Positions 1-52,951 of a stretch of DNA of 52,951 nucleotides are shown here, one piece after another. The notes beneath the pieces were generated by a model. It was not told where the DNA came from. It saw only the letters and a list, made by a program, of their open reading frames with translations, and did not search any database. Source of the stretch: Oscillospiraceae bacterium (GTDB lineage Bacteria > Bacillota > Clostridia > Oscillospirales > Oscillospiraceae); the NCBI GenBank assembly GCA_017458085.1, contig JAFTGE010000035.1, forward strand, positions 1 to 52,951, read 5' to 3'. Positions within the stretch are counted from its first letter, which is position 1. Every line of letters starts with the position of its first letter. The position numbers and the translations under genes were made by a program.

Positions 1-997
1 GCTGATAGGGCATAAAGACATAGGAGCGGATCTGGCTTCCCCATTCGATCTTCATCTGCACGCCCTTGATGTCGCTGATGTTTTCCAGGTGCTCGCGCTC
101 CTGGATCTCGGCCAGGCGCGCCCGCAGCATGTTCTTGCAGTTTTCTAGGTTCTGGAAATGGCTGCGCTCGACCTGGCTGGACACCACGATGCCCTTGGGG
201 ATATGGGTCAGGCGCACCGCGGAGGAGGTCTTGTTGACCTTCTGGCCGCCGGCGCCGGAGGAGCGGAACACGTCCATCTTGATGTCCTCGTCCCGCAGCT
301 CGATCTCGTTGTCGTTGGCGATCTCGGGCATGACCTCCACCGCGGCGAAGGAGGTGTGCCGCCGGCCGGCCGCGTCAAAGGGAGACACGCGCACCAGACG
401 GTGAATGCCGTGCTCGCTCTTTAAAAAGCCGTAGGCGTTGACGCCCTCGATCATGATGGTGGCGCTCTTGATGCCGGCCTCGTCGCCGTCAAGGTAGTCC
501 ATGACCTTCACCTTGTAGCCGTGGCGCTCGGCCCACATGTTGTACATGCGGTAGAGCATGGAGGCCCAGTCCTGCGCCTCGGTGCCGCCGGCGCCGGCGT
601 GGAAGGTGAGGATGGCATTGTTGGCGTCGTACTCCCCGGTCAGCAGGGTACTGAGCCGGGTGGACTCCACCTTTTCGGAGAAGGTGTTGAACTCCTCTTT
701 CAGCTCGTCGAGCATAGAGTCGTCGTTTTCCTCGATGGCCATCTCGCACAGGGCAAACATATCCTCCCAGGACTGGCAGAGCTTATTGAAATTCTCCACC
801 TTGTCCTTGAGGTTTTTCAGGCGCTTTTGCACCTTCTGGGATTTTTCCACATCGTTCCAGAAGCCGTCGCGCTCGCTGGCGGCCTCCAGCTCCTCGATCT
901 CCTTCTGGGCCGCCTCCAGCTTCAAGGCGCCGCGCAGCACCTCGAGGCCGGGCTTGGCATTATTCAGCTTGACCTTATATTCTTCAAATTCCAGCAT
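1..997 (-). CDS. prfB: Peptide chain release factor 2 (3' end outside window)
   Basis: Class I release factor reading UGA and UAA stop codons in the ribosomal A site. About 332 residues are visible; roughly the last 35 of the usual 365 lie beyond the window edge. An acidic helical N-terminal domain is followed by the tripeptide anticodon SPF near residue 205 and the peptidyl-hydrolysis motif GGQ at residues 250-252, in [11 protein letters not shown]. The ATG at 997 has AAGGAAAG upstream. The usual programmed +1 frameshift near codon 25 is absent: the reading frame runs straight through LRGALKLEA, with AAG where many species have an in-frame TGA. prfB diverges from prs. Identification is secure. 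Confidence 0.96.
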
Positions 998-1037
998 TGA
1001 TCTTTACCACTTTCCTTGAATTTACTCACAATTTTAT

Positions 1038-1066
1038 ATTATACACAAAAACAGAATGCTTGTAAA
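1038..1066 (-). promoter_or_regulatory. Sigma-A promoter of prfB
   Basis: On the minus strand TTTACA (1066-1061) is followed after 17 bases by a perfect TATAAT (1043-1038), about 40 bases upstream of the prfB start. Read directly from sequence; not tested. Confidence 0.75.
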
Positions 1067-1113
1067 TGTGTTTTTTATTCGGTTTTTAAGTGACAGAAAA
1101 TGGGTTAAAGTCC

Positions 1114-1142
1114 TTCCCATTTGGGGCTTTGGGTGCTATAAT
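1114..1142 (+). promoter_or_regulatory. Sigma-A promoter of prs operon
   Basis: TTCCCA at 1114-1119, a 17-base spacer, then TATAAT at 1137-1142 preceded by TG one base upstream (extended -10). It would start transcription near 1149, leaving a leader of about 65 bases before prs. Confidence 0.7.
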
Positions 1143-1215
1143 AAGGTGATATTATATGAGCTGCGTACCCGCGGGCTTTGCCCGCACCGGACGAGATAGG
1201 GAGGATACAAAAGAA

Positions 1216-2178
<963 letters not shown>

Positions 2179-2184
2179 TCGGCC

Positions 2185-2769
2185 ATGTTCTTTAAAAATA
2201 CCGGCGTCGACTGGATCATTGCCTTTCTGGGCAATCCCGGCGCCAAGTACGACTATACCCGGCACAACGCGGGCTTTATGGCCGCCGACGCCATGGCCAA
2301 GGCCAAGGGCGTGAGCATCAACAAGTCCCGCTTCAAGGCGCTGACCGCCACCGTGACGCTCGGAGATCAAAAGGTGCTGCTGCTCAAGCCGCAGACCTAT
2401 ATGAACCTCTCGGGTGAGGCGGTGGGCCAGGCCGCCCGTTTTTACAAGCTTCCGCCGGAGCGCGTGCTCGTCGTCTCCGATGAGATCAGCCTGCCCCTCG
2501 GCAAGCTGCGCGTGCGTACGAAGGGCTCGGCCGGCGGGCACAACGGCCTCAAAAGCATCATCGCCCATCTTGGCTCCGACGCCTTCCCCCGCGTGCGCAT
2601 CGGCGTGGGCGCGCCGCCCCATCCCGACTACGACATGGCCGACTGGGTGCTGAGCGCGTTCCGCGACCAGGACCTCAAGGACATGCTCGCCGCCGCCGAA
2701 CGCGCGGCCGAGGCTGCCGAATGCACCATCACCGAAGGCCCGGAGCGGGCCATGAACCGCTTCAACTGA
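2185..2769 (+). CDS. pth: Peptidyl-tRNA hydrolase
   Basis: Releases peptides from peptidyl-tRNA dropped by stalled ribosomes, recycling tRNA. The 194-aa length matches bacterial Pth. Motifs in order are FLGNPG near residue 16, RHNAGF with the catalytic His near 27, KPQTYMNLSG, the DEISLPLGKLR segment with the family Asp, and GGHNGLKSI. It starts 6 bases after prs and has no strong ribosome site of its own, so translation is probably coupled. It ends 47 bases before glgC. Confidence 0.95.
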   Translation: MFFKNTGVDWIIAFLGNPGAKYDYTRHNAGFMAADAMAKAKGVSINKSRFKALTATVTLGDQKVLLLKPQTYMNLSGEAVGQAARFYKLPPERVLVVSDEISLPLGKLRVRTKGSAGGHNGLKSIIAHLGSDAFPRVRIGVGAPPHPDYDMADWVLSAFRDQDLKDMLAAAERAAEAAECTITEGPERAMNRFN

Positions 2770-2816
2770 CTTAAACATTTGACAACCGCAATTGAATATT
2801 ATTGAGGAGGCTGCCC

Positions 2817-4010
2817 ATGAAGAAAAACTGCATTGCCATGCTTCTGGCCGGCGGGCAAGGCTCACGCCTTTACGCGCTGACGCAGAACGTTGCCAAGCCC
2901 AGCGTACCCTTCGGCGGAAAGTACCGCATCATCGACTTCCCCCTTTCCAACTGCGCCAACTCCGGCATCGACACCGTCGGCGTGCTGACCCAGTACCGCC
3001 CGCTCCAGCTCAACAGCTATATCGGCAGCGGCCAGCCCTGGGATCTGGACGTCAACGACGGCGGCGTTTATATTCTGCCCCCCTACCAGACCTCCGGCGA
3101 GAAGGGCTCCTGGTTCTCCGGCACGGCCAACGCCATCTACCAGAACATCGGCTTCATCGAGAACTACGATCCCGAGAATGTGCTCATCCTCTCCGGCGAC
3201 CATATTTATAAGATGGACTACGCCGATATGCTGCGCGAGCATATGGAGCATGACGCCGCGGCCACCATCTCGGTGCTGCAGGTCTCCATGGAGGAGGCCA
3301 CCCGCTTCGGCATCATGAACGTGGGCGAGGACGGCTACATCAACGAGTTCGAGGAGAAGCCCAAGCAGCCCAAGAGCGACCTGGCCTCCATGGGCATCTA
3401 TATCTTCAACTGGAAGAAGCTGCGCGAGTATCTGATTGCCGACGAGAACGACCCCAACTCCAGCAAGGACTTCGGCAAGAACATCATCCCCAGCATGCTG
3501 GCCAATGGCGAAAAGCTCTGGCCCTACCACTTCCAGGGCTACTGGCGCGACGTCGGCACCATCACCAGCCTCTGGGACGCGAACATGGACATGCTCTCCC
3601 CCACGCTCATCAACCTCTACGACCCCGACTGGCCCATCAGCGCCAGAAGCCCCATCTGCCCGCCGCACCAGGTCGGCACCCATGCCGAGGTCATCCACTC
3701 CATCGTCACCGAGGGCTGTGAGATCGACGGCCATGTGGAAAACTCCGTACTCTCCCCCTCCGTGCGCATCGATGTGGGCGCGAAGGTCCTGTACAGCGTG
3801 CTGATGCCGGGCGCCGTGGTGGAGCCGGGCGCCGTGGTCGAGTACGCCATCATCGGCGAGAACACCGTCGTGCACGCCGGGGCCCATATCGGCGCCGCGC
3901 CCGACGGCAGCGAGGACTGGGGTGTCGCCACCTGCGGCCCGGACATCGAAATCCGCGCGGGCGCCAAGGTTGCCGCCGGCGCCATGATCTTTACCGGTGA
4001 GGAGGTTTGA
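2817..4010 (+). CDS. glgC: Glucose-1-phosphate adenylyltransferase, catalytic subunit
   Basis: Forms ADP-glucose from ATP and glucose 1-phosphate, the committed step of bacterial glycogen synthesis. The product is 397 aa from ATG 2817, placed 6 bases after GAGGAGG; a TTG at 2802 is in frame but lies before the ribosome site. The N-terminus has the nucleotidyltransferase loop [10 protein letters not shown] (about residues 9-18) and [18 protein letters not shown]; the middle carries [10 protein letters not shown]; the C-terminus is a left-handed beta-helix with hexapeptide-like repeats such as [15 protein letters not shown]. glgD follows after 3 bases and probably forms a hetero-oligomer with it, as in Bacillus-type glg operons. 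Confidence 0.95.
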
Positions 4011-4013
4011 GCC

Positions 4014-5126
4014 ATGAAAGATTTCCACGGACTGATCTTCGCATACTACACCGACCCCAACCTCAGAGAGCTGGTCAGCGTCCGCACCGCGGCCTCGCTG
4101 CCCTTCTGCGGCCGCTACCGCCTGATCGACTTCTCCCTTTCCGCCATGCGCAACGCTGGCATCGTCGACGTCGGCGTGATCATGCAGCGCGACTACCAGT
4201 CGCTGCTTGACCACCTGGGCGGCGGCAAGGCCTGGGATATGAACCGACGCGTCGGCGGCCTGCGCATGCTGCCCCCCTTCGGTCTGCCCGAGTATCACCG
4301 CGGCAACTACGCCGGCACCATGGAGGCGCTCAACGCCGTGTCCTCCTACGTTAAGGACATCAACGCCAAGTACATCGTGCTGATGCTGGGCGACATGTGC
4401 GCCAACATCGACCTGTCCGTCCCCATGGAGCAGCACCGCCGCTCCGGTGCGGAGATCACCGCCATCTGCACCGATCACAACGCCGACGGCTTCCGCATGA
4501 CCTACCTGCGGGGTGAGGACGGCTTTGTGGAGAACATGCTCATCGACACCGTCAACGACAAGGCCGGCGTCGTCTCCCTCGAGGCCTACATCATCAACAA
4601 GGACGTGCTCCTTGCCATGATGGAGGAGAGCCGCGAGCAGGGCCTGTACCGCTTCCACAAGGACGCCATCGCCCAGTGGCTCAAGGAAGGCGGCCGCATG
4701 GACGTATACGTCCACCACGGCTACGCCGCGCTGATCCGCACCGTGGACAGCTACTACAAGGCCAATATGGACATGCTCGACCCCGCCATCCGGCATGAGG
4801 TCTTCCCCGCCGCCCGGCCCGTGTTCACCAAGGTCCGCGAGGAGGTCAGCACCTACTACGGCGTGGGCGCCTTCTCCCGCAACAGCCTCGTGGCCGACAA
4901 CTGCATCATCGAGGGCAGCATCGAAAACTGCATCATCTTCTCCGGCGCACGCATTGCACCGGGCGCGCAGCTGAAAAACTGCATCGTGATGCGCGGCTGC
5001 ACCGTGGGCGAGCACTCCTCGCTTGAGCATGTGATCGTGGACAAGGACTGCACCTTCTCCCCCGGCACTGTGCTCACCGCCAGCGAGAAGCTGCCCATGG
5101 TCGTGCCCAAGGGCACCAATATTTAA
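4014..5126 (+). CDS. glgD: ADP-glucose pyrophosphorylase regulatory subunit GlgD
   Basis: Homologue of GlgC that in Firmicutes acts mainly as a partner subunit modulating GlgC. It is 370 aa. It keeps the fold (CGRYRLIDFSLSAMRNAG and a C-terminal beta-helix) but lacks the GlgC GGxGxRL loop at its N-terminus, which begins MKDFHGLIFAYYTD; this supports a non-catalytic or weakly catalytic role. The ATG is preceded by GAGGAGG inside the end of glgC and lies 3 bases after the glgC stop, so the pair is translationally coupled. A hairpin follows before glgP. Confidence 0.93.
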   Translation: MKDFHGLIFAYYTDPNLRELVSVRTAASLPFCGRYRLIDFSLSAMRNAGIVDVGVIMQRDYQSLLDHLGGGKAWDMNRRVGGLRMLPPFGLPEYHRGNYAGTMEALNAVSSYVKDINAKYIVLMLGDMCANIDLSVPMEQHRRSGAEITAICTDHNADGFRMTYLRGEDGFVENMLIDTVNDKAGVVSLEAYIINKDVLLAMMEESREQGLYRFHKDAIAQWLKEGGRMDVYVHHGYAALIRTVDSYYKANMDMLDPAIRHEVFPAARPVFTKVREEVSTYYGVGAFSRNSLVADNCIIEGSIENCIIFSGARIAPGAQLKNCIVMRGCTVGEHSSLEHVIVDKDCTFSPGTVLTASEKLPMVVPKGTNI

Positions 5127-5146
5127 GCGTTTTCCCCGCATATTCC

Positions 5147-5177
5147 GGAAGCGCCGACCCTCTCGATCGGCGCTTCC
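5147..5177 (+). terminator. Hairpin between glgD and glgP
   Basis: Perfect 11-bp stem (5147-5157 with 5167-5177), 9-base loop, followed by CGTTTCCCATTTT. The weak T-tract suggests partial termination or an mRNA processing or stability site that tunes glgP relative to glgCD. Confidence 0.5.
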
Positions 5178-5214
5178 CGTTTCCCATTTTCAAGAAAGCA
5201 GGTAATCCAGTTTT

Positions 5215-7617
5215 ATGACCAATCAGATTTCACGTGAAGAAGTCCGCAGCGCGATTGAGGACAAGCTCTGCGCGCAGTTCAGCATCTCCGGCGCCGACGC
5301 CAGCGACGAGCAGATTTTCCAGGCGACCGCCATCGTCATCCGGGAGCTGATGAGCCGTCTGCTTGCGGTGGAGGACCCCCGCAAGGACGAGAGAGAGGTA
5401 CACTACATGTCCATGGAGTTCCTCATGGGGCGCAGCCTGATGAAGAACGCCTACAACCTGGGCATTTCCGAGGCGGTCATCGGCGCCCTGGAGGATATGG
5501 GCCGCAGCGCCGCCGATATATTTGAAGAAGAGCCGGACGCCGGTCTCGGCAACGGCGGCCTGGGCCGTCTCGCCGCGTGCTACATGGACTCCATGGCCAC
5601 CGAGGGCCTGCAGGCCACGGGCTACTCCATCTGCTATGAGCTGGGCATCTTCAAGCAGCGCTTTGCCGACGGCAAGCAGACCGAGGTCGCCGACAACTGG
5701 CGCACCGCGGCCGAGAGCTGGCTGATCCCCCGCTACGAGGACGAGGTCGAGGTCCGCTTCGGCGGTCAGATCTCCCCCAGCTGGGACAGCTACGGCCACT
5801 ATAACGCCGTACATACCGGCTACGACGCTGTCATCGCCCTGCCCCGCGACATGCTGATCGCCGGCTACGGCGCCAGGGAAATCAACACCCTGCGCCTCTG
5901 GGACGCCAAGAGCCCCAACTCGCTGGACATGTACCTCTTCTCCGAGGGCAAGTACGTCAAGAGCATGGAGCAGCGCACCATGGCCGAGGTCATCACCAAG
6001 GTCCTCTACCCCGCCGACGACCACACCGAGGGCAAGCTCTTGCGCCTCAAGCAGCAGTACTTCTTCGTCTCTGCCTCCGCGCAGGACATCGTGCGCAAGC
6101 ACATCCGCAAGTGGGGCGATATCCGTTCCTTCTCCCGGCACCACGTCATCCAGATCAACGACACCCACCCCACCATGATCATCCCCGAGCTTATGCGCAT
6201 CTTCATGGATGAGCACGGCCTCGGCTGGGACGAGGCATGGGAGCTGGTGAAGGCCAGCGTTGCCTACACCAACCACACCGTCATGAGCGAGGCGCTGGAG
6301 CGCTGGCCCCAGGAGCTGATCCAGCAGCTGCTGCCCCGCATCTGGGAGATCATGTGCGAGATCAACCGCCGCTGGTGCGATTATCTCACCGTCAAGTTCG
6401 GCACCGGCGACAAGCTGGGCCGCAACCTCATCATCTCCGGCGGCCAGGTCCACATGGCCAACCTCTGCCTTGCCGCCTGCTACATGGTCAACGGCGTCTC
6501 CCGCCTGCACGGTGAGATCCTGAAAAACGACCTGTTCAACGACATCTACACCATCCGGCCCGAGCGCTTCACCCACGTCACCAACGGCATCGACCACCGC
6601 CGCTGGCTTGCCCAGATCAACCCCGGTCTGCACGGCCTGGTGACCGATCTGCTGGGCGGCGACGACTATCTGACGAAGCCCGAGGAGCTGGGTAAGCTCG
6701 CCGCCTTTGCCGATGACGAGAGCGTGCGCCGGCGCATGAACGAGATCAAGCACGAAAACAAGCTCCGCTTTGCCGAATTTGCCCGCCGCAACGACGGCTT
6801 CACCCTCAACACCGACGCCGTCATGGACGTGCAGGTCAAGCGTCTGCATGAGTACAAGCGCCAGCTGCTGTGCGCGATGAACATCGCCCTGCTCCAGCTC
6901 CAGCTGCACGACAACCCCAACATGGACTTTGTGCCGCGCACCTATGTCTTCGGCGCAAAGGCCGCCGCCGGCTACAAGACCGCCAAACGCATCATCGAGC
7001 TGCTGCTGAGCATGGCCAATGACATCAACAACGACCCCGTCTGCAAGGATCGGCTCCAGATCTACTTTGTGGAAAACTACCGCGTCAGCGCCGCCGAGGC
7101 CATCGTCCCCGCCGCGCAGGTGTCCGAGCAGATTTCCACCGCCGGCAAGGAAGCCTCCGGCACCGGCTGCATGAAGCTGATGATGAACGGCGCGGTGACC
7201 ATCGGCACCCTGGACGGCGCCAATGTGGAGATGTACGAGCGGCTGGGCGACGAGAACATGTTCCTCTTCGGCCTGCATACCGACGAGATCGCCCGCATAA
7301 AGGCCGAGGGCTATGATCCCCGTGCCATCGCCATGAGCGACGGCGACCTCTACCGCATCGCCTCCCGCGCCATGAACGGCTTTGCCGACGGCAAGAGCTA
7401 TTCCGATCTGGTGTCCGGGCTGGTCTACGGCGGCGACCCCTACATGCTCATTGCCGACTTCCGCGCCTACGCCGACTGCCAGAAGCGCCTGTACGAACGC
7501 ATTGCCGACCCGTCCGAGATGGGCCGTCTCTCCATCATGAACACCGCGCAGAGCGGCTTCTTTGCCGCCGACCGCGCCATCGCGCAGTACGCCAAGGAAA
7601 TATGGCACATCAATTAA
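5215..7617 (+). CDS. glgP: Glycogen/maltodextrin phosphorylase
   Basis: Releases glucose 1-phosphate from alpha-1,4-glucan ends with a pyridoxal-phosphate cofactor. The 800-aa length is typical (E. coli GlgP has 815). Motifs include EEEPDAGLGNGGLGRLAACY near residue 103, NDTHPTM, VTNGIDHRRWL, QVKRLHEYKRQ and the PLP-binding segment EASGTGCMKLMMNGA, with the cofactor Lys at about 654. Together with GlgC/GlgD it allows storage glucan to be made and consumed from one locus; no glycogen synthase or branching enzyme lies in this window. Its last 16 bases overlap psuK. Confidence 0.96.
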   Translation: MTNQISREEVRSAIEDKLCAQFSISGADASDEQIFQATAIVIRELMSRLLAVEDPRKDEREVHYMSMEFLMGRSLMKNAYNLGISEAVIGALEDMGRSAADIFEEEPDAGLGNGGLGRLAACYMDSMATEGLQATGYSICYELGIFKQRFADGKQTEVADNWRTAAESWLIPRYEDEVEVRFGGQISPSWDSYGHYNAVHTGYDAVIALPRDMLIAGYGAREINTLRLWDAKSPNSLDMYLFSEGKYVKSMEQRTMAEVITKVLYPADDHTEGKLLRLKQQYFFVSASAQDIVRKHIRKWGDIRSFSRHHVIQINDTHPTMIIPELMRIFMDEHGLGWDEAWELVKASVAYTNHTVMSEALERWPQELIQQLLPRIWEIMCEINRRWCDYLTVKFGTGDKLGRNLIISGGQVHMANLCLAACYMVNGVSRLHGEILKNDLFNDIYTIRPERFTHVTNGIDHRRWLAQINPGLHGLVTDLLGGDDYLTKPEELGKLAAFADDESVRRRMNEIKHENKLRFAEFARRNDGFTLNTDAVMDVQVKRLHEYKRQLLCAMNIALLQLQLHDNPNMDFVPRTYVFGAKAAAGYKTAKRIIELLLSMANDINNDPVCKDRLQIYFVENYRVSAAEAIVPAAQVSEQISTAGKEASGTGCMKLMMNGAVTIGTLDGANVEMYERLGDENMFLFGLHTDEIARIKAEGYDPRAIAMSDGDLYRIASRAMNGFADGKSYSDLVSGLVYGGDPYMLIADFRAYADCQKRLYERIADPSEMGRLSIMNTAQSGFFAADRAIAQYAKEIWHIN

Positions 7618-8519
7618 ACCTCTTTCGTGACGCCGCCGTAGTGATCGGCGGCGTCAACATGGATATCTGGGGCAGACCCGCCGGCCAGATTGTCCCCCGG
7701 GACTCCAACCCCGGCTCTGTCACCATGACGCCCGGCGGCGTGGGGCGCAACATCGCCCATGACCTGTGCCTGCTGGGGCTTCAGGTCAGCCTTGTCGCCG
7801 CTCTGGGGGACGACATGATCGGCCGCGCCCTGCTGGAGAGCTGTCAGGCCCTCGGGATGGACATGTCCCTTGCCCCCATCATCCCCGGTCAGCACAGCTC
7901 CACCTATCTCTTTGTCACCGACGGCACCGGCGATATGCAGCTTGCCATCAACGACATGGATATCTGCCGCGCCCTGACGCCGGAGCGCCTGGAGCCGCTG
8001 CTGCCGCAGTTAAACGGTTACGCCGCCATGGTGCTGGACGCAAACCTCCCCATGGAGTCCATTGCCCTGCTGTGCCGGCGTGCCACGGTCCCCATCTATG
8101 CCGACACCGTCTCCGCCGCCAAGTGCCGCCGCCTGCGGCCCTACATCGGCTCCCTGCGCGCCATCAAGACCAACGCGATGGAGGCCGCCGCCCTCACCGG
8201 CGAGAACGACCCCGAACGCGCGGCCCGCGCTATCGCGGCCATGGGCGCCGGGCGTGTCTTTGTCAGCATGGGCACGGAGGGCATGCTCGCCGTGGAAGGG
8301 GATCAGCTCCTGTACCAGCCGGTGTATGAAACCCAGGTGGTCAACACCACCGGCGCCGGAGACGCTGCGGCCGCCGCCATCGTGTGGGCCGATCTCCTGG
8401 GCCTGGACCTCGGCGCCACGGCCCAGTGCGCGCAGCTGGCCGGCAGCATCACCTGCCGCAGCAGCGCGGCCAACAATCCGGACCTGGCCCTGCTCGGCCA
8501 ACTGCTGGACGACGGATAA
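7602..8519 (+). CDS. psuK: Pseudouridine kinase (PfkB family)
   Basis: Phosphorylates pseudouridine to pseudouridine 5'-phosphate, the substrate of PsuG. The 305-aa protein has the PfkB/ribokinase pattern: a TPGGVGRNIAHDL sugar-site motif near residue 45 and catalytic NTTGAGDAAAA near 247-257. Specific resemblance to E. coli YeiC/PsuK, judged from memory, includes RDSNPG, SSTYLFV, DMQLAINDMDI, DTVSAAKC and the late NNPDL. The start ATG sits inside glgP (16-base overlap) behind AAGGAAAT. The partner psuG is at 31746 in the same window, not adjacent. A generic sugar or nucleoside kinase is the alternative. Confidence 0.8.
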   Translation: MAHQLNLFRDAAVVIGGVNMDIWGRPAGQIVPRDSNPGSVTMTPGGVGRNIAHDLCLLGLQVSLVAALGDDMIGRALLESCQALGMDMSLAPIIPGQHSSTYLFVTDGTGDMQLAINDMDICRALTPERLEPLLPQLNGYAAMVLDANLPMESIALLCRRATVPIYADTVSAAKCRRLRPYIGSLRAIKTNAMEAAALTGENDPERAARAIAAMGAGRVFVSMGTEGMLAVEGDQLLYQPVYETQVVNTTGAGDAAAAAIVWADLLGLDLGATAQCAQLAGSITCRSSAANNPDLALLGQLLDDG

Positions 8520-8530
8520 TACACAGAAAA

Positions 8531-8554
8531 GGGCAGCCCCAAAAGGGGCTGCCC
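8531..8554 (-). terminator. Bidirectional terminator of psuK and micro-ORF
   Basis: GGGCAGCCCC / GGGGCTGCCC, a perfect 10-bp stem with a 4-base loop. On the minus strand it is followed by TTTTCTGTGT, so it best terminates the minus-strand micro-ORF; on the plus strand it follows psuK by 11 bases but its T-run is poor. Confidence 0.75.
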
Positions 8555-8574
8555 GTAAAAGTTATCTTATGAAA

Positions 8575-8628
8575 TTACCAGCAGCCGAAGCCACACAGCT
8601 GGCACAGAATACGCCAGAGATTGCACAT
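8575..8628 (-). CDS. Micro-ORF: 17-aa Cys-rich peptide
   Basis: The peptide MCNLWRILCQLCGFGCW is encoded at 8628-8575, ending in TAA. It has four Cys (positions 2, 9, 12, 16) and two Trp. The start has a perfect AGGAGG (8642-8637) at 8-base spacing. A promoter-like pair lies just upstream (8696-8669) and a strong hairpin plus T-run just downstream (8554-8531), giving a stand-alone transcript of about 130 bases. The gene's function is unknown; I recognise no family with certainty. It could be a toxin-like, metal- or redox-binding peptide, a signal precursor, or the coding part of a dual-function small RNA. Chance formation of an ORF this short is possible, but the complete set of signals argues for a real gene. 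Confidence 0.55.
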   Translation of the reverse strand: MCNLWRILCQLCGFGCW

Positions 8629-8668
8629 TGTATGGACCTCCTGTTTTGTTATTTGTCTCTCGAGGACG

Positions 8669-8696
8669 TCTATAATATAGCACGGAAAGTTCGCAA
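8669..8696 (-). promoter_or_regulatory. Promoter of 17-aa micro-ORF
   Basis: Minus strand TTGCGA (8696-8691), 16-base spacer, TATAGA (8674-8669) within an AT-rich stretch. It places the start of transcription some 20 bases before the AGGAGG ribosome site. Confidence 0.55.
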
Positions 8697-8716
8697 TTTC
8701 AAATGTAATGACTGGA

Positions 8717-8750
8717 AACGGCACCATTTCTCCCGTGAAATGGTGCCGTT
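8717..8750 (-). terminator. Terminator downstream of vanY-like gene
   Basis: 14-bp perfect stem (8717-8730 with 8737-8750), 6-base loop. It lies 37 bases past the stop of the minus-strand carboxypeptidase gene. T-richness after it is modest on either strand. Confidence 0.6.
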
Positions 8751-8787
8751 TTCCATGTATACCGTCTTTTCGGTGCGCGGATGCCGC

Positions 8788-9657
8788 TTATACAGCGAAC
8801 TGCTCCCACATTTCCTCCAGCGTCAGGTCGTTTTCCGTCATGTACCTGGCGGCCTCCTCGCCCACATAGCGGAAGTGCCAGCCCTCGTTCATGACGCCGG
8901 TGATATCCTCCTTCCCGGTGGGGAAGCGCAGGACGAAGCCGTACTCGGCGCAGTGCTCCTTCAGCCATTGGAAGGTCTCGGTCTGGAAGATCTCGTCGTT
9001 CTTGACGGCGCGGTAGATGTCGGTGATATCGCAGCACAGGCCGGTCTGGTGCTCGCTGCACCCGGCGGGCATGGTGATGTAGTGGCCGCTGGAGTCCTTG
9101 CCGTCGGTGATCCCGTTGTTCTCACAGATGCGCTGGAAGTTCTGGGCCTGTTCGGAGTAGCTGCGGTAGCCGGAGGAGAGAAACACCGGCAGTCCCGCCT
9201 CCTTGCAGGCGGTGGCCATGGCCAGCAGGGGCTCAGCGATGCGCGCATCGACCGGGCAGCGGTTGGGATTGTAGGCGGTCTGGATATCCGTCTCGTCGGC
9301 GGTCTGGTTCAGGTAGGCCAGCTGCTCCGGCTCATACTGACCGATGGAGTGATCGCCGTTGACCAGCACCATCTCCCAGCTGCTCATATCGAAGCTGACC
9401 GGCTCGGGCGTCGGCTCGGGTGTGGCCTCGGGCGCAGGCTCGGCCGACTCCTCCGCAGCGGGCAGGATGACCGGCTCCCCGTCGTCCTGGAGCACACTGA
9501 TTCCCTCATCAAAGCCCTCGGGGTGCAGGCCCGTGGCTTCGCCCCAGGAGGCGATATCCGCGCTGTGCGTATGGATCTGCTCCTGTTTATACGTATAGAT
9601 CCCGAACAGGATCAGCGCAATGATGGCGACAACAATTCTTCCGGCGCGATTTTTCAT
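8788..9657 (-). CDS. D-alanyl-D-alanine carboxypeptidase, VanY family (M15)
   Basis: Membrane-anchored zinc carboxypeptidase trimming the terminal D-Ala of peptidoglycan stem peptides. It is 289 aa from ATG 9657, chosen because GGGAGG precedes it; an upstream in-frame ATG at 9702 has no such site. Residues 6-22 form one hydrophobic anchor, a Pro/Glu-rich linker spans about 66-88, and the catalytic domain follows. Zinc and catalytic residues are visible in SEHQTGLCCD (His203, Asp210) and NEGWHFRY (Glu258, His261). The domain should face outside the membrane. It is transcribed alone, between two hairpins, so it is not part of a glycopeptide-resistance operon and is probably housekeeping. Confidence 0.88.
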   Translation of the reverse strand: MKNRAGRIVVAIIALILFGIYTYKQEQIHTHSADIASWGEATGLHPEGFDEGISVLQDDGEPVILPAAEESAEPAPEATPEPTPEPVSFDMSSWEMVLVNGDHSIGQYEPEQLAYLNQTADETDIQTAYNPNRCPVDARIAEPLLAMATACKEAGLPVFLSSGYRSYSEQAQNFQRICENNGITDGKDSSGHYITMPAGCSEHQTGLCCDITDIYRAVKNDEIFQTETFQWLKEHCAEYGFVLRFPTGKEDITGVMNEGWHFRYVGEEAARYMTENDLTLEEMWEQFAV

Positions 9658-9776
9658 GGCGGCCTCCCAGCAACGTACGTTTCTATCATATAATAATAGC
9701 ATTTTGTCCTGCCGGGGTCAACTGAAATTTATGGTTTCCGCACCCTTGTACCGTTCCGACAGCCGCCCTGTTTCTG

Positions 9777-9806
9777 TTGACAAATTCGGGTGGGAAATAG
9801 TATTCT
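9777..9806 (+). promoter_or_regulatory. Promoter of mgtE leader
   Basis: Perfect TTGACA at 9777-9782, 18-base spacer, TATTCT at 9801-9806. It predicts a leader of about 210 bases before mgtE. Confidence 0.75.
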
Positions 9807-9850
9807 AGGGATGGCAGTATGCCAAATCTGAACATGAAGGAGGAAACGTC

Positions 9851-9937
9851 ATGGACGGTGGAAGCAGTACCGGCACATCGGCAGGCCGAAGTAGCTCAGG
9901 AAGCACACCGCATGTGCGTTTCCTTTTATCTAAATAA
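9851..9937 (+). CDS. 28-aa leader peptide upstream of mgtE
   Basis: Short ORF with an excellent ribosome site, AAGGAGG at 9837-9843, 7 bases before ATG 9851. The peptide begins MDGGSSTGTSAGRSSSGS and ends in HVRFLLSK before TAA; it is Ser/Gly/Thr-rich, polar, then briefly hydrophobic. It lies wholly inside the mgtE leader, 83 bases before the mgtE start, and its 3' half is coded by a strong hairpin (9899-9923). That arrangement fits a regulatory uORF whose translation decides which leader structure forms, as known for the unrelated Salmonella mgtL. No homology to a known leader peptide is claimed. Confidence 0.55.
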   Translation: MDGGSSTGTSAGRSSSGSTPHVRFLLSK

Positions 9938-10000
9938 GACCTGTGCTTCGGTCTGCGTGTCGGGCTTCCTTATCACTTCCTTGTCCCTGGACAAGACCCG
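9899..10000 (+). promoter_or_regulatory. Structured mgtE leader with competing hairpins
   Basis: Hairpin A pairs GGAAGCACA (9899-9907) with TGTGCGTTTCC (9913-9923), with a small bulge. The same GAAGCACA (9900-9907) is also perfectly complementary to TGTGCTTC (9942-9949), which otherwise forms the loop of a GACC/GGTC hairpin. A third hairpin, CTTGTC-CCTG-GACAAG (9980-9995), is enclosed by TCGGG/CCCGA. No T-run follows, so it is not a plain terminator. It does not match the M-box magnesium riboswitch as I know it. Confidence 0.5.
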
Positions 10001-10020
10001 AAAAAGAGGAGGAGAAACCG

Positions 10021-11394
10021 ATGGCAGTACACAGTGTAACCGTTGAGAAGACCATTATGGCGCTTCTCGAGGAAAAGAAGTATCAGACCCTGAAGGACAT
10101 TCTGGTGACCATGAACCCGGCGGATATCGCCGCGGTCTTTGAGGAGCTGGACGAGGAGCGCATGCCCCTGCTGTTCCGGCTGCTGCCCAAGGAGACGGCG
10201 GCCGAGACCTTTGCCGAGCTCGAGCCCCAGTGGCAGGAGCTGCTGATCCGCGGCTTCTCGGACACGGAGCTGCGCGAGGTCGTCAACGAGCTGTATGTGG
10301 ACGACGCGGCGGACCTGGTGGAGGAGATGCCGGCCAACGTGGTCAAGCGCATCCTCGCTCAGGCCGATCCCCAGATGCGGCGGGAGATCAACGAGATCCT
10401 GCGCTATCCGGAAAACTCCGCCGGCTCGATCATGACCACGGAGTATGTCTCTCTGCGGCCGGGGATGACCGTGGCGGACGCCATCCAGCGTATCCGCCGC
10501 ACCGGTGTAGACAAGGAGACCATCTACACCGGCTACGTCACGCAGGAGCGGCGGCTCCTGGGTACGGTCTCCGTCAAGGACCTGCTCCTGGCGGCGGACG
10601 ACTCGACCCCAATCTCACAGATCATGGATGAAAACGTGATCTCCGTCAATACTCTGACCGACCAGGAAGAGGTCGCGCAGATGCTCTCCAAATACAACTT
10701 TCTGGCCCTGCCTGTGGTGGACAACGACGCGCGCATGGTCGGTATCATCACCTTCGACGACGCCATGGACGTTCTCGTGGAAGAGACCACGGAGGACATC
10801 GAGAAGATGGCCGGTATGCTCCCCTCGGAGAAGACCTATCTGCATTCCAACGCCTGGGATCTGTTCAAGCACCGTATCCCCTGGCTTGCGCTGCTGATGG
10901 TTTCGGCCACCTTCACCGGTATGATCATCACCGGCTTTGAAAGCGCCCTGGCCGCGCAGGTGGTGCTGACGGCCTTCATCCCCATGCTCATGGACACCGG
11001 CGGCAACTCCGGCTCTCAGGCCTCCGTCACCATCATCCGCGCCCTGAGTCTGGGCGAGCTGGATTTTTCCGACCTGCCCAGGGTCATCTGGAAGGAATGT
11101 GAGACGGCGGTCCTCTGCGGTGTGGCGCTGGCCGCGCTCTGCTTTGCCAAGATCATGCTGGTTGACCGGCTGCTGCTGGGCAACACGGGCATCACCGTAC
11201 TGACTGCCTTTGTGGTGTGCTTTACCATGGCCGTCACCGTGCTGATCGCCAAGCTCGTCGGCTGCACGCTGCCCATGGCGGCCAAGAAGATCGGCTTTGA
11301 CCCCGCGGTCATGGCCAGCCCCTTTATCACCACCATTGTCGACGCGCTGAGTCTGCTGGTCTACTTCGGCATCGCCAGCGCCCTGCTGTTTTGA
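10021..11394 (+). CDS. mgtE: Magnesium transporter MgtE
   Basis: Mg2+-gated magnesium channel in the cytoplasmic membrane. It is 457 aa from ATG 10021, behind AGAGGAGGAG. Domain order is the family's: an MgtE N-domain of helical repeats (about 1-125), two CBS domains (about 130-255, including ENSAGSIMTTEY at the start and GIITFDDAMDVL at the end), a linker helix, then five membrane segments from about residue 285. The channel-lining region has MLMDTGGNSGSQAS. Expression is probably set by the upstream leader with its 28-codon ORF, and channel activity by Mg2+ on the CBS domains. Confidence 0.95.
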   Translation: MAVHSVTVEKTIMALLEEKKYQTLKDILVTMNPADIAAVFEELDEERMPLLFRLLPKETAAETFAELEPQWQELLIRGFSDTELREVVNELYVDDAADLVEEMPANVVKRILAQADPQMRREINEILRYPENSAGSIMTTEYVSLRPGMTVADAIQRIRRTGVDKETIYTGYVTQERRLLGTVSVKDLLLAADDSTPISQIMDENVISVNTLTDQEEVAQMLSKYNFLALPVVDNDARMVGIITFDDAMDVLVEETTEDIEKMAGMLPSEKTYLHSNAWDLFKHRIPWLALLMVSATFTGMIITGFESALAAQVVLTAFIPMLMDTGGNSGSQASVTIIRALSLGELDFSDLPRVIWKECETAVLCGVALAALCFAKIMLVDRLLLGNTGITVLTAFVVCFTMAVTVLIAKLVGCTLPMAAKKIGFDPAVMASPFITTIVDALSLLVYFGIASALLF

Positions 11395-11403
11395 CCAAGC
11401 GGA

Positions 11404-11437
11404 AACAACCCCCCCGTGCTCTGCACAGGGGGTTGTT
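11404..11437 (+). terminator. Terminator between mgtE and macro-domain gene
   Basis: AACAACCCCC paired with GGGGGTTGTT around a GC-containing loop, followed by TCTTATC. It lies 10 bases after the mgtE stop and just before the end of the convergent macro-domain gene, so it can serve both. Confidence 0.8.
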
Positions 11438-11439
11438 TC

Positions 11440-12144
11440 TTATCCGATTTTTCCGTAAATCCCCTTCAGCCGTTCGATCTCGGCCTCCGGCAGCGGGGGC
11501 TGCAGCGGGTCGACCCCCGTGCGGTAACAGGCCTCAAAGTACGGGGTAAACTCTACCTCCTCCACCTCCGGGCGCAGATCGACCCGGACAAACAGTCCGT
11601 TATCCAGCTCGAAGATCGCGTGGTCGCGGTAGTAGCCGATATAGCCGACGATCTCCGGCTTGTGGTAGGCCTGCTGGCTCTGGCTGTACAGCGCGGGCGT
11701 GTCCGCGACGAAAATCGTTTGAATGGCCCGCTTTTCCGCCGCATCCAGGGCAATATGCACGGCCTCCTCCCGGGGAAAGAGATAATAAGTCGCGGAGAGG
11801 AAGGGCATCGCAATCGTCTCGCAGCCCAGCGCTTCTGCGATATCGTAGACGTTTTGATAGCAGCGGCGCAATATCAGCAGCTCGTTCTGCTTGCCGTTGA
11901 GCCAGCGGGGTACTGCCGTGGCGATGGCCTGTTCAAAGGGCAGTCCCGCGCCCTCCAGCGCCCGCGCGCTGCCGACGGGGATATAGCGCTGGCGCCGAAT
12001 GGCCTCGCGCAGCGCGTCGCCCCCGACCGCGGCCAGCCGCTGGCTGACCGGCCCGTCGATCACGCGCATGGTCATCTCCACGCTGACCACTACGGCCTGC
12101 GCCTGCACGTCAAGAATATCTCCCTGTGTGACGGTATATGACAT
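11440..12144 (-). CDS. Macro-domain protein (ADP-ribose binding)
   Basis: The 234-aa protein has a macro domain over about residues 1-165: it opens SYTVTQGDILDVQAQAVVVS, then VPRWLNGKQNELLILRRCYQN, and the conserved IAMPFLSATYYLFPREEAV followed by a strand IQTIFVAD. Macro domains bind ADP-ribose or O-acetyl-ADP-ribose and some hydrolyse it. The usual N-A-A-N after the first strand reads VVSVEMTMRVIDGPV here, so catalytic competence is uncertain. The C-terminal 70 residues are a family-specific extension. It is transcribed alone from a good promoter and diverges from the YihY gene. Confidence 0.75.
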   Translation of the reverse strand: MSYTVTQGDILDVQAQAVVVSVEMTMRVIDGPVSQRLAAVGGDALREAIRRQRYIPVGSARALEGAGLPFEQAIATAVPRWLNGKQNELLILRRCYQNVYDIAEALGCETIAMPFLSATYYLFPREEAVHIALDAAEKRAIQTIFVADTPALYSQSQQAYHKPEIVGYIGYYRDHAIFELDNGLFVRVDLRPEVEEVEFTPYFEACYRTGVDPLQPPLPEAEIERLKGIYGKIG

Positions 12145-12179
12145 ACGGCTCTCCTTCCGACCCCGGTCGATTTTTTGTT

Positions 12180-12208
12180 ATTATAACCTACCGCCCCGGT
12201 TGATTCAA
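12180..12208 (-). promoter_or_regulatory. Promoter of macro-domain gene
   Basis: Minus strand TTGAAT (12208-12203), 17-base spacer, perfect TATAAT (12185-12180). Confidence 0.7.
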
Positions 12209-12276
12209 GCCCCGCCTCTTGCATTTTCCGGCCGAATATGGCACAATCAGGTATCATATTCTGTTAAGCCGGAAGA

Positions 12277-12306
12277 ATGACGGGGCCCTCCGCTTCCCCC
12301 GTCACT
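12277..12306 (+). promoter_or_regulatory. Hairpin in the leader of the YihY gene
   Basis: TGACGGGG pairs with CCCCGTCA across a 14-base loop, about 30 bases before the YihY gene start. There is no T-run, so it is not an obvious terminator; it could shape the 5' leader. Little more can be said. Confidence 0.25.
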
Positions 12307-12335
12307 CTCACTATCTTGGACAATCAGGAGCTGCC

Positions 12336-13193
12336 ATGAAAAACAAACGCTTTCTCCGCATCCTTAAACAGACGCAGGCGGTCTACGCCACGAACGACAT
12401 GGACATCTATGCCGGCTATGCCACGCTCTACATTCTCATGTCGATGGTGCCGCTGCTGATGCTGATGATCTCGGCGGTCAACCTGCTGCCCGCAAGCTAC
12501 ATCACCAACTTCGAGACCAGCCTGGAAAATCTCTTCCCCAACATTCCGCAGATCCAAAGCATGATCCACAGCATCGTTTATAATCTGACGCGGGTTTCCG
12601 GCGGGCTGGTGGCCTCCATTTCGGCGGTGACGAGCCTGTGGTCGGCCTCCAACGGCGTCTCGGCCATCCAGATCAGCATGCAAAAGATTCAGCATGGCGG
12701 CAAGGCGGGCATGCTGCGCAACCGGGCCTATGCCCTGCTGTATACCGTGATCTTCATTGCGCTGATTCCGGCGCTGCTCCTGCTGCGTGTGCTGCGTCAC
12801 TCGCTGGAGGGCTGGATCATCGCGCTGGAGGCGAAGCTGCACATGGTGGATATCGCCGGCTGGCTCATCTCCCTGGTGCGTTTGAGCGGCATCGCCACCC
12901 CCTTTGTGATGGCGGCGGTCATTCTGCTGACCTACACCTATCTTGCCGGCGGCAAGCGCAGCATGAGAAGCCAGCTGCCCGGGGCTGTCGTGACGGCGGT
13001 GGCCTGGGTCGCTTTCTCGGCGCTGTATGAATTTTTCATCTCCCGCTTCTGGAGCGCCTCGACCATCTACGGATCTCTCGCGGCGGTGTTCCTCGCGGCG
13101 ATGTGGCTGCGCACCATTATCACGATTTTGTTCTACGGCGCGGCGCTCAACCAGGCGATCCTGGACACGCGGCCCACACTGCCGGAGGTCTGA
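12336..13193 (+). CDS. YihY/BrkB family inner-membrane protein
   Basis: Polytopic membrane protein of 285 aa from ATG 12336, behind CAGGAG. It shows the family signature: an N-terminal helix pair starting TNDMDIYAGYATLYILMSMV, a central VASISAVTSLWSASNGVSA segment and a late WVAFSALYEFFISRF followed by YGSLAAVFLAAMWLRTII. About six membrane segments are apparent. The molecular function of the family is unsettled; the old label ribonuclease BN is wrong. gluQ begins directly after its stop, so the two are co-transcribed. Confidence 0.88.
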   Translation: MKNKRFLRILKQTQAVYATNDMDIYAGYATLYILMSMVPLLMLMISAVNLLPASYITNFETSLENLFPNIPQIQSMIHSIVYNLTRVSGGLVASISAVTSLWSASNGVSAIQISMQKIQHGGKAGMLRNRAYALLYTVIFIALIPALLLLRVLRHSLEGWIIALEAKLHMVDIAGWLISLVRLSGIATPFVMAAVILLTYTYLAGGKRSMRSQLPGAVVTAVAWVAFSALYEFFISRFWSASTIYGSLAAVFLAAMWLRTIITILFYGAALNQAILDTRPTLPEV

Positions 13194-14126
13194 ATGGCCG
13201 CCGATGTTGTCGGGCGCTTTGCGCCCAGTCCCTCGGGCTACATGCACCTGGGGAACCTGCTGAGCATGCTGCTGGCCTGGCTGGACTGCCGCAGGCTCGG
13301 TGGGGAGCTGGTTTTCCGCATGGAGGACCTGGACCCCGCCCGCTCCAAGCCGGTTTACATCGAGGCGCTGGCGGATGATCTGCGCTGGCTGGGGCTGGAT
13401 TGGGACCGCGGCTGGCCGGACGGCGCCTATGCCCAGTCAAACCGCACCGCTCTCTACGCGGAAGCTTTCGACCGGCTCCGAACGCAGGGCCTCGTCTACC
13501 CCTGCTTCTGCACCCGTGCCGAGCGCCTGGCCGCGGCCTCCGCTCCTCATCCGGGCGAGGCGGAATTTGACCGCGGCTGCCGCTGTTCCCATTTGGACGA
13601 ACGCGAGCGCGCCGCCCTCCTTTCCTCCGGCCGCCCCCACGCCTGGAAGCTCCGCTGCCCGGATCGGCGGATCACCGTAGTCGACGGGCATTACGGCGTC
13701 TTCACCCAAAATCCCGCCCGCGATGTGGGCGACTGTATCGTCCGCCGCGCCGACGGCGTCTTTGCCTATCAGCTGGCTGTCAGCGTGGACGACATGGCGA
13801 TGGGCGTGACGCGGGTTGTCCGCGGGCGCGATCTGCTCGCCTCCGCGCCGCGTCAGCAGTGGCTGATCGAAACGCTCGGCGGCACAGCCCCGGCCTACTG
13901 CCATGCGCCGCTGATCACCGCCGACGGCGGCAAGCTCTCCAAGCGTCTGGGCAGTCTCAGCACGCAGACGCTGCGCCGGACCCACACGCCGGAGGCGCTG
14001 GTGGGAAAGCTGGCATGGATGTGCGGTTTGACCGACTCCGCCGCGCCCGTCGCGGCAAAGGAGCTGGTCGCCGGCTTTAGCTGGGAGCGCGTAAAAACGG
14101 CGGATATCCCGTTGGATCTGTTCTGA
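13194..14126 (+). CDS. gluQ: Glutamyl-Q tRNA(Asp) synthetase
   Basis: Paralogue of the GluRS catalytic core that activates Glu and attaches it to queuosine in the anticodon of tRNA(Asp), needing no tRNA-binding anticodon domain. The 310-aa length, without that C-terminal domain, distinguishes it from GltX. Motifs are the HIGH-like PSGYMHLGN near residue 12, FRMEDLDPAR, a Cys cluster (CFC near residue 103 and CRC near 127) matching the zinc site, and KLSKR near 245 for KMSKS. Its ATG follows the YihY stop with no gap, behind GGAGG. A terminator begins at the stop codon. Confidence 0.9.
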   Translation: MAADVVGRFAPSPSGYMHLGNLLSMLLAWLDCRRLGGELVFRMEDLDPARSKPVYIEALADDLRWLGLDWDRGWPDGAYAQSNRTALYAEAFDRLRTQGLVYPCFCTRAERLAAASAPHPGEAEFDRGCRCSHLDERERAALLSSGRPHAWKLRCPDRRITVVDGHYGVFTQNPARDVGDCIVRRADGVFAYQLAVSVDDMAMGVTRVVRGRDLLASAPRQQWLIETLGGTAPAYCHAPLITADGGKLSKRLGSLSTQTLRRTHTPEALVGKLAWMCGLTDSAAPVAAKELVAGFSWERVKTADIPLDLF

Positions 14127-14148
14127 CCGGGCCTCGAAAGAGGCCCGG
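14127..14148 (+). terminator. gluQ terminator hairpin, left copy
   Basis: CCGGGCCTC-GAAA-GAGGCCCGG, a 9-bp stem with a GNRA loop, starting right after the gluQ stop. It lacks a T-run (followed by CCAATG). An identical 22-base hairpin occurs at 14323-14344. Confidence 0.8.
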
Positions 14149-14162
14149 CCAATGTGTCAACA

Positions 14163-14324
14163 AACCTCAAAAGAGCGTCATTCCGAGCCAGTGTCGCAAC
14201 ACTGGCGTGGGAATCCGTTCTCCGGTAAAGTGCTGGAAATATGCGGCTTTCGGGGAATACGGATTGCCACGTCGCTTGCGCTCCTCGCAATGACAGATGG
14301 GTACTTTGTCTACAGTCTGAAGCC
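14163..14324 (+). repeat. 162-bp repeat element, copy 1
   Basis: Matches 32701-32862 at 160 of 162 positions by eye (mismatches in the CAAAAG/CAAGAG and GGTAAAG/GGTATAG steps). It fills the 344-base gene-free gap 14127-14470. It consists of two inverted stem-loop arms. The left arm runs from GTCATTCCGAG (about 14178) to GTGGGAATCCGTT (14219); the right arm, read on the minus strand, runs from GTCATTGCGAG to GTGGCAATCCGTA. A short unique core and 3' tail (AGATGGGTACTTTGTC...) complete it. It encodes no transposase. The short ORFs it creates are non-genic. Related palindromes are, from memory, widespread in bacterial genomes. Confidence 0.9.
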
Positions 14325-14344
14325 GGGCCTCGAAAGAGGCCCGG
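14323..14344 (+). terminator. gluQ terminator hairpin, right copy
   Basis: Exact second copy of the 22-base hairpin at 14127-14148, here followed by TTTGTC, the more terminator-like context. It abuts the right end of repeat copy 1 and insulates the transporter gene downstream. Confidence 0.8.
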
Positions 14345-14402
14345 TTTGTCATTTCCACCAAAAAATTGGGGCTTCTTTGTGAACATTGTGGTAAAACGCG
14401 CA

Positions 14403-14431
14403 TTGACTTTAGCGGTGCAAAGTGATAAAGT
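14403..14431 (+). promoter_or_regulatory. Promoter of DAACS transporter gene
   Basis: TTGACT at 14403-14408, 17-base spacer, TAAAGT at 14426-14431, about 40 bases before the ATG. Confidence 0.65.
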
Positions 14432-14470
14432 GCGTGTCATAGCACTTATCATCCGATTGGAGGCATTTTC

Positions 14471-15691
14471 ATGAAAACCCTGTTTGCCAAGAAAAATCTG
14501 TTCCTGCGCGTCGCCATCGGCTTTGTCCTGGGCGTGATCCTGGGCTTTGCGGCCCCGAAGTTCTCCATCGCCACCAAGGTCGTCGGCGACATCTACCTTA
14601 ACCTCATCAAGCTCATGATCATCCCGATCGTGGTCTGCGCGGTGTTCTGCGGCATCGCCAACATTCGCGACAGCGCCCTGCTGCGCAAGATCGGCTTCCG
14701 CACGGTGCTGCTGTATGTGATCATGTTCATTTTCAGCGCCGCCGTCTCGCTGGCCATCGCCTACGCCATCCGCCCGGGCTACGGCACGGTGTTTGAAAAC
14801 GCCCCCGTCTACGAGGGTACGATCACCAACCCCACCATCGCAAGCTTCTTGACCACCATCGTTCCCACCAATATTATCAAGTCCATGGCTGACGGCAGCA
14901 CTCTGCCCGTCATCCTCTTCACCATTGTCTTTGCCGTGGCCATCGTCTCCATCGGCGATCAGGGCAAGGCGGTTCTGGACTTCATGAACAGCCTGTCCGA
15001 GGCCATGTTCAAGATGCTGGGCTACTTCATGGAGCTGTCGCCCATCGGCGTTCTCTCCCTGATGGCCTTTTCGGTGGCCCAGTACGGCGCAGGCATCTTC
15101 TCGGCCCTGGCCAAGTACATCGCCTGCTGCTGGCTTTGCTGCGTGGTGGTGTTCTTTGTGGTCATGGTGCTGCCCACCTGCCTGTACACCAAGGTGCCCG
15201 TGGGCAAGCTCCTGAAGGCCTGCGGCAAGATCGCCCTGGTGACCCTGTCCACCACCTCCTCGGCCGCCACCCTGCCCACCACCATCAACGTGTCCATGGA
15301 GGACCTCGGCGCGCCGGAGGGCGTCTCGAAGTTCACCCTGCCTCTCGGCTGCACCATCAACATGTGCGGCGGCGCCTGCAGCTTCTGCTGCCTGGCGGTC
15401 TTCGTGTCCGATTTCTATGGCATCGGCCTGTCCTTCGGCACCATCGTCTTTTTGGTCTTTATCGCCACGCTCATCAACATGGCGGCCCCCGGCATCCCCG
15501 GCGGCGGCGTTGTGCTGGGCGCGTCCTTCCTGTCCATCCTGGGTCTGCCCATCGACCTCATGGGACCCATCAGCGGCTTCTACCGTCTGCTCGACATGGC
15601 CTTCACCACCATCAATGTTGAAGGCGACGTGGCCGCCAACCTCATCATCTCCAAGAGCATCGGCGAGTACGATGCCGGTAAGGTGGCGTAA
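14471..15691 (+). CDS. Dicarboxylate/amino acid:cation symporter (DAACS family)
   Basis: Secondary transporter of the GltP/DctA/SstT fold, 406 aa, with eight membrane helices and two re-entrant loops expected. Visible signatures are LNLIKLMIIPIVVCAVFCGI near residue 45, the Ser-rich hairpin LSTTSSAATLPTTINVS near 260, GCTINMCGGACSF (family NMDGTA position near 297) and the second hairpin AAPGIPGGGVV. The substrate cannot be read off: the NMDGT motif has NMCGG, an unusual change at the cation or substrate site. ATG 14471 follows GGAGG. It lies 9 bases before the aromatic-pathway fusion gene, suggesting co-transcription. Confidence 0.9.
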   Translation: MKTLFAKKNLFLRVAIGFVLGVILGFAAPKFSIATKVVGDIYLNLIKLMIIPIVVCAVFCGIANIRDSALLRKIGFRTVLLYVIMFIFSAAVSLAIAYAIRPGYGTVFENAPVYEGTITNPTIASFLTTIVPTNIIKSMADGSTLPVILFTIVFAVAIVSIGDQGKAVLDFMNSLSEAMFKMLGYFMELSPIGVLSLMAFSVAQYGAGIFSALAKYIACCWLCCVVVFFVVMVLPTCLYTKVPVGKLLKACGKIALVTLSTTSSAATLPTTINVSMEDLGAPEGVSKFTLPLGCTINMCGGACSFCCLAVFVSDFYGIGLSFGTIVFLVFIATLINMAAPGIPGGGVVLGASFLSILGLPIDLMGPISGFYRLLDMAFTTINVEGDVAANLIISKSIGEYDAGKVA

Positions 15692-15700
15692 GAGTACAGG

Positions 15701-17122
15701 ATGAAGATCGCTTATCAGGGCATCCCCGGCAGCAACTCCGAGGCTGTCAGCGTCATCTTTGCGCAGAACCAGGGCTTCATCGCGCCGGAGTATCTGCCCG
15801 CCGTCCACTCCCAGGGCGTCATCGACATGCTCAAAAGCGGGCAGGCCGACTACGGCGTCATGGCCACGCGCAACCTTATGGCGGGCACCGTCGGGGAATC
15901 CGACAACGCGCTGTCCCACCTGAGCCATCGCGTCATCGACGCCCAGTGGCTCTCGGTGCACCATTGCCTGTTCGTCAAGAACCCCTTCTGCCGCTTCGAC
16001 ACCATCGCCTCCCACATCCAGGCCCTGGGCCAATGCCGCAACAATCTCCACAACCGCTACTCAAATTGCAGGCTGCTGGAGGTGGAGGACACGGCCCTTG
16101 CCGCGCGGATGCTGGCCGACGGCACCCTGCCGGAGACCACCGCCGTCCTCTGCCGCAAAAACGCGGGCGAGATGTTCGGCCTGCATCTGGTGGCCGAAAA
16201 CCTGGAGGACGACTCCCGCAACATGACGGAATTCGTGCTCATCAAGGCCATGCACATGATCAGCAAGACGGTCATCGTGGCCGGGCTCGGTCTGATCGGC
16301 GGCTCCATGGCCAAGGCCATCAAAAAAAACACCGACTGCCGCGTACTGGGCTGGAACCGCACACGCTCGACGGCGGAGAAGGCGCTCTTCGACGGCGCCA
16401 TCGACGCCATCGCCACCGAGGCCGACTTTGCCGCCTGTGACATGCTCATCGTCGGCATGAGCCCCGCCGCCTCTGAAGCCTTCCTGCTGGAAAAGATCCC
16501 GCAGATGAGGCCCGGCTCGCTGGCGGTGGACCTGGTGGGCGTCAAGACCCGGATCGTCGAATCCGTCGGCCCCGTGGCCGAGGCGCGCGGCGTGCGCTTC
16601 ACCGGCGGGCACCCGATGCAGGGGCTTGCCCACGCGGGCTATGAGCGCTCCTTTGCCGACCTGTACAAGGGGGCCAGCATGATCCTCGTCCCCTCCGTCG
16701 CCACCCAGCCGGGCGACACCGAGGAGCTGGGCAGCTTCTTCCGCTCCGTGGGCTTCGGGCGCATCACCGTGGCCGGGGCCGAGGTGCAGGATCACATGAT
16801 CGCCCATACCTCGCAGCTGGCACATATCGTGTCCAACTCCTATGTCAAGAGTCCGGTGTCCACCAACTATGTCGGCTTCTCCGGCGGCAGCTACAAGGAC
16901 ATGACCCGCATCGCCTGCCTGGACGAAACGATCTGGAAGGAGCTGTTCATCTGGAACAAGGCCTCCCTTCTGCCGGAGATCGACGATCTTGTAGAGAACA
17001 TCACACTGCTGCGAAACGCCATCGAAGCGGAGGATTACGACGCGCTTGAGGCGCTGCTGCGCGCCGGCCGAGAGGCCAAGGAGCGCATCGACGCGGCAAA
17101 CCCCGACCAGCCCTCCGACTAA
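15701..17122 (+). CDS. Prephenate-dehydratase-like domain fused to prephenate dehydrogenase
   Basis: 473-aa two-domain protein. Residues 1-183 resemble prephenate dehydratase (opening MKIAYQGIPGSNSEAV, then QADYGV, GQC near 110-112). Residues 187-450 are TyrA: the NAD loop GLGLIGGS (195-202), GGHPMQGLAHAG, ADLYKGASMILVP and DHMIAHTSQLAH. TyrA oxidatively decarboxylates prephenate to 4-hydroxyphenylpyruvate for Tyr. In the dehydratase part two hallmark motifs differ from the family as I know it: the ENS-type site reads RNL (57-59) and the TRF motif reads TEF (176-178). It may be inactive and serve as an effector-binding domain. There is no chorismate mutase or ACT domain. It sits 9 bases after a DAACS transporter. 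Confidence 0.85.
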   Translation: MKIAYQGIPGSNSEAVSVIFAQNQGFIAPEYLPAVHSQGVIDMLKSGQADYGVMATRNLMAGTVGESDNALSHLSHRVIDAQWLSVHHCLFVKNPFCRFDTIASHIQALGQCRNNLHNRYSNCRLLEVEDTALAARMLADGTLPETTAVLCRKNAGEMFGLHLVAENLEDDSRNMTEFVLIKAMHMISKTVIVAGLGLIGGSMAKAIKKNTDCRVLGWNRTRSTAEKALFDGAIDAIATEADFAACDMLIVGMSPAASEAFLLEKIPQMRPGSLAVDLVGVKTRIVESVGPVAEARGVRFTGGHPMQGLAHAGYERSFADLYKGASMILVPSVATQPGDTEELGSFFRSVGFGRITVAGAEVQDHMIAHTSQLAHIVSNSYVKSPVSTNYVGFSGGSYKDMTRIACLDETIWKELFIWNKASLLPEIDDLVENITLLRNAIEAEDYDALEALLRAGREAKERIDAANPDQPSD

Positions 17123-17137
17123 GACCGAAACAAAAAA

Positions 17138-17152
17138 CGGCGCATAACGCCG
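17138..17152 (+). terminator. Weak hairpin after tyrA fusion gene
   Basis: CGGCG-CATAA-CGCCG, a 5-bp stem 15 bases after the stop, followed by CCCTTCTTGGG. Possibly a weak terminator. Confidence 0.3.
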
Positions 17153-17215
17153 CCCTTCTTGGGCATGCTGACCTTGTGATCCCAATCTCCCATAAAACGC
17201 TATGAGGTGAAGCAC

Positions 17216-17392
17216 ATGTCCAAGAAGAAAAAGCAGCGGGACTTCCCGCCGCCGGAAAATCCGCGCCTCGACCCCGAGCAGCGCATCGCGTCCAAGTTTG
17301 ACAGCACGGCGATTGCCAAGTTCCCCGTGGCCGAGCCCGGCGAAATGGGCTTTCGCGTCCTCGACGACTGCGCCGAGGAGCACATGCAATGA
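17216..17392 (+). CDS. Small Lys-rich hypothetical protein (58 aa)
   Basis: Starts at ATG 17216, 5 bases after GAGGTGA; a GTG at 17207 overlaps that site and is unlikely. The N-terminus is strongly basic (MSKKKKQRDFPPPENP), followed by an acidic/neutral half ending DDCAEEHMQ. It has no signal peptide, membrane segment or recognisable domain. A perfect 17-bp terminator begins at its stop codon, and codon use resembles neighbouring genes, so it is likely real. The basic, proline-containing start suggests nucleic-acid or ribosome contact, but that is only inference. Function unknown. Confidence 0.65.
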   Translation: MSKKKKQRDFPPPENPRLDPEQRIASKFDSTAIAKFPVAEPGEMGFRVLDDCAEEHMQ

Positions 17393-17438
17393 CAAGGGCG
17401 CACGCTTTCGTTTGGAAAGCGTGCGCCCTTGTTTTTTA
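17393..17438 (+). terminator. Strong bidirectional terminator
   Basis: Perfect 17-bp stem (17393-17409 with 17415-17431), loop GTTTG, then TTTTTT. It ends the plus-strand small gene and overlaps the stop of the convergent esterase gene. Confidence 0.9.
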
Positions 17439-19247
17439 TTCTCCCCAGCCCTGCATGCGGTCGAGGATGTCGTCCAGCGCGAGGAAGGGGTCGGTCACCA
17501 TACGGTTTTCCTCGCCCATCTCCATGAGCTGCGTGCCGTCGGCGCTCGCCGCCCAGCGCGGCAAGCCCTCGCCGTTGGGATCGCCCGTGGCGGCAAAGTT
17601 GGCAAAATAGCTGCTGAAAATGTCCGCCAGCTCCCGGTCCCGCGCGTCATAGAGCTTGGAGTCCGCCGGGACATTGCCGTAGCAATAGACCTCCTCTCCG
17701 CTGTGCCAGGTGCCGAGGCGTCCGTTATCCTTGGTGAAATAGTATTCGTACACCGGCTCGCCCGCCGCCAGTGCCTGTCTGCTCCAGCAGTAGTGGCCGT
17801 GGGTGAAAAAGACGGCGGAATAGATGTCCGTCCAGTTGGCCCTGGCCAGCGCGTCGGTATCGCCGGGCCGGAGAGCCAGCACCTCGTCGGCGTATTCCTT
17901 GAAATAGGAACGCACCTTTTGCTCGTAGTTCTTGGCGTTAGCCTGGGAAAAGAGGATAAAGGGCGTGCCCTCCAGGGCGTTGAAGCCGTGGAGGATGGCC
18001 TCCTCGTTGTGCTCCTCCTTTCGATAGGCTTCATAGGGCGTCTGGGTCAGTACATAGCCGTCGATGGTCATGTGGTGGTTTACGTCCGCTGCCGCGGCCA
18101 GCTTCTTTGCCGGCACGCCGCGCAGCTGCCCGATGCTGTCGGCCCCGAAGCGCGCCATCGTCTCCCGCCCGGTCTCCAGCGCCTCGTCAAGCTGGCGGAA
18201 GGAATGCTGCGGTTCGGGCGCGGTGGTGGTGGAGCTTTCCGCAATGGCCCGGCGGAACAGGCCCTTCGCCTCCGGCGAGGTGCACAGCGCCGTCACGCAC
18301 GCAGCGCCCGCCGACTCCCCGGCGATGGTCACGTTATCCGGGTCGCCGCCGAAGGCCGCGATGTTGTCCCGCACCCACTCGAGGGCCTTGATCTGATCCA
18401 TCAGTCCATAGTTGCCCGTGGAGCCGTTGGGGTCCTCCGCCTGAAGCTCCTCGGTTGCAAGGAAGCCGAACACGCCCAGGCGGTAGCCGAAGTTGACCAC
18501 CAGCGTGTCCTTCCTCGCCAGCCCCTCGCCGCGGTAATCGGCATACCAGGGCTGCCCGGTCTGGAGCGCGCCGCCGTGGATATATACCAGCACCGGCAGC
18601 TTTTCCCGCGCCCCGGCGGGCTTCCAGATATTGAGGTAGAGCGCGTCCTCACTCACCGCGTCGTCGAAGTTATCGCTGAGGCTGATCGTATAATCGTGGT
18701 AGCCGATGATCTGCGCCAGGGACTCATAGATGCGGCTGTTGCGCGGCTGCATGGCCATGGGCGCGAAATGATCGGCGGCCAGCACGCCCTCCCAGGGCTC
18801 CGGGTCCTCCGGCGCACGCCAGCGCAGGTCTCCCACCGGGGGCTTGGCGTAGGGGATGCCGGCGTAGACCTCCACCGCGCCGTCGGCGGTGGTGACGCCG
18901 GTGAGCTGCCCGTCGGCGACCGTGACGACGGGGGTCACGCCGCCGATCTCACCCTCGATAGCCGGGCGCAGCTTTACCGGCGGGGCCGTCCAGAGCATAA
19001 CGCCCACCAGCGCCGCCAGCAGGCACAGGTAGCCCAGCGCCCGTATGCCGCGTTTTTTCTCCCGGAGCTCGCGCCGGCGGATCAGCAGATACAAAATCAG
19101 CGCCAGCGCCGCCAGCAGCCAGCCGAACGGCGTGTTTTTATTCAATTCCAGCAGCGCCGCGAACACCAGCGCCGTCAGCGTCGTCAGCACGATAAAGCCC
19201 GCGCCGCTTTTCTTTTTCGTTCGTTCCTTCATTCCGATCACATCCAT
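17436..19247 (-). CDS. Membrane-anchored type-B carboxylesterase
   Basis: 603-aa protein with three N-terminal hydrophobic segments (about residues 16-33, 40-57 and 70-88), followed by a complete alpha/beta-hydrolase of the carboxylesterase type-B family. Family marks are YAGIPYAKPPVGDLRWRAP, EDALYLNIW, VYIHGGA (oxyanion hole), GNYGLMDQIKALEWV, the nucleophile GESAGA (Ser312) and the late His in GTWHSGEEV (His515). The expected acid residue is in between but I did not fix it. With an odd number of helices and a basic N-terminus the esterase probably faces outside. Substrate unknown; candidates are dietary or xenobiotic esters. It is a single gene, with a start chosen at ATG 19247; Met at 19232 is an alternative. 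Confidence 0.88.
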   Translation of the reverse strand: MDVIGMKERTKKKSGAGFIVLTTLTALVFAALLELNKNTPFGWLLAALALILYLLIRRRELREKKRGIRALGYLCLLAALVGVMLWTAPPVKLRPAIEGEIGGVTPVVTVADGQLTGVTTADGAVEVYAGIPYAKPPVGDLRWRAPEDPEPWEGVLAADHFAPMAMQPRNSRIYESLAQIIGYHDYTISLSDNFDDAVSEDALYLNIWKPAGAREKLPVLVYIHGGALQTGQPWYADYRGEGLARKDTLVVNFGYRLGVFGFLATEELQAEDPNGSTGNYGLMDQIKALEWVRDNIAAFGGDPDNVTIAGESAGAACVTALCTSPEAKGLFRRAIAESSTTTAPEPQHSFRQLDEALETGRETMARFGADSIGQLRGVPAKKLAAAADVNHHMTIDGYVLTQTPYEAYRKEEHNEEAILHGFNALEGTPFILFSQANAKNYEQKVRSYFKEYADEVLALRPGDTDALARANWTDIYSAVFFTHGHYCWSRQALAAGEPVYEYYFTKDNGRLGTWHSGEEVYCYGNVPADSKLYDARDRELADIFSSYFANFAATGDPNGEGLPRWAASADGTQLMEMGEENRMVTDPFLALDDILDRMQGWGE

Positions 19248-19385
19248 AAGCCTGATAAGAAAATCGTACTCGTTCGGTGGGCCTTTGTCAAGGCAGCGTA
19301 TCCGCGTCCGGCGGAAATTGGCTCTGTACTTTTCGGCGGATTTGTTTTATATTGGATACCATCTGATGAAAAAGGGGTGTCCGTT

Positions 19386-20390
19386 GTGCCGCGAGGAGCC
19401 GGGCAGAAGCTGAAGCTTCTGTACCTGAAGGACTATTTGCTCAAATATACCGACGACAGTCACGCTGTCACCGTGCGGCAGATGATCGAGGAGCTGAACC
19501 GCCGCGGCATCAGCGCCGAGCGCAAGAGCCTCTACGACGATCTGGACGCCTTGGACGGGGACAGCTGCGGCCTGGACCTGGTGCGCGACAACGGCAGCTA
19601 TTCTGTGGCAAGCCGGGACTTTGAGCTGCAGGAGGTCAAGCTCCTGGTGGACATGGTGCAGTCCTCCAATTTCATCACCCGCACCAAGACCCGCGAGCTC
19701 ATCGGCAAGCTGGAGGGGCTGGTCAGCGTCTACGACGCTAGGCAGCTGGACCGCCACGTCTACGTCCGCGGCCGCGTCAAGACCATGAACGAGAGCGTTT
19801 ATATCAATGTCGACAAGATCTCCGAGGCCATCACCGGCGACTGCAAGCTGCGCTTTCAATACTTTACCTACGACACGCGCAAGCAGAAGCAGCTGCGTCA
19901 CGGCGGCCGCGCGCGCACGGTCAGCCCCTTTGCCCTGATCTGGGTGGACCAGAACTATTACCTGCTGGCCTATGATTCGGAGAGCGCGGCCATGCGCCAC
20001 TTCCGCGTCGACCGCATGACGCGCATCACCGCCCAGCCCGGGCCGCGGGAGGGCAAGGCGCTGTTTGAAAAGACGGACATGTCCACCTATACCACCAAGG
20101 TTTTCAATATGTTCACCGGGGAGGAAAAGCGTGTCACCCTGCGTTTTGCCGACAGTCTGGTCGACCCGGTCATCGACCGCTTCGGCGAGGATATCGCCCT
20201 CATCCCGAGCGGCGAGGATCGCTTCACCGTGACGGTGGACGTGGTGGTGTCTCCCCAGTTCTATGCGTGGCTGGCCCCCTTCGGAGCGGAGGCGGAGATC
20301 CTCTCCCCGCCGGAGGTGCGCCGCGGCATGATCGAGCAGCTGCAAACGATTTTGAAAGTTTACGAAAAGGAAGCAGACATACAGACATGA
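19386..20390 (+). CDS. WYL-domain transcriptional regulator
   Basis: 334-aa regulator. An N-terminal winged helix-turn-helix occupies about residues 1-75 (KLKLLYLKDYLLKYTD, then VTVRQMIEELNRRGISAERK), and a WYL domain follows from about 140, with PFALIWVDQNYYLLAYD and the RHFRVDRMTRI segment, then a C-terminal WCX-like region ending MIEQLQTILKVYEKEA. WYL domains sense ligands, often nucleotides or nucleic acids. The start is GTG 19386, 8 bases after AAAAAGGGG; another GTG at 19377 overlaps that site. Its stop overlaps the start of the next gene (ATGA), so the two form a coupled pair and probably act together. Confidence 0.85.
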   Translation: MPRGAGQKLKLLYLKDYLLKYTDDSHAVTVRQMIEELNRRGISAERKSLYDDLDALDGDSCGLDLVRDNGSYSVASRDFELQEVKLLVDMVQSSNFITRTKTRELIGKLEGLVSVYDARQLDRHVYVRGRVKTMNESVYINVDKISEAITGDCKLRFQYFTYDTRKQKQLRHGGRARTVSPFALIWVDQNYYLLAYDSESAAMRHFRVDRMTRITAQPGPREGKALFEKTDMSTYTTKVFNMFTGEEKRVTLRFADSLVDPVIDRFGEDIALIPSGEDRFTVTVDVVVSPQFYAWLAPFGAEAEILSPPEVRRGMIEQLQTILKVYEKEADIQT

Positions 20391-20869
20391 ACGGTTTTTC
20401 CCCCGACGGCTACATCATCGATCAGGACTATTTCGATGCCTATGAATACCGCACCATTCCCGCCAGCGACAACGGCTGCGGCTGGATTGCGGCGTATAAT
20501 ATCCGGCACTATCTCGGCCACGATGTTTCCTTTGAGGACGTGCTGCACGAGATGGACGCCATGCACACCCTGCGCGTGCCTGGCCCCACCATCATGGCGG
20601 TCATGCGCGCGTATCTGCACAAGTATCTGCCGGAGATGACCGAGCACAGCGGCCGTGCCGCCGCGCTGGAAGCGGCGAGGATGAGTCGCTGCGGCATTCT
20701 GCGCTACTCGGAGGCGGGCATTCCGCACTTTATCTCCTTTGTGCGCGACGGCGCGGCCTTCCGCTTCTTCAACGTCAACGACGGGCTGGAGGACTATGCC
20801 TGCGGCATGGAGACCTTTTTTGACACCCACGTCAACACCCCGCAGTACGTCTCGGTCTTCACGCTCTGA
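20387..20869 (+). CDS. C39-like cysteine peptidase-fold protein
   Basis: 160-aa cytosolic-looking protein without signal peptide. It has the order of a papain/C39-like triad: Cys in DNGCGWIAAYNIRHYLG (about Cys31), His in AGIPHFISFVRDG (about 115) and Asn/Asp in FRFFNVNDGLEDY. Such proteins can be peptidases or transglutaminase-like; the assignment rests on motif order only. It overlaps the WYL regulator by 4 bases (ATGA) and is closed by a strong terminator, so the pair is a closed two-gene unit. The substrate is unknown. Confidence 0.55.
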   Translation: MNGFSPDGYIIDQDYFDAYEYRTIPASDNGCGWIAAYNIRHYLGHDVSFEDVLHEMDAMHTLRVPGPTIMAVMRAYLHKYLPEMTEHSGRAAALEAARMSRCGILRYSEAGIPHFISFVRDGAAFRFFNVNDGLEDYACGMETFFDTHVNTPQYVSVFTL

Positions 20870-20883
20870 TCTTCTCCAAACCA

Positions 20884-20922
20884 AAACCGCCTCTGTGGGC
20901 CAAGAGCCCACAGAGGCGGTTT
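20884..20922. terminator. Bidirectional terminator
   Basis: Perfect 17-bp stem (20884-20900 with 20906-20922) and 5-base loop between convergent genes, the C39-like gene on the plus strand and yhhN on the minus strand. T-runs are short on both sides. Confidence 0.8.
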
Positions 20923-20936
20923 ACGTTCTTCGGTTC

Positions 20937-21608
20937 TCACACGTACAGCAGGCTCAGCGCGATGAGCAGCTGGCCCACATAGTACAGCGCGATATTGGTC
21001 ACACGCAGGCTGAACCTTTCCTTCGGCCCGAAGGTGTTGAGGATCAGCACGATGTCGCTGACCAGAAACAGCAGGGCGCCCGCGGCGAAAAGCTCCGTAA
21101 AGGCTCCGGGCGCGGCGATGAGATTGCCGACGGCCACGCAGTTGAGCACGACGATGGCGCCGATATAGACCACGCCGAAGATTTTAAACGCCTTTTCTGC
21201 GGTGATGCGGGAGAAGATCCACTTCATCAACAGCGCCGTCAGCACAAGGCCCGCAAGCACGCAGACGATCCAGTTGGCCGACAGGGGCAGCACCGCGGCC
21301 AGGTACAGGATATGCCCGCACAGGAACACCAGAATGCCCACCAGGAAGATGAGCTTCCCCTGCTTTTTGAGCACATGGCGCAGGTTCAGCAGCACATCGG
21401 CGGCGCAGCCGAAGCAGAGTCCGGCGATCAGCAGCTTCGGCAGGGAGCCGCGGTAATAGTCGGGCCGGGCCAGGAAACCCAGGATCACAAAGCTCAGCGA
21501 AGCCAGCGCCTTGAGAAACACGGCGGTGGTGTAATTCTCCCGCTTCTCCTCGGCCAGGAACAGGGCGGCGATGATCAGGCAGGCCGCGCACAGGGCGATA
21601 TTGGACAT
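20937..21608 (-). CDS. YhhN family membrane protein (lysoplasmalogenase-like)
   Basis: 223-aa integral membrane protein with about eight hydrophobic helices. The family pattern is present: KLLIAGLCFGCAADVLLN, GKLIFLVGILVFLCGHILY and ALLFLVSDIVLILNTF, carrying the conserved Asp and His residues. Eukaryotic members (TMEM86) hydrolyse lysoplasmalogen; the role in plasmalogen-containing anaerobes fits but is inferred. ATG 21608 is used since GAGGAG lies 7 bases upstream; an ATG at 21614 overlaps it. It is the last gene of the six-gene minus-strand run from udk. Confidence 0.8.
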   Translation of the reverse strand: MSNIALCAACLIIAALFLAEEKRENYTTAVFLKALASLSFVILGFLARPDYYRGSLPKLLIAGLCFGCAADVLLNLRHVLKKQGKLIFLVGILVFLCGHILYLAAVLPLSANWIVCVLAGLVLTALLMKWIFSRITAEKAFKIFGVVYIGAIVVLNCVAVGNLIAAPGAFTELFAAGALLFLVSDIVLILNTFGPKERFSLRVTNIALYYVGQLLIALSLLYV

Positions 21609-21633
21609 AAACATTCTCCTCTCACAAGGTGCT

Positions 21634-22707
21634 TTATCTTGACACGGACTTCTTTCTCGCTTCCAGCGACAGCTCCACGATCTTTTCGCACAGCTCGGCG
21701 TAGCTCAGGCCCTCCACGGCGGCGGCCTTGGGGATCAGGGAGTTCGGCGTCATGCCCGGCAGGGTGTTGACCTCCAGGCACCAGGACCGCCCCTCGGTGT
21801 CGAGGATGAAGTCGGCGCGGGAATAGACCGCCAGGCCCAGCGCCCGGTGGAGCTTCAGCGCCGTCTCGCCCAGCAGCTTCTGCTCGGCTGCGGTGATCGG
21901 CGCGGGGCAGATCTCCCGCGCGCCCTCGTCGCCGCTCTGGTACTTGGCGACATAGTCGAAGGTCATGCCCTCGGGCGGCACGATCTCGATGGCGCTCATA
22001 TAATGGTCGTCCAGGATGGGCTGGGTCAGCTCGCGCCCGGCGATCTTCTCCTCCACCACCACGCGGCTGTGGAAGGGCTCCAGCTCGCGCAGGGCCTCGG
22101 CCAGCTCCTCTCTTGTATCCGGCAGGACCACCCCGATGGAGGAGCCGCCGTTGACCACCTTCACCGCGCAGGGAACCGGCAGCTCCTCCGCCAGACGCGG
22201 GATGTCCGCCGCCGTATACGTCAGCTCCCGCCAGGCCGGGGTGCGCACCCCGGCGGACTCCATGATGCGCTTGGCCACGGCCTTATCCATGGCCATGGCG
22301 CTGCTGAGCGGATCGGAGCCGGTGTAGGGCACGCCCAGCAGCTCAAGCGCCGCCTGGATCCTGCCGTCCTCGCCGTCAGCCCCGTGCAGGCCCAGGAACA
22401 CGCAGTCAGCAAGCTGGCAGATTTCCAGTACGTTCCTGCCCAGATGGCTGGGACCCTTCATCTTACGCGCGGCCTTGACCGCCTCCAGATCGGGGGCGAC
22501 CTTCTCGACACTGGCCTCGCTCAGAAAGCCGTCCGGCGCGTCAAAGGCCTCGGCCAGGGGGCCGTCGTAATCCTCCAGCCCCAGGTACATATCCACAAAA
22601 ATGGCCTTGTGGCCCAGACTGCGCAGCGCCCGGCAGACCGAGGCGCTGGTCACGAGGGAAACCTCACGCTCGGTGCTGATGCCGCCGCCCAATACAACGA
22701 TTTTCAT
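21634..22707 (-). CDS. ddl: D-alanine--D-alanine ligase
   Basis: ATP-grasp enzyme joining two D-Ala for the peptidoglycan stem. 357 aa from ATG 22707, behind TTGGAGGA; longer in-frame upstream sequence belongs to alr in another frame. Motifs are LGGGISTEREVSL at the start, LHGADGEDGRIQ, YTGSDPLSSAMAMDKAV, VNGGSSIGV, the EKIAGRELTQPIL loop and SRADFILD...WCLEVNTLPGMT (metal ligands). The omega-loop residue lies within FDYVAKYQSG; the K-Y form is typical of D-Ala-D-Ala rather than D-Lac ligases. alr, 17 bases upstream in the same run, supplies D-Ala. Confidence 0.94.
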   Translation of the reverse strand: MKIVVLGGGISTEREVSLVTSASVCRALRSLGHKAIFVDMYLGLEDYDGPLAEAFDAPDGFLSEASVEKVAPDLEAVKAARKMKGPSHLGRNVLEICQLADCVFLGLHGADGEDGRIQAALELLGVPYTGSDPLSSAMAMDKAVAKRIMESAGVRTPAWRELTYTAADIPRLAEELPVPCAVKVVNGGSSIGVVLPDTREELAEALRELEPFHSRVVVEEKIAGRELTQPILDDHYMSAIEIVPPEGMTFDYVAKYQSGDEGAREICPAPITAAEQKLLGETALKLHRALGLAVYSRADFILDTEGRSWCLEVNTLPGMTPNSLIPKAAAVEGLSYAELCEKIVELSLEARKKSVSR

Positions 22708-22724
22708 CCGAAAATCCTCCAAAA

Positions 22725-23858
22725 CTAAAACTTTTTGTACACCCGCGGCACGCGTTTTGAGAGCGCGCACAGCAGCTCGTAGGGGATGGTCTTTGCCGCG
22801 GAAGCGACGGTCTCGATGGGATTGACCGGGCCGAAGATCTCCACCTCGCTGCCGACGGCGGCCGCGGGCAGATCGGTCAGGTCGATCATGCACATGTCCA
22901 TGCAGATGGTCCCCCGCTGCGGGGCAAGGCCGCCCGCCACGGCGAAGGAGCATTGATTGGACGCCAGGCGGGGCAGCCCGTCGGCGTAGCCCACCCCCAG
23001 CACGCCCATGCGCGTGACCCGGTCGGTGGTGTAGCGGCGGCCGTAGCTGACGTCGGTGCCGGGAGCGTAATGCTTGATGGTGGTGACCTTGGACACAAAG
23101 CGCAGACAGGGCTTGAGGCCCAGGCGGTTTTCCGGGTCGCCGTAGCCGTAGAGCAGCAGGCCGGGCCGCACCATGTCCAGGCACATTTCGGGATAGTTGA
23201 CCACGGCGCCGCTGTTGGCGCAGTGGCGGATCTGAAAGTCCACGCCGCCCTTGGCCCTGACCTCGTCGATCACCTCGCAGAACAGGCGGAACTGCTCGCG
23301 TGTATAGCGCTCATTGTCCGCGCCCTCCGTGTCGGAGACGGCAAAGTGGGTGAACACCCCTTCGGGCTTCAGCCCCGGCATCTTACAGGCGCGGATGATA
23401 TTCTCCACGCCGCCGTCAAAGCGGTCGTCCATACACAGCACGCCCAGGCGGGACATGCCCGTGTCCAGCGCGATATGGACCTTCAGTTCTTTTCCGAGCC
23501 GGGCGGCCTCCTCGGAAAATTCCACCGCCTTGGCAAGGCACGTGATGGTCTGGGTGATGTCGTTTTCCACCAGCATGCGCGTGTACTCGCAGGGGGTGTG
23601 CCCCAGGATCAGCACCGGCATGCTGATGCCGCCGTCGCGCAGCTCCATCGCCTCATCCAGGCACGAGACCGCGAGGTAGTCCGCCCCGCATTCCTCCAGG
23701 ACCTTTGCCACCTCCAGCGCGCCGTGGCCGTAGGCGTTGGCCTTGACCACGCCCAGAAAGCGGCAGCCGGCCGGGAGACTGTTTCGGATGGCGCGGTAGT
23801 TGTGGCGGATGTTATCGAGATTGACCTCAGCCCAGGTCCGTTTTTCCAGTTCGCTCAT
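22725..23858 (-). CDS. alr: Alanine racemase
   Basis: PLP enzyme converting L-Ala to D-Ala for Ddl. 377 aa from ATG 23858, behind AGGGAAGG. The PLP-Lys motif is VVKANAYGHGA near residue 37. Further marks are HIALDTGMSRLGV, the VRPGLLLYGYGD segment, the catalytic Tyr region DVSYGRRYTT near 253, and GTICMDMCMIDLTD. Gene order alr-ddl matches the pathway and the genes are separated by 17 bases. Confidence 0.95.
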   Translation of the reverse strand: MSELEKRTWAEVNLDNIRHNYRAIRNSLPAGCRFLGVVKANAYGHGALEVAKVLEECGADYLAVSCLDEAMELRDGGISMPVLILGHTPCEYTRMLVENDITQTITCLAKAVEFSEEAARLGKELKVHIALDTGMSRLGVLCMDDRFDGGVENIIRACKMPGLKPEGVFTHFAVSDTEGADNERYTREQFRLFCEVIDEVRAKGGVDFQIRHCANSGAVVNYPEMCLDMVRPGLLLYGYGDPENRLGLKPCLRFVSKVTTIKHYAPGTDVSYGRRYTTDRVTRMGVLGVGYADGLPRLASNQCSFAVAGGLAPQRGTICMDMCMIDLTDLPAAAVGSEVEIFGPVNPIETVASAAKTIPYELLCALSKRVPRVYKKF

Positions 23859-23876
23859 CGGGAACACCTTCCCTGT

Positions 23877-24509
23877 TCATTGTATTTTGACGCACAGCGC
23901 AATATCCTCGTCCAGATGCGCGGCGAACACCGCGGCATCGGCGCGCTCGCCCACGATGCTGCCGTAATGGGTGGGGATCACCGCCGGCGGGTGCATGGCG
24001 TTGACAAAGGCGGCGGCTTCCGCGGCGGTCATGGTGTAGGTGCCGCCGATGGGCACCATGGCGATGGTGCAGTCCACGGCCCGACCCTCGGGGATATCGT
24101 CGGTGTCCCCGGCGATATAGATCATATCCCGCCCGATTTCCAGCACATAGCCGAGCCAGCCCTTGGCCCGCGGGTGGAACTTCTTATTCGTGTTATATGC
24201 GGGCACGGCCTCGATCTCAATGCCGCAGATGCCGAGGTTTTCCTCCGCCTCCATCGCGGTCAGGCGCTCGGCCGGGATGCCGGCGGCCATGACCTCGCGC
24301 TTCATAGAGTCGGGGCATACGAAGTGGGTATGCTCGTTGGCCGCCTTGACAAAATCCTCCGGCGAAAAGTGGTCATAGTGCGGGTGGGTAAAGAGGATGA
24401 CGTCCGCGTCATGCCGTTCCTCCCGCAGGTGGAAGGGGTCGACATAGACCACGGCCTTGCCGCCGATGCGGATGCTGCTGTGTTCGTTGACGGTGATTTG
24501 GTCGAGCAT
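23877..24509 (-). CDS. MBL-fold metallohydrolase (UlaG-like)
   Basis: 210-aa single-domain metallo-beta-lactamase-fold hydrolase. Metal-site motifs are FTHPHYDHFS near residue 40, IYIAGDTDD near 130 and the late IPTHYGSIV near 183. The compact size and VYVDPFHL start resemble the UlaG-like/YtkL group of putative hydrolases with unknown substrate. It lies between tdk and alr in a tight minus-strand run, which gives no clear functional hint. Confidence 0.82.
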   Translation of the reverse strand: MLDQITVNEHSSIRIGGKAVVYVDPFHLREERHDADVILFTHPHYDHFSPEDFVKAANEHTHFVCPDSMKREVMAAGIPAERLTAMEAEENLGICGIEIEAVPAYNTNKKFHPRAKGWLGYVLEIGRDMIYIAGDTDDIPEGRAVDCTIAMVPIGGTYTMTAAEAAAFVNAMHPPAVIPTHYGSIVGERADAAVFAAHLDEDIALCVKIQ

Positions 24510-24532
24510 GGGAGGAACTCCTTTCCAACCCT

Positions 24533-24573
24533 GTCATTGCCAACCGGTGCGCGCACCGGTGTCGCAATCCGTT
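24533..24573 (+). repeat. Single palindromic arm related to the 162-bp element
   Basis: Begins GTCATTGC and ends GCAATCCGTT, sharing both ends with the arms of the elements at 14163 and 32701. The apical stem differs: a near-perfect palindrome around ACCGGTGCGCGCACCGGT. The pairing ATTGC/GCAAT at its base equals ATTCC/GGAAT in the left arm of the long elements. It covers the last codons and stop of tdk on the minus strand. No duplicated flank is seen. Confidence 0.7.
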
Positions 24574-25145
24574 TCCTGCTGCTTGATTTTTTCCTTCCAG
24601 CACTTGTGGCACATGGCAACATAGCTGTCGTTTCCGCCGATCAAGACCTGGCTGCCCTGGGTGATGATGCGGCCGGTTTCGTCGATGCGGGCGTTGACGG
24701 TGGCCTTGCGGCCGCAGGCACAGACGGTCTTGATCTCCGTCAGCGAGTCGGCCAGCTCCATCAGCCGCTGCGCGCCGGGGAAGAAATGGGTCAGAAAGTC
24801 GGTACGCAGGCCGAAGCACAAAACCGGCAGGTCGTCCTCATCCACCAGGGTGCGCAGCTGGTCGATCTGCGCGGGGGTGAAAAACTGGGCCTCGTCGGCA
24901 ATAATGACGTCGTGTTTCCCGGCGGCGCGGTAGGCGGCGATGATGTCGTCCTCGGGCGTAATGACCCGGGCCGTAGCCTCAAGCCCGATGCGGCTTTTGA
25001 TGATGTCGGCCCCGTCGCGGGTGTCGGTGCTGGGCTTGATGAGCCAGACGGTCATGCCCAGCTCCTCATAGTTGAATTTGGTGATCAGCGCCTGGGCGGA
25101 CTTGGAGGAACCCATGGCCCCGTATTTGAAATAAAGCTTAGCCAT
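24534..25145 (-). CDS. tdk: Thymidine kinase
   Basis: Type II thymidine kinase salvaging thymidine to dTMP; 203 aa. Motifs are the P-loop GAMGSSKSAQAL near residue 9, IADEAQFF near 87, a LLDR-like lasso region before the zinc site, and zinc Cys pairs CACGRKA (about 142-144) and CHKC (about 181-184). The final residues, ETDCDTGARTGWQ and the TGA, are encoded by a repeat arm (24533-24573), so the C-terminus has probably been extended or replaced by the repeat; the catalytic core is intact. It overlaps udk by 8 bases. Confidence 0.94.
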   Translation of the reverse strand: MAKLYFKYGAMGSSKSAQALITKFNYEELGMTVWLIKPSTDTRDGADIIKSRIGLEATARVITPEDDIIAAYRAAGKHDVIIADEAQFFTPAQIDQLRTLVDEDDLPVLCFGLRTDFLTHFFPGAQRLMELADSLTEIKTVCACGRKATVNARIDETGRIITQGSQVLIGGNDSYVAMCHKCWKEKIKQQETDCDTGARTGWQ

Positions 25146-25773
25146 GGTCTTCCTCGTTTCTCTCCAAATGGGCGCGCACCCGCTCCATCACCATCTCCAG
25201 CGCGACCTTGTTGTGGCCGCCCTGGGGCACGATGATGTCGGCGTTGCGCTTGCTGGGCTCGACAAACTGCTCGTGCATGGGCTTGACGGTGTTCAGGTAC
25301 TGGTTGATGACGCTGTCAAGACTGCGGCCGCGGTCACGCACGTCGCGCACGATGCGGCGGAGAATGCGCACGTCGGCGTCGGCGTCCACATAGATCTTAA
25401 TGTCCATCTGCTCGCACAGCTCACGGTTTTCAAAAATCAGGATGCCCTCGACGATGATCACGCGGGCGGGCTTGATGGTGATGGTCTCGTTCGACCGGTC
25501 GTGGATGGTGTAGTCATAGACCGGGCAGGTGACGCTGTTGCCCCGCTTGAGCTCCTTGATGGCCTCGACCAGCAGGTCCGTGTCGAAGGCGTTGGGGTGG
25601 TCGTAGTTGAGCTTGGCGCGTTCTTCATAGGGCATGTTGTGGTGCGCCTTATAGTAGTTGTCGTGATTGATGACGGAGACGTCCGGCCCGAAAGCCTGAA
25701 TCAGCTTACGGGTGATGGTGGTCTTGCCGCTGCCGGTGCCGCCGGCGATGCCGATGACCATGACCTTGTTCAT
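25138..25773 (-). CDS. udk: Uridine kinase
   Basis: Phosphorylates uridine and cytidine to UMP and CMP. 211 aa with P-loop GIAGGTGSGKTT near residue 8, NHDNYYKAH, the nucleoside-binding YDYTIHDRSNET and IVEGILIF, and RRIVRDVRDRGR. First gene of the minus-strand run udk-tdk-MBL-alr-ddl-yhhN, with its own promoter divergent from deoD. The start ATG follows a GGGGGG stretch. Confidence 0.95.
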   Translation of the reverse strand: MNKVMVIGIAGGTGSGKTTITRKLIQAFGPDVSVINHDNYYKAHHNMPYEERAKLNYDHPNAFDTDLLVEAIKELKRGNSVTCPVYDYTIHDRSNETITIKPARVIIVEGILIFENRELCEQMDIKIYVDADADVRILRRIVRDVRDRGRSLDSVINQYLNTVKPMHEQFVEPSKRNADIIVPQGGHNKVALEMVMERVRAHLERNEEDHG

Positions 25774-25808
25774 AACTGGGTACCCCCCATTTTCTCTTTA
25801 TCCTTTGT

Positions 25809-25837
25809 AGTATATCACATATGCGGTCCCGTTTCAA
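25809..25837 (-). promoter_or_regulatory. Promoter of udk operon
   Basis: Minus strand TTGAAA (25837-25832), 17-base spacer, TATACT (25814-25809). It sits back to back with the deoD promoter, whose -35 starts one base away. Confidence 0.8.
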
Positions 25838-25838
25838 T

Positions 25839-25866
25839 TTGACTTTTCAGGAATCTGCTATATAAT
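25839..25866 (+). promoter_or_regulatory. Promoter of deoD
   Basis: TTGACT at 25839-25844, 16-base spacer, perfect TATAAT at 25861-25866. The adjacent divergent udk promoter makes this a compact two-way control region for nucleoside salvage. Confidence 0.8.
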
Positions 25867-25911
25867 TGAAGCAACTCGATCCGAACGAAAAAATCACTTG
25901 GAGGTAAGCCT

Positions 25912-26625
25912 ATGACTCCCCATAACAACGCCAAACCCGGCCAGTTTGCCAAGACCGTCCTCATGCCCGGCGACCCGCTGCGCGCCAAATACATTGCCGA
26001 CAACTTCCTGACCGACGCGGTGCTGGTCAACAATGTCCGCGGCGTCCAGGGGCACACCGGCACCTGGAAGGGCATTCCCGTGTCCGTGATGGCCTCCGGC
26101 ATGGGCATGCCCGCCATCGGCATCTACAGCTGGGAGCTGTACGAGAGCTACGGCGTGGAGAACATCATCCGCGTCGGCTCCGCCGGCGCCGCCCAGGACG
26201 ACATCAAGGTCATGGACGTGGTCATCGCCCAGGGCGCCTGCACCAATTCTTCCTATAACGACGCCTTCCGCTTCCCCGGTAGCTTCGCCCCCATCGCCGA
26301 CTACACGCTGCTGAGCAAGGCGGTCGAGGCCGCGGCCGAGCACAAGGCCCCCTACCATGTGGGCAACATCTACTCCTCCGATAACTTCTACAACATCCCC
26401 GGCTACACCGGCAACGAGACGCTGAAGAAGATGGGCGTCATGGCCGTGGAGATGGAGGCCGCCGCGCTCTACGGCAACGCCGCGTATTTCGGCAAGCGGG
26501 CGCTGTGCATCTGCACCATCTCCGACCATCTGTTCCGGCCCGAGGCCCTCTCCGCCGACGAGCGGCAGACCTCCTTCAACCAGATGATCGAGATCGCCCT
26601 GGACACCGCCGCAAAGATGGCCTGA
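25912..26625 (+). CDS. deoD: Purine-nucleoside phosphorylase DeoD-type
   Basis: Cleaves purine (deoxy)nucleosides with phosphate to base and ribose 1-phosphate. 237 aa, trimeric/hexameric DeoD class. Motifs: VLMPGDPLRAKYIAD near residue 18 (phosphate site), SGMGMPAIGIYSWEL, IRVGSAGAAQ, MAVEMEAAALYG near 178 (Glu contacting ribose) and CTISDHLF with the catalytic Asp. It begins the plus-strand nucleoside block. ATG 25912 follows TTGGAGG. Confidence 0.95.
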   Translation: MTPHNNAKPGQFAKTVLMPGDPLRAKYIADNFLTDAVLVNNVRGVQGHTGTWKGIPVSVMASGMGMPAIGIYSWELYESYGVENIIRVGSAGAAQDDIKVMDVVIAQGACTNSSYNDAFRFPGSFAPIADYTLLSKAVEAAAEHKAPYHVGNIYSSDNFYNIPGYTGNETLKKMGVMAVEMEAAALYGNAAYFGKRALCICTISDHLFRPEALSADERQTSFNQMIEIALDTAAKMA

Positions 26626-26683
26626 CTGCTCAGACAGGCAAAAGAAAAATTCACAGCAAAGCGAAATTTGTTAAAATATGTTC

Positions 26684-26713
26684 TTGCCTTGTATGGACAG
26701 GCCGTGATATAAT
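26684..26713 (+). promoter_or_regulatory. Promoter of bmpA
   Basis: TTGCCT at 26684-26689, 18-base spacer, TATAAT at 26708-26713. It gives a leader of about 75 bases containing a tRNA-like stretch. Confidence 0.65.
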
Positions 26714-26721
26714 TTTTGATG

Positions 26722-26749
26722 TGGATGGGGTGAGAGGACTTGAACCCCA
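26722..26749 (-). other. tRNA 3'-end-like sequence (T-arm plus acceptor with CCA)
   Basis: On the minus strand this 28-base stretch reads as a T-stem and loop (TGGGG-TTCAAGT-CCTCT), an acceptor 3' strand (CACCCCA), T and CCA. No 5' half, D-arm or anticodon arm follows, so it is not a functional tRNA. It may be a tRNA remnant such as an old attachment site, or chance. In the plus orientation it forms GTGG/CCAC and GGGG/CCCC pairings in the bmpA leader. Confidence 0.35.
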
Positions 26750-26793
26750 ACCCACAGCTTGTGTTCCAATAAAATTTTTATGGAGGAAACAAA

Positions 26794-27822
26794 ATGAAGA
26801 AGATTCTCGCACTCGTTCTGGCTCTGTGCATGGTCTTTGCTCTGGCCGCCTGCGGTTCCAGCAGCAGCTCCAGCAGCTCCAGCGCTCCCGCCGCCGCTGC
26901 CAAGACCAAGATCGGTATGGTTACCGACGTTGGCGGCGTCAACGACAAGTCCTTCAACCAGACTTCCTGGGAAGGCCTGCAGGCTCTGGCCGCTGAGGAC
27001 AGCTCCTTCGAGGTCAACTACCTGGAGTCCAAGACCGACGCTGACTACCAGACCAACATCAACACCTTCATCGACGAGGGCTATGACCTGGTCATCTGCG
27101 TGGGCTACATGCTGGCCGACGCCACCCGTGAGGCCGCCGAGGCCAATCCCGAGCAGAAGTTCGCCATCATCGACGACTCCAGCATCGATCTGCCCAACGT
27201 CGCCTGCCTGATGTTTGCTCAGGAGCAGGCTTCCTACCTGGTTGGCCTGGTCGCCGGTTCCGTGACCGAGTCCAAGACCGTCGGCTATGTCCAGGGCATG
27301 GTTTCCGACGCGATGAACCTGTTCGGCATCGGCTACATCACCGGTGTTCTCGAGGCTTGCCCCGACGCCACCGTTCTCCAGTACAACGCCAACTCCTTCG
27401 GTGACTCCGCCGGCGGCTCCACCGCTGCCAAGGACATGATCACCAAGGGCGCCGACGTGATCTACCACGCTGCCGGCGGCACCGGCATGGGCGTCATCGA
27501 GGCCTGCAACGAGGAAGGCATCTGGGCCATCGGCGTTGACACCGACCAGTCCATCCTGGCTCCCGACCATGTCATCACCTCCGCTATGAAGCGCGTTGAC
27601 GTCGCCTCTCAGGACATCTCCAAGGCCGTTAAGGACGGCACCTTCGCTGCCGGCGTGCATATGTACGACCTGTCCAACGGCGGCGTTGACCTCGCCCCCA
27701 CCCGCGACCACATCCCCGCTGACGTGCTCGAGACCGTCGAGGCTGCCAAGGCTGCCATCATCGCCGGTGAGAAGTCTGTTCCCACCAGCACCGCCGACTG
27801 CCCCGCCTTCACGCTCGGCTGA
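26794..27822 (+). CDS. bmpA: BMP-family nucleoside-binding lipoprotein
   Basis: Substrate-binding lipoprotein of the ABC importer encoded just downstream. 342 aa with a lipoprotein signal: KK, a hydrophobic core, then LAAC with the lipidated Cys at residue 20, and a Ser linker. The mature part has the BMP family pattern: IGMVTDVGGVNDKSFNQTSWEGL at its start, VICVGYMLADATREAA, then YVQGMVSD and VIYHAAGGTGMGVIEA. The family binds purine and other nucleosides. Codon use is visibly biased to the preferred set, as expected for a highly expressed binding protein. It has its own promoter and a strong terminator before nupA, giving excess binding protein over the transporter core. Confidence 0.92.
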   Translation: MKKILALVLALCMVFALAACGSSSSSSSSSAPAAAAKTKIGMVTDVGGVNDKSFNQTSWEGLQALAAEDSSFEVNYLESKTDADYQTNINTFIDEGYDLVICVGYMLADATREAAEANPEQKFAIIDDSSIDLPNVACLMFAQEQASYLVGLVAGSVTESKTVGYVQGMVSDAMNLFGIGYITGVLEACPDATVLQYNANSFGDSAGGSTAAKDMITKGADVIYHAAGGTGMGVIEACNEEGIWAIGVDTDQSILAPDHVITSAMKRVDVASQDISKAVKDGTFAAGVHMYDLSNGGVDLAPTRDHIPADVLETVEAAKAAIIAGEKSVPTSTADCPAFTLG

Positions 27823-27844
27823 TTCGGTAAATCGCTTGATCCCC

Positions 27845-27880
27845 ATCCCATCACCGCAGAAGCGGTGATGGGATTTTTTC
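27845..27880 (+). terminator. Terminator after bmpA
   Basis: Perfect 13-bp stem (27845-27857 with 27862-27874), loop AGAA, followed by TTTTTCTTTTA. Strong. Confidence 0.92.
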
Positions 27881-27902
27881 TTTTATTTCCCGGAAGAAAA
27901 GG

Positions 27903-27931
27903 TAGAAAAAGCGCGGCGGATATGCTACAAT
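27903..27931 (+). promoter_or_regulatory. Promoter of nupABC
   Basis: TAGAAA at 27903-27908, 17-base spacer, TACAAT at 27926-27931 with an extended TG at 27923-27924. The leader of about 115 bases holds an unused AGAGGAGAG. Confidence 0.5.
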
Positions 27932-28054
27932 AAAGTATCTGATTTCGCCAGCAGCCGATCCGCGCTCCGCCGCCGGTTCCCCTGTCCCTGCCGCGTAAGC
28001 GCCGTGTCGGTCGAAAGAGGAGAGAATTCATCTATCATATAGGGGGCGGTACTA

Positions 28055-29593
28055 TTGTCTAAGCAATATGTGGACATGAGCACCCCCGTCATTGAGATGC
28101 GCAACATCGTCAAAAAATTCGGTGATTTCGTGGCCAATGACGGCATCAACCTCACAGTCCACAAAGGGGAAATCCACGCGATTCTGGGCGAAAACGGCGC
28201 AGGCAAATCCACGCTGATGAATCAGCTGTACGGCCTGCTCAAGCCCACCTCCGGCGACATTCTGGTCAACGGCAAGAAGATCGAAATGAACAACCCCCGT
28301 GACGCCATCGACGCGGGCATCGGCATGGTGCACCAGCACTTCATGCTGGTCCAGCCCTTCACCGTCACGGAAAACATCGTCCTCGGCACCGAGCCGACCA
28401 AAGGCGTCAAGCTGGACATGGCCACCGCGCGCAAAAACGTGGTGGAAATTTCCGAGCGCTACGGGCTGTCCATCGACCCCGACGCAAAGATCGAGGACAT
28501 CTCCGTCGGCATGCAGCAGCGTGTGGAGATCCTCAAGGCCCTCTACCGCGGCGCGGACATCCTGATCCTGGACGAGCCCACCTCCTCCCTGACCCCGCAG
28601 GAGATCGTCGAGCTGATCGACATCATGCACAACCTGGTCAAGGACGGCAAGAGCATTATCATCATCACCCACAAGCTCAAGGAGATCAAGGAGTCGGCCG
28701 ACTTCTGCACCATCATCCGCATGGGCAAGTACATCGACACCGTGGACGTCGACGAGGTGGACGAGAACGACCTGGCCAGCATGATGGTCGGCCGCAAGGT
28801 CACCTTCGTGGTCGACAAGCCCGCGCAGGAGCCGGGCGAGGTCGTGCTGGACGTCAAGGATCTGCACTGCAAGGACTACCGCGGCGTCGAGATCGTCAAG
28901 GGCCTGAACCTCCAGGTGCGCCGGGGCGAGATCGTCGGCATCGCCGGCATCGACGGCAACGGCCAGACGGAGCTGGTCGAGGTCATCACCGGCCTGCGCA
29001 AGGGCGTGTCCGGCCAGGTGCTGGTCAACGGTGTGGACGTATTCAACAAGTCCCCCGCCTTCGGCTTTGACCATGGCGTCAGCTCCATCCCCGCCGACCG
29101 GCAGAAGCACGGCCTGGTGCTGGACTTCTCCATTGAGGACAACCTCATCCTGCAAAACTACGGCGAGGAGCCCTTCTCCCAGAAGGCCATCCTCAAGCGC
29201 GATCCCATCTTCTCCCACGCAAGCGACTCCATCGAGAAATACGACATCCGCCCGCGCAACAGTGAAAAGCGTCCGGCGGGCACCCTCTCCGGCGGCAACC
29301 AGCAGAAGGTCATCATCGCCCGCGAGGTGCAGAACGACAAGGATCTGCTCATCGCCGTCAACCCCACCCGCGGCCTGGACGTGGGCGCCATCGAGTATGT
29401 GCACAAGTACATCGTCGATCAGCGCAACAAGGGCAAGGCGGTGCTGCTGGTGTCCTTCGAGCTGGACGAGATCATGAGCCTTTCCGATATCATCGACGTA
29501 ATCTTTGACGGTCAGATCGTCTCCTCCATCCCCGGCAGCGAAGCCAACGAGAACGATCTGGGCCTCATGATGGCAGGAGGTAAGCAAGCATGA
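28055..29593 (+). CDS. nupA: Nucleoside ABC transporter, tandem ATPase subunit
   Basis: 512 aa with two ATP-binding domains, like YufO/NupA and RbsA. Domain 1 is canonical: GENGAGKST (about 44-52), signature ISVGMQQR and Walker B ILILDEPTSSL. Domain 2 is degenerate: IDGNGQTEL in place of Walker A, signature LSGGNQQK, and LLIAVNPTRGLD lacking the catalytic Glu, as usual in this subfamily. The start is TTG 28055, behind GGGGGCGG; the ATG at 28076 has no ribosome site. The gene overlaps nupB by 4 bases. Confidence 0.9.
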   Translation: MSKQYVDMSTPVIEMRNIVKKFGDFVANDGINLTVHKGEIHAILGENGAGKSTLMNQLYGLLKPTSGDILVNGKKIEMNNPRDAIDAGIGMVHQHFMLVQPFTVTENIVLGTEPTKGVKLDMATARKNVVEISERYGLSIDPDAKIEDISVGMQQRVEILKALYRGADILILDEPTSSLTPQEIVELIDIMHNLVKDGKSIIIITHKLKEIKESADFCTIIRMGKYIDTVDVDEVDENDLASMMVGRKVTFVVDKPAQEPGEVVLDVKDLHCKDYRGVEIVKGLNLQVRRGEIVGIAGIDGNGQTELVEVITGLRKGVSGQVLVNGVDVFNKSPAFGFDHGVSSIPADRQKHGLVLDFSIEDNLILQNYGEEPFSQKAILKRDPIFSHASDSIEKYDIRPRNSEKRPAGTLSGGNQQKVIIAREVQNDKDLLIAVNPTRGLDVGAIEYVHKYIVDQRNKGKAVLLVSFELDEIMSLSDIIDVIFDGQIVSSIPGSEANENDLGLMMAGGKQA

Positions 29594-30717
29594 CGAAGAA
29601 AAAGAGCTTCCTGGATTTCGTCTCGGAGAATCGTTTTATCCACATTCTGTTGTCCATTCTGCTGGGCTTTCTGGTGGGGGCGATTTTCCTTGCGATCATG
29701 GGCCTGTCCGTGGGCGAGGCTTACGGGCGGCTGATCTCGAGCGTAACGAGTCTCAAGGGCTTTTCCTACGTGGTGGTCTACGCCATCCCGTATATCGTGG
29801 TGGGCCTGTCGGTGGCCTTCTCCTTCAAAACCGGCGTGTTCAACATCGGCGCCGAGGGTCAGTTCGTCGTCGGCTCCATGGCCGCGGCGGTGGTCGGCAT
29901 CCTGGCCGGGAACCTCCCGAAGCCGCTGCTGATCCCCCTGTGCTTCCTGGCTGCCATGGCTGCCGGTGCGATCTGGGGTGTGATCGTGGGCTTTCTTAAG
30001 ACCAGGTGGGGCATCAACGAGGTGCTCTCCATGATCATGTTCAACTGGATCGCCTTCTACCTCTCCAACTTCATCGCCGGCATCCCCGCCATCCACTCCG
30101 ACGGCACCGCCGAGGCAACCAAGAACATCTCCTCCAACGCCAGCACCCTCCTCTCCAAGGACCTCATCAACCGTTTGGGCCTCGCTCCCACGGCCAACTG
30201 GGGCATCCTCGTGGCCGTCGTGATGACCCTGCTGGTCTGGTTCATCATCGAAAAGACCACCCTGGGCTATGAGCTCAAGGCGGTAGGCTACAACAAGTTC
30301 GCGGCCGAGTACGGCGGCATCCACGTCAACCGCTCCATCCTCACGGCGCTGGCCATCTCCGGCGCGCTGGCGGGGCTCGGCGGCGCGCTGCAGCTGATGG
30401 GCATGGGCAGCCGCATTTCCGTCTTCTCCTCGCAGGAGGGCTTCGGCTTTGCCGGGATCGTGGTGGCCCTGATCGGCTGCTCCAACCCCTTCGGCGTGTT
30501 CATCGCGGGTATTTTCTACGGCGCGCTGATGTACGGCGGCAGTAAGCTCAACCTGGTGGGCGCGCCGACGCAGCTGATCAATGTCATCGTCGGCACGGTG
30601 GTGTTCTTCATCGCCATCTCCGTGATCTTTGAAAATCTCAAGTATCTGAAGAAGAAGGCCAAGGCGCCCGTCAAACCGGCTGCGCCGGCCGCGGAAAAGG
30701 AGGGTGAGCAGAAATGA
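29590..30717 (+). CDS. nupB: Nucleoside ABC transporter permease 1
   Basis: 375-aa permease of the BPD_transp_2 family, YufP/NupP-like, with about ten membrane helices. It starts within the nupA stop region behind AGGAGG. Marks are the FKTGVFNIGAEGQFVVG segment near residue 79 and the EAA-like loop in the second half (AVGYNKFAAEYGGIHVN). A charged Lys/Ala/Pro tail ends it. It overlaps nupC by 4 bases and is expected to form a heterodimeric channel with it. Confidence 0.92.
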   Translation: MTKKKSFLDFVSENRFIHILLSILLGFLVGAIFLAIMGLSVGEAYGRLISSVTSLKGFSYVVVYAIPYIVVGLSVAFSFKTGVFNIGAEGQFVVGSMAAAVVGILAGNLPKPLLIPLCFLAAMAAGAIWGVIVGFLKTRWGINEVLSMIMFNWIAFYLSNFIAGIPAIHSDGTAEATKNISSNASTLLSKDLINRLGLAPTANWGILVAVVMTLLVWFIIEKTTLGYELKAVGYNKFAAEYGGIHVNRSILTALAISGALAGLGGALQLMGMGSRISVFSSQEGFGFAGIVVALIGCSNPFGVFIAGIFYGALMYGGSKLNLVGAPTQLINVIVGTVVFFIAISVIFENLKYLKKKAKAPVKPAAPAAEKEGEQK

Positions 30718-31658
30718 CAAACTTTATCAACAATTTCGGCATCATCCTTTACGCCACCCTGATCTACACCACCCCGCTGCTGTACGCGGCGCTCGGCTCC
30801 TGCTTTTCGGAGGTCTCAGGCGTCGTCAACATCGGCATTGAGGGCATGATGACCGCCGGCGCCTTTACCGGCACGGTCGTGGCCTACTTCACCGGCAACC
30901 CCTGGATCGGCTTTCTCTGCGGCGGTCTGGCCGGCGCGTTCTTCGGCATGCTCCACGCCATCGCCACGGTCAATCTCGGCGCGGATCAGACCATCGCCGG
31001 CACCGCCATCAACATGCTCGGCCCCGGCATCGTCATCATGATCGCCAAGGTCATGTTCAACTCCACCGACACCATCCCCCTTGAAGCCAGCATGAAGATC
31101 CCCCGCCTCTTCCGCGGCGTGTTTGACACCGCCACAGTCTTCGGCCGCTTCATGGATAACGTCTTCGCCAACTACGCCTCGACCTATCTGGTGTTTCTCG
31201 CGGTGCTGATCGTGTGGTTCGTATTCTACAAGACCCGCTTCGGCCTGCGCCTGCGCGCCTGCGGCGAGCATCCCCAGGCCTGCGAGACGCTGGGCATCAA
31301 CGTGCTGCGCATGCGTTTTCTCTGCGTGTGCATCTCGGGCTTTTTGGCCGGTCTCGGCGGCGCCTGCGTCACCATGGCCATCTCCACGCAGTTCAGGCCC
31401 ATCTCCATCGTGGGCCAGGGCTTCATCGCCATCGCCGCGGTCATCTTCGGCAAGTTCCGTCCCCAGGGCGCGCTGCTGGGCTGCCTGCTGTTCGGGTTCT
31501 GCTCGGGCCTCAAGGTCGTGCTGGGCGGCTCCTCCGGCGTCAACATGCAGCTGATTTCCATGATCCCCTATGTGGTCACGGTCATCGTGCTGATCCTCTT
31601 CGTCGGCAAGTCCCGCGTGCCCTCGGCCAACGGCAAGCCCTTCGTCAAATCCAAGTAA
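30714..31658 (+). CDS. nupC: Nucleoside ABC transporter permease 2
   Basis: 314-aa permease, YufQ-like partner of nupB, with about eight to nine helices. It carries VVNIGIEGMMTAGAF near residue 38 and the EAA-like loop LRACGEHPQACETLGINVLRM. The start overlaps the nupB stop (ATGA), behind GAGGGTGAG. A terminator follows the stop. Confidence 0.92.
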   Translation: MTNFINNFGIILYATLIYTTPLLYAALGSCFSEVSGVVNIGIEGMMTAGAFTGTVVAYFTGNPWIGFLCGGLAGAFFGMLHAIATVNLGADQTIAGTAINMLGPGIVIMIAKVMFNSTDTIPLEASMKIPRLFRGVFDTATVFGRFMDNVFANYASTYLVFLAVLIVWFVFYKTRFGLRLRACGEHPQACETLGINVLRMRFLCVCISGFLAGLGGACVTMAISTQFRPISIVGQGFIAIAAVIFGKFRPQGALLGCLLFGFCSGLKVVLGGSSGVNMQLISMIPYVVTVIVLILFVGKSRVPSANGKPFVKSK

Positions 31659-31678
31659 TCCCGTTTTCCCTGCGTTGA

Positions 31679-31713
31679 ACAAAGGATATGGTTTTCGCCA
31701 TATCCTTTGTTTC
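31679..31713 (+). terminator. Terminator after nupABC
   Basis: Perfect 13-bp stem (31679-31691 with 31698-31710) and 6-base loop, then TTTCGCG. It separates psuG from nupC, perhaps incompletely. Confidence 0.75.
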
Positions 31714-31745
31714 GCGTGTATATTATCAAATTACAGGAGTCCGTC

Positions 31746-32657
<912 letters not shown>

Positions 32658-32672
32658 ATTTCTTCCCGTCCG

Positions 32673-32700
32673 AAAGCCATCGTATTCTTACGATGGCTTT
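32673..32700 (+). terminator. psuG terminator hairpin, left copy
   Basis: AAAGCCATCG paired with CGATGGCTTT, loop TATTCTTA, 15 bases after the psuG stop. The repeat element starts at the next base. Positions 32674-32700 recur exactly at 32858-32884. Confidence 0.8.
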
Positions 32701-32862
32701 AACCTCAAGAGAGCGTCATTCCGAGCCAGTGTCGCAACACTGGCGTGGGAATCCGTTCTCCGGTATAGTGCTGGAAATATGCGGCTTTCGGGGAATACGG
32801 ATTGCCACGTCGCTTGCGCTCCTCGCAATGACAGATGGGTACTTTGTCTACAGTCTGAAGCC
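32701..32862 (+). repeat. 162-bp repeat element, copy 2
   Basis: Same element as 14163-14324 with two mismatches, in the same orientation relative to the upstream gene. It starts immediately after the left psuG terminator and its last bases (AAGCC) merge into the right terminator copy. With both hairpins it fills the 306-base gene-free gap 32658-32963. Short ORFs across it are by-products. Confidence 0.9.
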
Positions 32863-32884
32863 ATCGTATTCTTACGATGGCTTT
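32858..32884 (+). terminator. psuG terminator hairpin, right copy
   Basis: Exact 27-base copy of 32674-32700, beyond the element, followed by CGCC. It insulates the glycan-cluster promoter at 32898. Confidence 0.8.
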
Positions 32885-32897
32885 CGCCATCTTTTGG

Positions 32898-32926
32898 TTG
32901 AAATACAGGCCGGTTAGCGATATAAT
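32898..32926 (+). promoter_or_regulatory. Promoter of surface-glycan cluster
   Basis: TTGAAA at 32898-32903, 17-base spacer, perfect TATAAT at 32921-32926, about 38 bases before the first glycosyltransferase. Confidence 0.8.
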
Positions 32927-32963
32927 AATTTGGATATATTTGTTTGAGACAAAGGGGCATTTT

Positions 32964-33953
32964 ATGGAGAACAAGGCTTGTCTGGTGTCGATTCTCTGCA
33001 CCGCCTATAATCACGAGGCATACCTGCGCGACGCGCTGGACGGCTTTCTCATGCAGAAAACGGATTTCCCCTTTGAGATCCTTGTCAGCGACGACGCCTC
33101 CACCGATTCCACCGCGGCCATCATCCGCGAATACGCGGCAAAGTACCCCGATATTGTCAGGCCCTTTCTGCTCACGGAGAATCTGTTTTCCCGCGGCGGC
33201 AATCTGTACACCGATGTTCTGTACCCCAATATGAGGGGGAAATACGCGGCCTTTTGTGAAGGGGACGACTATTGGACCGACCCCGAAAAGCTCCAGCGGC
33301 AGGTGGACTTTCTGGAGGCGCATCCGGATTATAGCGCGTGTGTACACAATACGATGCTCCACTACTGCGACGCTGATCGGGCCGATCGCCCGCTTCTCCC
33401 CGCGCGGGGAGACCGAGACGTGGCGCTCAAGACGCTCCTATCCGGCAGCAGCTACTCCTTTCATACCAGCTCTCTTTTGGCAAGGGTCGCGCTGATCCGG
33501 GAGCCGCCGGACTATTACCGCGTGGCGCAGGCCAACGGTTTTCTGGATTACGCGCTCAACCTTTTGCTGGGGGTGAGCGGCCGGATCCGGTTTCTTGACC
33601 GCGTGATGAGCGTTTATCGAATTGGCAGCAATCCCGCGGCGTGGAGCGCCGGGGTTGACGGGCAGAATCGGGAATACCGGAAGCTGCGTCGTTTTGTCGC
33701 CGGAGAGCGGGATACGCTGCGCGCTTTCCTCCCGCATGTGAGCGGGGAGGATGCCGCCCTTGTGGAGCAGGAAATCCTTGAGAAAGAGTTTGAACTGATG
33801 TATATTGAAGGCCGCGACCGGGAACAGCGCCGTGGCCCGTACGCGCGCATCATGAAAAGCAAGCCGCTGAAGTACCGCGCTGTCAACCTGATCAAATGCT
33901 GTCTGCCGGGGCTTGCCCGCAGATATCGCAGGCGCCGCGGTTTTACCGACTGA
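32964..33953 (+). CDS. Family 2 glycosyltransferase A
   Basis: 329-aa GT-A fold transferase from ATG 32964, behind AAAGGGG. The N-terminal catalytic domain has SILCTAYNHEAYLRDAL, VSDDASTDST (nucleotide-sugar Asp pair near 43-44) and CEGDDYWTDPEKLQRQVDFL (about 95-115). No membrane anchor is seen; the C-terminal tail is basic (ARRYRRRRG), apt for membrane contact. It is a clear paralogue of the enzyme at 36006. It probably adds a sugar to a lipid-linked oligosaccharide; donor and acceptor cannot be read off. The next gene starts 20 bases later. Confidence 0.88.
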   Translation: MENKACLVSILCTAYNHEAYLRDALDGFLMQKTDFPFEILVSDDASTDSTAAIIREYAAKYPDIVRPFLLTENLFSRGGNLYTDVLYPNMRGKYAAFCEGDDYWTDPEKLQRQVDFLEAHPDYSACVHNTMLHYCDADRADRPLLPARGDRDVALKTLLSGSSYSFHTSSLLARVALIREPPDYYRVAQANGFLDYALNLLLGVSGRIRFLDRVMSVYRIGSNPAAWSAGVDGQNREYRKLRRFVAGERDTLRAFLPHVSGEDAALVEQEILEKEFELMYIEGRDREQRRGPYARIMKSKPLKYRAVNLIKCCLPGLARRYRRRRGFTD

Positions 33954-33973
33954 TACGGCAGATGGAGGATCGA

Positions 33974-34558
33974 ATGACCACTAGCTTTTATTCCCCCGAC
34001 GAGCTTCCCTCTTTGGGGTTCAAGGCATACGGAAAGAATGTGCTGATCAGCCGCAAGGCCAGCTTTTACGGCACAGAGAACATTACCTTGGGCGACAATG
34101 TGCGCATCGATGATTTCTGCCTGCTCAGCGGGGTCATCACCCTGGGAAATTATGTTCATATCGCGGCGGGTGTCATGCTCTTTGCCGGCACAGCCGGGAT
34201 AATCTTTGAGGATTTTACCACCATCTCGTCCCGCGGCGCTGTCTATGCCATGTCCGACGACTACTCCGGCGCCCACATGACCAACCCCATGATCCCCGCC
34301 AAGTATTCCGGTGTTACGAAACAGTGTGTGCGCATCTGCCGCCACTGCATCATCGGCACCGGCTGCACCGTTCTGCCCGGGGTCACGCTGGCCGAGGGCT
34401 GCGCAGTCGGGGCAATGTCGCTGATTGACCGGAGCACCGAGCCTTGGGGCATTTATGTGGGGATTCCCGCGGTTCGCGCCAAGGAACGCAGCCGCGCCCT
34501 GCTGGAGCAGTATCGGCAGTTCGAGACGGAGCTGGCGGAGAAACGAGAAGACTCATGA
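33974..34558 (+). CDS. Hexapeptide-repeat acyltransferase
   Basis: 194-aa left-handed beta-helix acyltransferase (galactoside O-acetyltransferase / WbbJ type). Hexapeptide-like rungs run from KNVLISRKASFYGTENITLG through GNYVHIAAGVMLFAGTAG to IGTGCTVLPGVTLAEGCAVG. A catalytic His is likely among those in the middle loop, YSGAHMTN. ATG 33974 follows GGAGG at 6 bases; an ATG at 33962 overlaps that site. It would O- or N-acetylate a sugar, perhaps the amino sugar made by the aminotransferase at 38295. It overlaps the flippase gene (ATGA). Confidence 0.85.
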   Translation: MTTSFYSPDELPSLGFKAYGKNVLISRKASFYGTENITLGDNVRIDDFCLLSGVITLGNYVHIAAGVMLFAGTAGIIFEDFTTISSRGAVYAMSDDYSGAHMTNPMIPAKYSGVTKQCVRICRHCIIGTGCTVLPGVTLAEGCAVGAMSLIDRSTEPWGIYVGIPAVRAKERSRALLEQYRQFETELAEKREDS

Positions 34559-36009
34559 ACGACAAGAAACAATCCGTCATCACCAATTTCATATGGCGCC
34601 TGCTGGAGCGCTGCGGCGCGCAGGTGGTGGCCTTCGTTGTGTCCATCGTGCTGGCGCGCCTTCTCGACCCCGCCCTGTACGGCCGGATCGCGCTGGTCAC
34701 GGTCATTACCTCCATCCTCAACGTGTTTGTGGACAGCGGCATGGCCAACGCCCTGATTCAGAAGAAGAATACGGACGACCTGGACTATTCCTCCGTCTTC
34801 TACTTCAACGTCAGCTTCTGCCTGCTGCTGTATCTCGGGCTGTTCTTCGCAGCTCCGCTGATCAGCCGGCTCTACCACGACACCAGCCTTGTCCCGGTGA
34901 TCCGGGTGCTGGGGCTGACGATCGTGATCTCCGGCGTGAAAAACGTGCAGCAGGCCTATGTCGCCAAGACCATGCAGTTTCGCCGCTTTTTCTTCTCCAC
35001 CCTTGGCGGCACGGTCTTCTCTGCCATCGTCGGCATCACCATGGCCTACCGCGGCTTCGGCATTTGGGCCCTGGTCATGCAGCAGGTCCTGAACGCGGCG
35101 GTCAACACTGCGATCCTCTGGCTCACCGTGGGCTGGAAGCCGCAGCGCGCCTTCTCCCTGGAACGGCTGAAGGGACTGGTCTCCTATGGCTGGAAGATCC
35201 TGGTCTCCGGCCTGCTGGACACGGTCTACCTCAAGCTCTATCAGCTGGTGGTTGGTCTCAGGTATACGGAGGCCGATCTCGCCTTTTATAACAAGGCAGA
35301 CCAGTACCCCCTGCTGCTGGTGGAGAACATCAACAATTCCATCGACTCGGTGCTGCTGCCGGTGCTTTCCGCCGAGCAGGACAGCCGGGAGGCCGTGCGC
35401 GCCATGACCAAGCGCGCCATCAAGGTCAGCACCTACATCATGATGCCGCTGATGGCGGGCCTGGCCGTCTGTGCCGAGCCGCTGATCCGCCTGATGCTGA
35501 CGGAGAAGTGGCTGCCCTGTGTGCCGTACATGCGCATCTTCTGCATGGTCTACGCCTTTTACCCGCTGCACACCGCCAACCTCAGCGCCATCAAAGCCCT
35601 GGGGCGCAGTGATATTTTCCTCAAGCTTGAGATTATCAAAGAATTTGTCAGCATCCTGCTGCTGGTGATCACCATGAATTACGGCGTCTATGCCATTGCG
35701 CTGGGCCTGCTGGTTTCCAGCTTTGCCTCCCAGATCATCAACGCCTGGCCGAACCGCCGCATGCTGCACTACACCTATCTGCAGCAGCTGCGGGACATGG
35801 CCCCGGCGATCCTGCTCAGCCTGGTCATGGCGGCCTGCGTATGGCCGGTGCAGAGGCTCGGCCTTTCCGATCCGGTGACGCTGCTGATCCAGGTGCCGCT
35901 GGGCGTGGCGGTCTATGCCGGTGCGTCGGCGCTGCTGAAGCTGGAGAGCTTCGACTATGTGCTGGTCATCGTAAAAAAGCTGCTGCACCGCAGAAAGGAG
36001 CGCGCATGA
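34555..36009 (+). CDS. Polysaccharide flippase (Wzx/WzxC-like, MOP superfamily)
   Basis: 484-aa membrane protein with about 12-14 helices, opening VITNFIWRLLERCGAQVVAF and containing LARLLDPALYGRIALVTVI, typical of the Polysacc_synt family. It would flip lipid-linked oligosaccharide to the outside. It is coupled to both neighbours by 4-base ATGA overlaps. No Wzy polymerase or initiating phosphoglycosyltransferase is in the window, so the exported unit may be short or those genes lie elsewhere. Confidence 0.9.
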   Translation: MNDKKQSVITNFIWRLLERCGAQVVAFVVSIVLARLLDPALYGRIALVTVITSILNVFVDSGMANALIQKKNTDDLDYSSVFYFNVSFCLLLYLGLFFAAPLISRLYHDTSLVPVIRVLGLTIVISGVKNVQQAYVAKTMQFRRFFFSTLGGTVFSAIVGITMAYRGFGIWALVMQQVLNAAVNTAILWLTVGWKPQRAFSLERLKGLVSYGWKILVSGLLDTVYLKLYQLVVGLRYTEADLAFYNKADQYPLLLVENINNSIDSVLLPVLSAEQDSREAVRAMTKRAIKVSTYIMMPLMAGLAVCAEPLIRLMLTEKWLPCVPYMRIFCMVYAFYPLHTANLSAIKALGRSDIFLKLEIIKEFVSILLLVITMNYGVYAIALGLLVSSFASQIINAWPNRRMLHYTYLQQLRDMAPAILLSLVMAACVWPVQRLGLSDPVTLLIQVPLGVAVYAGASALLKLESFDYVLVIVKKLLHRRKERA

Positions 36010-36986
36010 ACGATCCCATCCTCGTCTCGGTGATGTGCACCGCTTTTAATCACGAGAACTATATCCGTCAGGCGCTGGACGGCATGGTCAATCAGCAGAC
36101 CGATTTTGCCTATGAGATCCTCGTCACCGACGACGTCTCCACCGACCGCACCGCCGACATTATCCGCGAATATGAGGCGAAGTATCCCGACAAGATCCGC
36201 GCCTTTTACATGGAGCGCAATCTTTTCTCCCAGGGCATCGATATCTATTATGCGGTTCTCTTCCCCAACGCGCGCGGCAAATATACCGCCATCTGCGAAG
36301 GGGACGACTACTGGACCGACCCTACCAAGCTGCAGCGGCAGGTGGACTTTCTGGAGGCCCACCCTGACTATACCGCCTGTGTGCACAACACGGAATTGCT
36401 ATTCTGTGACGGCGGCCGTCCCAGCGAGGCGCTGGCCGCCTGTGACACCGACCGCGACATGGAGTTTTCCGACATTCTCCCCGGCATGAACAATGCCTGG
36501 CACACCAGCTCCCTGCTGGCCCGCACCGATCTGCTGGCCAACCCGCCCGACTATTACGAGGTTGCCATCGCCCACGGCTTCAGCGACTTTCCCTATGCGC
36601 TGTGGCTGCGTGAAAACGGGAAGGTGCGGTGTCTGGCCCGCTTCATGTCCGTCTACCGCGTCAACAGCGGCGCCGCCGCCTGGAGCGCCGGCGTGAAGGG
36701 ACAGTATGAAAAAAAGATCCAGTTCTATTCCGGCGCCATCGCCATGCTCGAATGCTTCCGCGCCCATGTGCGGGATGAGTCTCTGCTCCGGCTGACCGAT
36801 AAAAACATCGACCGCTGGCGCTTTGATCTTCTGTATTTACAGGGCCGGGACCGGGAGCTGCGTCAGCCCCCCTACCGCGCCATATTAAAGACCATGCCGC
36901 TGAAATTCCGCGCCATCAACTTCCTTAAATGCATGCTGCCCGGTTTGCAAAAGCTCTACCGGAGGAGAAAGGGCTATGAAAAATAA
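36006..36986 (+). CDS. Family 2 glycosyltransferase B
   Basis: 326-aa GT-A transferase, paralogue of the 32964 gene along its whole length: same SVMCTAFNHENYIRQAL, VTDDVSTDRT, CEGDDYWTDPTKLQRQVDFL and the C-terminal MPLKFRAINFLKCMLPGL tail. The start overlaps the flippase stop and its end overlaps the ATP-grasp gene by 11 bases. Two related but diverged enzymes suggest two successive linkages with similar acceptors or donors. Confidence 0.88.
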   Translation: MNDPILVSVMCTAFNHENYIRQALDGMVNQQTDFAYEILVTDDVSTDRTADIIREYEAKYPDKIRAFYMERNLFSQGIDIYYAVLFPNARGKYTAICEGDDYWTDPTKLQRQVDFLEAHPDYTACVHNTELLFCDGGRPSEALAACDTDRDMEFSDILPGMNNAWHTSSLLARTDLLANPPDYYEVAIAHGFSDFPYALWLRENGKVRCLARFMSVYRVNSGAAAWSAGVKGQYEKKIQFYSGAIAMLECFRAHVRDESLLRLTDKNIDRWRFDLLYLQGRDRELRQPPYRAILKTMPLKFRAINFLKCMLPGLQKLYRRRKGYEK

Positions 36987-38217
36987 ACAGAAACGACTGC
37001 TGCTTCTCGGTGGGGCACACTATCTGCGGCCCGTCATCCGGGAGGCGCATGCCCTCGGACTCTATGTCATCACCTGCGACTATCTGCCCGATAACAGCGC
37101 CCACAAGCTGTCCGACCAATACTGCAACGTCAGCATCGTGGATAAGGAGGCCGTGCTTGCCGCGGCGCGGGAGCTCCACATTGACGGCGTCATGTCCTTT
37201 GCCTGTGACCCGGGCGTCGTCACCGCCGCCTATGTTGCCGAGCAGCTGGGTCTGCCGTCCGTCGGCTCCTATGAGGCCGTGTCTATCCTGCAAAACAAGG
37301 GCCGCTTCCGCGCTTTCCTGCGCGAGCACGGCTTTAACGTGCCCTGGGCCAAAAGCTACACCGACCCTGCCGCTGCCCTGGCCGACGCGTCCGCCTTCCC
37401 CTGGCCCATGATCGTCAAGCCTGTGGACTCCGCCGGCAGCAAGGGCGTCAGCCGCGTCGACTCCGCCGGAGAGCTGCGGCGCGCCATCAACCACGCGCTG
37501 GATTATTCTCTCAGCGGTGCTTTCATTGTCGAGCAGTTTATTCCGCAGCAGGGCTATTCCTCCGACACGGACTGCTTTTCCGTGGACGGGCGGCTGGTCT
37601 ATTGCTCCTTTGACGAGCAGCGCTTTGACTCCGGCGCCGAAAACCCCTATACCCCGGCGGCCTATGCCTGGCCCTCGACCATGCCCGCGCCCATCCAGGA
37701 CGAGCTTCGCGCCGAGCTGCAGCGGCTGATCACGCTGCTCGGCCTCGGCACCTCGGTGTATAACATCGAAACCCGCATGGGCGCCGACGGCAAGGCTTAC
37801 ATCATGGAGGTCTCCCCCCGCGGCGGCGGCAACCGCCTGAGCGAGGTGCTGGAGCTGGCCACCGGCGTCAAGCTGGTTCAAAACGCGGTGCGCGCCGCGG
37901 TCGGTCTGCCGGTCGACGCCATGGAAGATCCCGTTTATCAGGGCCACTGGGCCGAGATCATTCTCCACAGCGACCGGACCGGCCGCTTTCACGCGCTGAA
38001 TATCGACCCCGCGGCGGCCTCCATGGTGGCCGAGATCGACCTGTGGGTCATCCCCGGCGAGATGGTCGAGCGCTTCTCCGGCGCGAACAAAGCCATCGGC
38101 ACCCTGGTCATGAACTTCCCCGACCGCCAGACGCTGGAACGCTATATGTCCGACGACAGCTGGTATCATATCGCGGTGGAGGAAGAGGTCGCGGCACGTG
38201 CCCCGGCTCTTGTATAG
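36976..38217 (+). CDS. ATP-grasp ligase of the glycan cluster
   Basis: 413-aa carboxylate-amine ligase of the ATP-grasp superfamily. An N-terminal Rossmann-like pre-ATP domain opens KRLLLLGGAHYLRPVIREA; the ATP-grasp core has FPWPMIVKPVDSAGSKGVSRV near residue 137 and the metal-binding end IMEVSPRGGGNRLSEV near 275. Such enzymes join a carboxylate (via acyl phosphate) to an amine. Placed between a glycosyltransferase and a sugar aminotransferase, it might attach an amino acid or other acid to an amino sugar; that is inference. The substrate is not predictable from sequence here. Confidence 0.85.
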   Translation: MKNKQKRLLLLGGAHYLRPVIREAHALGLYVITCDYLPDNSAHKLSDQYCNVSIVDKEAVLAAARELHIDGVMSFACDPGVVTAAYVAEQLGLPSVGSYEAVSILQNKGRFRAFLREHGFNVPWAKSYTDPAAALADASAFPWPMIVKPVDSAGSKGVSRVDSAGELRRAINHALDYSLSGAFIVEQFIPQQGYSSDTDCFSVDGRLVYCSFDEQRFDSGAENPYTPAAYAWPSTMPAPIQDELRAELQRLITLLGLGTSVYNIETRMGADGKAYIMEVSPRGGGNRLSEVLELATGVKLVQNAVRAAVGLPVDAMEDPVYQGHWAEIILHSDRTGRFHALNIDPAAASMVAEIDLWVIPGEMVERFSGANKAIGTLVMNFPDRQTLERYMSDDSWYHIAVEEEVAARAPALV

Positions 38218-38294
38218 CGCCCCTCATTTTTTGATTTTTTCGCCTCTCCCGGCTGTCAGGGCCCTGTGCGAGGCTTACGGAAGGAAGGATTCCC

Positions 38295-39395
38295 ATGTCT
38301 GAAACCATCAATGTCACCCGTTCCTCTCTGCCGCCCTTTGAGGAATACTGCGCCGAGATCCGCAGCATTTGGGACAGCCATTGGCTGACCAATATGGGGG
38401 AAAAGCACCAGCGGCTGGAGAAAGCGCTGCAAGAGTATCTCGGCGTCGAAAACGTCGTCCTGCTCACCAACGGCCACCTGGCGCTGGAGAACATTCTCGA
38501 GGCACTGGATCTGCACGGGGAGATCATCACCTCCCCCTACACCTTTGCCTCCACCACCCACGCCATTGTCCGCTGCGGTTGCACCCCGGTCTTCTGCGAC
38601 ATTGACCCCGAGACCTACACCATCGACGCGGGGAAGATCGAGGCGCTGATCACCGAAAAGACCGTCGCCATCCTGCCCATCCACGTCTACGGCAACCTCT
38701 GCGACGTGGACGAGATCGACCGCATTGCGAAAAAGCATCATCTCAAGGTCATCTATGACGCGGCTCACGCCTTCGGCGTGAAAAAGGACGGGGTCAGCTC
38801 GGCCTGCTTCGGGGACGCCTCCATGTTCTCCTTCCACGCCACCAAGGTCTTCAACACCGTCGAGGGCGGCGCGCTCTGCTTTGCCGATTTCTCGCTGCGT
38901 CAGACGGTCTGCGACCTGAAAAACTTCGGCATTCACGGGCCGGAGGAGGTGCCCTTTGTCGGAGGCAACGCCAAGATGAACGAGTTTTGCGCGGCCATGG
39001 GCCTGTGCAATCTCAAGCACCTGGACCGGTGGCTGCTCGAGCGCAAGGCGGTGGTGGAGCAATACCGCGCCCGTCTCGGCGGCGTGCCGGGCATCAAGCT
39101 CAACCGCGATCAGCCGGGGGTGGAGTCCAATTACGCCTACTTCCCCGTGATTTTTGACGGCTACAAGTATAACCGCGACGAGGTCTTTGCCCGTCTGGCC
39201 GAGCAGGGCGTCATTGCCCGCAAGTATTTCTATCCCATCACCAATTCCTTTGCCTGCTACAAGGATCGCCCGGGCTTTGATCCGGAGCTGACCCCCGTAG
39301 CCAAGTACATGGGCGACCGCGTCCTGACCCTGCCGCTGTACGCGGGGCTGGGCGCCGACGACGTCGACCGCATCTGCGATATCATTCTTGGGTAA
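38295..39395 (+). CDS. DegT/DnrJ/EryC1/StrS sugar aminotransferase
   Basis: 366-aa PLP enzyme that transaminates a keto group on a nucleotide sugar. Marks: EKALQEYLGVENVVLLTNG near the start, SPYTFASTTHAIVRCG, VIYDAAHAFGV with the PLP Asp, and the Lys in FHATKVFNTVEGG (Lys184). ATG 38295 follows GGAAGGAAGG, 77 bases after the ATP-grasp gene. It supplies an amino sugar that the acyltransferase and perhaps the ATP-grasp ligase could modify. A terminator follows. Confidence 0.92.
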   Translation: MSETINVTRSSLPPFEEYCAEIRSIWDSHWLTNMGEKHQRLEKALQEYLGVENVVLLTNGHLALENILEALDLHGEIITSPYTFASTTHAIVRCGCTPVFCDIDPETYTIDAGKIEALITEKTVAILPIHVYGNLCDVDEIDRIAKKHHLKVIYDAAHAFGVKKDGVSSACFGDASMFSFHATKVFNTVEGGALCFADFSLRQTVCDLKNFGIHGPEEVPFVGGNAKMNEFCAAMGLCNLKHLDRWLLERKAVVEQYRARLGGVPGIKLNRDQPGVESNYAYFPVIFDGYKYNRDEVFARLAEQGVIARKYFYPITNSFACYKDRPGFDPELTPVAKYMGDRVLTLPLYAGLGADDVDRICDIILG

Positions 39396-39412
39396 ACTAC
39401 ACATAAAGAGAA

Positions 39413-39457
39413 CAAGAGCGCGCTTCTCCTTCATCGGAGCGGCGAGCTCTGTTTTTT
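39413..39457 (+). terminator. Terminator of surface-glycan cluster
   Basis: Imperfect hairpin AGAGC/GCTCT with inner CTCC/GGAG pairing, followed by TTTTTT at 39452-39457. Confidence 0.7.
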
Positions 39458-39562
39458 CATGCCTGTACGCTATAATCAAGAAAAAATTTTCTTTTTCTTG
39501 TGTCAAGTCTGCGAGAAATTGGATTTATATAGTATGAGGGCCCTTAACAAAGGAGACAAGGT

Positions 39563-40135
39563 ATGAACGACAGAGAAATCGTCAACTTATACTGGCAGCG
39601 CTCGGAGCAGGCCATCGCGGAAACTGAGCGGAAGTACGGGCGCTATTGCCATATCATCGCGTATAACATTTTGGAAAACAGCGAGGATTCCGAAGAATGT
39701 GTCAATGACACCTGGATGAGTGCTTGGAACTCCATGCCGGACAAGCGCCCGGAACGGCTCAGTCCCTTTCTCGCCCGGATCACGCGCAACTTTGCCCTGA
39801 CCAAGATCGTGCGGCGCACAGCGAAAAAGCGCGGCGGCGGTGAAGCGGAGCTTGCGCTGGAGGAGCTGGACGAATGTCTTTCCTCCGGCTGCGATCTGGA
39901 AAAAGAGCTCGAGGACCGGGAGCTGAGCCGCGCCATTGACGCCTTTGTCGGAAATCTCCCGGAGGAGGAACAGCTTGTCTTCATCAGCCGGTACTGGTTC
40001 GTGGCGACCGAGCGGGAAATCGCGGAAAAGCTGGGCATGAGCCGCAGCGGTGTCGCCGCCATGCTGAAACGGACAAGAGGCAAGCTGAGAGCGTATCTAT
40101 TGATGGAGGGCTTATGTACAACTCGGAACGAATGA
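39563..40135 (+). CDS. ECF-type RNA polymerase sigma factor
   Basis: 190-aa sigma-70 family factor with region 2 (about 15-90: YGRYCHIIAYNILENSEDSEECVNDTWMSAW-type core, including AWNSMP) and region 4 (about 125-180: EEQLVFISRYWFVATEREIAEKLGMSRSGVAAMLKRTRGKLR). ATG 39563 follows AAAGGAG. It overlaps the next gene, a membrane protein, by 22 bases, the usual sigma/anti-sigma arrangement. The AT-rich sequence before it lacks a clear sigma-A promoter, consistent with autoregulation, though no promoter was proven. Confidence 0.9.
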   Translation: MNDREIVNLYWQRSEQAIAETERKYGRYCHIIAYNILENSEDSEECVNDTWMSAWNSMPDKRPERLSPFLARITRNFALTKIVRRTAKKRGGGEAELALEELDECLSSGCDLEKELEDRELSRAIDAFVGNLPEEEQLVFISRYWFVATEREIAEKLGMSRSGVAAMLKRTRGKLRAYLLMEGLCTTRNE

Positions 40136-41175
40136 TGAAAGCCATCGGAGACATTTCCGATGATAAGATCGAGAAAACCGGCCGTGCGCTGGGCTACCAG
40201 AGAGAGCAGCGCCGCATATCTCCCATTTCCATTCGGATGGGGAGGTTGCTGTCTATCGCTGCCGTCGTCGCACTGATCTTTGCGCTGGGCATGACGGCCT
40301 ACGCGATCTATACGCACTGGTCGCGCGGCATGGAGCAGCGGCTCCCGGCCACGGAGGAAGAAAAAGAAATGGCGGAGCTGAGCGGCCTGTCCGATACTTC
40401 CCAGACCGTCAGCGCTATCGCCAATGGCGTGACGATCTCTGTGGAGCAAACCGTCATCGACAGAGAAACCGCTCACATCGCCCTGCGGATCGAGGGCTTC
40501 ATGCTCCCGGAGGGGCAATACCCAGACATTGGCGACTGGTCGCTGACTTTCGACGGAGAAAACGCGCCCAGCATGACCGGCGGCTTCGTCGAGGAAAGAG
40601 ATGCCAATGACAAGCTGATCTTCACGGCCCCGGACGGCTCAATGGAATTTGATTTTACGGCGAAGGCCGGCGGCAAGTGGGAATCCTTCGAGGGCAAGGA
40701 GGTCCGTTTGGTGATCAACAACCTCGGCACCGGCGACAAGGCTCAGTATCAGGCGCTGGTAGAAGGCCCCTGGGAGCTGGTCTGGACGCCGAGCAGCAGC
40801 AGCGAGCTATTGACCGTTCAGCCGGATACCTACATCGGAGACAGTGGGGTCAAGCTGATCAAAGCAGAGGTCAGCCCGATTTCCGCAAAGGTCACGCTTC
40901 AGCTTCCGGAACTCTGGGAAGGTTACAAGACGCTGGAGGATTATGATCTCCAACTTGTGGGGGTCTGCCTGAAGGATGGAACAAAGCATGCGGATATCTA
41001 CACGTATCCGATGCAGGTAGAATATGTCGATATCGACAATCTGATCCTTGAGCTGGACTACTCCGCGCATCAGATTCTCCAGCCGAAACAGGTGGATGCA
41101 CTGATTTTTGCCAGCAACTCCCCTTGGGCACGGACGCTGACAGACAGTGATCTGATCCTCGTTCCGATTGATTGA
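40114..41175 (+). CDS. DUF4179-like membrane anti-sigma factor
   Basis: 353 aa. A short cytosolic N-terminus (about 1-45, including MMKAIGDISDDKIEKTGRAL) likely holds the sigma factor; a single membrane helix spans about 46-66 (LLSIAAVVALIFALGMTAYAI); about 285 residues lie outside. The start of the outer part, ATEEEKEMAELSGLSD then a beta-rich region with ISVEQTVIDRETAHIALRIEG, matches DUF4179-type anti-sigma proteins from memory. It is translationally coupled to the ECF factor. The trigger sensed outside is unknown. The region looks slightly less GC-rich than its flanks. Confidence 0.78.
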   Translation: MYNSERMMKAIGDISDDKIEKTGRALGYQREQRRISPISIRMGRLLSIAAVVALIFALGMTAYAIYTHWSRGMEQRLPATEEEKEMAELSGLSDTSQTVSAIANGVTISVEQTVIDRETAHIALRIEGFMLPEGQYPDIGDWSLTFDGENAPSMTGGFVEERDANDKLIFTAPDGSMEFDFTAKAGGKWESFEGKEVRLVINNLGTGDKAQYQALVEGPWELVWTPSSSSELLTVQPDTYIGDSGVKLIKAEVSPISAKVTLQLPELWEGYKTLEDYDLQLVGVCLKDGTKHADIYTYPMQVEYVDIDNLILELDYSAHQILQPKQVDALIFASNSPWARTLTDSDLILVPID

Positions 41176-41220
41176 GCGATTTCGGGAAACGCAGAACTTG
41201 TTTGTGGAGGGAGCTAGGCA

Positions 41221-41266
41221 TAAAGAGAGCAAGAGCGCCGCGTACGCAGCGCTCTTGCTCTCTTTA
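41221..41266. terminator. Bidirectional terminator
   Basis: Perfect 18-bp stem (41221-41238 with 41249-41266), loop CGCGTACGCA, ending CTCTTTATT on the plus strand. It lies between the convergent anti-sigma and HAD genes and overlaps the HAD stop. Confidence 0.88.
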
Positions 41267-41917
41267 TTCCTCTGTCAGCCACTCCAGCAGCTCCTCCGCC
41301 GTTTGGAAGACGCGTGCCGCACCGGACGCGAGCAACTGTTCCTCCGTGCGAAAGCCCCAGCCGACGATGGCGCAGTCCATCCCGGCGTTTTGCGCGGTGG
41401 CGAGGTCGACCTCCGTATCGCCCACATAGACCGCGTCGACCAGTTCCAGCCCCATGTGTTTTAGCGCCGCGAGCACCGCGTCCGGGTTCGGCTTGCGCCG
41501 GACCGTGGCGCTCTCGCCCACGGCGGTGTCCAGCAGACCGGGGAAATGCCGCTCGGCCAGGAGCTTGACCGCCGAATCCTGCTTGTTGGAGACGACCGCC
41601 TGCTTCACGCCTCGCTCCTTCAGCGTCTCCATCAGGGGCAAGATGCCCGGATAGGGCGCGGTCAGGATCGCGCAGTGGCTGTCGTACCAGGGCTGGTAAG
41701 CCCGCAGCACCTCGGCGGTCTGCTCCTCGCTTGTCCCAGCCGGAACCGCATGGGCAATCAGCCAGGCCGCGCCGTTTCCGAGGCAGGCGGCGGCCTCGTC
41801 GCGCGTCAGCTCCGGCATGTTAAATTCCCTCAAGGTGTGGTTGACGGCGTTGGTCAGGTCACCCAGGGTATCCAGCACCGTGCCGTCCATATCAAAAAGC
41901 ACCGCTTTATATCGCAT
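41264..41917 (-). CDS. HAD-family phosphatase (phosphoglycolate phosphatase-like)
   Basis: 217-aa HAD subfamily IA hydrolase. Motif I is FDMDGTVLDT (nucleophile Asp near 9), motif II VVSNK, motif III K in RRKPNPDA, motif IV VGDTEVDL. The helical cap lies between motif I and II. ATG 41917 has ACGGAGGA upstream; the longer in-frame start at 42013 does not. The Gph/PgpP-type label is by resemblance; the true substrate may be another small sugar phosphate. Single gene. Confidence 0.87.
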   Translation of the reverse strand: MRYKAVLFDMDGTVLDTLGDLTNAVNHTLREFNMPELTRDEAAACLGNGAAWLIAHAVPAGTSEEQTAEVLRAYQPWYDSHCAILTAPYPGILPLMETLKERGVKQAVVSNKQDSAVKLLAERHFPGLLDTAVGESATVRRKPNPDAVLAALKHMGLELVDAVYVGDTEVDLATAQNAGMDCAIVGWGFRTEEQLLASGAARVFQTAEELLEWLTEE

Positions 41918-42027
41918 GTTCGATTCCTCCGTTTGACGCGATTGTAGCATAGCCGCGTCAAAAAGGCAACTTGTAACCGCACGCCCCTTGTGATAGGATA
42001 TGGATATTCTCATAAGGAGTCCCTTTT

Positions 42028-43098
42028 ATGAAACGAATTCAACGCGGCCTTGCCCTGCTGATGACGCTGCTGTGCGTTTCGGCGGCGGCGGGCTGTTCCT
42101 CCTCCGCGCCTCAGTCCACGCTCACGCTTTGGTATGCCGAGAGTGAATGCTCCCGCGCGGCCATGACGTCCCTGCTGGACGCTTATCAAAAGGAGACAAA
42201 CGCCGTTGTGGACGCGGTAGCCTTTGCCGATGAGGCAGCCCTGGGCGCCGCCTTTGCGTCCGGCCAGCCCGACCTTCTATTTTGCTCCCTCGACCGCGCC
42301 GCACGCATGGACACGCTTGCACCATTGCCCGCGCTTTCCATTCAGAACGCCTATGCCGACACGATTACCGACGTCTCACCTCTGATCGCGGGCGGCTCCT
42401 TCTTCCCCATCGGCGCCCGCCTGCCCCTGCTGCTGGTCAACACCGCCCTTGCCTCTCCGGATTATTCGAGTCTGGAGGCCCTGCTGGACGCTGCCGCCGA
42501 TAACGCCGTTCCCTTTCTGGGCGCCGACAGCTGGGCAGACCTGTTGTATCAGGGGATGTTTTCCCTCGGCCGGGAGCTTACCGGTCTGGAAAAGGCCGAT
42601 GCCCGCGACGAAAGCTACCGCGCCCTCTATAACCGTCTGGCGGAGGCGGCCTACGCCGGCGGCCTTGCCCGCCTGGACGCCGATGCCGCCGCCTATGTGC
42701 GGCAGGGCCTGCTGCCCTGCGCCGCGGTCAGCTCGACCGTGCTTGCGGGAATCCATGACGAAGCCCTTGCCGTCCGGCTGCCGCCGCCCCCGGTGGGCGG
42801 GCGGGCCCTGTGGTCGGCGGAGCTGATGGGCTTTGTCCCGCTCAATGCGAAAAGCGCCAACGCCGCCTTCCTCGCCTGGCTCACCGATGGCGGCCGCGCG
42901 GCGGAGCTGGCGCTGGCGGCGGGCCTGGCCCCGGTCACAGACGGCGCTGCCGATGGGACCGAGGACGATTTGGAGGCCCTGCTCCTCTCCCTGTGGCAGG
43001 ATCAGCGCCTGCGCTATCGTCCGGCGGGAAGCGACTACGCCTTGAACCGCGCCGACTGTGAGCAAAGCCTCCGGCGGCATCTTGATTTACTGGCCTAG
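42028..43098 (+). CDS. Extracellular solute-binding lipoprotein (orphan)
   Basis: 356-aa lipoprotein: KR, hydrophobic core, and AAAGC with Cys23 as lipidation site. The mature part resembles family 1 periplasmic binding proteins: LTLWYAESECSRAAMTSLLDAYQKE at the start, then a QPDLLFCSLDRAARMDTLAPL hinge region. It has an unusually Ala-rich composition and ends RPAGSDYALNRADCEQSLRRHL. No permease or ATPase is adjacent, so either a transporter lies elsewhere or it acts as a sensor. Ligand unknown; sugar or oligosaccharide is the family norm. Confidence 0.78.
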   Translation: MKRIQRGLALLMTLLCVSAAAGCSSSAPQSTLTLWYAESECSRAAMTSLLDAYQKETNAVVDAVAFADEAALGAAFASGQPDLLFCSLDRAARMDTLAPLPALSIQNAYADTITDVSPLIAGGSFFPIGARLPLLLVNTALASPDYSSLEALLDAAADNAVPFLGADSWADLLYQGMFSLGRELTGLEKADARDESYRALYNRLAEAAYAGGLARLDADAAAYVRQGLLPCAAVSSTVLAGIHDEALAVRLPPPPVGGRALWSAELMGFVPLNAKSANAAFLAWLTDGGRAAELALAAGLAPVTDGAADGTEDDLEALLLSLWQDQRLRYRPAGSDYALNRADCEQSLRRHLDLLA

Positions 43099-43111
43099 GC
43101 TGTGTTATACT
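43082..43111 (+). promoter_or_regulatory. Promoter of hypB
   Basis: TTGATT at 43082-43087, 18-base spacer, TATACT at 43106-43111. The -35 lies inside the end of the preceding gene. Confidence 0.6.
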
Positions 43112-43162
43112 GTCTGCGTCCAACGATAAACTTTTATCAGAATCTAACAATAGAGGTGCACC

Positions 43163-43834
43163 ATGGAAGGCTATCGAATTCTTGAAATCAAGCAGAGCGT
43201 TTTTGAAAACAACGACCGTGAGGCCGACAAGCTGCGCGAGCAGCTTAAAAAGGATCGGACGTTCCTTCTCAACCTCATGTCCTCCCCCGGCTCCGGCAAG
43301 ACCACGACCCTGCGGCAGACCATCGCCGCGCTGAAGGACGAGTTTAAGATCGGCGTCATGGAGGCCGACATCGACTCCGATGTGGACGCCGCCACCATTG
43401 AAAAGACCGGCGCCAAGGTCATCCAGCTGCACACCGGCGGCATGTGCCACCTGGACGCAGGCATGACCCGTCAGGGTCTGGAGGGCCTGGGCGTGGACGA
43501 CGTGGATCTGGCCATCCTTGAAAACATCGGCAACCTCGTCTGCCCGGCGGAGTTCGACACCGGCGCTGTGAAAAACGCCATGATCCTCTCTGTTCCCGAA
43601 GGCCACGACAAGCCCCTCAAGTACCCCCTGATGTTCTCCATCTGCGATGTGCTGCTGATCAACAAGATCGACGTCATGCCCTACTTTGACTTTGATCTGG
43701 ACAAGTGCAGGGAATATGCCCTGCGCCGCAACCCCAACATGAAGATTTTCCCCATCTGCGCCCGCACCGGCGAGGGGATCGACGCCTGGGCCGACTGGCT
43801 GCGCGAGCAGACCAACGCCTGGATCAAGGGCTGA
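43163..43834 (+). CDS. hypB: Hydrogenase/urease nickel incorporation GTPase HypB
   Basis: 223-aa SIMIBI-class GTPase that helps insert Ni into NiFe hydrogenase. Motifs: P-loop MSSPGSGKTTTL (about 39-50), EADIDSDVDAA, the metal-site pair GGMCHLDAGM (Cys95, His96) and NIGNLVCPAEFD (Cys near 127), and guanine motif NKID. The N-terminus lacks the CxxCGC nickel site of E. coli HypB. No hypA, hypC-F or hydrogenase gene is close by. It is a single gene with its own promoter and strong terminator. Confidence 0.9.
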   Translation: MEGYRILEIKQSVFENNDREADKLREQLKKDRTFLLNLMSSPGSGKTTTLRQTIAALKDEFKIGVMEADIDSDVDAATIEKTGAKVIQLHTGGMCHLDAGMTRQGLEGLGVDDVDLAILENIGNLVCPAEFDTGAVKNAMILSVPEGHDKPLKYPLMFSICDVLLINKIDVMPYFDFDLDKCREYALRRNPNMKIFPICARTGEGIDAWADWLREQTNAWIKG

Positions 43835-43851
43835 GCCGTTGGTTCATCACA

Positions 43852-43889
43852 AAAAAAGACGCGGTGACTTTCGTCACCGCGTCTTTTTT
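43852..43889. terminator. Bidirectional terminator after hypB
   Basis: Perfect 11-bp GC-rich stem (43858-43868 with 43873-43883), loop TTTC, flanked by A6 and T6 that extend the pairing. It serves hypB and the convergent PHP gene, overlapping the end of the latter. Confidence 0.92.
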
Positions 43890-44722
43890 GCTTCCTCCTT
43901 CAGCTTTTCCAGCCATTCGTAGGGGACGTTCAGCTCCCCGTCCCAGCCGGTGCCGAGGTGGTTGTGGGGCTTGTTCTGCCCATGGAAATCGCTGCCCCCG
44001 GTCTTAATGAGTCCGTACTCATCCGCAAGGCCCTCCAGATAGCGCACCTGGTCGGCATCATAGCGTGTATAGCGGCACTCGATCCCGCGCAGGCCGTGAT
44101 CCATGCAGTGGGTGATCAGATCGCGCAGCTCCTCGTCGTTCTTCCGATACTGGAAGGGGTGGGCCAGCACGGGCACGCCCCCGGCGCTCACGATGATCTC
44201 CACCGCTTGATCGATGGGCATGATGGTGCGGGGCACGTAGTACTTCTGCCCCTTCTCGACAAAGCGGGCAAAGCCGTCGTTGACGTCCTTTGCCAGGCCG
44301 TACTCCACAAACAGCTCAGCAAAATGCGGCCGTCCGATCACCTCGCCAAAGCGCTGCTTCATCCCCTCATAGGTCACATCGAAGCCGTCGGCGCGCATCA
44401 GCTCCACCATCTTGCTGTTGCGCCGGTCGCGGTCTTCCACGATCCAGTCCAGCACGGGCCGCAGGCTCTCGGAGGCAGCGTCGATGTAATAGCCCAGCAC
44501 ATGCACGGCCCCGCCGTACTTGGTGCTGATCTCGATGCCGGGCACCAGCTCCATGCCCAGCTCCTGGGCGGCGGCGATGGCCTCGGCGTGGCCGACCACC
44601 GTGTCATGGTCGGTGATGGCCATGGCCTTCAAGCCGCGCTCCACGCCCAGGGCAACCGCCTCGCGCGGGGTGAAGGTGCCGTCGGAGCCGGTGGTGTGCA
44701 CATGCAGGTCGATCCGGCTCAT
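43874..44722 (-). CDS. PHP-domain phosphoesterase
   Basis: 282-aa PHP-domain protein with the full metal set: DLHVHTTGSDGTFTP at the N-terminus, AITDHDTVVGHAEA near residue 36, PGIEIST, VIGRPHFAE, VLAHPFQY and GGSDFHGQNKPH. It resembles RNase AM / 3',5'-nucleoside bisphosphate phosphatases (YciV/TrpH group). Its start overlaps the amidohydrolase stop by 4 bases, and it is the last gene of the run from murT. Confidence 0.87.
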   Translation of the reverse strand: MSRIDLHVHTTGSDGTFTPREAVALGVERGLKAMAITDHDTVVGHAEAIAAAQELGMELVPGIEISTKYGGAVHVLGYYIDAASESLRPVLDWIVEDRDRRNSKMVELMRADGFDVTYEGMKQRFGEVIGRPHFAELFVEYGLAKDVNDGFARFVEKGQKYYVPRTIMPIDQAVEIIVSAGGVPVLAHPFQYRKNDEELRDLITHCMDHGLRGIECRYTRYDADQVRYLEGLADEYGLIKTGGSDFHGQNKPHNHLGTGWDGELNVPYEWLEKLKEEAKKTR

Positions 44723-45987
44723 CCGCGCACCGCCTTTGCCATCCGCTCGGCCTCAGCGTAGATCCTCTCCGGGTCCTCGCCGATAAAGAATTCGCCCCGC
44801 TCATAGAGCACCCGGCCGTTGACCATGGTCAGGCGCACATTCTCCTTGGAGCCGGCATAGACGATGTTGCGCGCGATGTTGTGCAGGGGGCGCATGTTGG
44901 GCCGGTTCAGGTCGATGACCACGAGGTCGGCGCGCTTGCCGACGGCCAGATCGTCGCAGTCATTCAATCCAATGGCCCTGGCCCCGCCGACGCAGGCCAT
45001 TTCCAGCACCCGGTCGGCCCCGCCCGCGGCGGCGTCACCGCTTTGCACCTTCTGCAGGACGCTGGCCAGATACATCTCCCGGAAGAAATCCAGGGCATTG
45101 TTGCTGGCCGCGCCGTCGGTGCCGATGGCCATGGGCACTCCCGCGTCGAGCAGCCTGTCCACCGGGGCGATACCGCTGGCGAGCTTCAAGTTGGAGCAGG
45201 GATTGGTCACGGCCCAGAGGCCCTTTTGCGCAAAGAGCGCGACGTCCTCGTCGCTCATCCACACGCAGTGGAAGCCGCCCCCGCCGTAGTCGAAGAAACC
45301 GATGCTGTCCAGCAGCTGCGGCGGCGTCAGGCCGCAGCGCTCCACGCAGCCGCGCACCTCGCTCTCGGTCTCGCTGAGGTGGGTGTAGCAGGGGGCCTTG
45401 TATTTGTGCGCCAGCTCCGCCATGTACTTCATGCGCTCCATGCTCGTGGTGTACTCGGCGTGGATGCCCAAGCGATAGCCCACCAGCTCGTTCAGCTGAT
45501 TGAACTTGAGAAACTCCCGCTCGATATTTTCGGGATCGGCGTCGAAGTTATTCAGCCCCGAGCAGATCACCGTGCGAAAGCCGCTGTCGATATTGGCGGC
45601 GGCGTAGGCGTCGTTTTTGACATACATGTCAAAGCTCGCGGTGATGCCGGAGCTGAGGTATTCCATGATCCCCAGCCTTGTAAAGATGTAGACCATCTCC
45701 GGCGTGAGCTTGGCCTCGTTGGGGAAAACCTGCTGATAGAGCCAGTCGTTCAGCGGCATGTCGTCAGCAAAGGAGCGCAGGAAGGTCATGGCCGTGTGGG
45801 TGTGGGCGTTTTTAAAGCCCGGCAACACCACATCGCCGCCCAAGTCGATGCTGCGCTCGAATTCCGGCAGCGCCGCCGGCGTCGGCCCCACATAGCAGAT
45901 GGCGCCGCCGTCGGTCCATAGCTCCTCATCGGTCAGGCGCATGCCGCCCGTAAAGCGGAGCAGCCGCCCGTTGTAAAACCGGATCAT
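44719..45987 (-). CDS. Amidohydrolase, MtaD/SAH deaminase-like
   Basis: 422-aa metal-dependent deaminase of the ATZ/TRZ family. Metal residues: FKNAHTHTAMTFLRSF (His pair near 61-63), IHAEYTTS, CYTHLSETESEV, FHCVWMSDEDV and TDGAASNNALDFF. It resembles 5-methylthioadenosine/S-adenosylhomocysteine deaminases; the specificity is inferred from resemblance only. It overlaps both neighbours (gatD stop, PHP start) by 4 bases, indicating strict co-translation with cell-wall genes, an odd pairing. Confidence 0.85.
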   Translation of the reverse strand: MIRFYNGRLLRFTGGMRLTDEELWTDGGAICYVGPTPAALPEFERSIDLGGDVVLPGFKNAHTHTAMTFLRSFADDMPLNDWLYQQVFPNEAKLTPEMVYIFTRLGIMEYLSSGITASFDMYVKNDAYAAANIDSGFRTVICSGLNNFDADPENIEREFLKFNQLNELVGYRLGIHAEYTTSMERMKYMAELAHKYKAPCYTHLSETESEVRGCVERCGLTPPQLLDSIGFFDYGGGGFHCVWMSDEDVALFAQKGLWAVTNPCSNLKLASGIAPVDRLLDAGVPMAIGTDGAASNNALDFFREMYLASVLQKVQSGDAAAGGADRVLEMACVGGARAIGLNDCDDLAVGKRADLVVIDLNRPNMRPLHNIARNIVYAGSKENVRLTMVNGRVLYERGEFFIGEDPERIYAEAERMAKAVRG

Positions 45988-46721
45988 ACGTCACCTCCCA
46001 GTCTCTTGACCATCTGATCATGGGCCATGCGCTCCAGCGCGTCGTCCAGGGGGGCAAGCTCCGCCGCCCCGTATCTGCGCGCCAGCGCCGTGGAGAGCAG
46101 CAGGTCGGCAAAGGCCGGGTTCTTCGGCAGCATCGGCCCGTGGCAGTAGCAGCCGAACACATTCTTGTAGCGGGCGCCTTCGGTGCCGTCCTCGCCGTTG
46201 TTGCCGAAGCCGCGGATCACCGTTCCCAGCGGCGCCACTCCGGAACCGAGGCGGGTTTTCCCGCTGTGATTTTCAAAGCCGACCACCGTCATGCCGCCCA
46301 AGCTCTCGTCGCAGCGAAACAGATAGTTGCCGATCATGCGTTTTTTCGCCCCCACGGTGTACAGGTCGAGCGCGCCGATGAAGTCACAGCGCTGTCCGTC
46401 GTGCGTCTCGTAATAGTTGCCCAGCATCTGGTAGCCGCCGCAGATGGCGAGGACGGTCATCCCGTCTTCCACCGCAGCGCGGAGTTCCCGGTCCCGGCCG
46501 CGGTGCAGATCGTCCAGCAGCACCTGCTGCTCAAAGTCCTGGCCGCCGCCGATGAACACCAGGTCGCAGTCGACAAGGCTCTCCCCGGAGCCGATGGGCA
46601 TTTTCACGACCTCGCTGTCGATGCCGCGCCACCGGAGTCTCTGAGTCAGGCAGCGGATATTGCCGCCGTCGCCGTAGAGGTTGAGCACATCGGGGTATAA
46701 GTGACAGATTTTCAGCTTCAT
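45984..46721 (-). CDS. gatD: Lipid II isoglutaminyl synthase, glutaminase subunit GatD
   Basis: 245-aa CobB/CobQ-like class I amidotransferase. It releases ammonia from Gln for MurT, which amidates D-Glu of lipid II. The nucleophile is Cys94 in LAICGGYQML, and His194 sits in CYCHGPMLPKNP. The start is ATG 46721, behind GCGAGGTGAT; the longer in-frame ORF from 46736 begins inside the ribosome site. It lies 14 bases after murT, the standard order. Confidence 0.93.
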   Translation of the reverse strand: MKLKICHLYPDVLNLYGDGGNIRCLTQRLRWRGIDSEVVKMPIGSGESLVDCDLVFIGGGQDFEQQVLLDDLHRGRDRELRAAVEDGMTVLAICGGYQMLGNYYETHDGQRCDFIGALDLYTVGAKKRMIGNYLFRCDESLGGMTVVGFENHSGKTRLGSGVAPLGTVIRGFGNNGEDGTEGARYKNVFGCYCHGPMLPKNPAFADLLLSTALARRYGAAELAPLDDALERMAHDQMVKRLGGDV

Positions 46722-46735
46722 GGGATCACCTCGCA

Positions 46736-48109
46736 TCAGACCCAGAATTCATCGCCGCCGCAGTGACGGATCACGGTTTCACGCAGCTCAAGCATGGCCG
46801 TATAGGTGGGCATAAGAAACACCGGGCGGTCCTGCCCCTCGATCCAGCGCACCAGCGTCTCATAGTCGCGCTCGATCTCGATAAACTCCGCCTTGACGCC
46901 CGCGTATTTGATCCGCACCGCCATGTCCGCGGCACGGTCGCCGGAGACGATGACCTTCTCGAGCGCCCCGGCCATCTTGGTCAAGCCCTCGAAATTGGCG
47001 TCCCAGATCCAGGAGATATCGGTCCCGTCGGCGCCGCGGTCGTTCAGGCAGACGACCAGCACAAACTTTTCCTTGATGTTCTCCAGAAACTCGATCACCT
47101 GGTTGCAGCCGGCGGGGTTTTTGACCAGCATCATCTTGGTGCCGCCGGCGCCCAGGGCAAACTGCTCCATGCGCCCGAAGCCGCACTTGAAGCTGCCCAC
47201 GGCGGCGACGGCCGACTCGGTGGCCAGCCCCATCTCGCTGACGGCGGCGACAGCCCCGGCTGCGTTATAGACGTTGTAGAGCGCCGGGAGATTCACCTCC
47301 GCCAGATACCGCTTGCCGTGTACGCTGAGGATAATACTGCTGCCCTCGGCGGTCTGGGCAGTGACATCGGTGACGGCGTATTCCGGGTCATGCCGCCGAT
47401 AGCCGCAGTGGGGGCAGCGGAAGCCCCCCAGATGGCCGTAGGTGATGTAGTCGTAGCTGTATTCGTGCTTGCAGCGGATGCAGTGGCTTGCGTCGGACAG
47501 CTCGCTCTTTTCCCCGGAGGGTACGGCGCCCTGATTGATGCCGAAGAAGACCGCGCGGTTGGGCAGATCGTCGGCCAGGGACGCGGTCAGGGAGCAGTCG
47601 GCGTTGAGGCAGAGCACCGCCTCCGGCGCGCCGGAGATGCCGCTGCGGATATTTTCCAGGGTATGCGTCACCTCGCCGTAGCGGTCGAGCTGATCGCGGA
47701 ACAGGTTCGTGACCACGATGACGCGGGGCTTGAGCTGCCCGAAGACGCGCACGGCAGCGGCCTCGTCGCACTCGATGACCGCGTATTCCTTGCGGCATTT
47801 ACCGCCAAGACTGCTGTTCATCACAAATTCCGTGGTGATCCCGGAGATCAGGTTCGCGCCCGAGCGATTGGCAAAATAGCTCAATCCCTGCTGGGCGAAG
47901 GCCTGCTCGATCATGCGGGCGCTGGTGGTCTTGCCGTTGGTGCCGGTGATGGCGACGGTTTTGACGTCCCGGGCCAGAATCTCCAGCAGGTTCGGGCACA
48001 GCTTCAGGGCCCAGCGGCCGGGCATGGCGGTGCCGCCGCGGTGCAGCACGCGGGAGATCCCGCGCAGCAGCTTGCAGAGAAGGATCGCGAAAAACGCGCG
48101 AATATTCAT
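46736..48109 (-). CDS. murT: Lipid II isoglutaminyl synthase, MurT subunit
   Basis: 457-aa Mur-ligase-like enzyme that uses ATP and GatD-derived ammonia to amidate D-isoglutamate of lipid II. Motifs are AITGTNGKTTSARM near residue 53, the VTNLFRDQLDRYGEV central segment, a Cys4 zinc ribbon (CIRC near 208, CPHC near 231) characteristic of MurT, LYNVYNAAGAVAA, and a C-terminal DUF1727 region with LNDRGADGTDISWIWD. ATG 48109 follows AGGAG. It leads the minus-strand run murT-gatD-amidohydrolase-PHP. Confidence 0.94.
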   Translation of the reverse strand: MNIRAFFAILLCKLLRGISRVLHRGGTAMPGRWALKLCPNLLEILARDVKTVAITGTNGKTTSARMIEQAFAQQGLSYFANRSGANLISGITTEFVMNSSLGGKCRKEYAVIECDEAAAVRVFGQLKPRVIVVTNLFRDQLDRYGEVTHTLENIRSGISGAPEAVLCLNADCSLTASLADDLPNRAVFFGINQGAVPSGEKSELSDASHCIRCKHEYSYDYITYGHLGGFRCPHCGYRRHDPEYAVTDVTAQTAEGSSIILSVHGKRYLAEVNLPALYNVYNAAGAVAAVSEMGLATESAVAAVGSFKCGFGRMEQFALGAGGTKMMLVKNPAGCNQVIEFLENIKEKFVLVVCLNDRGADGTDISWIWDANFEGLTKMAGALEKVIVSGDRAADMAVRIKYAGVKAEFIEIERDYETLVRWIEGQDRPVFLMPTYTAMLELRETVIRHCGGDEFWV

Positions 48110-48151
48110 AGTCGGTACTCCTAGATCAATGCATTTATACAATGGGTAAAG

Positions 48152-48181
48152 ATTATAACACAAGTATATTCCCCCCGGCAA
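48152..48181 (-). promoter_or_regulatory. Promoter of murT-gatD operon
   Basis: Minus strand TTGCCG (48181-48176), 18-base spacer, perfect TATAAT (48157-48152). Its -35 lies inside the hairpin that ends addA. Confidence 0.65.
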
Positions 48182-48200
48182 GAACTTTGCACGGGGGGAA
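48169..48200 (-). terminator. Hairpin after addA
   Basis: TTCCCCCC pairs with GGGGGGAA (48169-48176 with 48193-48200), with inner GCAA/TTGC pairing. It lies just 3' of the addA stop on the minus strand and is followed by ATATAC, not a T-run. It overlaps the murT promoter -35 region. Confidence 0.55.
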
Positions 48201-48208
48201 CGGTTTTC

Positions 48209-51200
48209 TTATTCTCGCGCCAGCGTTACGGCCCTGCCCACGCTCAGGAAGAACAGTGTGCATTCCTTGACCGGCTTGCGGAAGATCCGCTCCAGCGCCG
48301 CGGCGTAGGCCATCAGCTGTCCGCGGTAGAGCTGTGCGCGCGCTTGCAGCTGCTCCTCCGTGCGCACGTTGTCGGTCTTATAGTCGATGACCACGAGCTT
48401 GCCTTCCTCCTCGATGCAGCAATCCACCACGCCCTGCAGCAGCAGCTGCTCCGCCGCAGCGTCAGGATAGAGCGTGTCCGCCTCCATCAGCAGCGAAAAG
48501 CGAAACTCCCGCAGCGGGCTCGGATCGGCCAGCATGCGCCTGCCCAACGGCGAGGCAAACAGCCGCTCGATCGCCGCGACGTTCACCGCCTCGGCCTCCC
48601 GGGGCGACAGGAAACGCGCCGCGCACAGGCGGTCGATTTCGCGCTGGATTCCCCGGCGGCTTCCGCCCTTGGAAAAGTCCATGTATTGCAGCACCAGATG
48701 CGTCGCCACGCCCCGCTCGGCAGCGGTCAGGGGTCGTTCGCCCTGCCCCAGCTCCGGCATGCGGAAGCTGGTTGCCGTCGGTTTCAGGAGCGGCTCGGCG
48801 TCCTCGTCGCGCTCGTAATGCCCTTTCAGCTCCGTAGCTGTGATCTTGGAGGGCAGCTCCACCGCCGCGGCGTGGGGATAGCGGAAGGCCAGCCTGCGCT
48901 CCAGCTCCGCCGCCGTTTCCGGATCGGCGGCGGGCTTCTCCGGCCGCTCCGCCGTTTCGGGGGCATTCTCCTCCGCTGCGCACAGCTCGAGCGCCCAATT
49001 CGCCCCGCCGTCGGCCGCGACAGCCCGCAGCATCCAGGCCGCCATGCTCCCGCAGCGCAGCAGAAGCTCCGGGGGCATCGGAACCGAAATCTCCGCCTGC
49101 ACCTTTTCCAGCGCCTTGGCCGGCTCCCTCAGGGCCGCCGTTACATACAGGCGCTCTTTCGCCCGCGTCAGCGCCACATACAGCAGCCGCATCTCCTCGG
49201 ACAGATCCTCCCGCTCCAGCCGTCGGGCAATGGCCACGCGGGCCAGAGACGGGTACTGCACCCGGTTTTCCAGATCGACGACCTTCGGGCCGAGTCCCAG
49301 CTCCGGGTGCACCAGCACGGCCTCCTGCCGGTCACTGGCGTTGAAGCGCCGGGCCGTATCGCAGAGGAAGACCACCGGGAATTCCAGGCCCTTGGACTTG
49401 TGGATGGACAGGATCTGCACCGCCGAGGCAAAGCCGCCGCCCGTTGCCGGCTCCTGACCCTTTTCGGCCAGCACCTGCAGCCAGAGCGAGAGGCGGTGCA
49501 GCCCGCGATAGCCGGTGCTTTCAAAGCCCTCGGCCAGCTCCAGCAGCGCCAGAAGATTGGCGCGGCGCTGCTGCCCATCCTCCATGGCCGCGCACAGGGC
49601 CAGCATGTCCAGCTCCTCGATGATGAGCCAGACGGTCTCCGCCGCGCTCAAATCAGCCGCAGCCGCACGCAGGGCCGACAGCTTATCGACAAAGGCGCGG
49701 CACTTCCCGTCGGTTTGGGCCGCCTTGACCAGCGCGGTGTAAAAATCCGCCTCCCGGTCCGCCGCGCGGATACGGGCCAGCTCGTCGGGCGTAAAGCCCA
49801 GCGCCGCCGAGCGCAGCACCGCGATCAGCGGGATGTCCTTGTGGGGATTGTCCATCACCGCCAGCATAGCCAGCACCGCCGACACCTCAAGCGTTGCGAA
49901 AAAGCCGCTGCCCTGGGCCGCGCCCACGGGTACGCCCGCCTCCATCAGCGCCCGGCGGTAGACCCCGCCCTGCTGATTGACCGAGCGCAGAAGGATCGCA
50001 ACGTCGCCGTATTCCATGGGCCGCTCCCCCGCAGGCGTGGTGACCGTCGCCCCGGACTCCACCAGGGCCTTGATGCGCCGCGCTGTGAACGCGGCCTCCA
50101 AAGCGGTCTTATCCGGACTCTCCTCGCCCGCGCTCCGCGGCAGCTCCAACAGCAGAAGCCGGGGCTTGGGAACCGGGCCCTCGTAGTTTTTCGCGCCGCA
50201 GATCAGCGCCGCCTCGTCGTTATACTCCACATCGCCCAGGGTTTTGGACATGCACAGGGAAAAGACGGCGTTGGCTCCGTTCAGGATCTCCCGCCGGGAG
50301 CGGAAGTTCTCCCGCAGCAGCACCCGCCGGGCCACCTGCGGGTCGGCCTGGGCGAAGCGCTCGTACTTTTCGTTGAAAATCCCCGCGTCCGCCAGGCGGA
50401 AGCGGTAAATGGACTGCTTCACGTCGCCCACCAGGAAGAGATTGCGCCCGCCGTCGGACACGGCCCGGAAGATCAGGTCCTGTACCTGGCTGACGTCCTG
50501 ATACTCATCCACCATGATCTCGGTGTAGCGCCGCGATAATTGCCGCGCCAGCTCCGTGGGCGCGCCCGCCCCGTCGGTCAGCAGCTGCACGGTCATGTGC
50601 TCCAGATCGGCGTAGTCCACCAGCGCGCGGGCTCGCTTGTCCTTTGCGTATTCCCGGTCAAACTCCAGCGTCAGGCGCAGCAGCGCCTCCATCGCCGGTG
50701 CGGTTTGCGCCATATCGCCCAGCAGCACCTCGGAAGGCTCGGCAAGGGCCTCGGCGATTTTCTTCATGCTGTCCTTGCAGGCCTCGCGCCGCGCCTTCAG
50801 ATACTCGGACAGCGCCGGGTCGGGGGATGCGCGCAGCGTCTTCAGCTTCGGGAAATCCACCGGCAGGGCCTCCCGCGTCTTCTCCCAGCCGAGGGCCAGC
50901 CGCCGCTTCAATTCCCGCAGCGCGGCCGCCGTCTGCGAGAAGCTGTCCAGATACGCCGCGCTGATTTTTTCCTCCCCCTGCATCAGCGCCATCAGGCGGT
51001 CAAATTCCTCGCTCCAAAACGCGGTCTGGCCCGCTGCCCATTGCAGAAGCTCCTGGCCCCAGGGGGTCTGCCCGGCGTCGGCAGCCGGCGCGTACAGCTG
51101 CCGGATCTGGCCCTCCGCCCAGTCCTCGGGCCGCGCGTGGCACTGCATGCGCGCATGCAGCGTCAGGATCAGCCCGCTCAGGCGGCTGTCGTCCCGGCCC

Positions 51201-51700
51201 TCGCCCACGGTGTCCACCAGCAGGCGAAAACCCGGATCGTTGTCCATGCTTTCATATCGCTTTTCCAGCACCCGGTCGAGAACAGCCGCGCGCAGGTCTC
51301 CGGCACGCTCGTCGTCGATGATCTTAAAATCCGGCGACAGCTCCGCCTTCTGGCAGTATTCCCGCAGCAGATTGGCGCAAAAGCTGTGGATCGTGCCGAT
51401 CTGCGCACGCTGACACAGGGCGTTTTGCCGCCGCAGGCGCAGGTTGCCGGGGTCGGCGGCGATGCGCGCGGCCAGCTCCTCCATGATGCGGCCGCGCAGC
51501 TCGCCCGCCGCGGCGCGGGTAAAGCTGATGATCAGGAAGGTATCCAGATCGGCAGGCGCCTCCCCGTCGCAGATGGCGTGCATAACGCGCTCGGTCAGCA
51601 CGCGGGTCTTGCCGCTGCCCGCGCCGGCGGAAACCAGCATCGCGCAGCCGCGGCTGTCAATGGCTTCACGCTGGGCGGGTGTGGGTTCAAATCGACTCAT
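48209..51700 (-). CDS. addA: ATP-dependent helicase/nuclease subunit A
   Basis: 1163-aa AddA of the AddAB double-strand-break resection enzyme (RecBCD equivalent). UvrD-type helicase motifs: FEPTPAQREAI, Walker A SAGAGSGKT (24-32), IISFTRAAA, DEYQDVSQVQD, GDVKQSIYRFR, and IHKSKGLEFPVVF, then LLYVALTRAKERLYV. The C-terminal PD-(D/E)XK nuclease shows GVVDCCIEEEGKLVVIDYK near residue 1090. The start is ATG 51700, behind GGAGGAGG, within the last 14 bases of addB. Confidence 0.95.
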   Translation of the reverse strand: MSRFEPTPAQREAIDSRGCAMLVSAGAGSGKTRVLTERVMHAICDGEAPADLDTFLIISFTRAAAGELRGRIMEELAARIAADPGNLRLRRQNALCQRAQIGTIHSFCANLLREYCQKAELSPDFKIIDDERAGDLRAAVLDRVLEKRYESMDNDPGFRLLVDTVGEGRDDSRLSGLILTLHARMQCHARPEDWAEGQIRQLYAPAADAGQTPWGQELLQWAAGQTAFWSEEFDRLMALMQGEEKISAAYLDSFSQTAAALRELKRRLALGWEKTREALPVDFPKLKTLRASPDPALSEYLKARREACKDSMKKIAEALAEPSEVLLGDMAQTAPAMEALLRLTLEFDREYAKDKRARALVDYADLEHMTVQLLTDGAGAPTELARQLSRRYTEIMVDEYQDVSQVQDLIFRAVSDGGRNLFLVGDVKQSIYRFRLADAGIFNEKYERFAQADPQVARRVLLRENFRSRREILNGANAVFSLCMSKTLGDVEYNDEAALICGAKNYEGPVPKPRLLLLELPRSAGEESPDKTALEAAFTARRIKALVESGATVTTPAGERPMEYGDVAILLRSVNQQGGVYRRALMEAGVPVGAAQGSGFFATLEVSAVLAMLAVMDNPHKDIPLIAVLRSAALGFTPDELARIRAADREADFYTALVKAAQTDGKCRAFVDKLSALRAAAADLSAAETVWLIIEELDMLALCAAMEDGQQRRANLLALLELAEGFESTGYRGLHRLSLWLQVLAEKGQEPATGGGFASAVQILSIHKSKGLEFPVVFLCDTARRFNASDRQEAVLVHPELGLGPKVVDLENRVQYPSLARVAIARRLEREDLSEEMRLLYVALTRAKERLYVTAALREPAKALEKVQAEISVPMPPELLLRCGSMAAWMLRAVAADGGANWALELCAAEENAPETAERPEKPAADPETAAELERRLAFRYPHAAAVELPSKITATELKGHYERDEDAEPLLKPTATSFRMPELGQGERPLTAAERGVATHLVLQYMDFSKGGSRRGIQREIDRLCAARFLSPREAEAVNVAAIERLFASPLGRRMLADPSPLREFRFSLLMEADTLYPDAAAEQLLLQGVVDCCIEEEGKLVVIDYKTDNVRTEEQLQARAQLYRGQLMAYAAALERIFRKPVKECTLFFLSVGRAVTLARE

Positions 51701-52951
51701 GCGCGTCCGCCTCCTCCATTTTCGCCCAGACCTCCTCGGCGCTGAGCTTGACCAGATACCGGCTCTTTTCGCCGCCCACGCCCTCTGCAAAGTGGCAGGC
51801 GTCGTAGTAATCGCAGGTTTGGCAGGCGTTTTCCTGCTGGCTGCGGTAGTAGGGATCGGCGGCGATGCTGCCGCTGCGCAGCTGCCCGGCCATGCCGCGC
51901 AGCTGTTTTTTGATGCTCCGCCCCAGCAGTCCCAGCCGCTCAGCGCTGGCCATGGAATCGGCCGTGGGCTTTCCGTAACGCACTTTTATGGGGATATAGC
52001 GCTTCTCCGCACCGTGCTCCCACGCCTCCTGCAGCGCCGCATCGTCCAGGATCAGACCGCTGCGCCGGAGCTGGCCGGCCCTCTTTTCGAGGACGGCGTC
52101 GATCTCCGCGCGCTGTCTGGCCGTGCTCATGGGCGCGCGCGCCGGAACGTACATGACGCCCGCCGGGACAAGCGCCTGCCCATAGCGCGCCGCGGCCCCC
52201 TCCGAAAGCGTGAACAGATACATCAGCATCTGCAAATTCATCCCGTACCAGACGTCCGAGAGGTCAAACTCCTTCCTCCCCGTCTTGTAATCAGCCACCC
52301 GCAGGTAGAGCTTGCCCTCGTGGAGCCAGCCGTCCACCCGGTCGGCCACGCCGATCATGGTCAGGCTCTCCTCCCCTTCGCCCAGGGAGACGGGCGGGAT
52401 ATCCCGCGCCTCGGCAAAGTTCAGCTCAAAATCCAGCGGCTCGAAATCCGAGCGCCGCAGCTCCTCCGCCACATCGTCCACGATGCGGTAGACGTTTTCG
52501 CGCAGGCGATGGAAGAGATAGGTAAAGCGCCTGCTCTTCTCCTGGAAGTCGTTGAGTTTTTCATGGACGTACTGCTGCACCCAGCGGTCGGTAATCTCGT
52601 GCACCTGCCCGTCGTCCACGGCGCGAAAGCCGCCGTGCGCGTAGACCTCACGGACGGTGTTTTCCAGAATATAATGCATAAAGGTGCCCATCTCCGGCGG
52701 CTGGAAGCCCGCCGGTTCATGGGGCTTGGCCTTGAGTCCATACTGGCAGAAGTAGGCAAAGCGGCAGGCGGCGAACTTCTCGATCCGCGACGCCGACAGC
52801 CGCAGCTTTTTTCCGTAGAGCGTTTCCACCCCCGCGCGGGAAAGGCTGCCCCGCGTCAGATGGGCGGCCGTCTCCAGCGCGCGGGCGCGCGCCGGGTCAC
52901 GCCGGGCGAAGTATTCCGCCGCGGCCTGCGCGCGCTCGTCGCCGCCGCGGA
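51687..52951 (-). CDS. addB: ATP-dependent helicase/nuclease subunit B (5' end outside window)
   Basis: C-terminal 421 residues or so of AddB; the reading frame is open to the window edge, so the helicase-like N-terminal part is missing here. The nuclease domain has LRLSASRIEKFAACRFAYFC with the first Fe-S Cys, MGTFMHYILENTV, GVADRVDGW, RVADYKTGRKEFDL (catalytic) and the last Cys trio CQTCDYYDAC that completes the 4Fe-4S cluster. It overlaps addA by 14 bases, standard addBA order. Internal GTG 52829 should not be taken as a start. Confidence 0.95.
   Translation of the reverse strand, partial: RGGDERAQAAAEYFARRDPARARALETAAHLTRGSLSRAGVETLYGKKLRLSASRIEKFAACRFAYFCQYGLKAKPHEPAGFQPPEMGTFMHYILENTVREVYAHGGFRAVDDGQVHEITDRWVQQYVHEKLNDFQEKSRRFTYLFHRLRENVYRIVDDVAEELRRSDFEPLDFELNFAEARDIPPVSLGEGEESLTMIGVADRVDGWLHEGKLYLRVADYKTGRKEFDLSDVWYGMNLQMLMYLFTLSEGAAARYGQALVPAGVMYVPARAPMSTARQRAEIDAVLEKRAGQLRRSGLILDDAALQEAWEHGAEKRYIPIKVRYGKPTADSMASAERLGLLGRSIKKQLRGMAGQLRSGSIAADPYYRSQQENACQTCDYYDACHFAEGVGGEKSRYLVKLSAEEVWAKMEEADAHESI

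Follow-up and report, generated by a model that had tools for sequence, protein, structure and literature searches.

Gene-free relatives of an IS1182-family insertion sequence lie between duplicated hairpins in an Oscillospiraceae genome

The stretch of DNA analysed here (the window; 52,951 nt, contig JAFTGE010000035.1 of the Oscillospiraceae bacterium assembly GCA_017458085.1) carries two copies of a short element without a gene, each lying between two copies of one complete hairpin. Taken as a whole, the findings presented below are best explained, with a probability of roughly 85%, by a MITE moved by a hairpin-guided DDE transposase of the IS1182 family, which would join the element at the 5′ feet of a hairpin and leave the hairpin to be copied by repair.

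At the locus that was first noticed (locus 2), the upstream gene, whose terminator appears to have been targeted, spans 31707..32657 (+ strand) and matches Pfam family PF04227 (Indigoidine_A); a previous sequence-only reading of the window had called it psuG. Self-comparison and flank scoring place a left copy of the terminator hairpin, AAGCCATCGTATTCTTACGATGGCTTT, at 32674..32700 (+), followed by copy 2 of the MITE at 32701..32857 (+; 157 bp) and a right copy of the hairpin at 32858..32884 (+), past which the DNA can be aligned with that of element-free relatives. The two hairpins are identical at 27/27 positions, as that reading had stated. The right terminal inverted repeat of copy 2, TTTGTCTACAGTCTG at 32843..32857 (+), is identical to the transposase-side end of an IS1182-family element. 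Of the limits previously given for the element, 32701-32862, the left one stands and the right one has to be moved, because five bases of the supposed 162-bp element fall within the right hairpin. The left hairpin does abut the element with no extra bases, also as described before, but it does so because 13 bp of the left end have been lost: alignment of the copies shows that copy 2 is without the 13-bp left terminal repeat CAATGTGTCGACA, which is present at 14150 in copy 1 and, in slightly varied form, elsewhere among the copies.

Locus 1 follows a gene at 13194..14126 (+; PF00749, tRNA-synt_1c, Glu/Gln type, previously named gluQ). Flank comparison gives a left hairpin copy, CCGGGCCTCGAAAGAGGCCCGG, at 14127..14148 (+) and a right copy at 14323..14344 (+), which agree at 22/22 bases and are unrelated to the hairpin of locus 2, in accord with the earlier description. 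Between them lies copy 1 of the MITE, full length at about 174 bp (14149..14322, +), with a left terminal inverted repeat CAATGTGTCAACAAA at 14150..14164 (+; elsewhere most commonly CAATGTGTCGACAAA) found by alignment of the copies and a right one, TTTGTCTACAGTCTG, at 14305..14319 (+) found by its end motif. The repeat copies in the window are 99% identical over 162 bp (14163-14324 being the match at locus 1). No T-tract follows the first hairpin of locus 1 and one follows the second, so that transcription is predicted still to end there and should now do so after the element.

The element is about 174 bp long, multicopy and devoid of a transposase gene, the attributes of a MITE. Its terminal inverted repeats, TCAATGTGTCGACAAA and TCAGACTGTAGACAAA, are imperfect, with 12/16 positions matching by eye, and in copies aligned by eye the left end reads (T)CAATGTGTCGACAAACC... 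and the right end reads ...GGGTACTTTGTCTACAGTCTGA. No gene lies in the core, which consists of an extended, imperfect inverted repeat, GTCATTCCGAG...CTCGCAATGAC, and copy 1 together with its flanking hairpins has a predicted fold of -107 kcal/mol (z = -6.9); an Rfam scan of the window returned no family at the gathering score. The right end of the MITE is identical at 25/25 bases to the end of an insertion sequence (IS) in two genomes, G018 and G030, the other end being merely similar. Because of this match the window element is identified, by sequence, as a MITE of a 1.64-kb IS1182-family IS. Related short elements were also seen. Those at L022, L028 and L030 of the window's own genome (contigs C113, C74 and C20) have the core GTCATTGCGAG...CGTGGCAATCCG...GGAATGAC and differing ends (approximately GGCTGTCTCAAAACG and its inverse), with no doubled hairpin seen, so that one core occurs with several end types. 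MITEs of a second genome, G063 (L190 480-635, L186, L188 and L193), combine IS1182-type ends with other internal repeats, for example GTCATCCTGAGCGGAGCGAAG...CTTCGTTCCTCAGGATGAC in L190, and the targets of L188 and L193 are doubled hairpins too.

A blastn search of the window's own assembly (2.67 Mb, 135 contigs) with the element gave 33 matches, 12 of which span 85% or more of the query as a single piece. Flanks were read for 30 of the 33, and the first 19 were scored, three of these running off the contig. Two of the 12 long matches, L009 and L011, are cut by contig ends; at each of the remaining ten (L001-L008, L016 and L017) one hairpin is present on both sides, with scores of 22-38, and this hairpin differs from copy to copy. 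As a control, the left flank of one of these ten copies was compared with the right flank of another, and 0/90 such pairs scored 14 or more; chance is excluded as the source of the doubled hairpins. The alignment of flanks at further copies, proposed by the sequence-only reading as the observation that could overturn it, thus gave a duplicated hairpin at every copy (10/10) with both flanks and at least 85% coverage. Since a full hairpin copy stands on each side and a different hairpin is used each time, the target is apparently chosen by shape and not by sequence.

Among the shorter matches, L012 (66% of the query) has a doubled hairpin by eye, at 27/28 bases, and L009 and L010 have 30/31 hairpin bases in common and look like halves of one copy divided between contigs. 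No doubling was found at own-genome pieces without an end (L013 with L020, L014, L015 and L018) or at L019, from which the element's ends are absent and whose match extends over 76% of the query with 73% identity. Most of the shorter matches appear to be different elements with the core in common. The orientation of the element relative to the upstream gene, taken before as constant, is the same at both window copies but is not so in general. A gene runs in from one side only at six of the ten copies, genes lie on both sides at three and on neither at one; the one-sided six divide into three in the same orientation (L001, L002 and L007) and three in the opposite one (L004, L006 and L008), and a fixed orientation was rejected.

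Elements were also paired by end motif alone, blind to their flanks. This gave 41 with both flanks, two further motif pairs without flanks being dropped, and a duplicated target was present in 31 of the 41. The 31 include seven own-genome copies, which overlap with the set described above; L017 entered under looser pairing, outside the strict 41, and L001 and L016 entered under neither, one end being missing or degenerate. The duplications in the 31 have a mean of 28 bp and a range of 22-38 bp (19-40 bp over all cases seen, hence not a fixed number), and their midpoint coincides with that of the palindrome within 1 bp in 29/31 and within 2 bp in 31/31. Cross-pairing of the flanks of the 41 elements produced a score of 14 or more in 1/1640 control pairs, against the 31/41 observed. 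The reconstituted foot of the hairpin is T-rich in 25/31, a raw count without a control, and in 28/28 testable cases an open frame of at least 100 codons runs towards the element and stops no more than 150 nt away, compared with 419/840 random points. Because of these T-rich feet and converging open frames, the targets look for the most part like intrinsic terminators.

The ten motif-defined elements without a duplication are heterogeneous. L070 was mispaired by the nearest-end rule and has a duplication under looser pairing, although it is counted as non-duplicated in the strict 41. The second hairpin is absent at L190, and part of one arm is retained at L084. Unlike hairpins or arms are found on the two sides of L044 (own genome), L101, L133 and L138, and nothing duplicated was seen at L107, L156 and L186. 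The element at L044 (1389-1515, contig C20) is 127 bp long and has the same end motifs, its unlike flanking hairpins being ...CACGGCTGCGAAAGCAGCCGTGT and ACACAGCCGCGCTAAAAGCGCGGCTGTGT.

The length of the duplication is correlated with that of the computed palindrome at just r = 0.61, a value that is only moderate partly because some palindromes extend past the duplication, by up to 7 bases on each side in L008. Both observations would suit an ordinary staggered cut, large and loosely variable, for which the palindromic or bent DNA of terminators is merely a preferred substrate and the length of the hairpin is incidental. We consider this unlikely, since a variable stagger made without recognition of structure would drift, whereas the centring on the palindrome is kept within 2 bp in all 31 cases across lengths of 22-38 bp. 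Insertion guided by the hairpin itself is consistent with such centring.

The two hairpins of a pair were further compared with each other, and 38 of 51 duplicated pairs are identical. In 4/51 the second copy is the inverse of the first, as judged by one base at L005, by score at L065 and L254, and by eye over the central 20 bases at L261. The clearest of these is L254, which has a 16-nt asymmetric centre, followed by L065; at L261 the whole-length score favours a direct copy. Inverse second copies are an outcome that plain gap-filling does not predict, and could arise by resolution of a cruciform during insertion or, once the element is in place, by template switching at palindromes. The hairpin copies at L079 differ by a compensatory change of a stem pair (ACTTCCGAAGAAGT versus ACTCCCGAAGGAGT). 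At L190 (480-680) and L204 (535-830) a single hairpin copy separates a MITE from the IS, and a site therefore remains a target after insertion.

When 60 genomes (the window's own and 59 relatives) were searched with the element, right-end-only matches of 24-27 bp were also obtained. They mark the ends of a larger element that codes for a DUF772 transposase and is in most cases interrupted by the end of a contig. A scan of named genome contigs found eight loci, every one of them in uncultured Oscillospiraceae, Ruminococcaceae or Clostridiales. The full partner IS is carried by genomes of the same genus and measures 1637 bp in L133 and 1635-1637 bp across L138 and L133, which fits the size of about 1.3-1.95 kb given for the IS1182 family in ISfinder summaries; target duplications in the family range from 0 to 60 bp in ISfinder. 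The protein of the L133 copy (507 aa) scores 444.9 bits against the IS1182 profile NF033551, for which the cut-off is 270, and has the domains PF13751 (DDE_Tnp_1_6) and PF01609. D147, D304 and E431, the putative catalytic residues, are invariant in 11/11 aligned transposases. The left ends of the IS, read by eye, abut a hairpin at 8/8 loci. Neither the NF033551 profile nor a search with the partner protein found an IS1182 transposase in the window's own assembly, and no exact right end of the IS was found there; the enzyme acting in that genome is therefore one that we infer.

The sequence-only reading had advised looking for a full-length relative that codes either for a transposase or for a REP-associated tyrosine transposase. 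The IS1182-family IS answers to the former, and a REP-associated tyrosine transposase as the agent is not supported. Transposition at hairpins by a REP-associated or IS200-type Y1 (HUH) enzyme might nevertheless be proposed, as Y1 enzymes read hairpins and the genome has four Y1_Tnp matches (PF01797; C24:7739, C125:83, C43:870 and C91:4, three of them nearly full length). Y1 elements are characteristically without terminal inverted repeats and without target duplications, whereas the window element has both, and it shares its end with a DDE-type IS. Moreover, 0/4 of the Y1 matches lie beside a copy, the sole one on a copy-bearing contig (C91) being about 15 kb away. A Y1 enzyme is thus very improbable as the agent, and the assignment of the element as RAYT/REP or IS200-like HUH was rejected on the same grounds.

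Hairpins are duplicated around the IS copies themselves too. From 27 of 28 matches in G063, nine right and ten left IS contig ends could be used, and 6/9 right flanks pair with a left flank through the same hairpin, with scores of 18-29. Among the 90 cross pairs those six alone reach 14, the other 84 remaining below 10. Three right and four left ends were left unpaired, and 2 of the 19 flanks (L171 and L180) have stems shorter than 8 bp. One IS copy of G030 pairs in the same way by eye. A divergent IS1182-family copy in G016, contained in one contig, has hairpin copies on either side that are perfect at 32/32 positions, and its transposase frame looks interrupted.

Across the class, an IS1182 transposase was detected at E <= 1e-60 in 53/391 genomes. 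A sample of 50 loci (30 listed and 20 picked, several from one genome), less L286 and L287, which were too short, showed a palindromic duplication in 13/48 IS copies with flanks, one of which (L244) is on a 1.74-Mb contig. In named plasmid records the duplication was present in 6/10 IS copies, those of Acetoanaerobium noterae, Enterococcus casseliflavus, Peribacillus, Cytobacillus firmus, Sutcliffiella horikoshii and Cetobacterium somerae, and in two of six further copies, those of Alkalihalophilus pseudofirmus (L303, annotated as ISBspe1-like) and Vibrio penaeicida; these samples comprised 10 of 40 listed rows, mostly from the top, with H29 later, and 5 of 60 in a second listing. The hairpins flanking an IS of S. 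simulans (L305) differ from each other. Where left and right hairpins are unlike, for example in L133, L138 and L305, we assume exchange between copies, for which recombination is plausible, or, in MAGs, misassembly. The assembly of the window, with its 135 contigs and contig breaks at some copies, might suggest that the doubled hairpins themselves are assembly artefacts of short-read MAGs, which is hardly credible given that the same pattern occurs in the plasmid records of the eight taxa named above and on the 1.74-Mb contig of L244.

The duplicating copies are mostly confined to one clade of transposases. In a tree of 54 transposases, from which six of 60 rows shorter than 380 aa were omitted (L123, L243, L265, L280, L294 and L298, two of them duplicating), a single group of 24, with SH-aLRT support of 99, contains 17/18 duplicating rows. 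A tree of 60 transposases places 19/20 duplicating IS in one group of 28 (SH-aLRT 97), L254 being the duplicator outside it. Both are quick trees, without bootstrap, and IS1272 is not among their members, no record of that name being present in the rows listed. Within the duplicating clade 9/28 rows have no duplication. On the 60-row tree the duplication label requires at least 10 changes as against 16.6 for shuffled labels, 0/500 of which were as low. IS1182 of S. aureus and ISCfr1 of E. coli lie outside the duplicating group and show no duplication. A Fusobacteriota copy, L298, has the same duplication and is too short for placement in the tree.

The gene upstream of locus 2 (PF04227) is present in 54/61 genomes of the genus, the window's own included, and 30 of these loci were examined, one being that of the window. 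In two relatives, L226 (G016) and L215 (G029), the same gene is followed by a single hairpin and no element, and the DNA past the hairpin aligns with the right flank in the window (CATCTTTTGGTTGAAAT...TATAATAATTTG in L226). Both single hairpins differ in sequence from that of the window, so these are not strict empty sites. L230 (G012) and L217 (G033) have different elements at the locus 2 terminator, between two hairpin copies that are similar by eye, and the spot has therefore been hit independently. Hairpins after the same gene, followed by apparent ends of other related elements, were seen at L230, L217, L211 (G070) and L223 (G003). From these comparisons the terminator after the PF04227 gene looks like one that has been hit repeatedly across species. 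Duplication or recombination of a larger block carrying hairpin and element together, to which the 99% identity of the two window copies might point, can be dismissed, because the hairpins are unrelated at each of the ten own-genome copies, with 0/90 in the cross-pairing of flanks, and because in the two relatives the same gene is followed by a single hairpin, without the element. The proposal of the sequence-only reading that insertion is aimed at hairpins, and is not duplication of a larger block, is in this respect strongly supported by the duplicated hairpins at 10/10 own-genome copies and 31/41 motif-defined elements.

In the mechanism that we favour, the window MITE would be moved in trans by a DDE transposase of the IS1182 family, from a clade with the inverted repeats CAGACTGTAGACAAA or close variants. 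The target would be chosen by its shape, an inverted repeat and usually an intrinsic terminator at the 3′ end of a gene, which the transposase would recognise as an extruded hairpin or cruciform. The transposase would attach the 3′ ends of the element to the 5′ feet of the hairpin, of which each strand of the cruciform has one, so that the whole hairpin would then be single-stranded on each side of the element. Repair synthesis would fill both gaps, yielding one complete hairpin on each side and keeping the original terminator, now downstream of the element. Since repair would copy the whole hairpin, the length of the duplication would be approximately that of the hairpin. That the entire IS1182-family clade, placed in Bacillota and Pseudomonadota, reads hairpins or cruciforms with no requirement for sequence, cuts at both 5′ feet, has its duplication length set by the structure, keeps the terminator and leaves inverted copies by cruciform resolution is a broader proposition to which we would give about even odds.

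IS elements of REP palindromes target conserved REP sequences, whereas the targets described here share no sequence. What these elements have in common with the window element is a palindromic, intergenic target, according to the accessible text of PMC1525189. Targeting of palindromes by members of the IS1182 family is already in print (available portions of PMC4923244 and PMC5678879, both citing Siguier et al. 2015). As described in the same portions, IS1272 and TnSha1 of staphylococci belong, like the window element, to the IS1182 family and target stem-loops of any sequence, in many cases terminators that closely follow a gene. They differ in the outcome, as IS1272 deletes the stem-loop wholly or in part, with no target duplication, whereas the whole hairpin is duplicated around the window element (accessible text of PMC5678879 and PMC4923244). 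Hairpin replacement of the IS1272 type was rejected for the window element, at which the hairpin is present twice. In the 2017 model for IS1272, whole-hairpin duplication appears, in the part of PMC5678879 that is available, only as a hypothetical pathway b, an alternative to hairpin removal.

Among other known elements, IS of the ISBspe1 type share the transposase clade, and the A. pseudofirmus copy L303 resembles the window element in its ends and is flanked by a palindromic duplication of 20 bp; these IS are autonomous and about 1.5-1.75 kb long, whereas the window element is a 174-bp gene-free derivative. The ISMac2-related MITEs of Methanosarcina, of 160 and 169 bp, are likewise short non-coding relatives within the IS1182 family, but apparently duplicate 4 or 0 bp of the target in place of whole hairpins (PMC3852290, in its accessible sections). 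Four-bp repeats are also given for ISCaa15, another member of the family, in the available text of PMC3196728, and these together with the deletions made by IS1272 indicate that the family does not force hairpin duplication. IS1182 is one of the families for which positions between convergent genes are over-represented, as far as the accessible part of PMC9208149 reports, and this fits the targeting of terminators. A literature search returned no paper documenting whole-hairpin duplication or its distribution among clades, earlier notes of palindromic duplications in ISfinder or reviews being possible, and a search with the core and end motifs gave no relevant title among the matches listed. 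Judged from the accessible portions of these sources, palindrome targeting by the family is established, and whole-hairpin duplication and its clade distribution are apparently new.

The 51 duplicated hairpin pairs constitute a rich natural record of transposition that follows shape. Within one transposase family two opposite outcomes are found, the hairpin being kept and doubled or being removed, and whether such enzymes act on a cruciform or on a single-stranded hairpin thereby becomes directly testable. Insertion behind genes with termination preserved suggests a low-cost niche. If the proposed mechanism is true, the duplicating clade preserves the terminator at its landing site, whereas its relative IS1272 destroys it. 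Elsewhere in the window, downstream of locus 2, positions 33180-33372 and 36219-36411 are 73% alike; the first lies within a glycosyltransferase-2 gene, and the pair may represent a duplicated glycosyltransferase domain.
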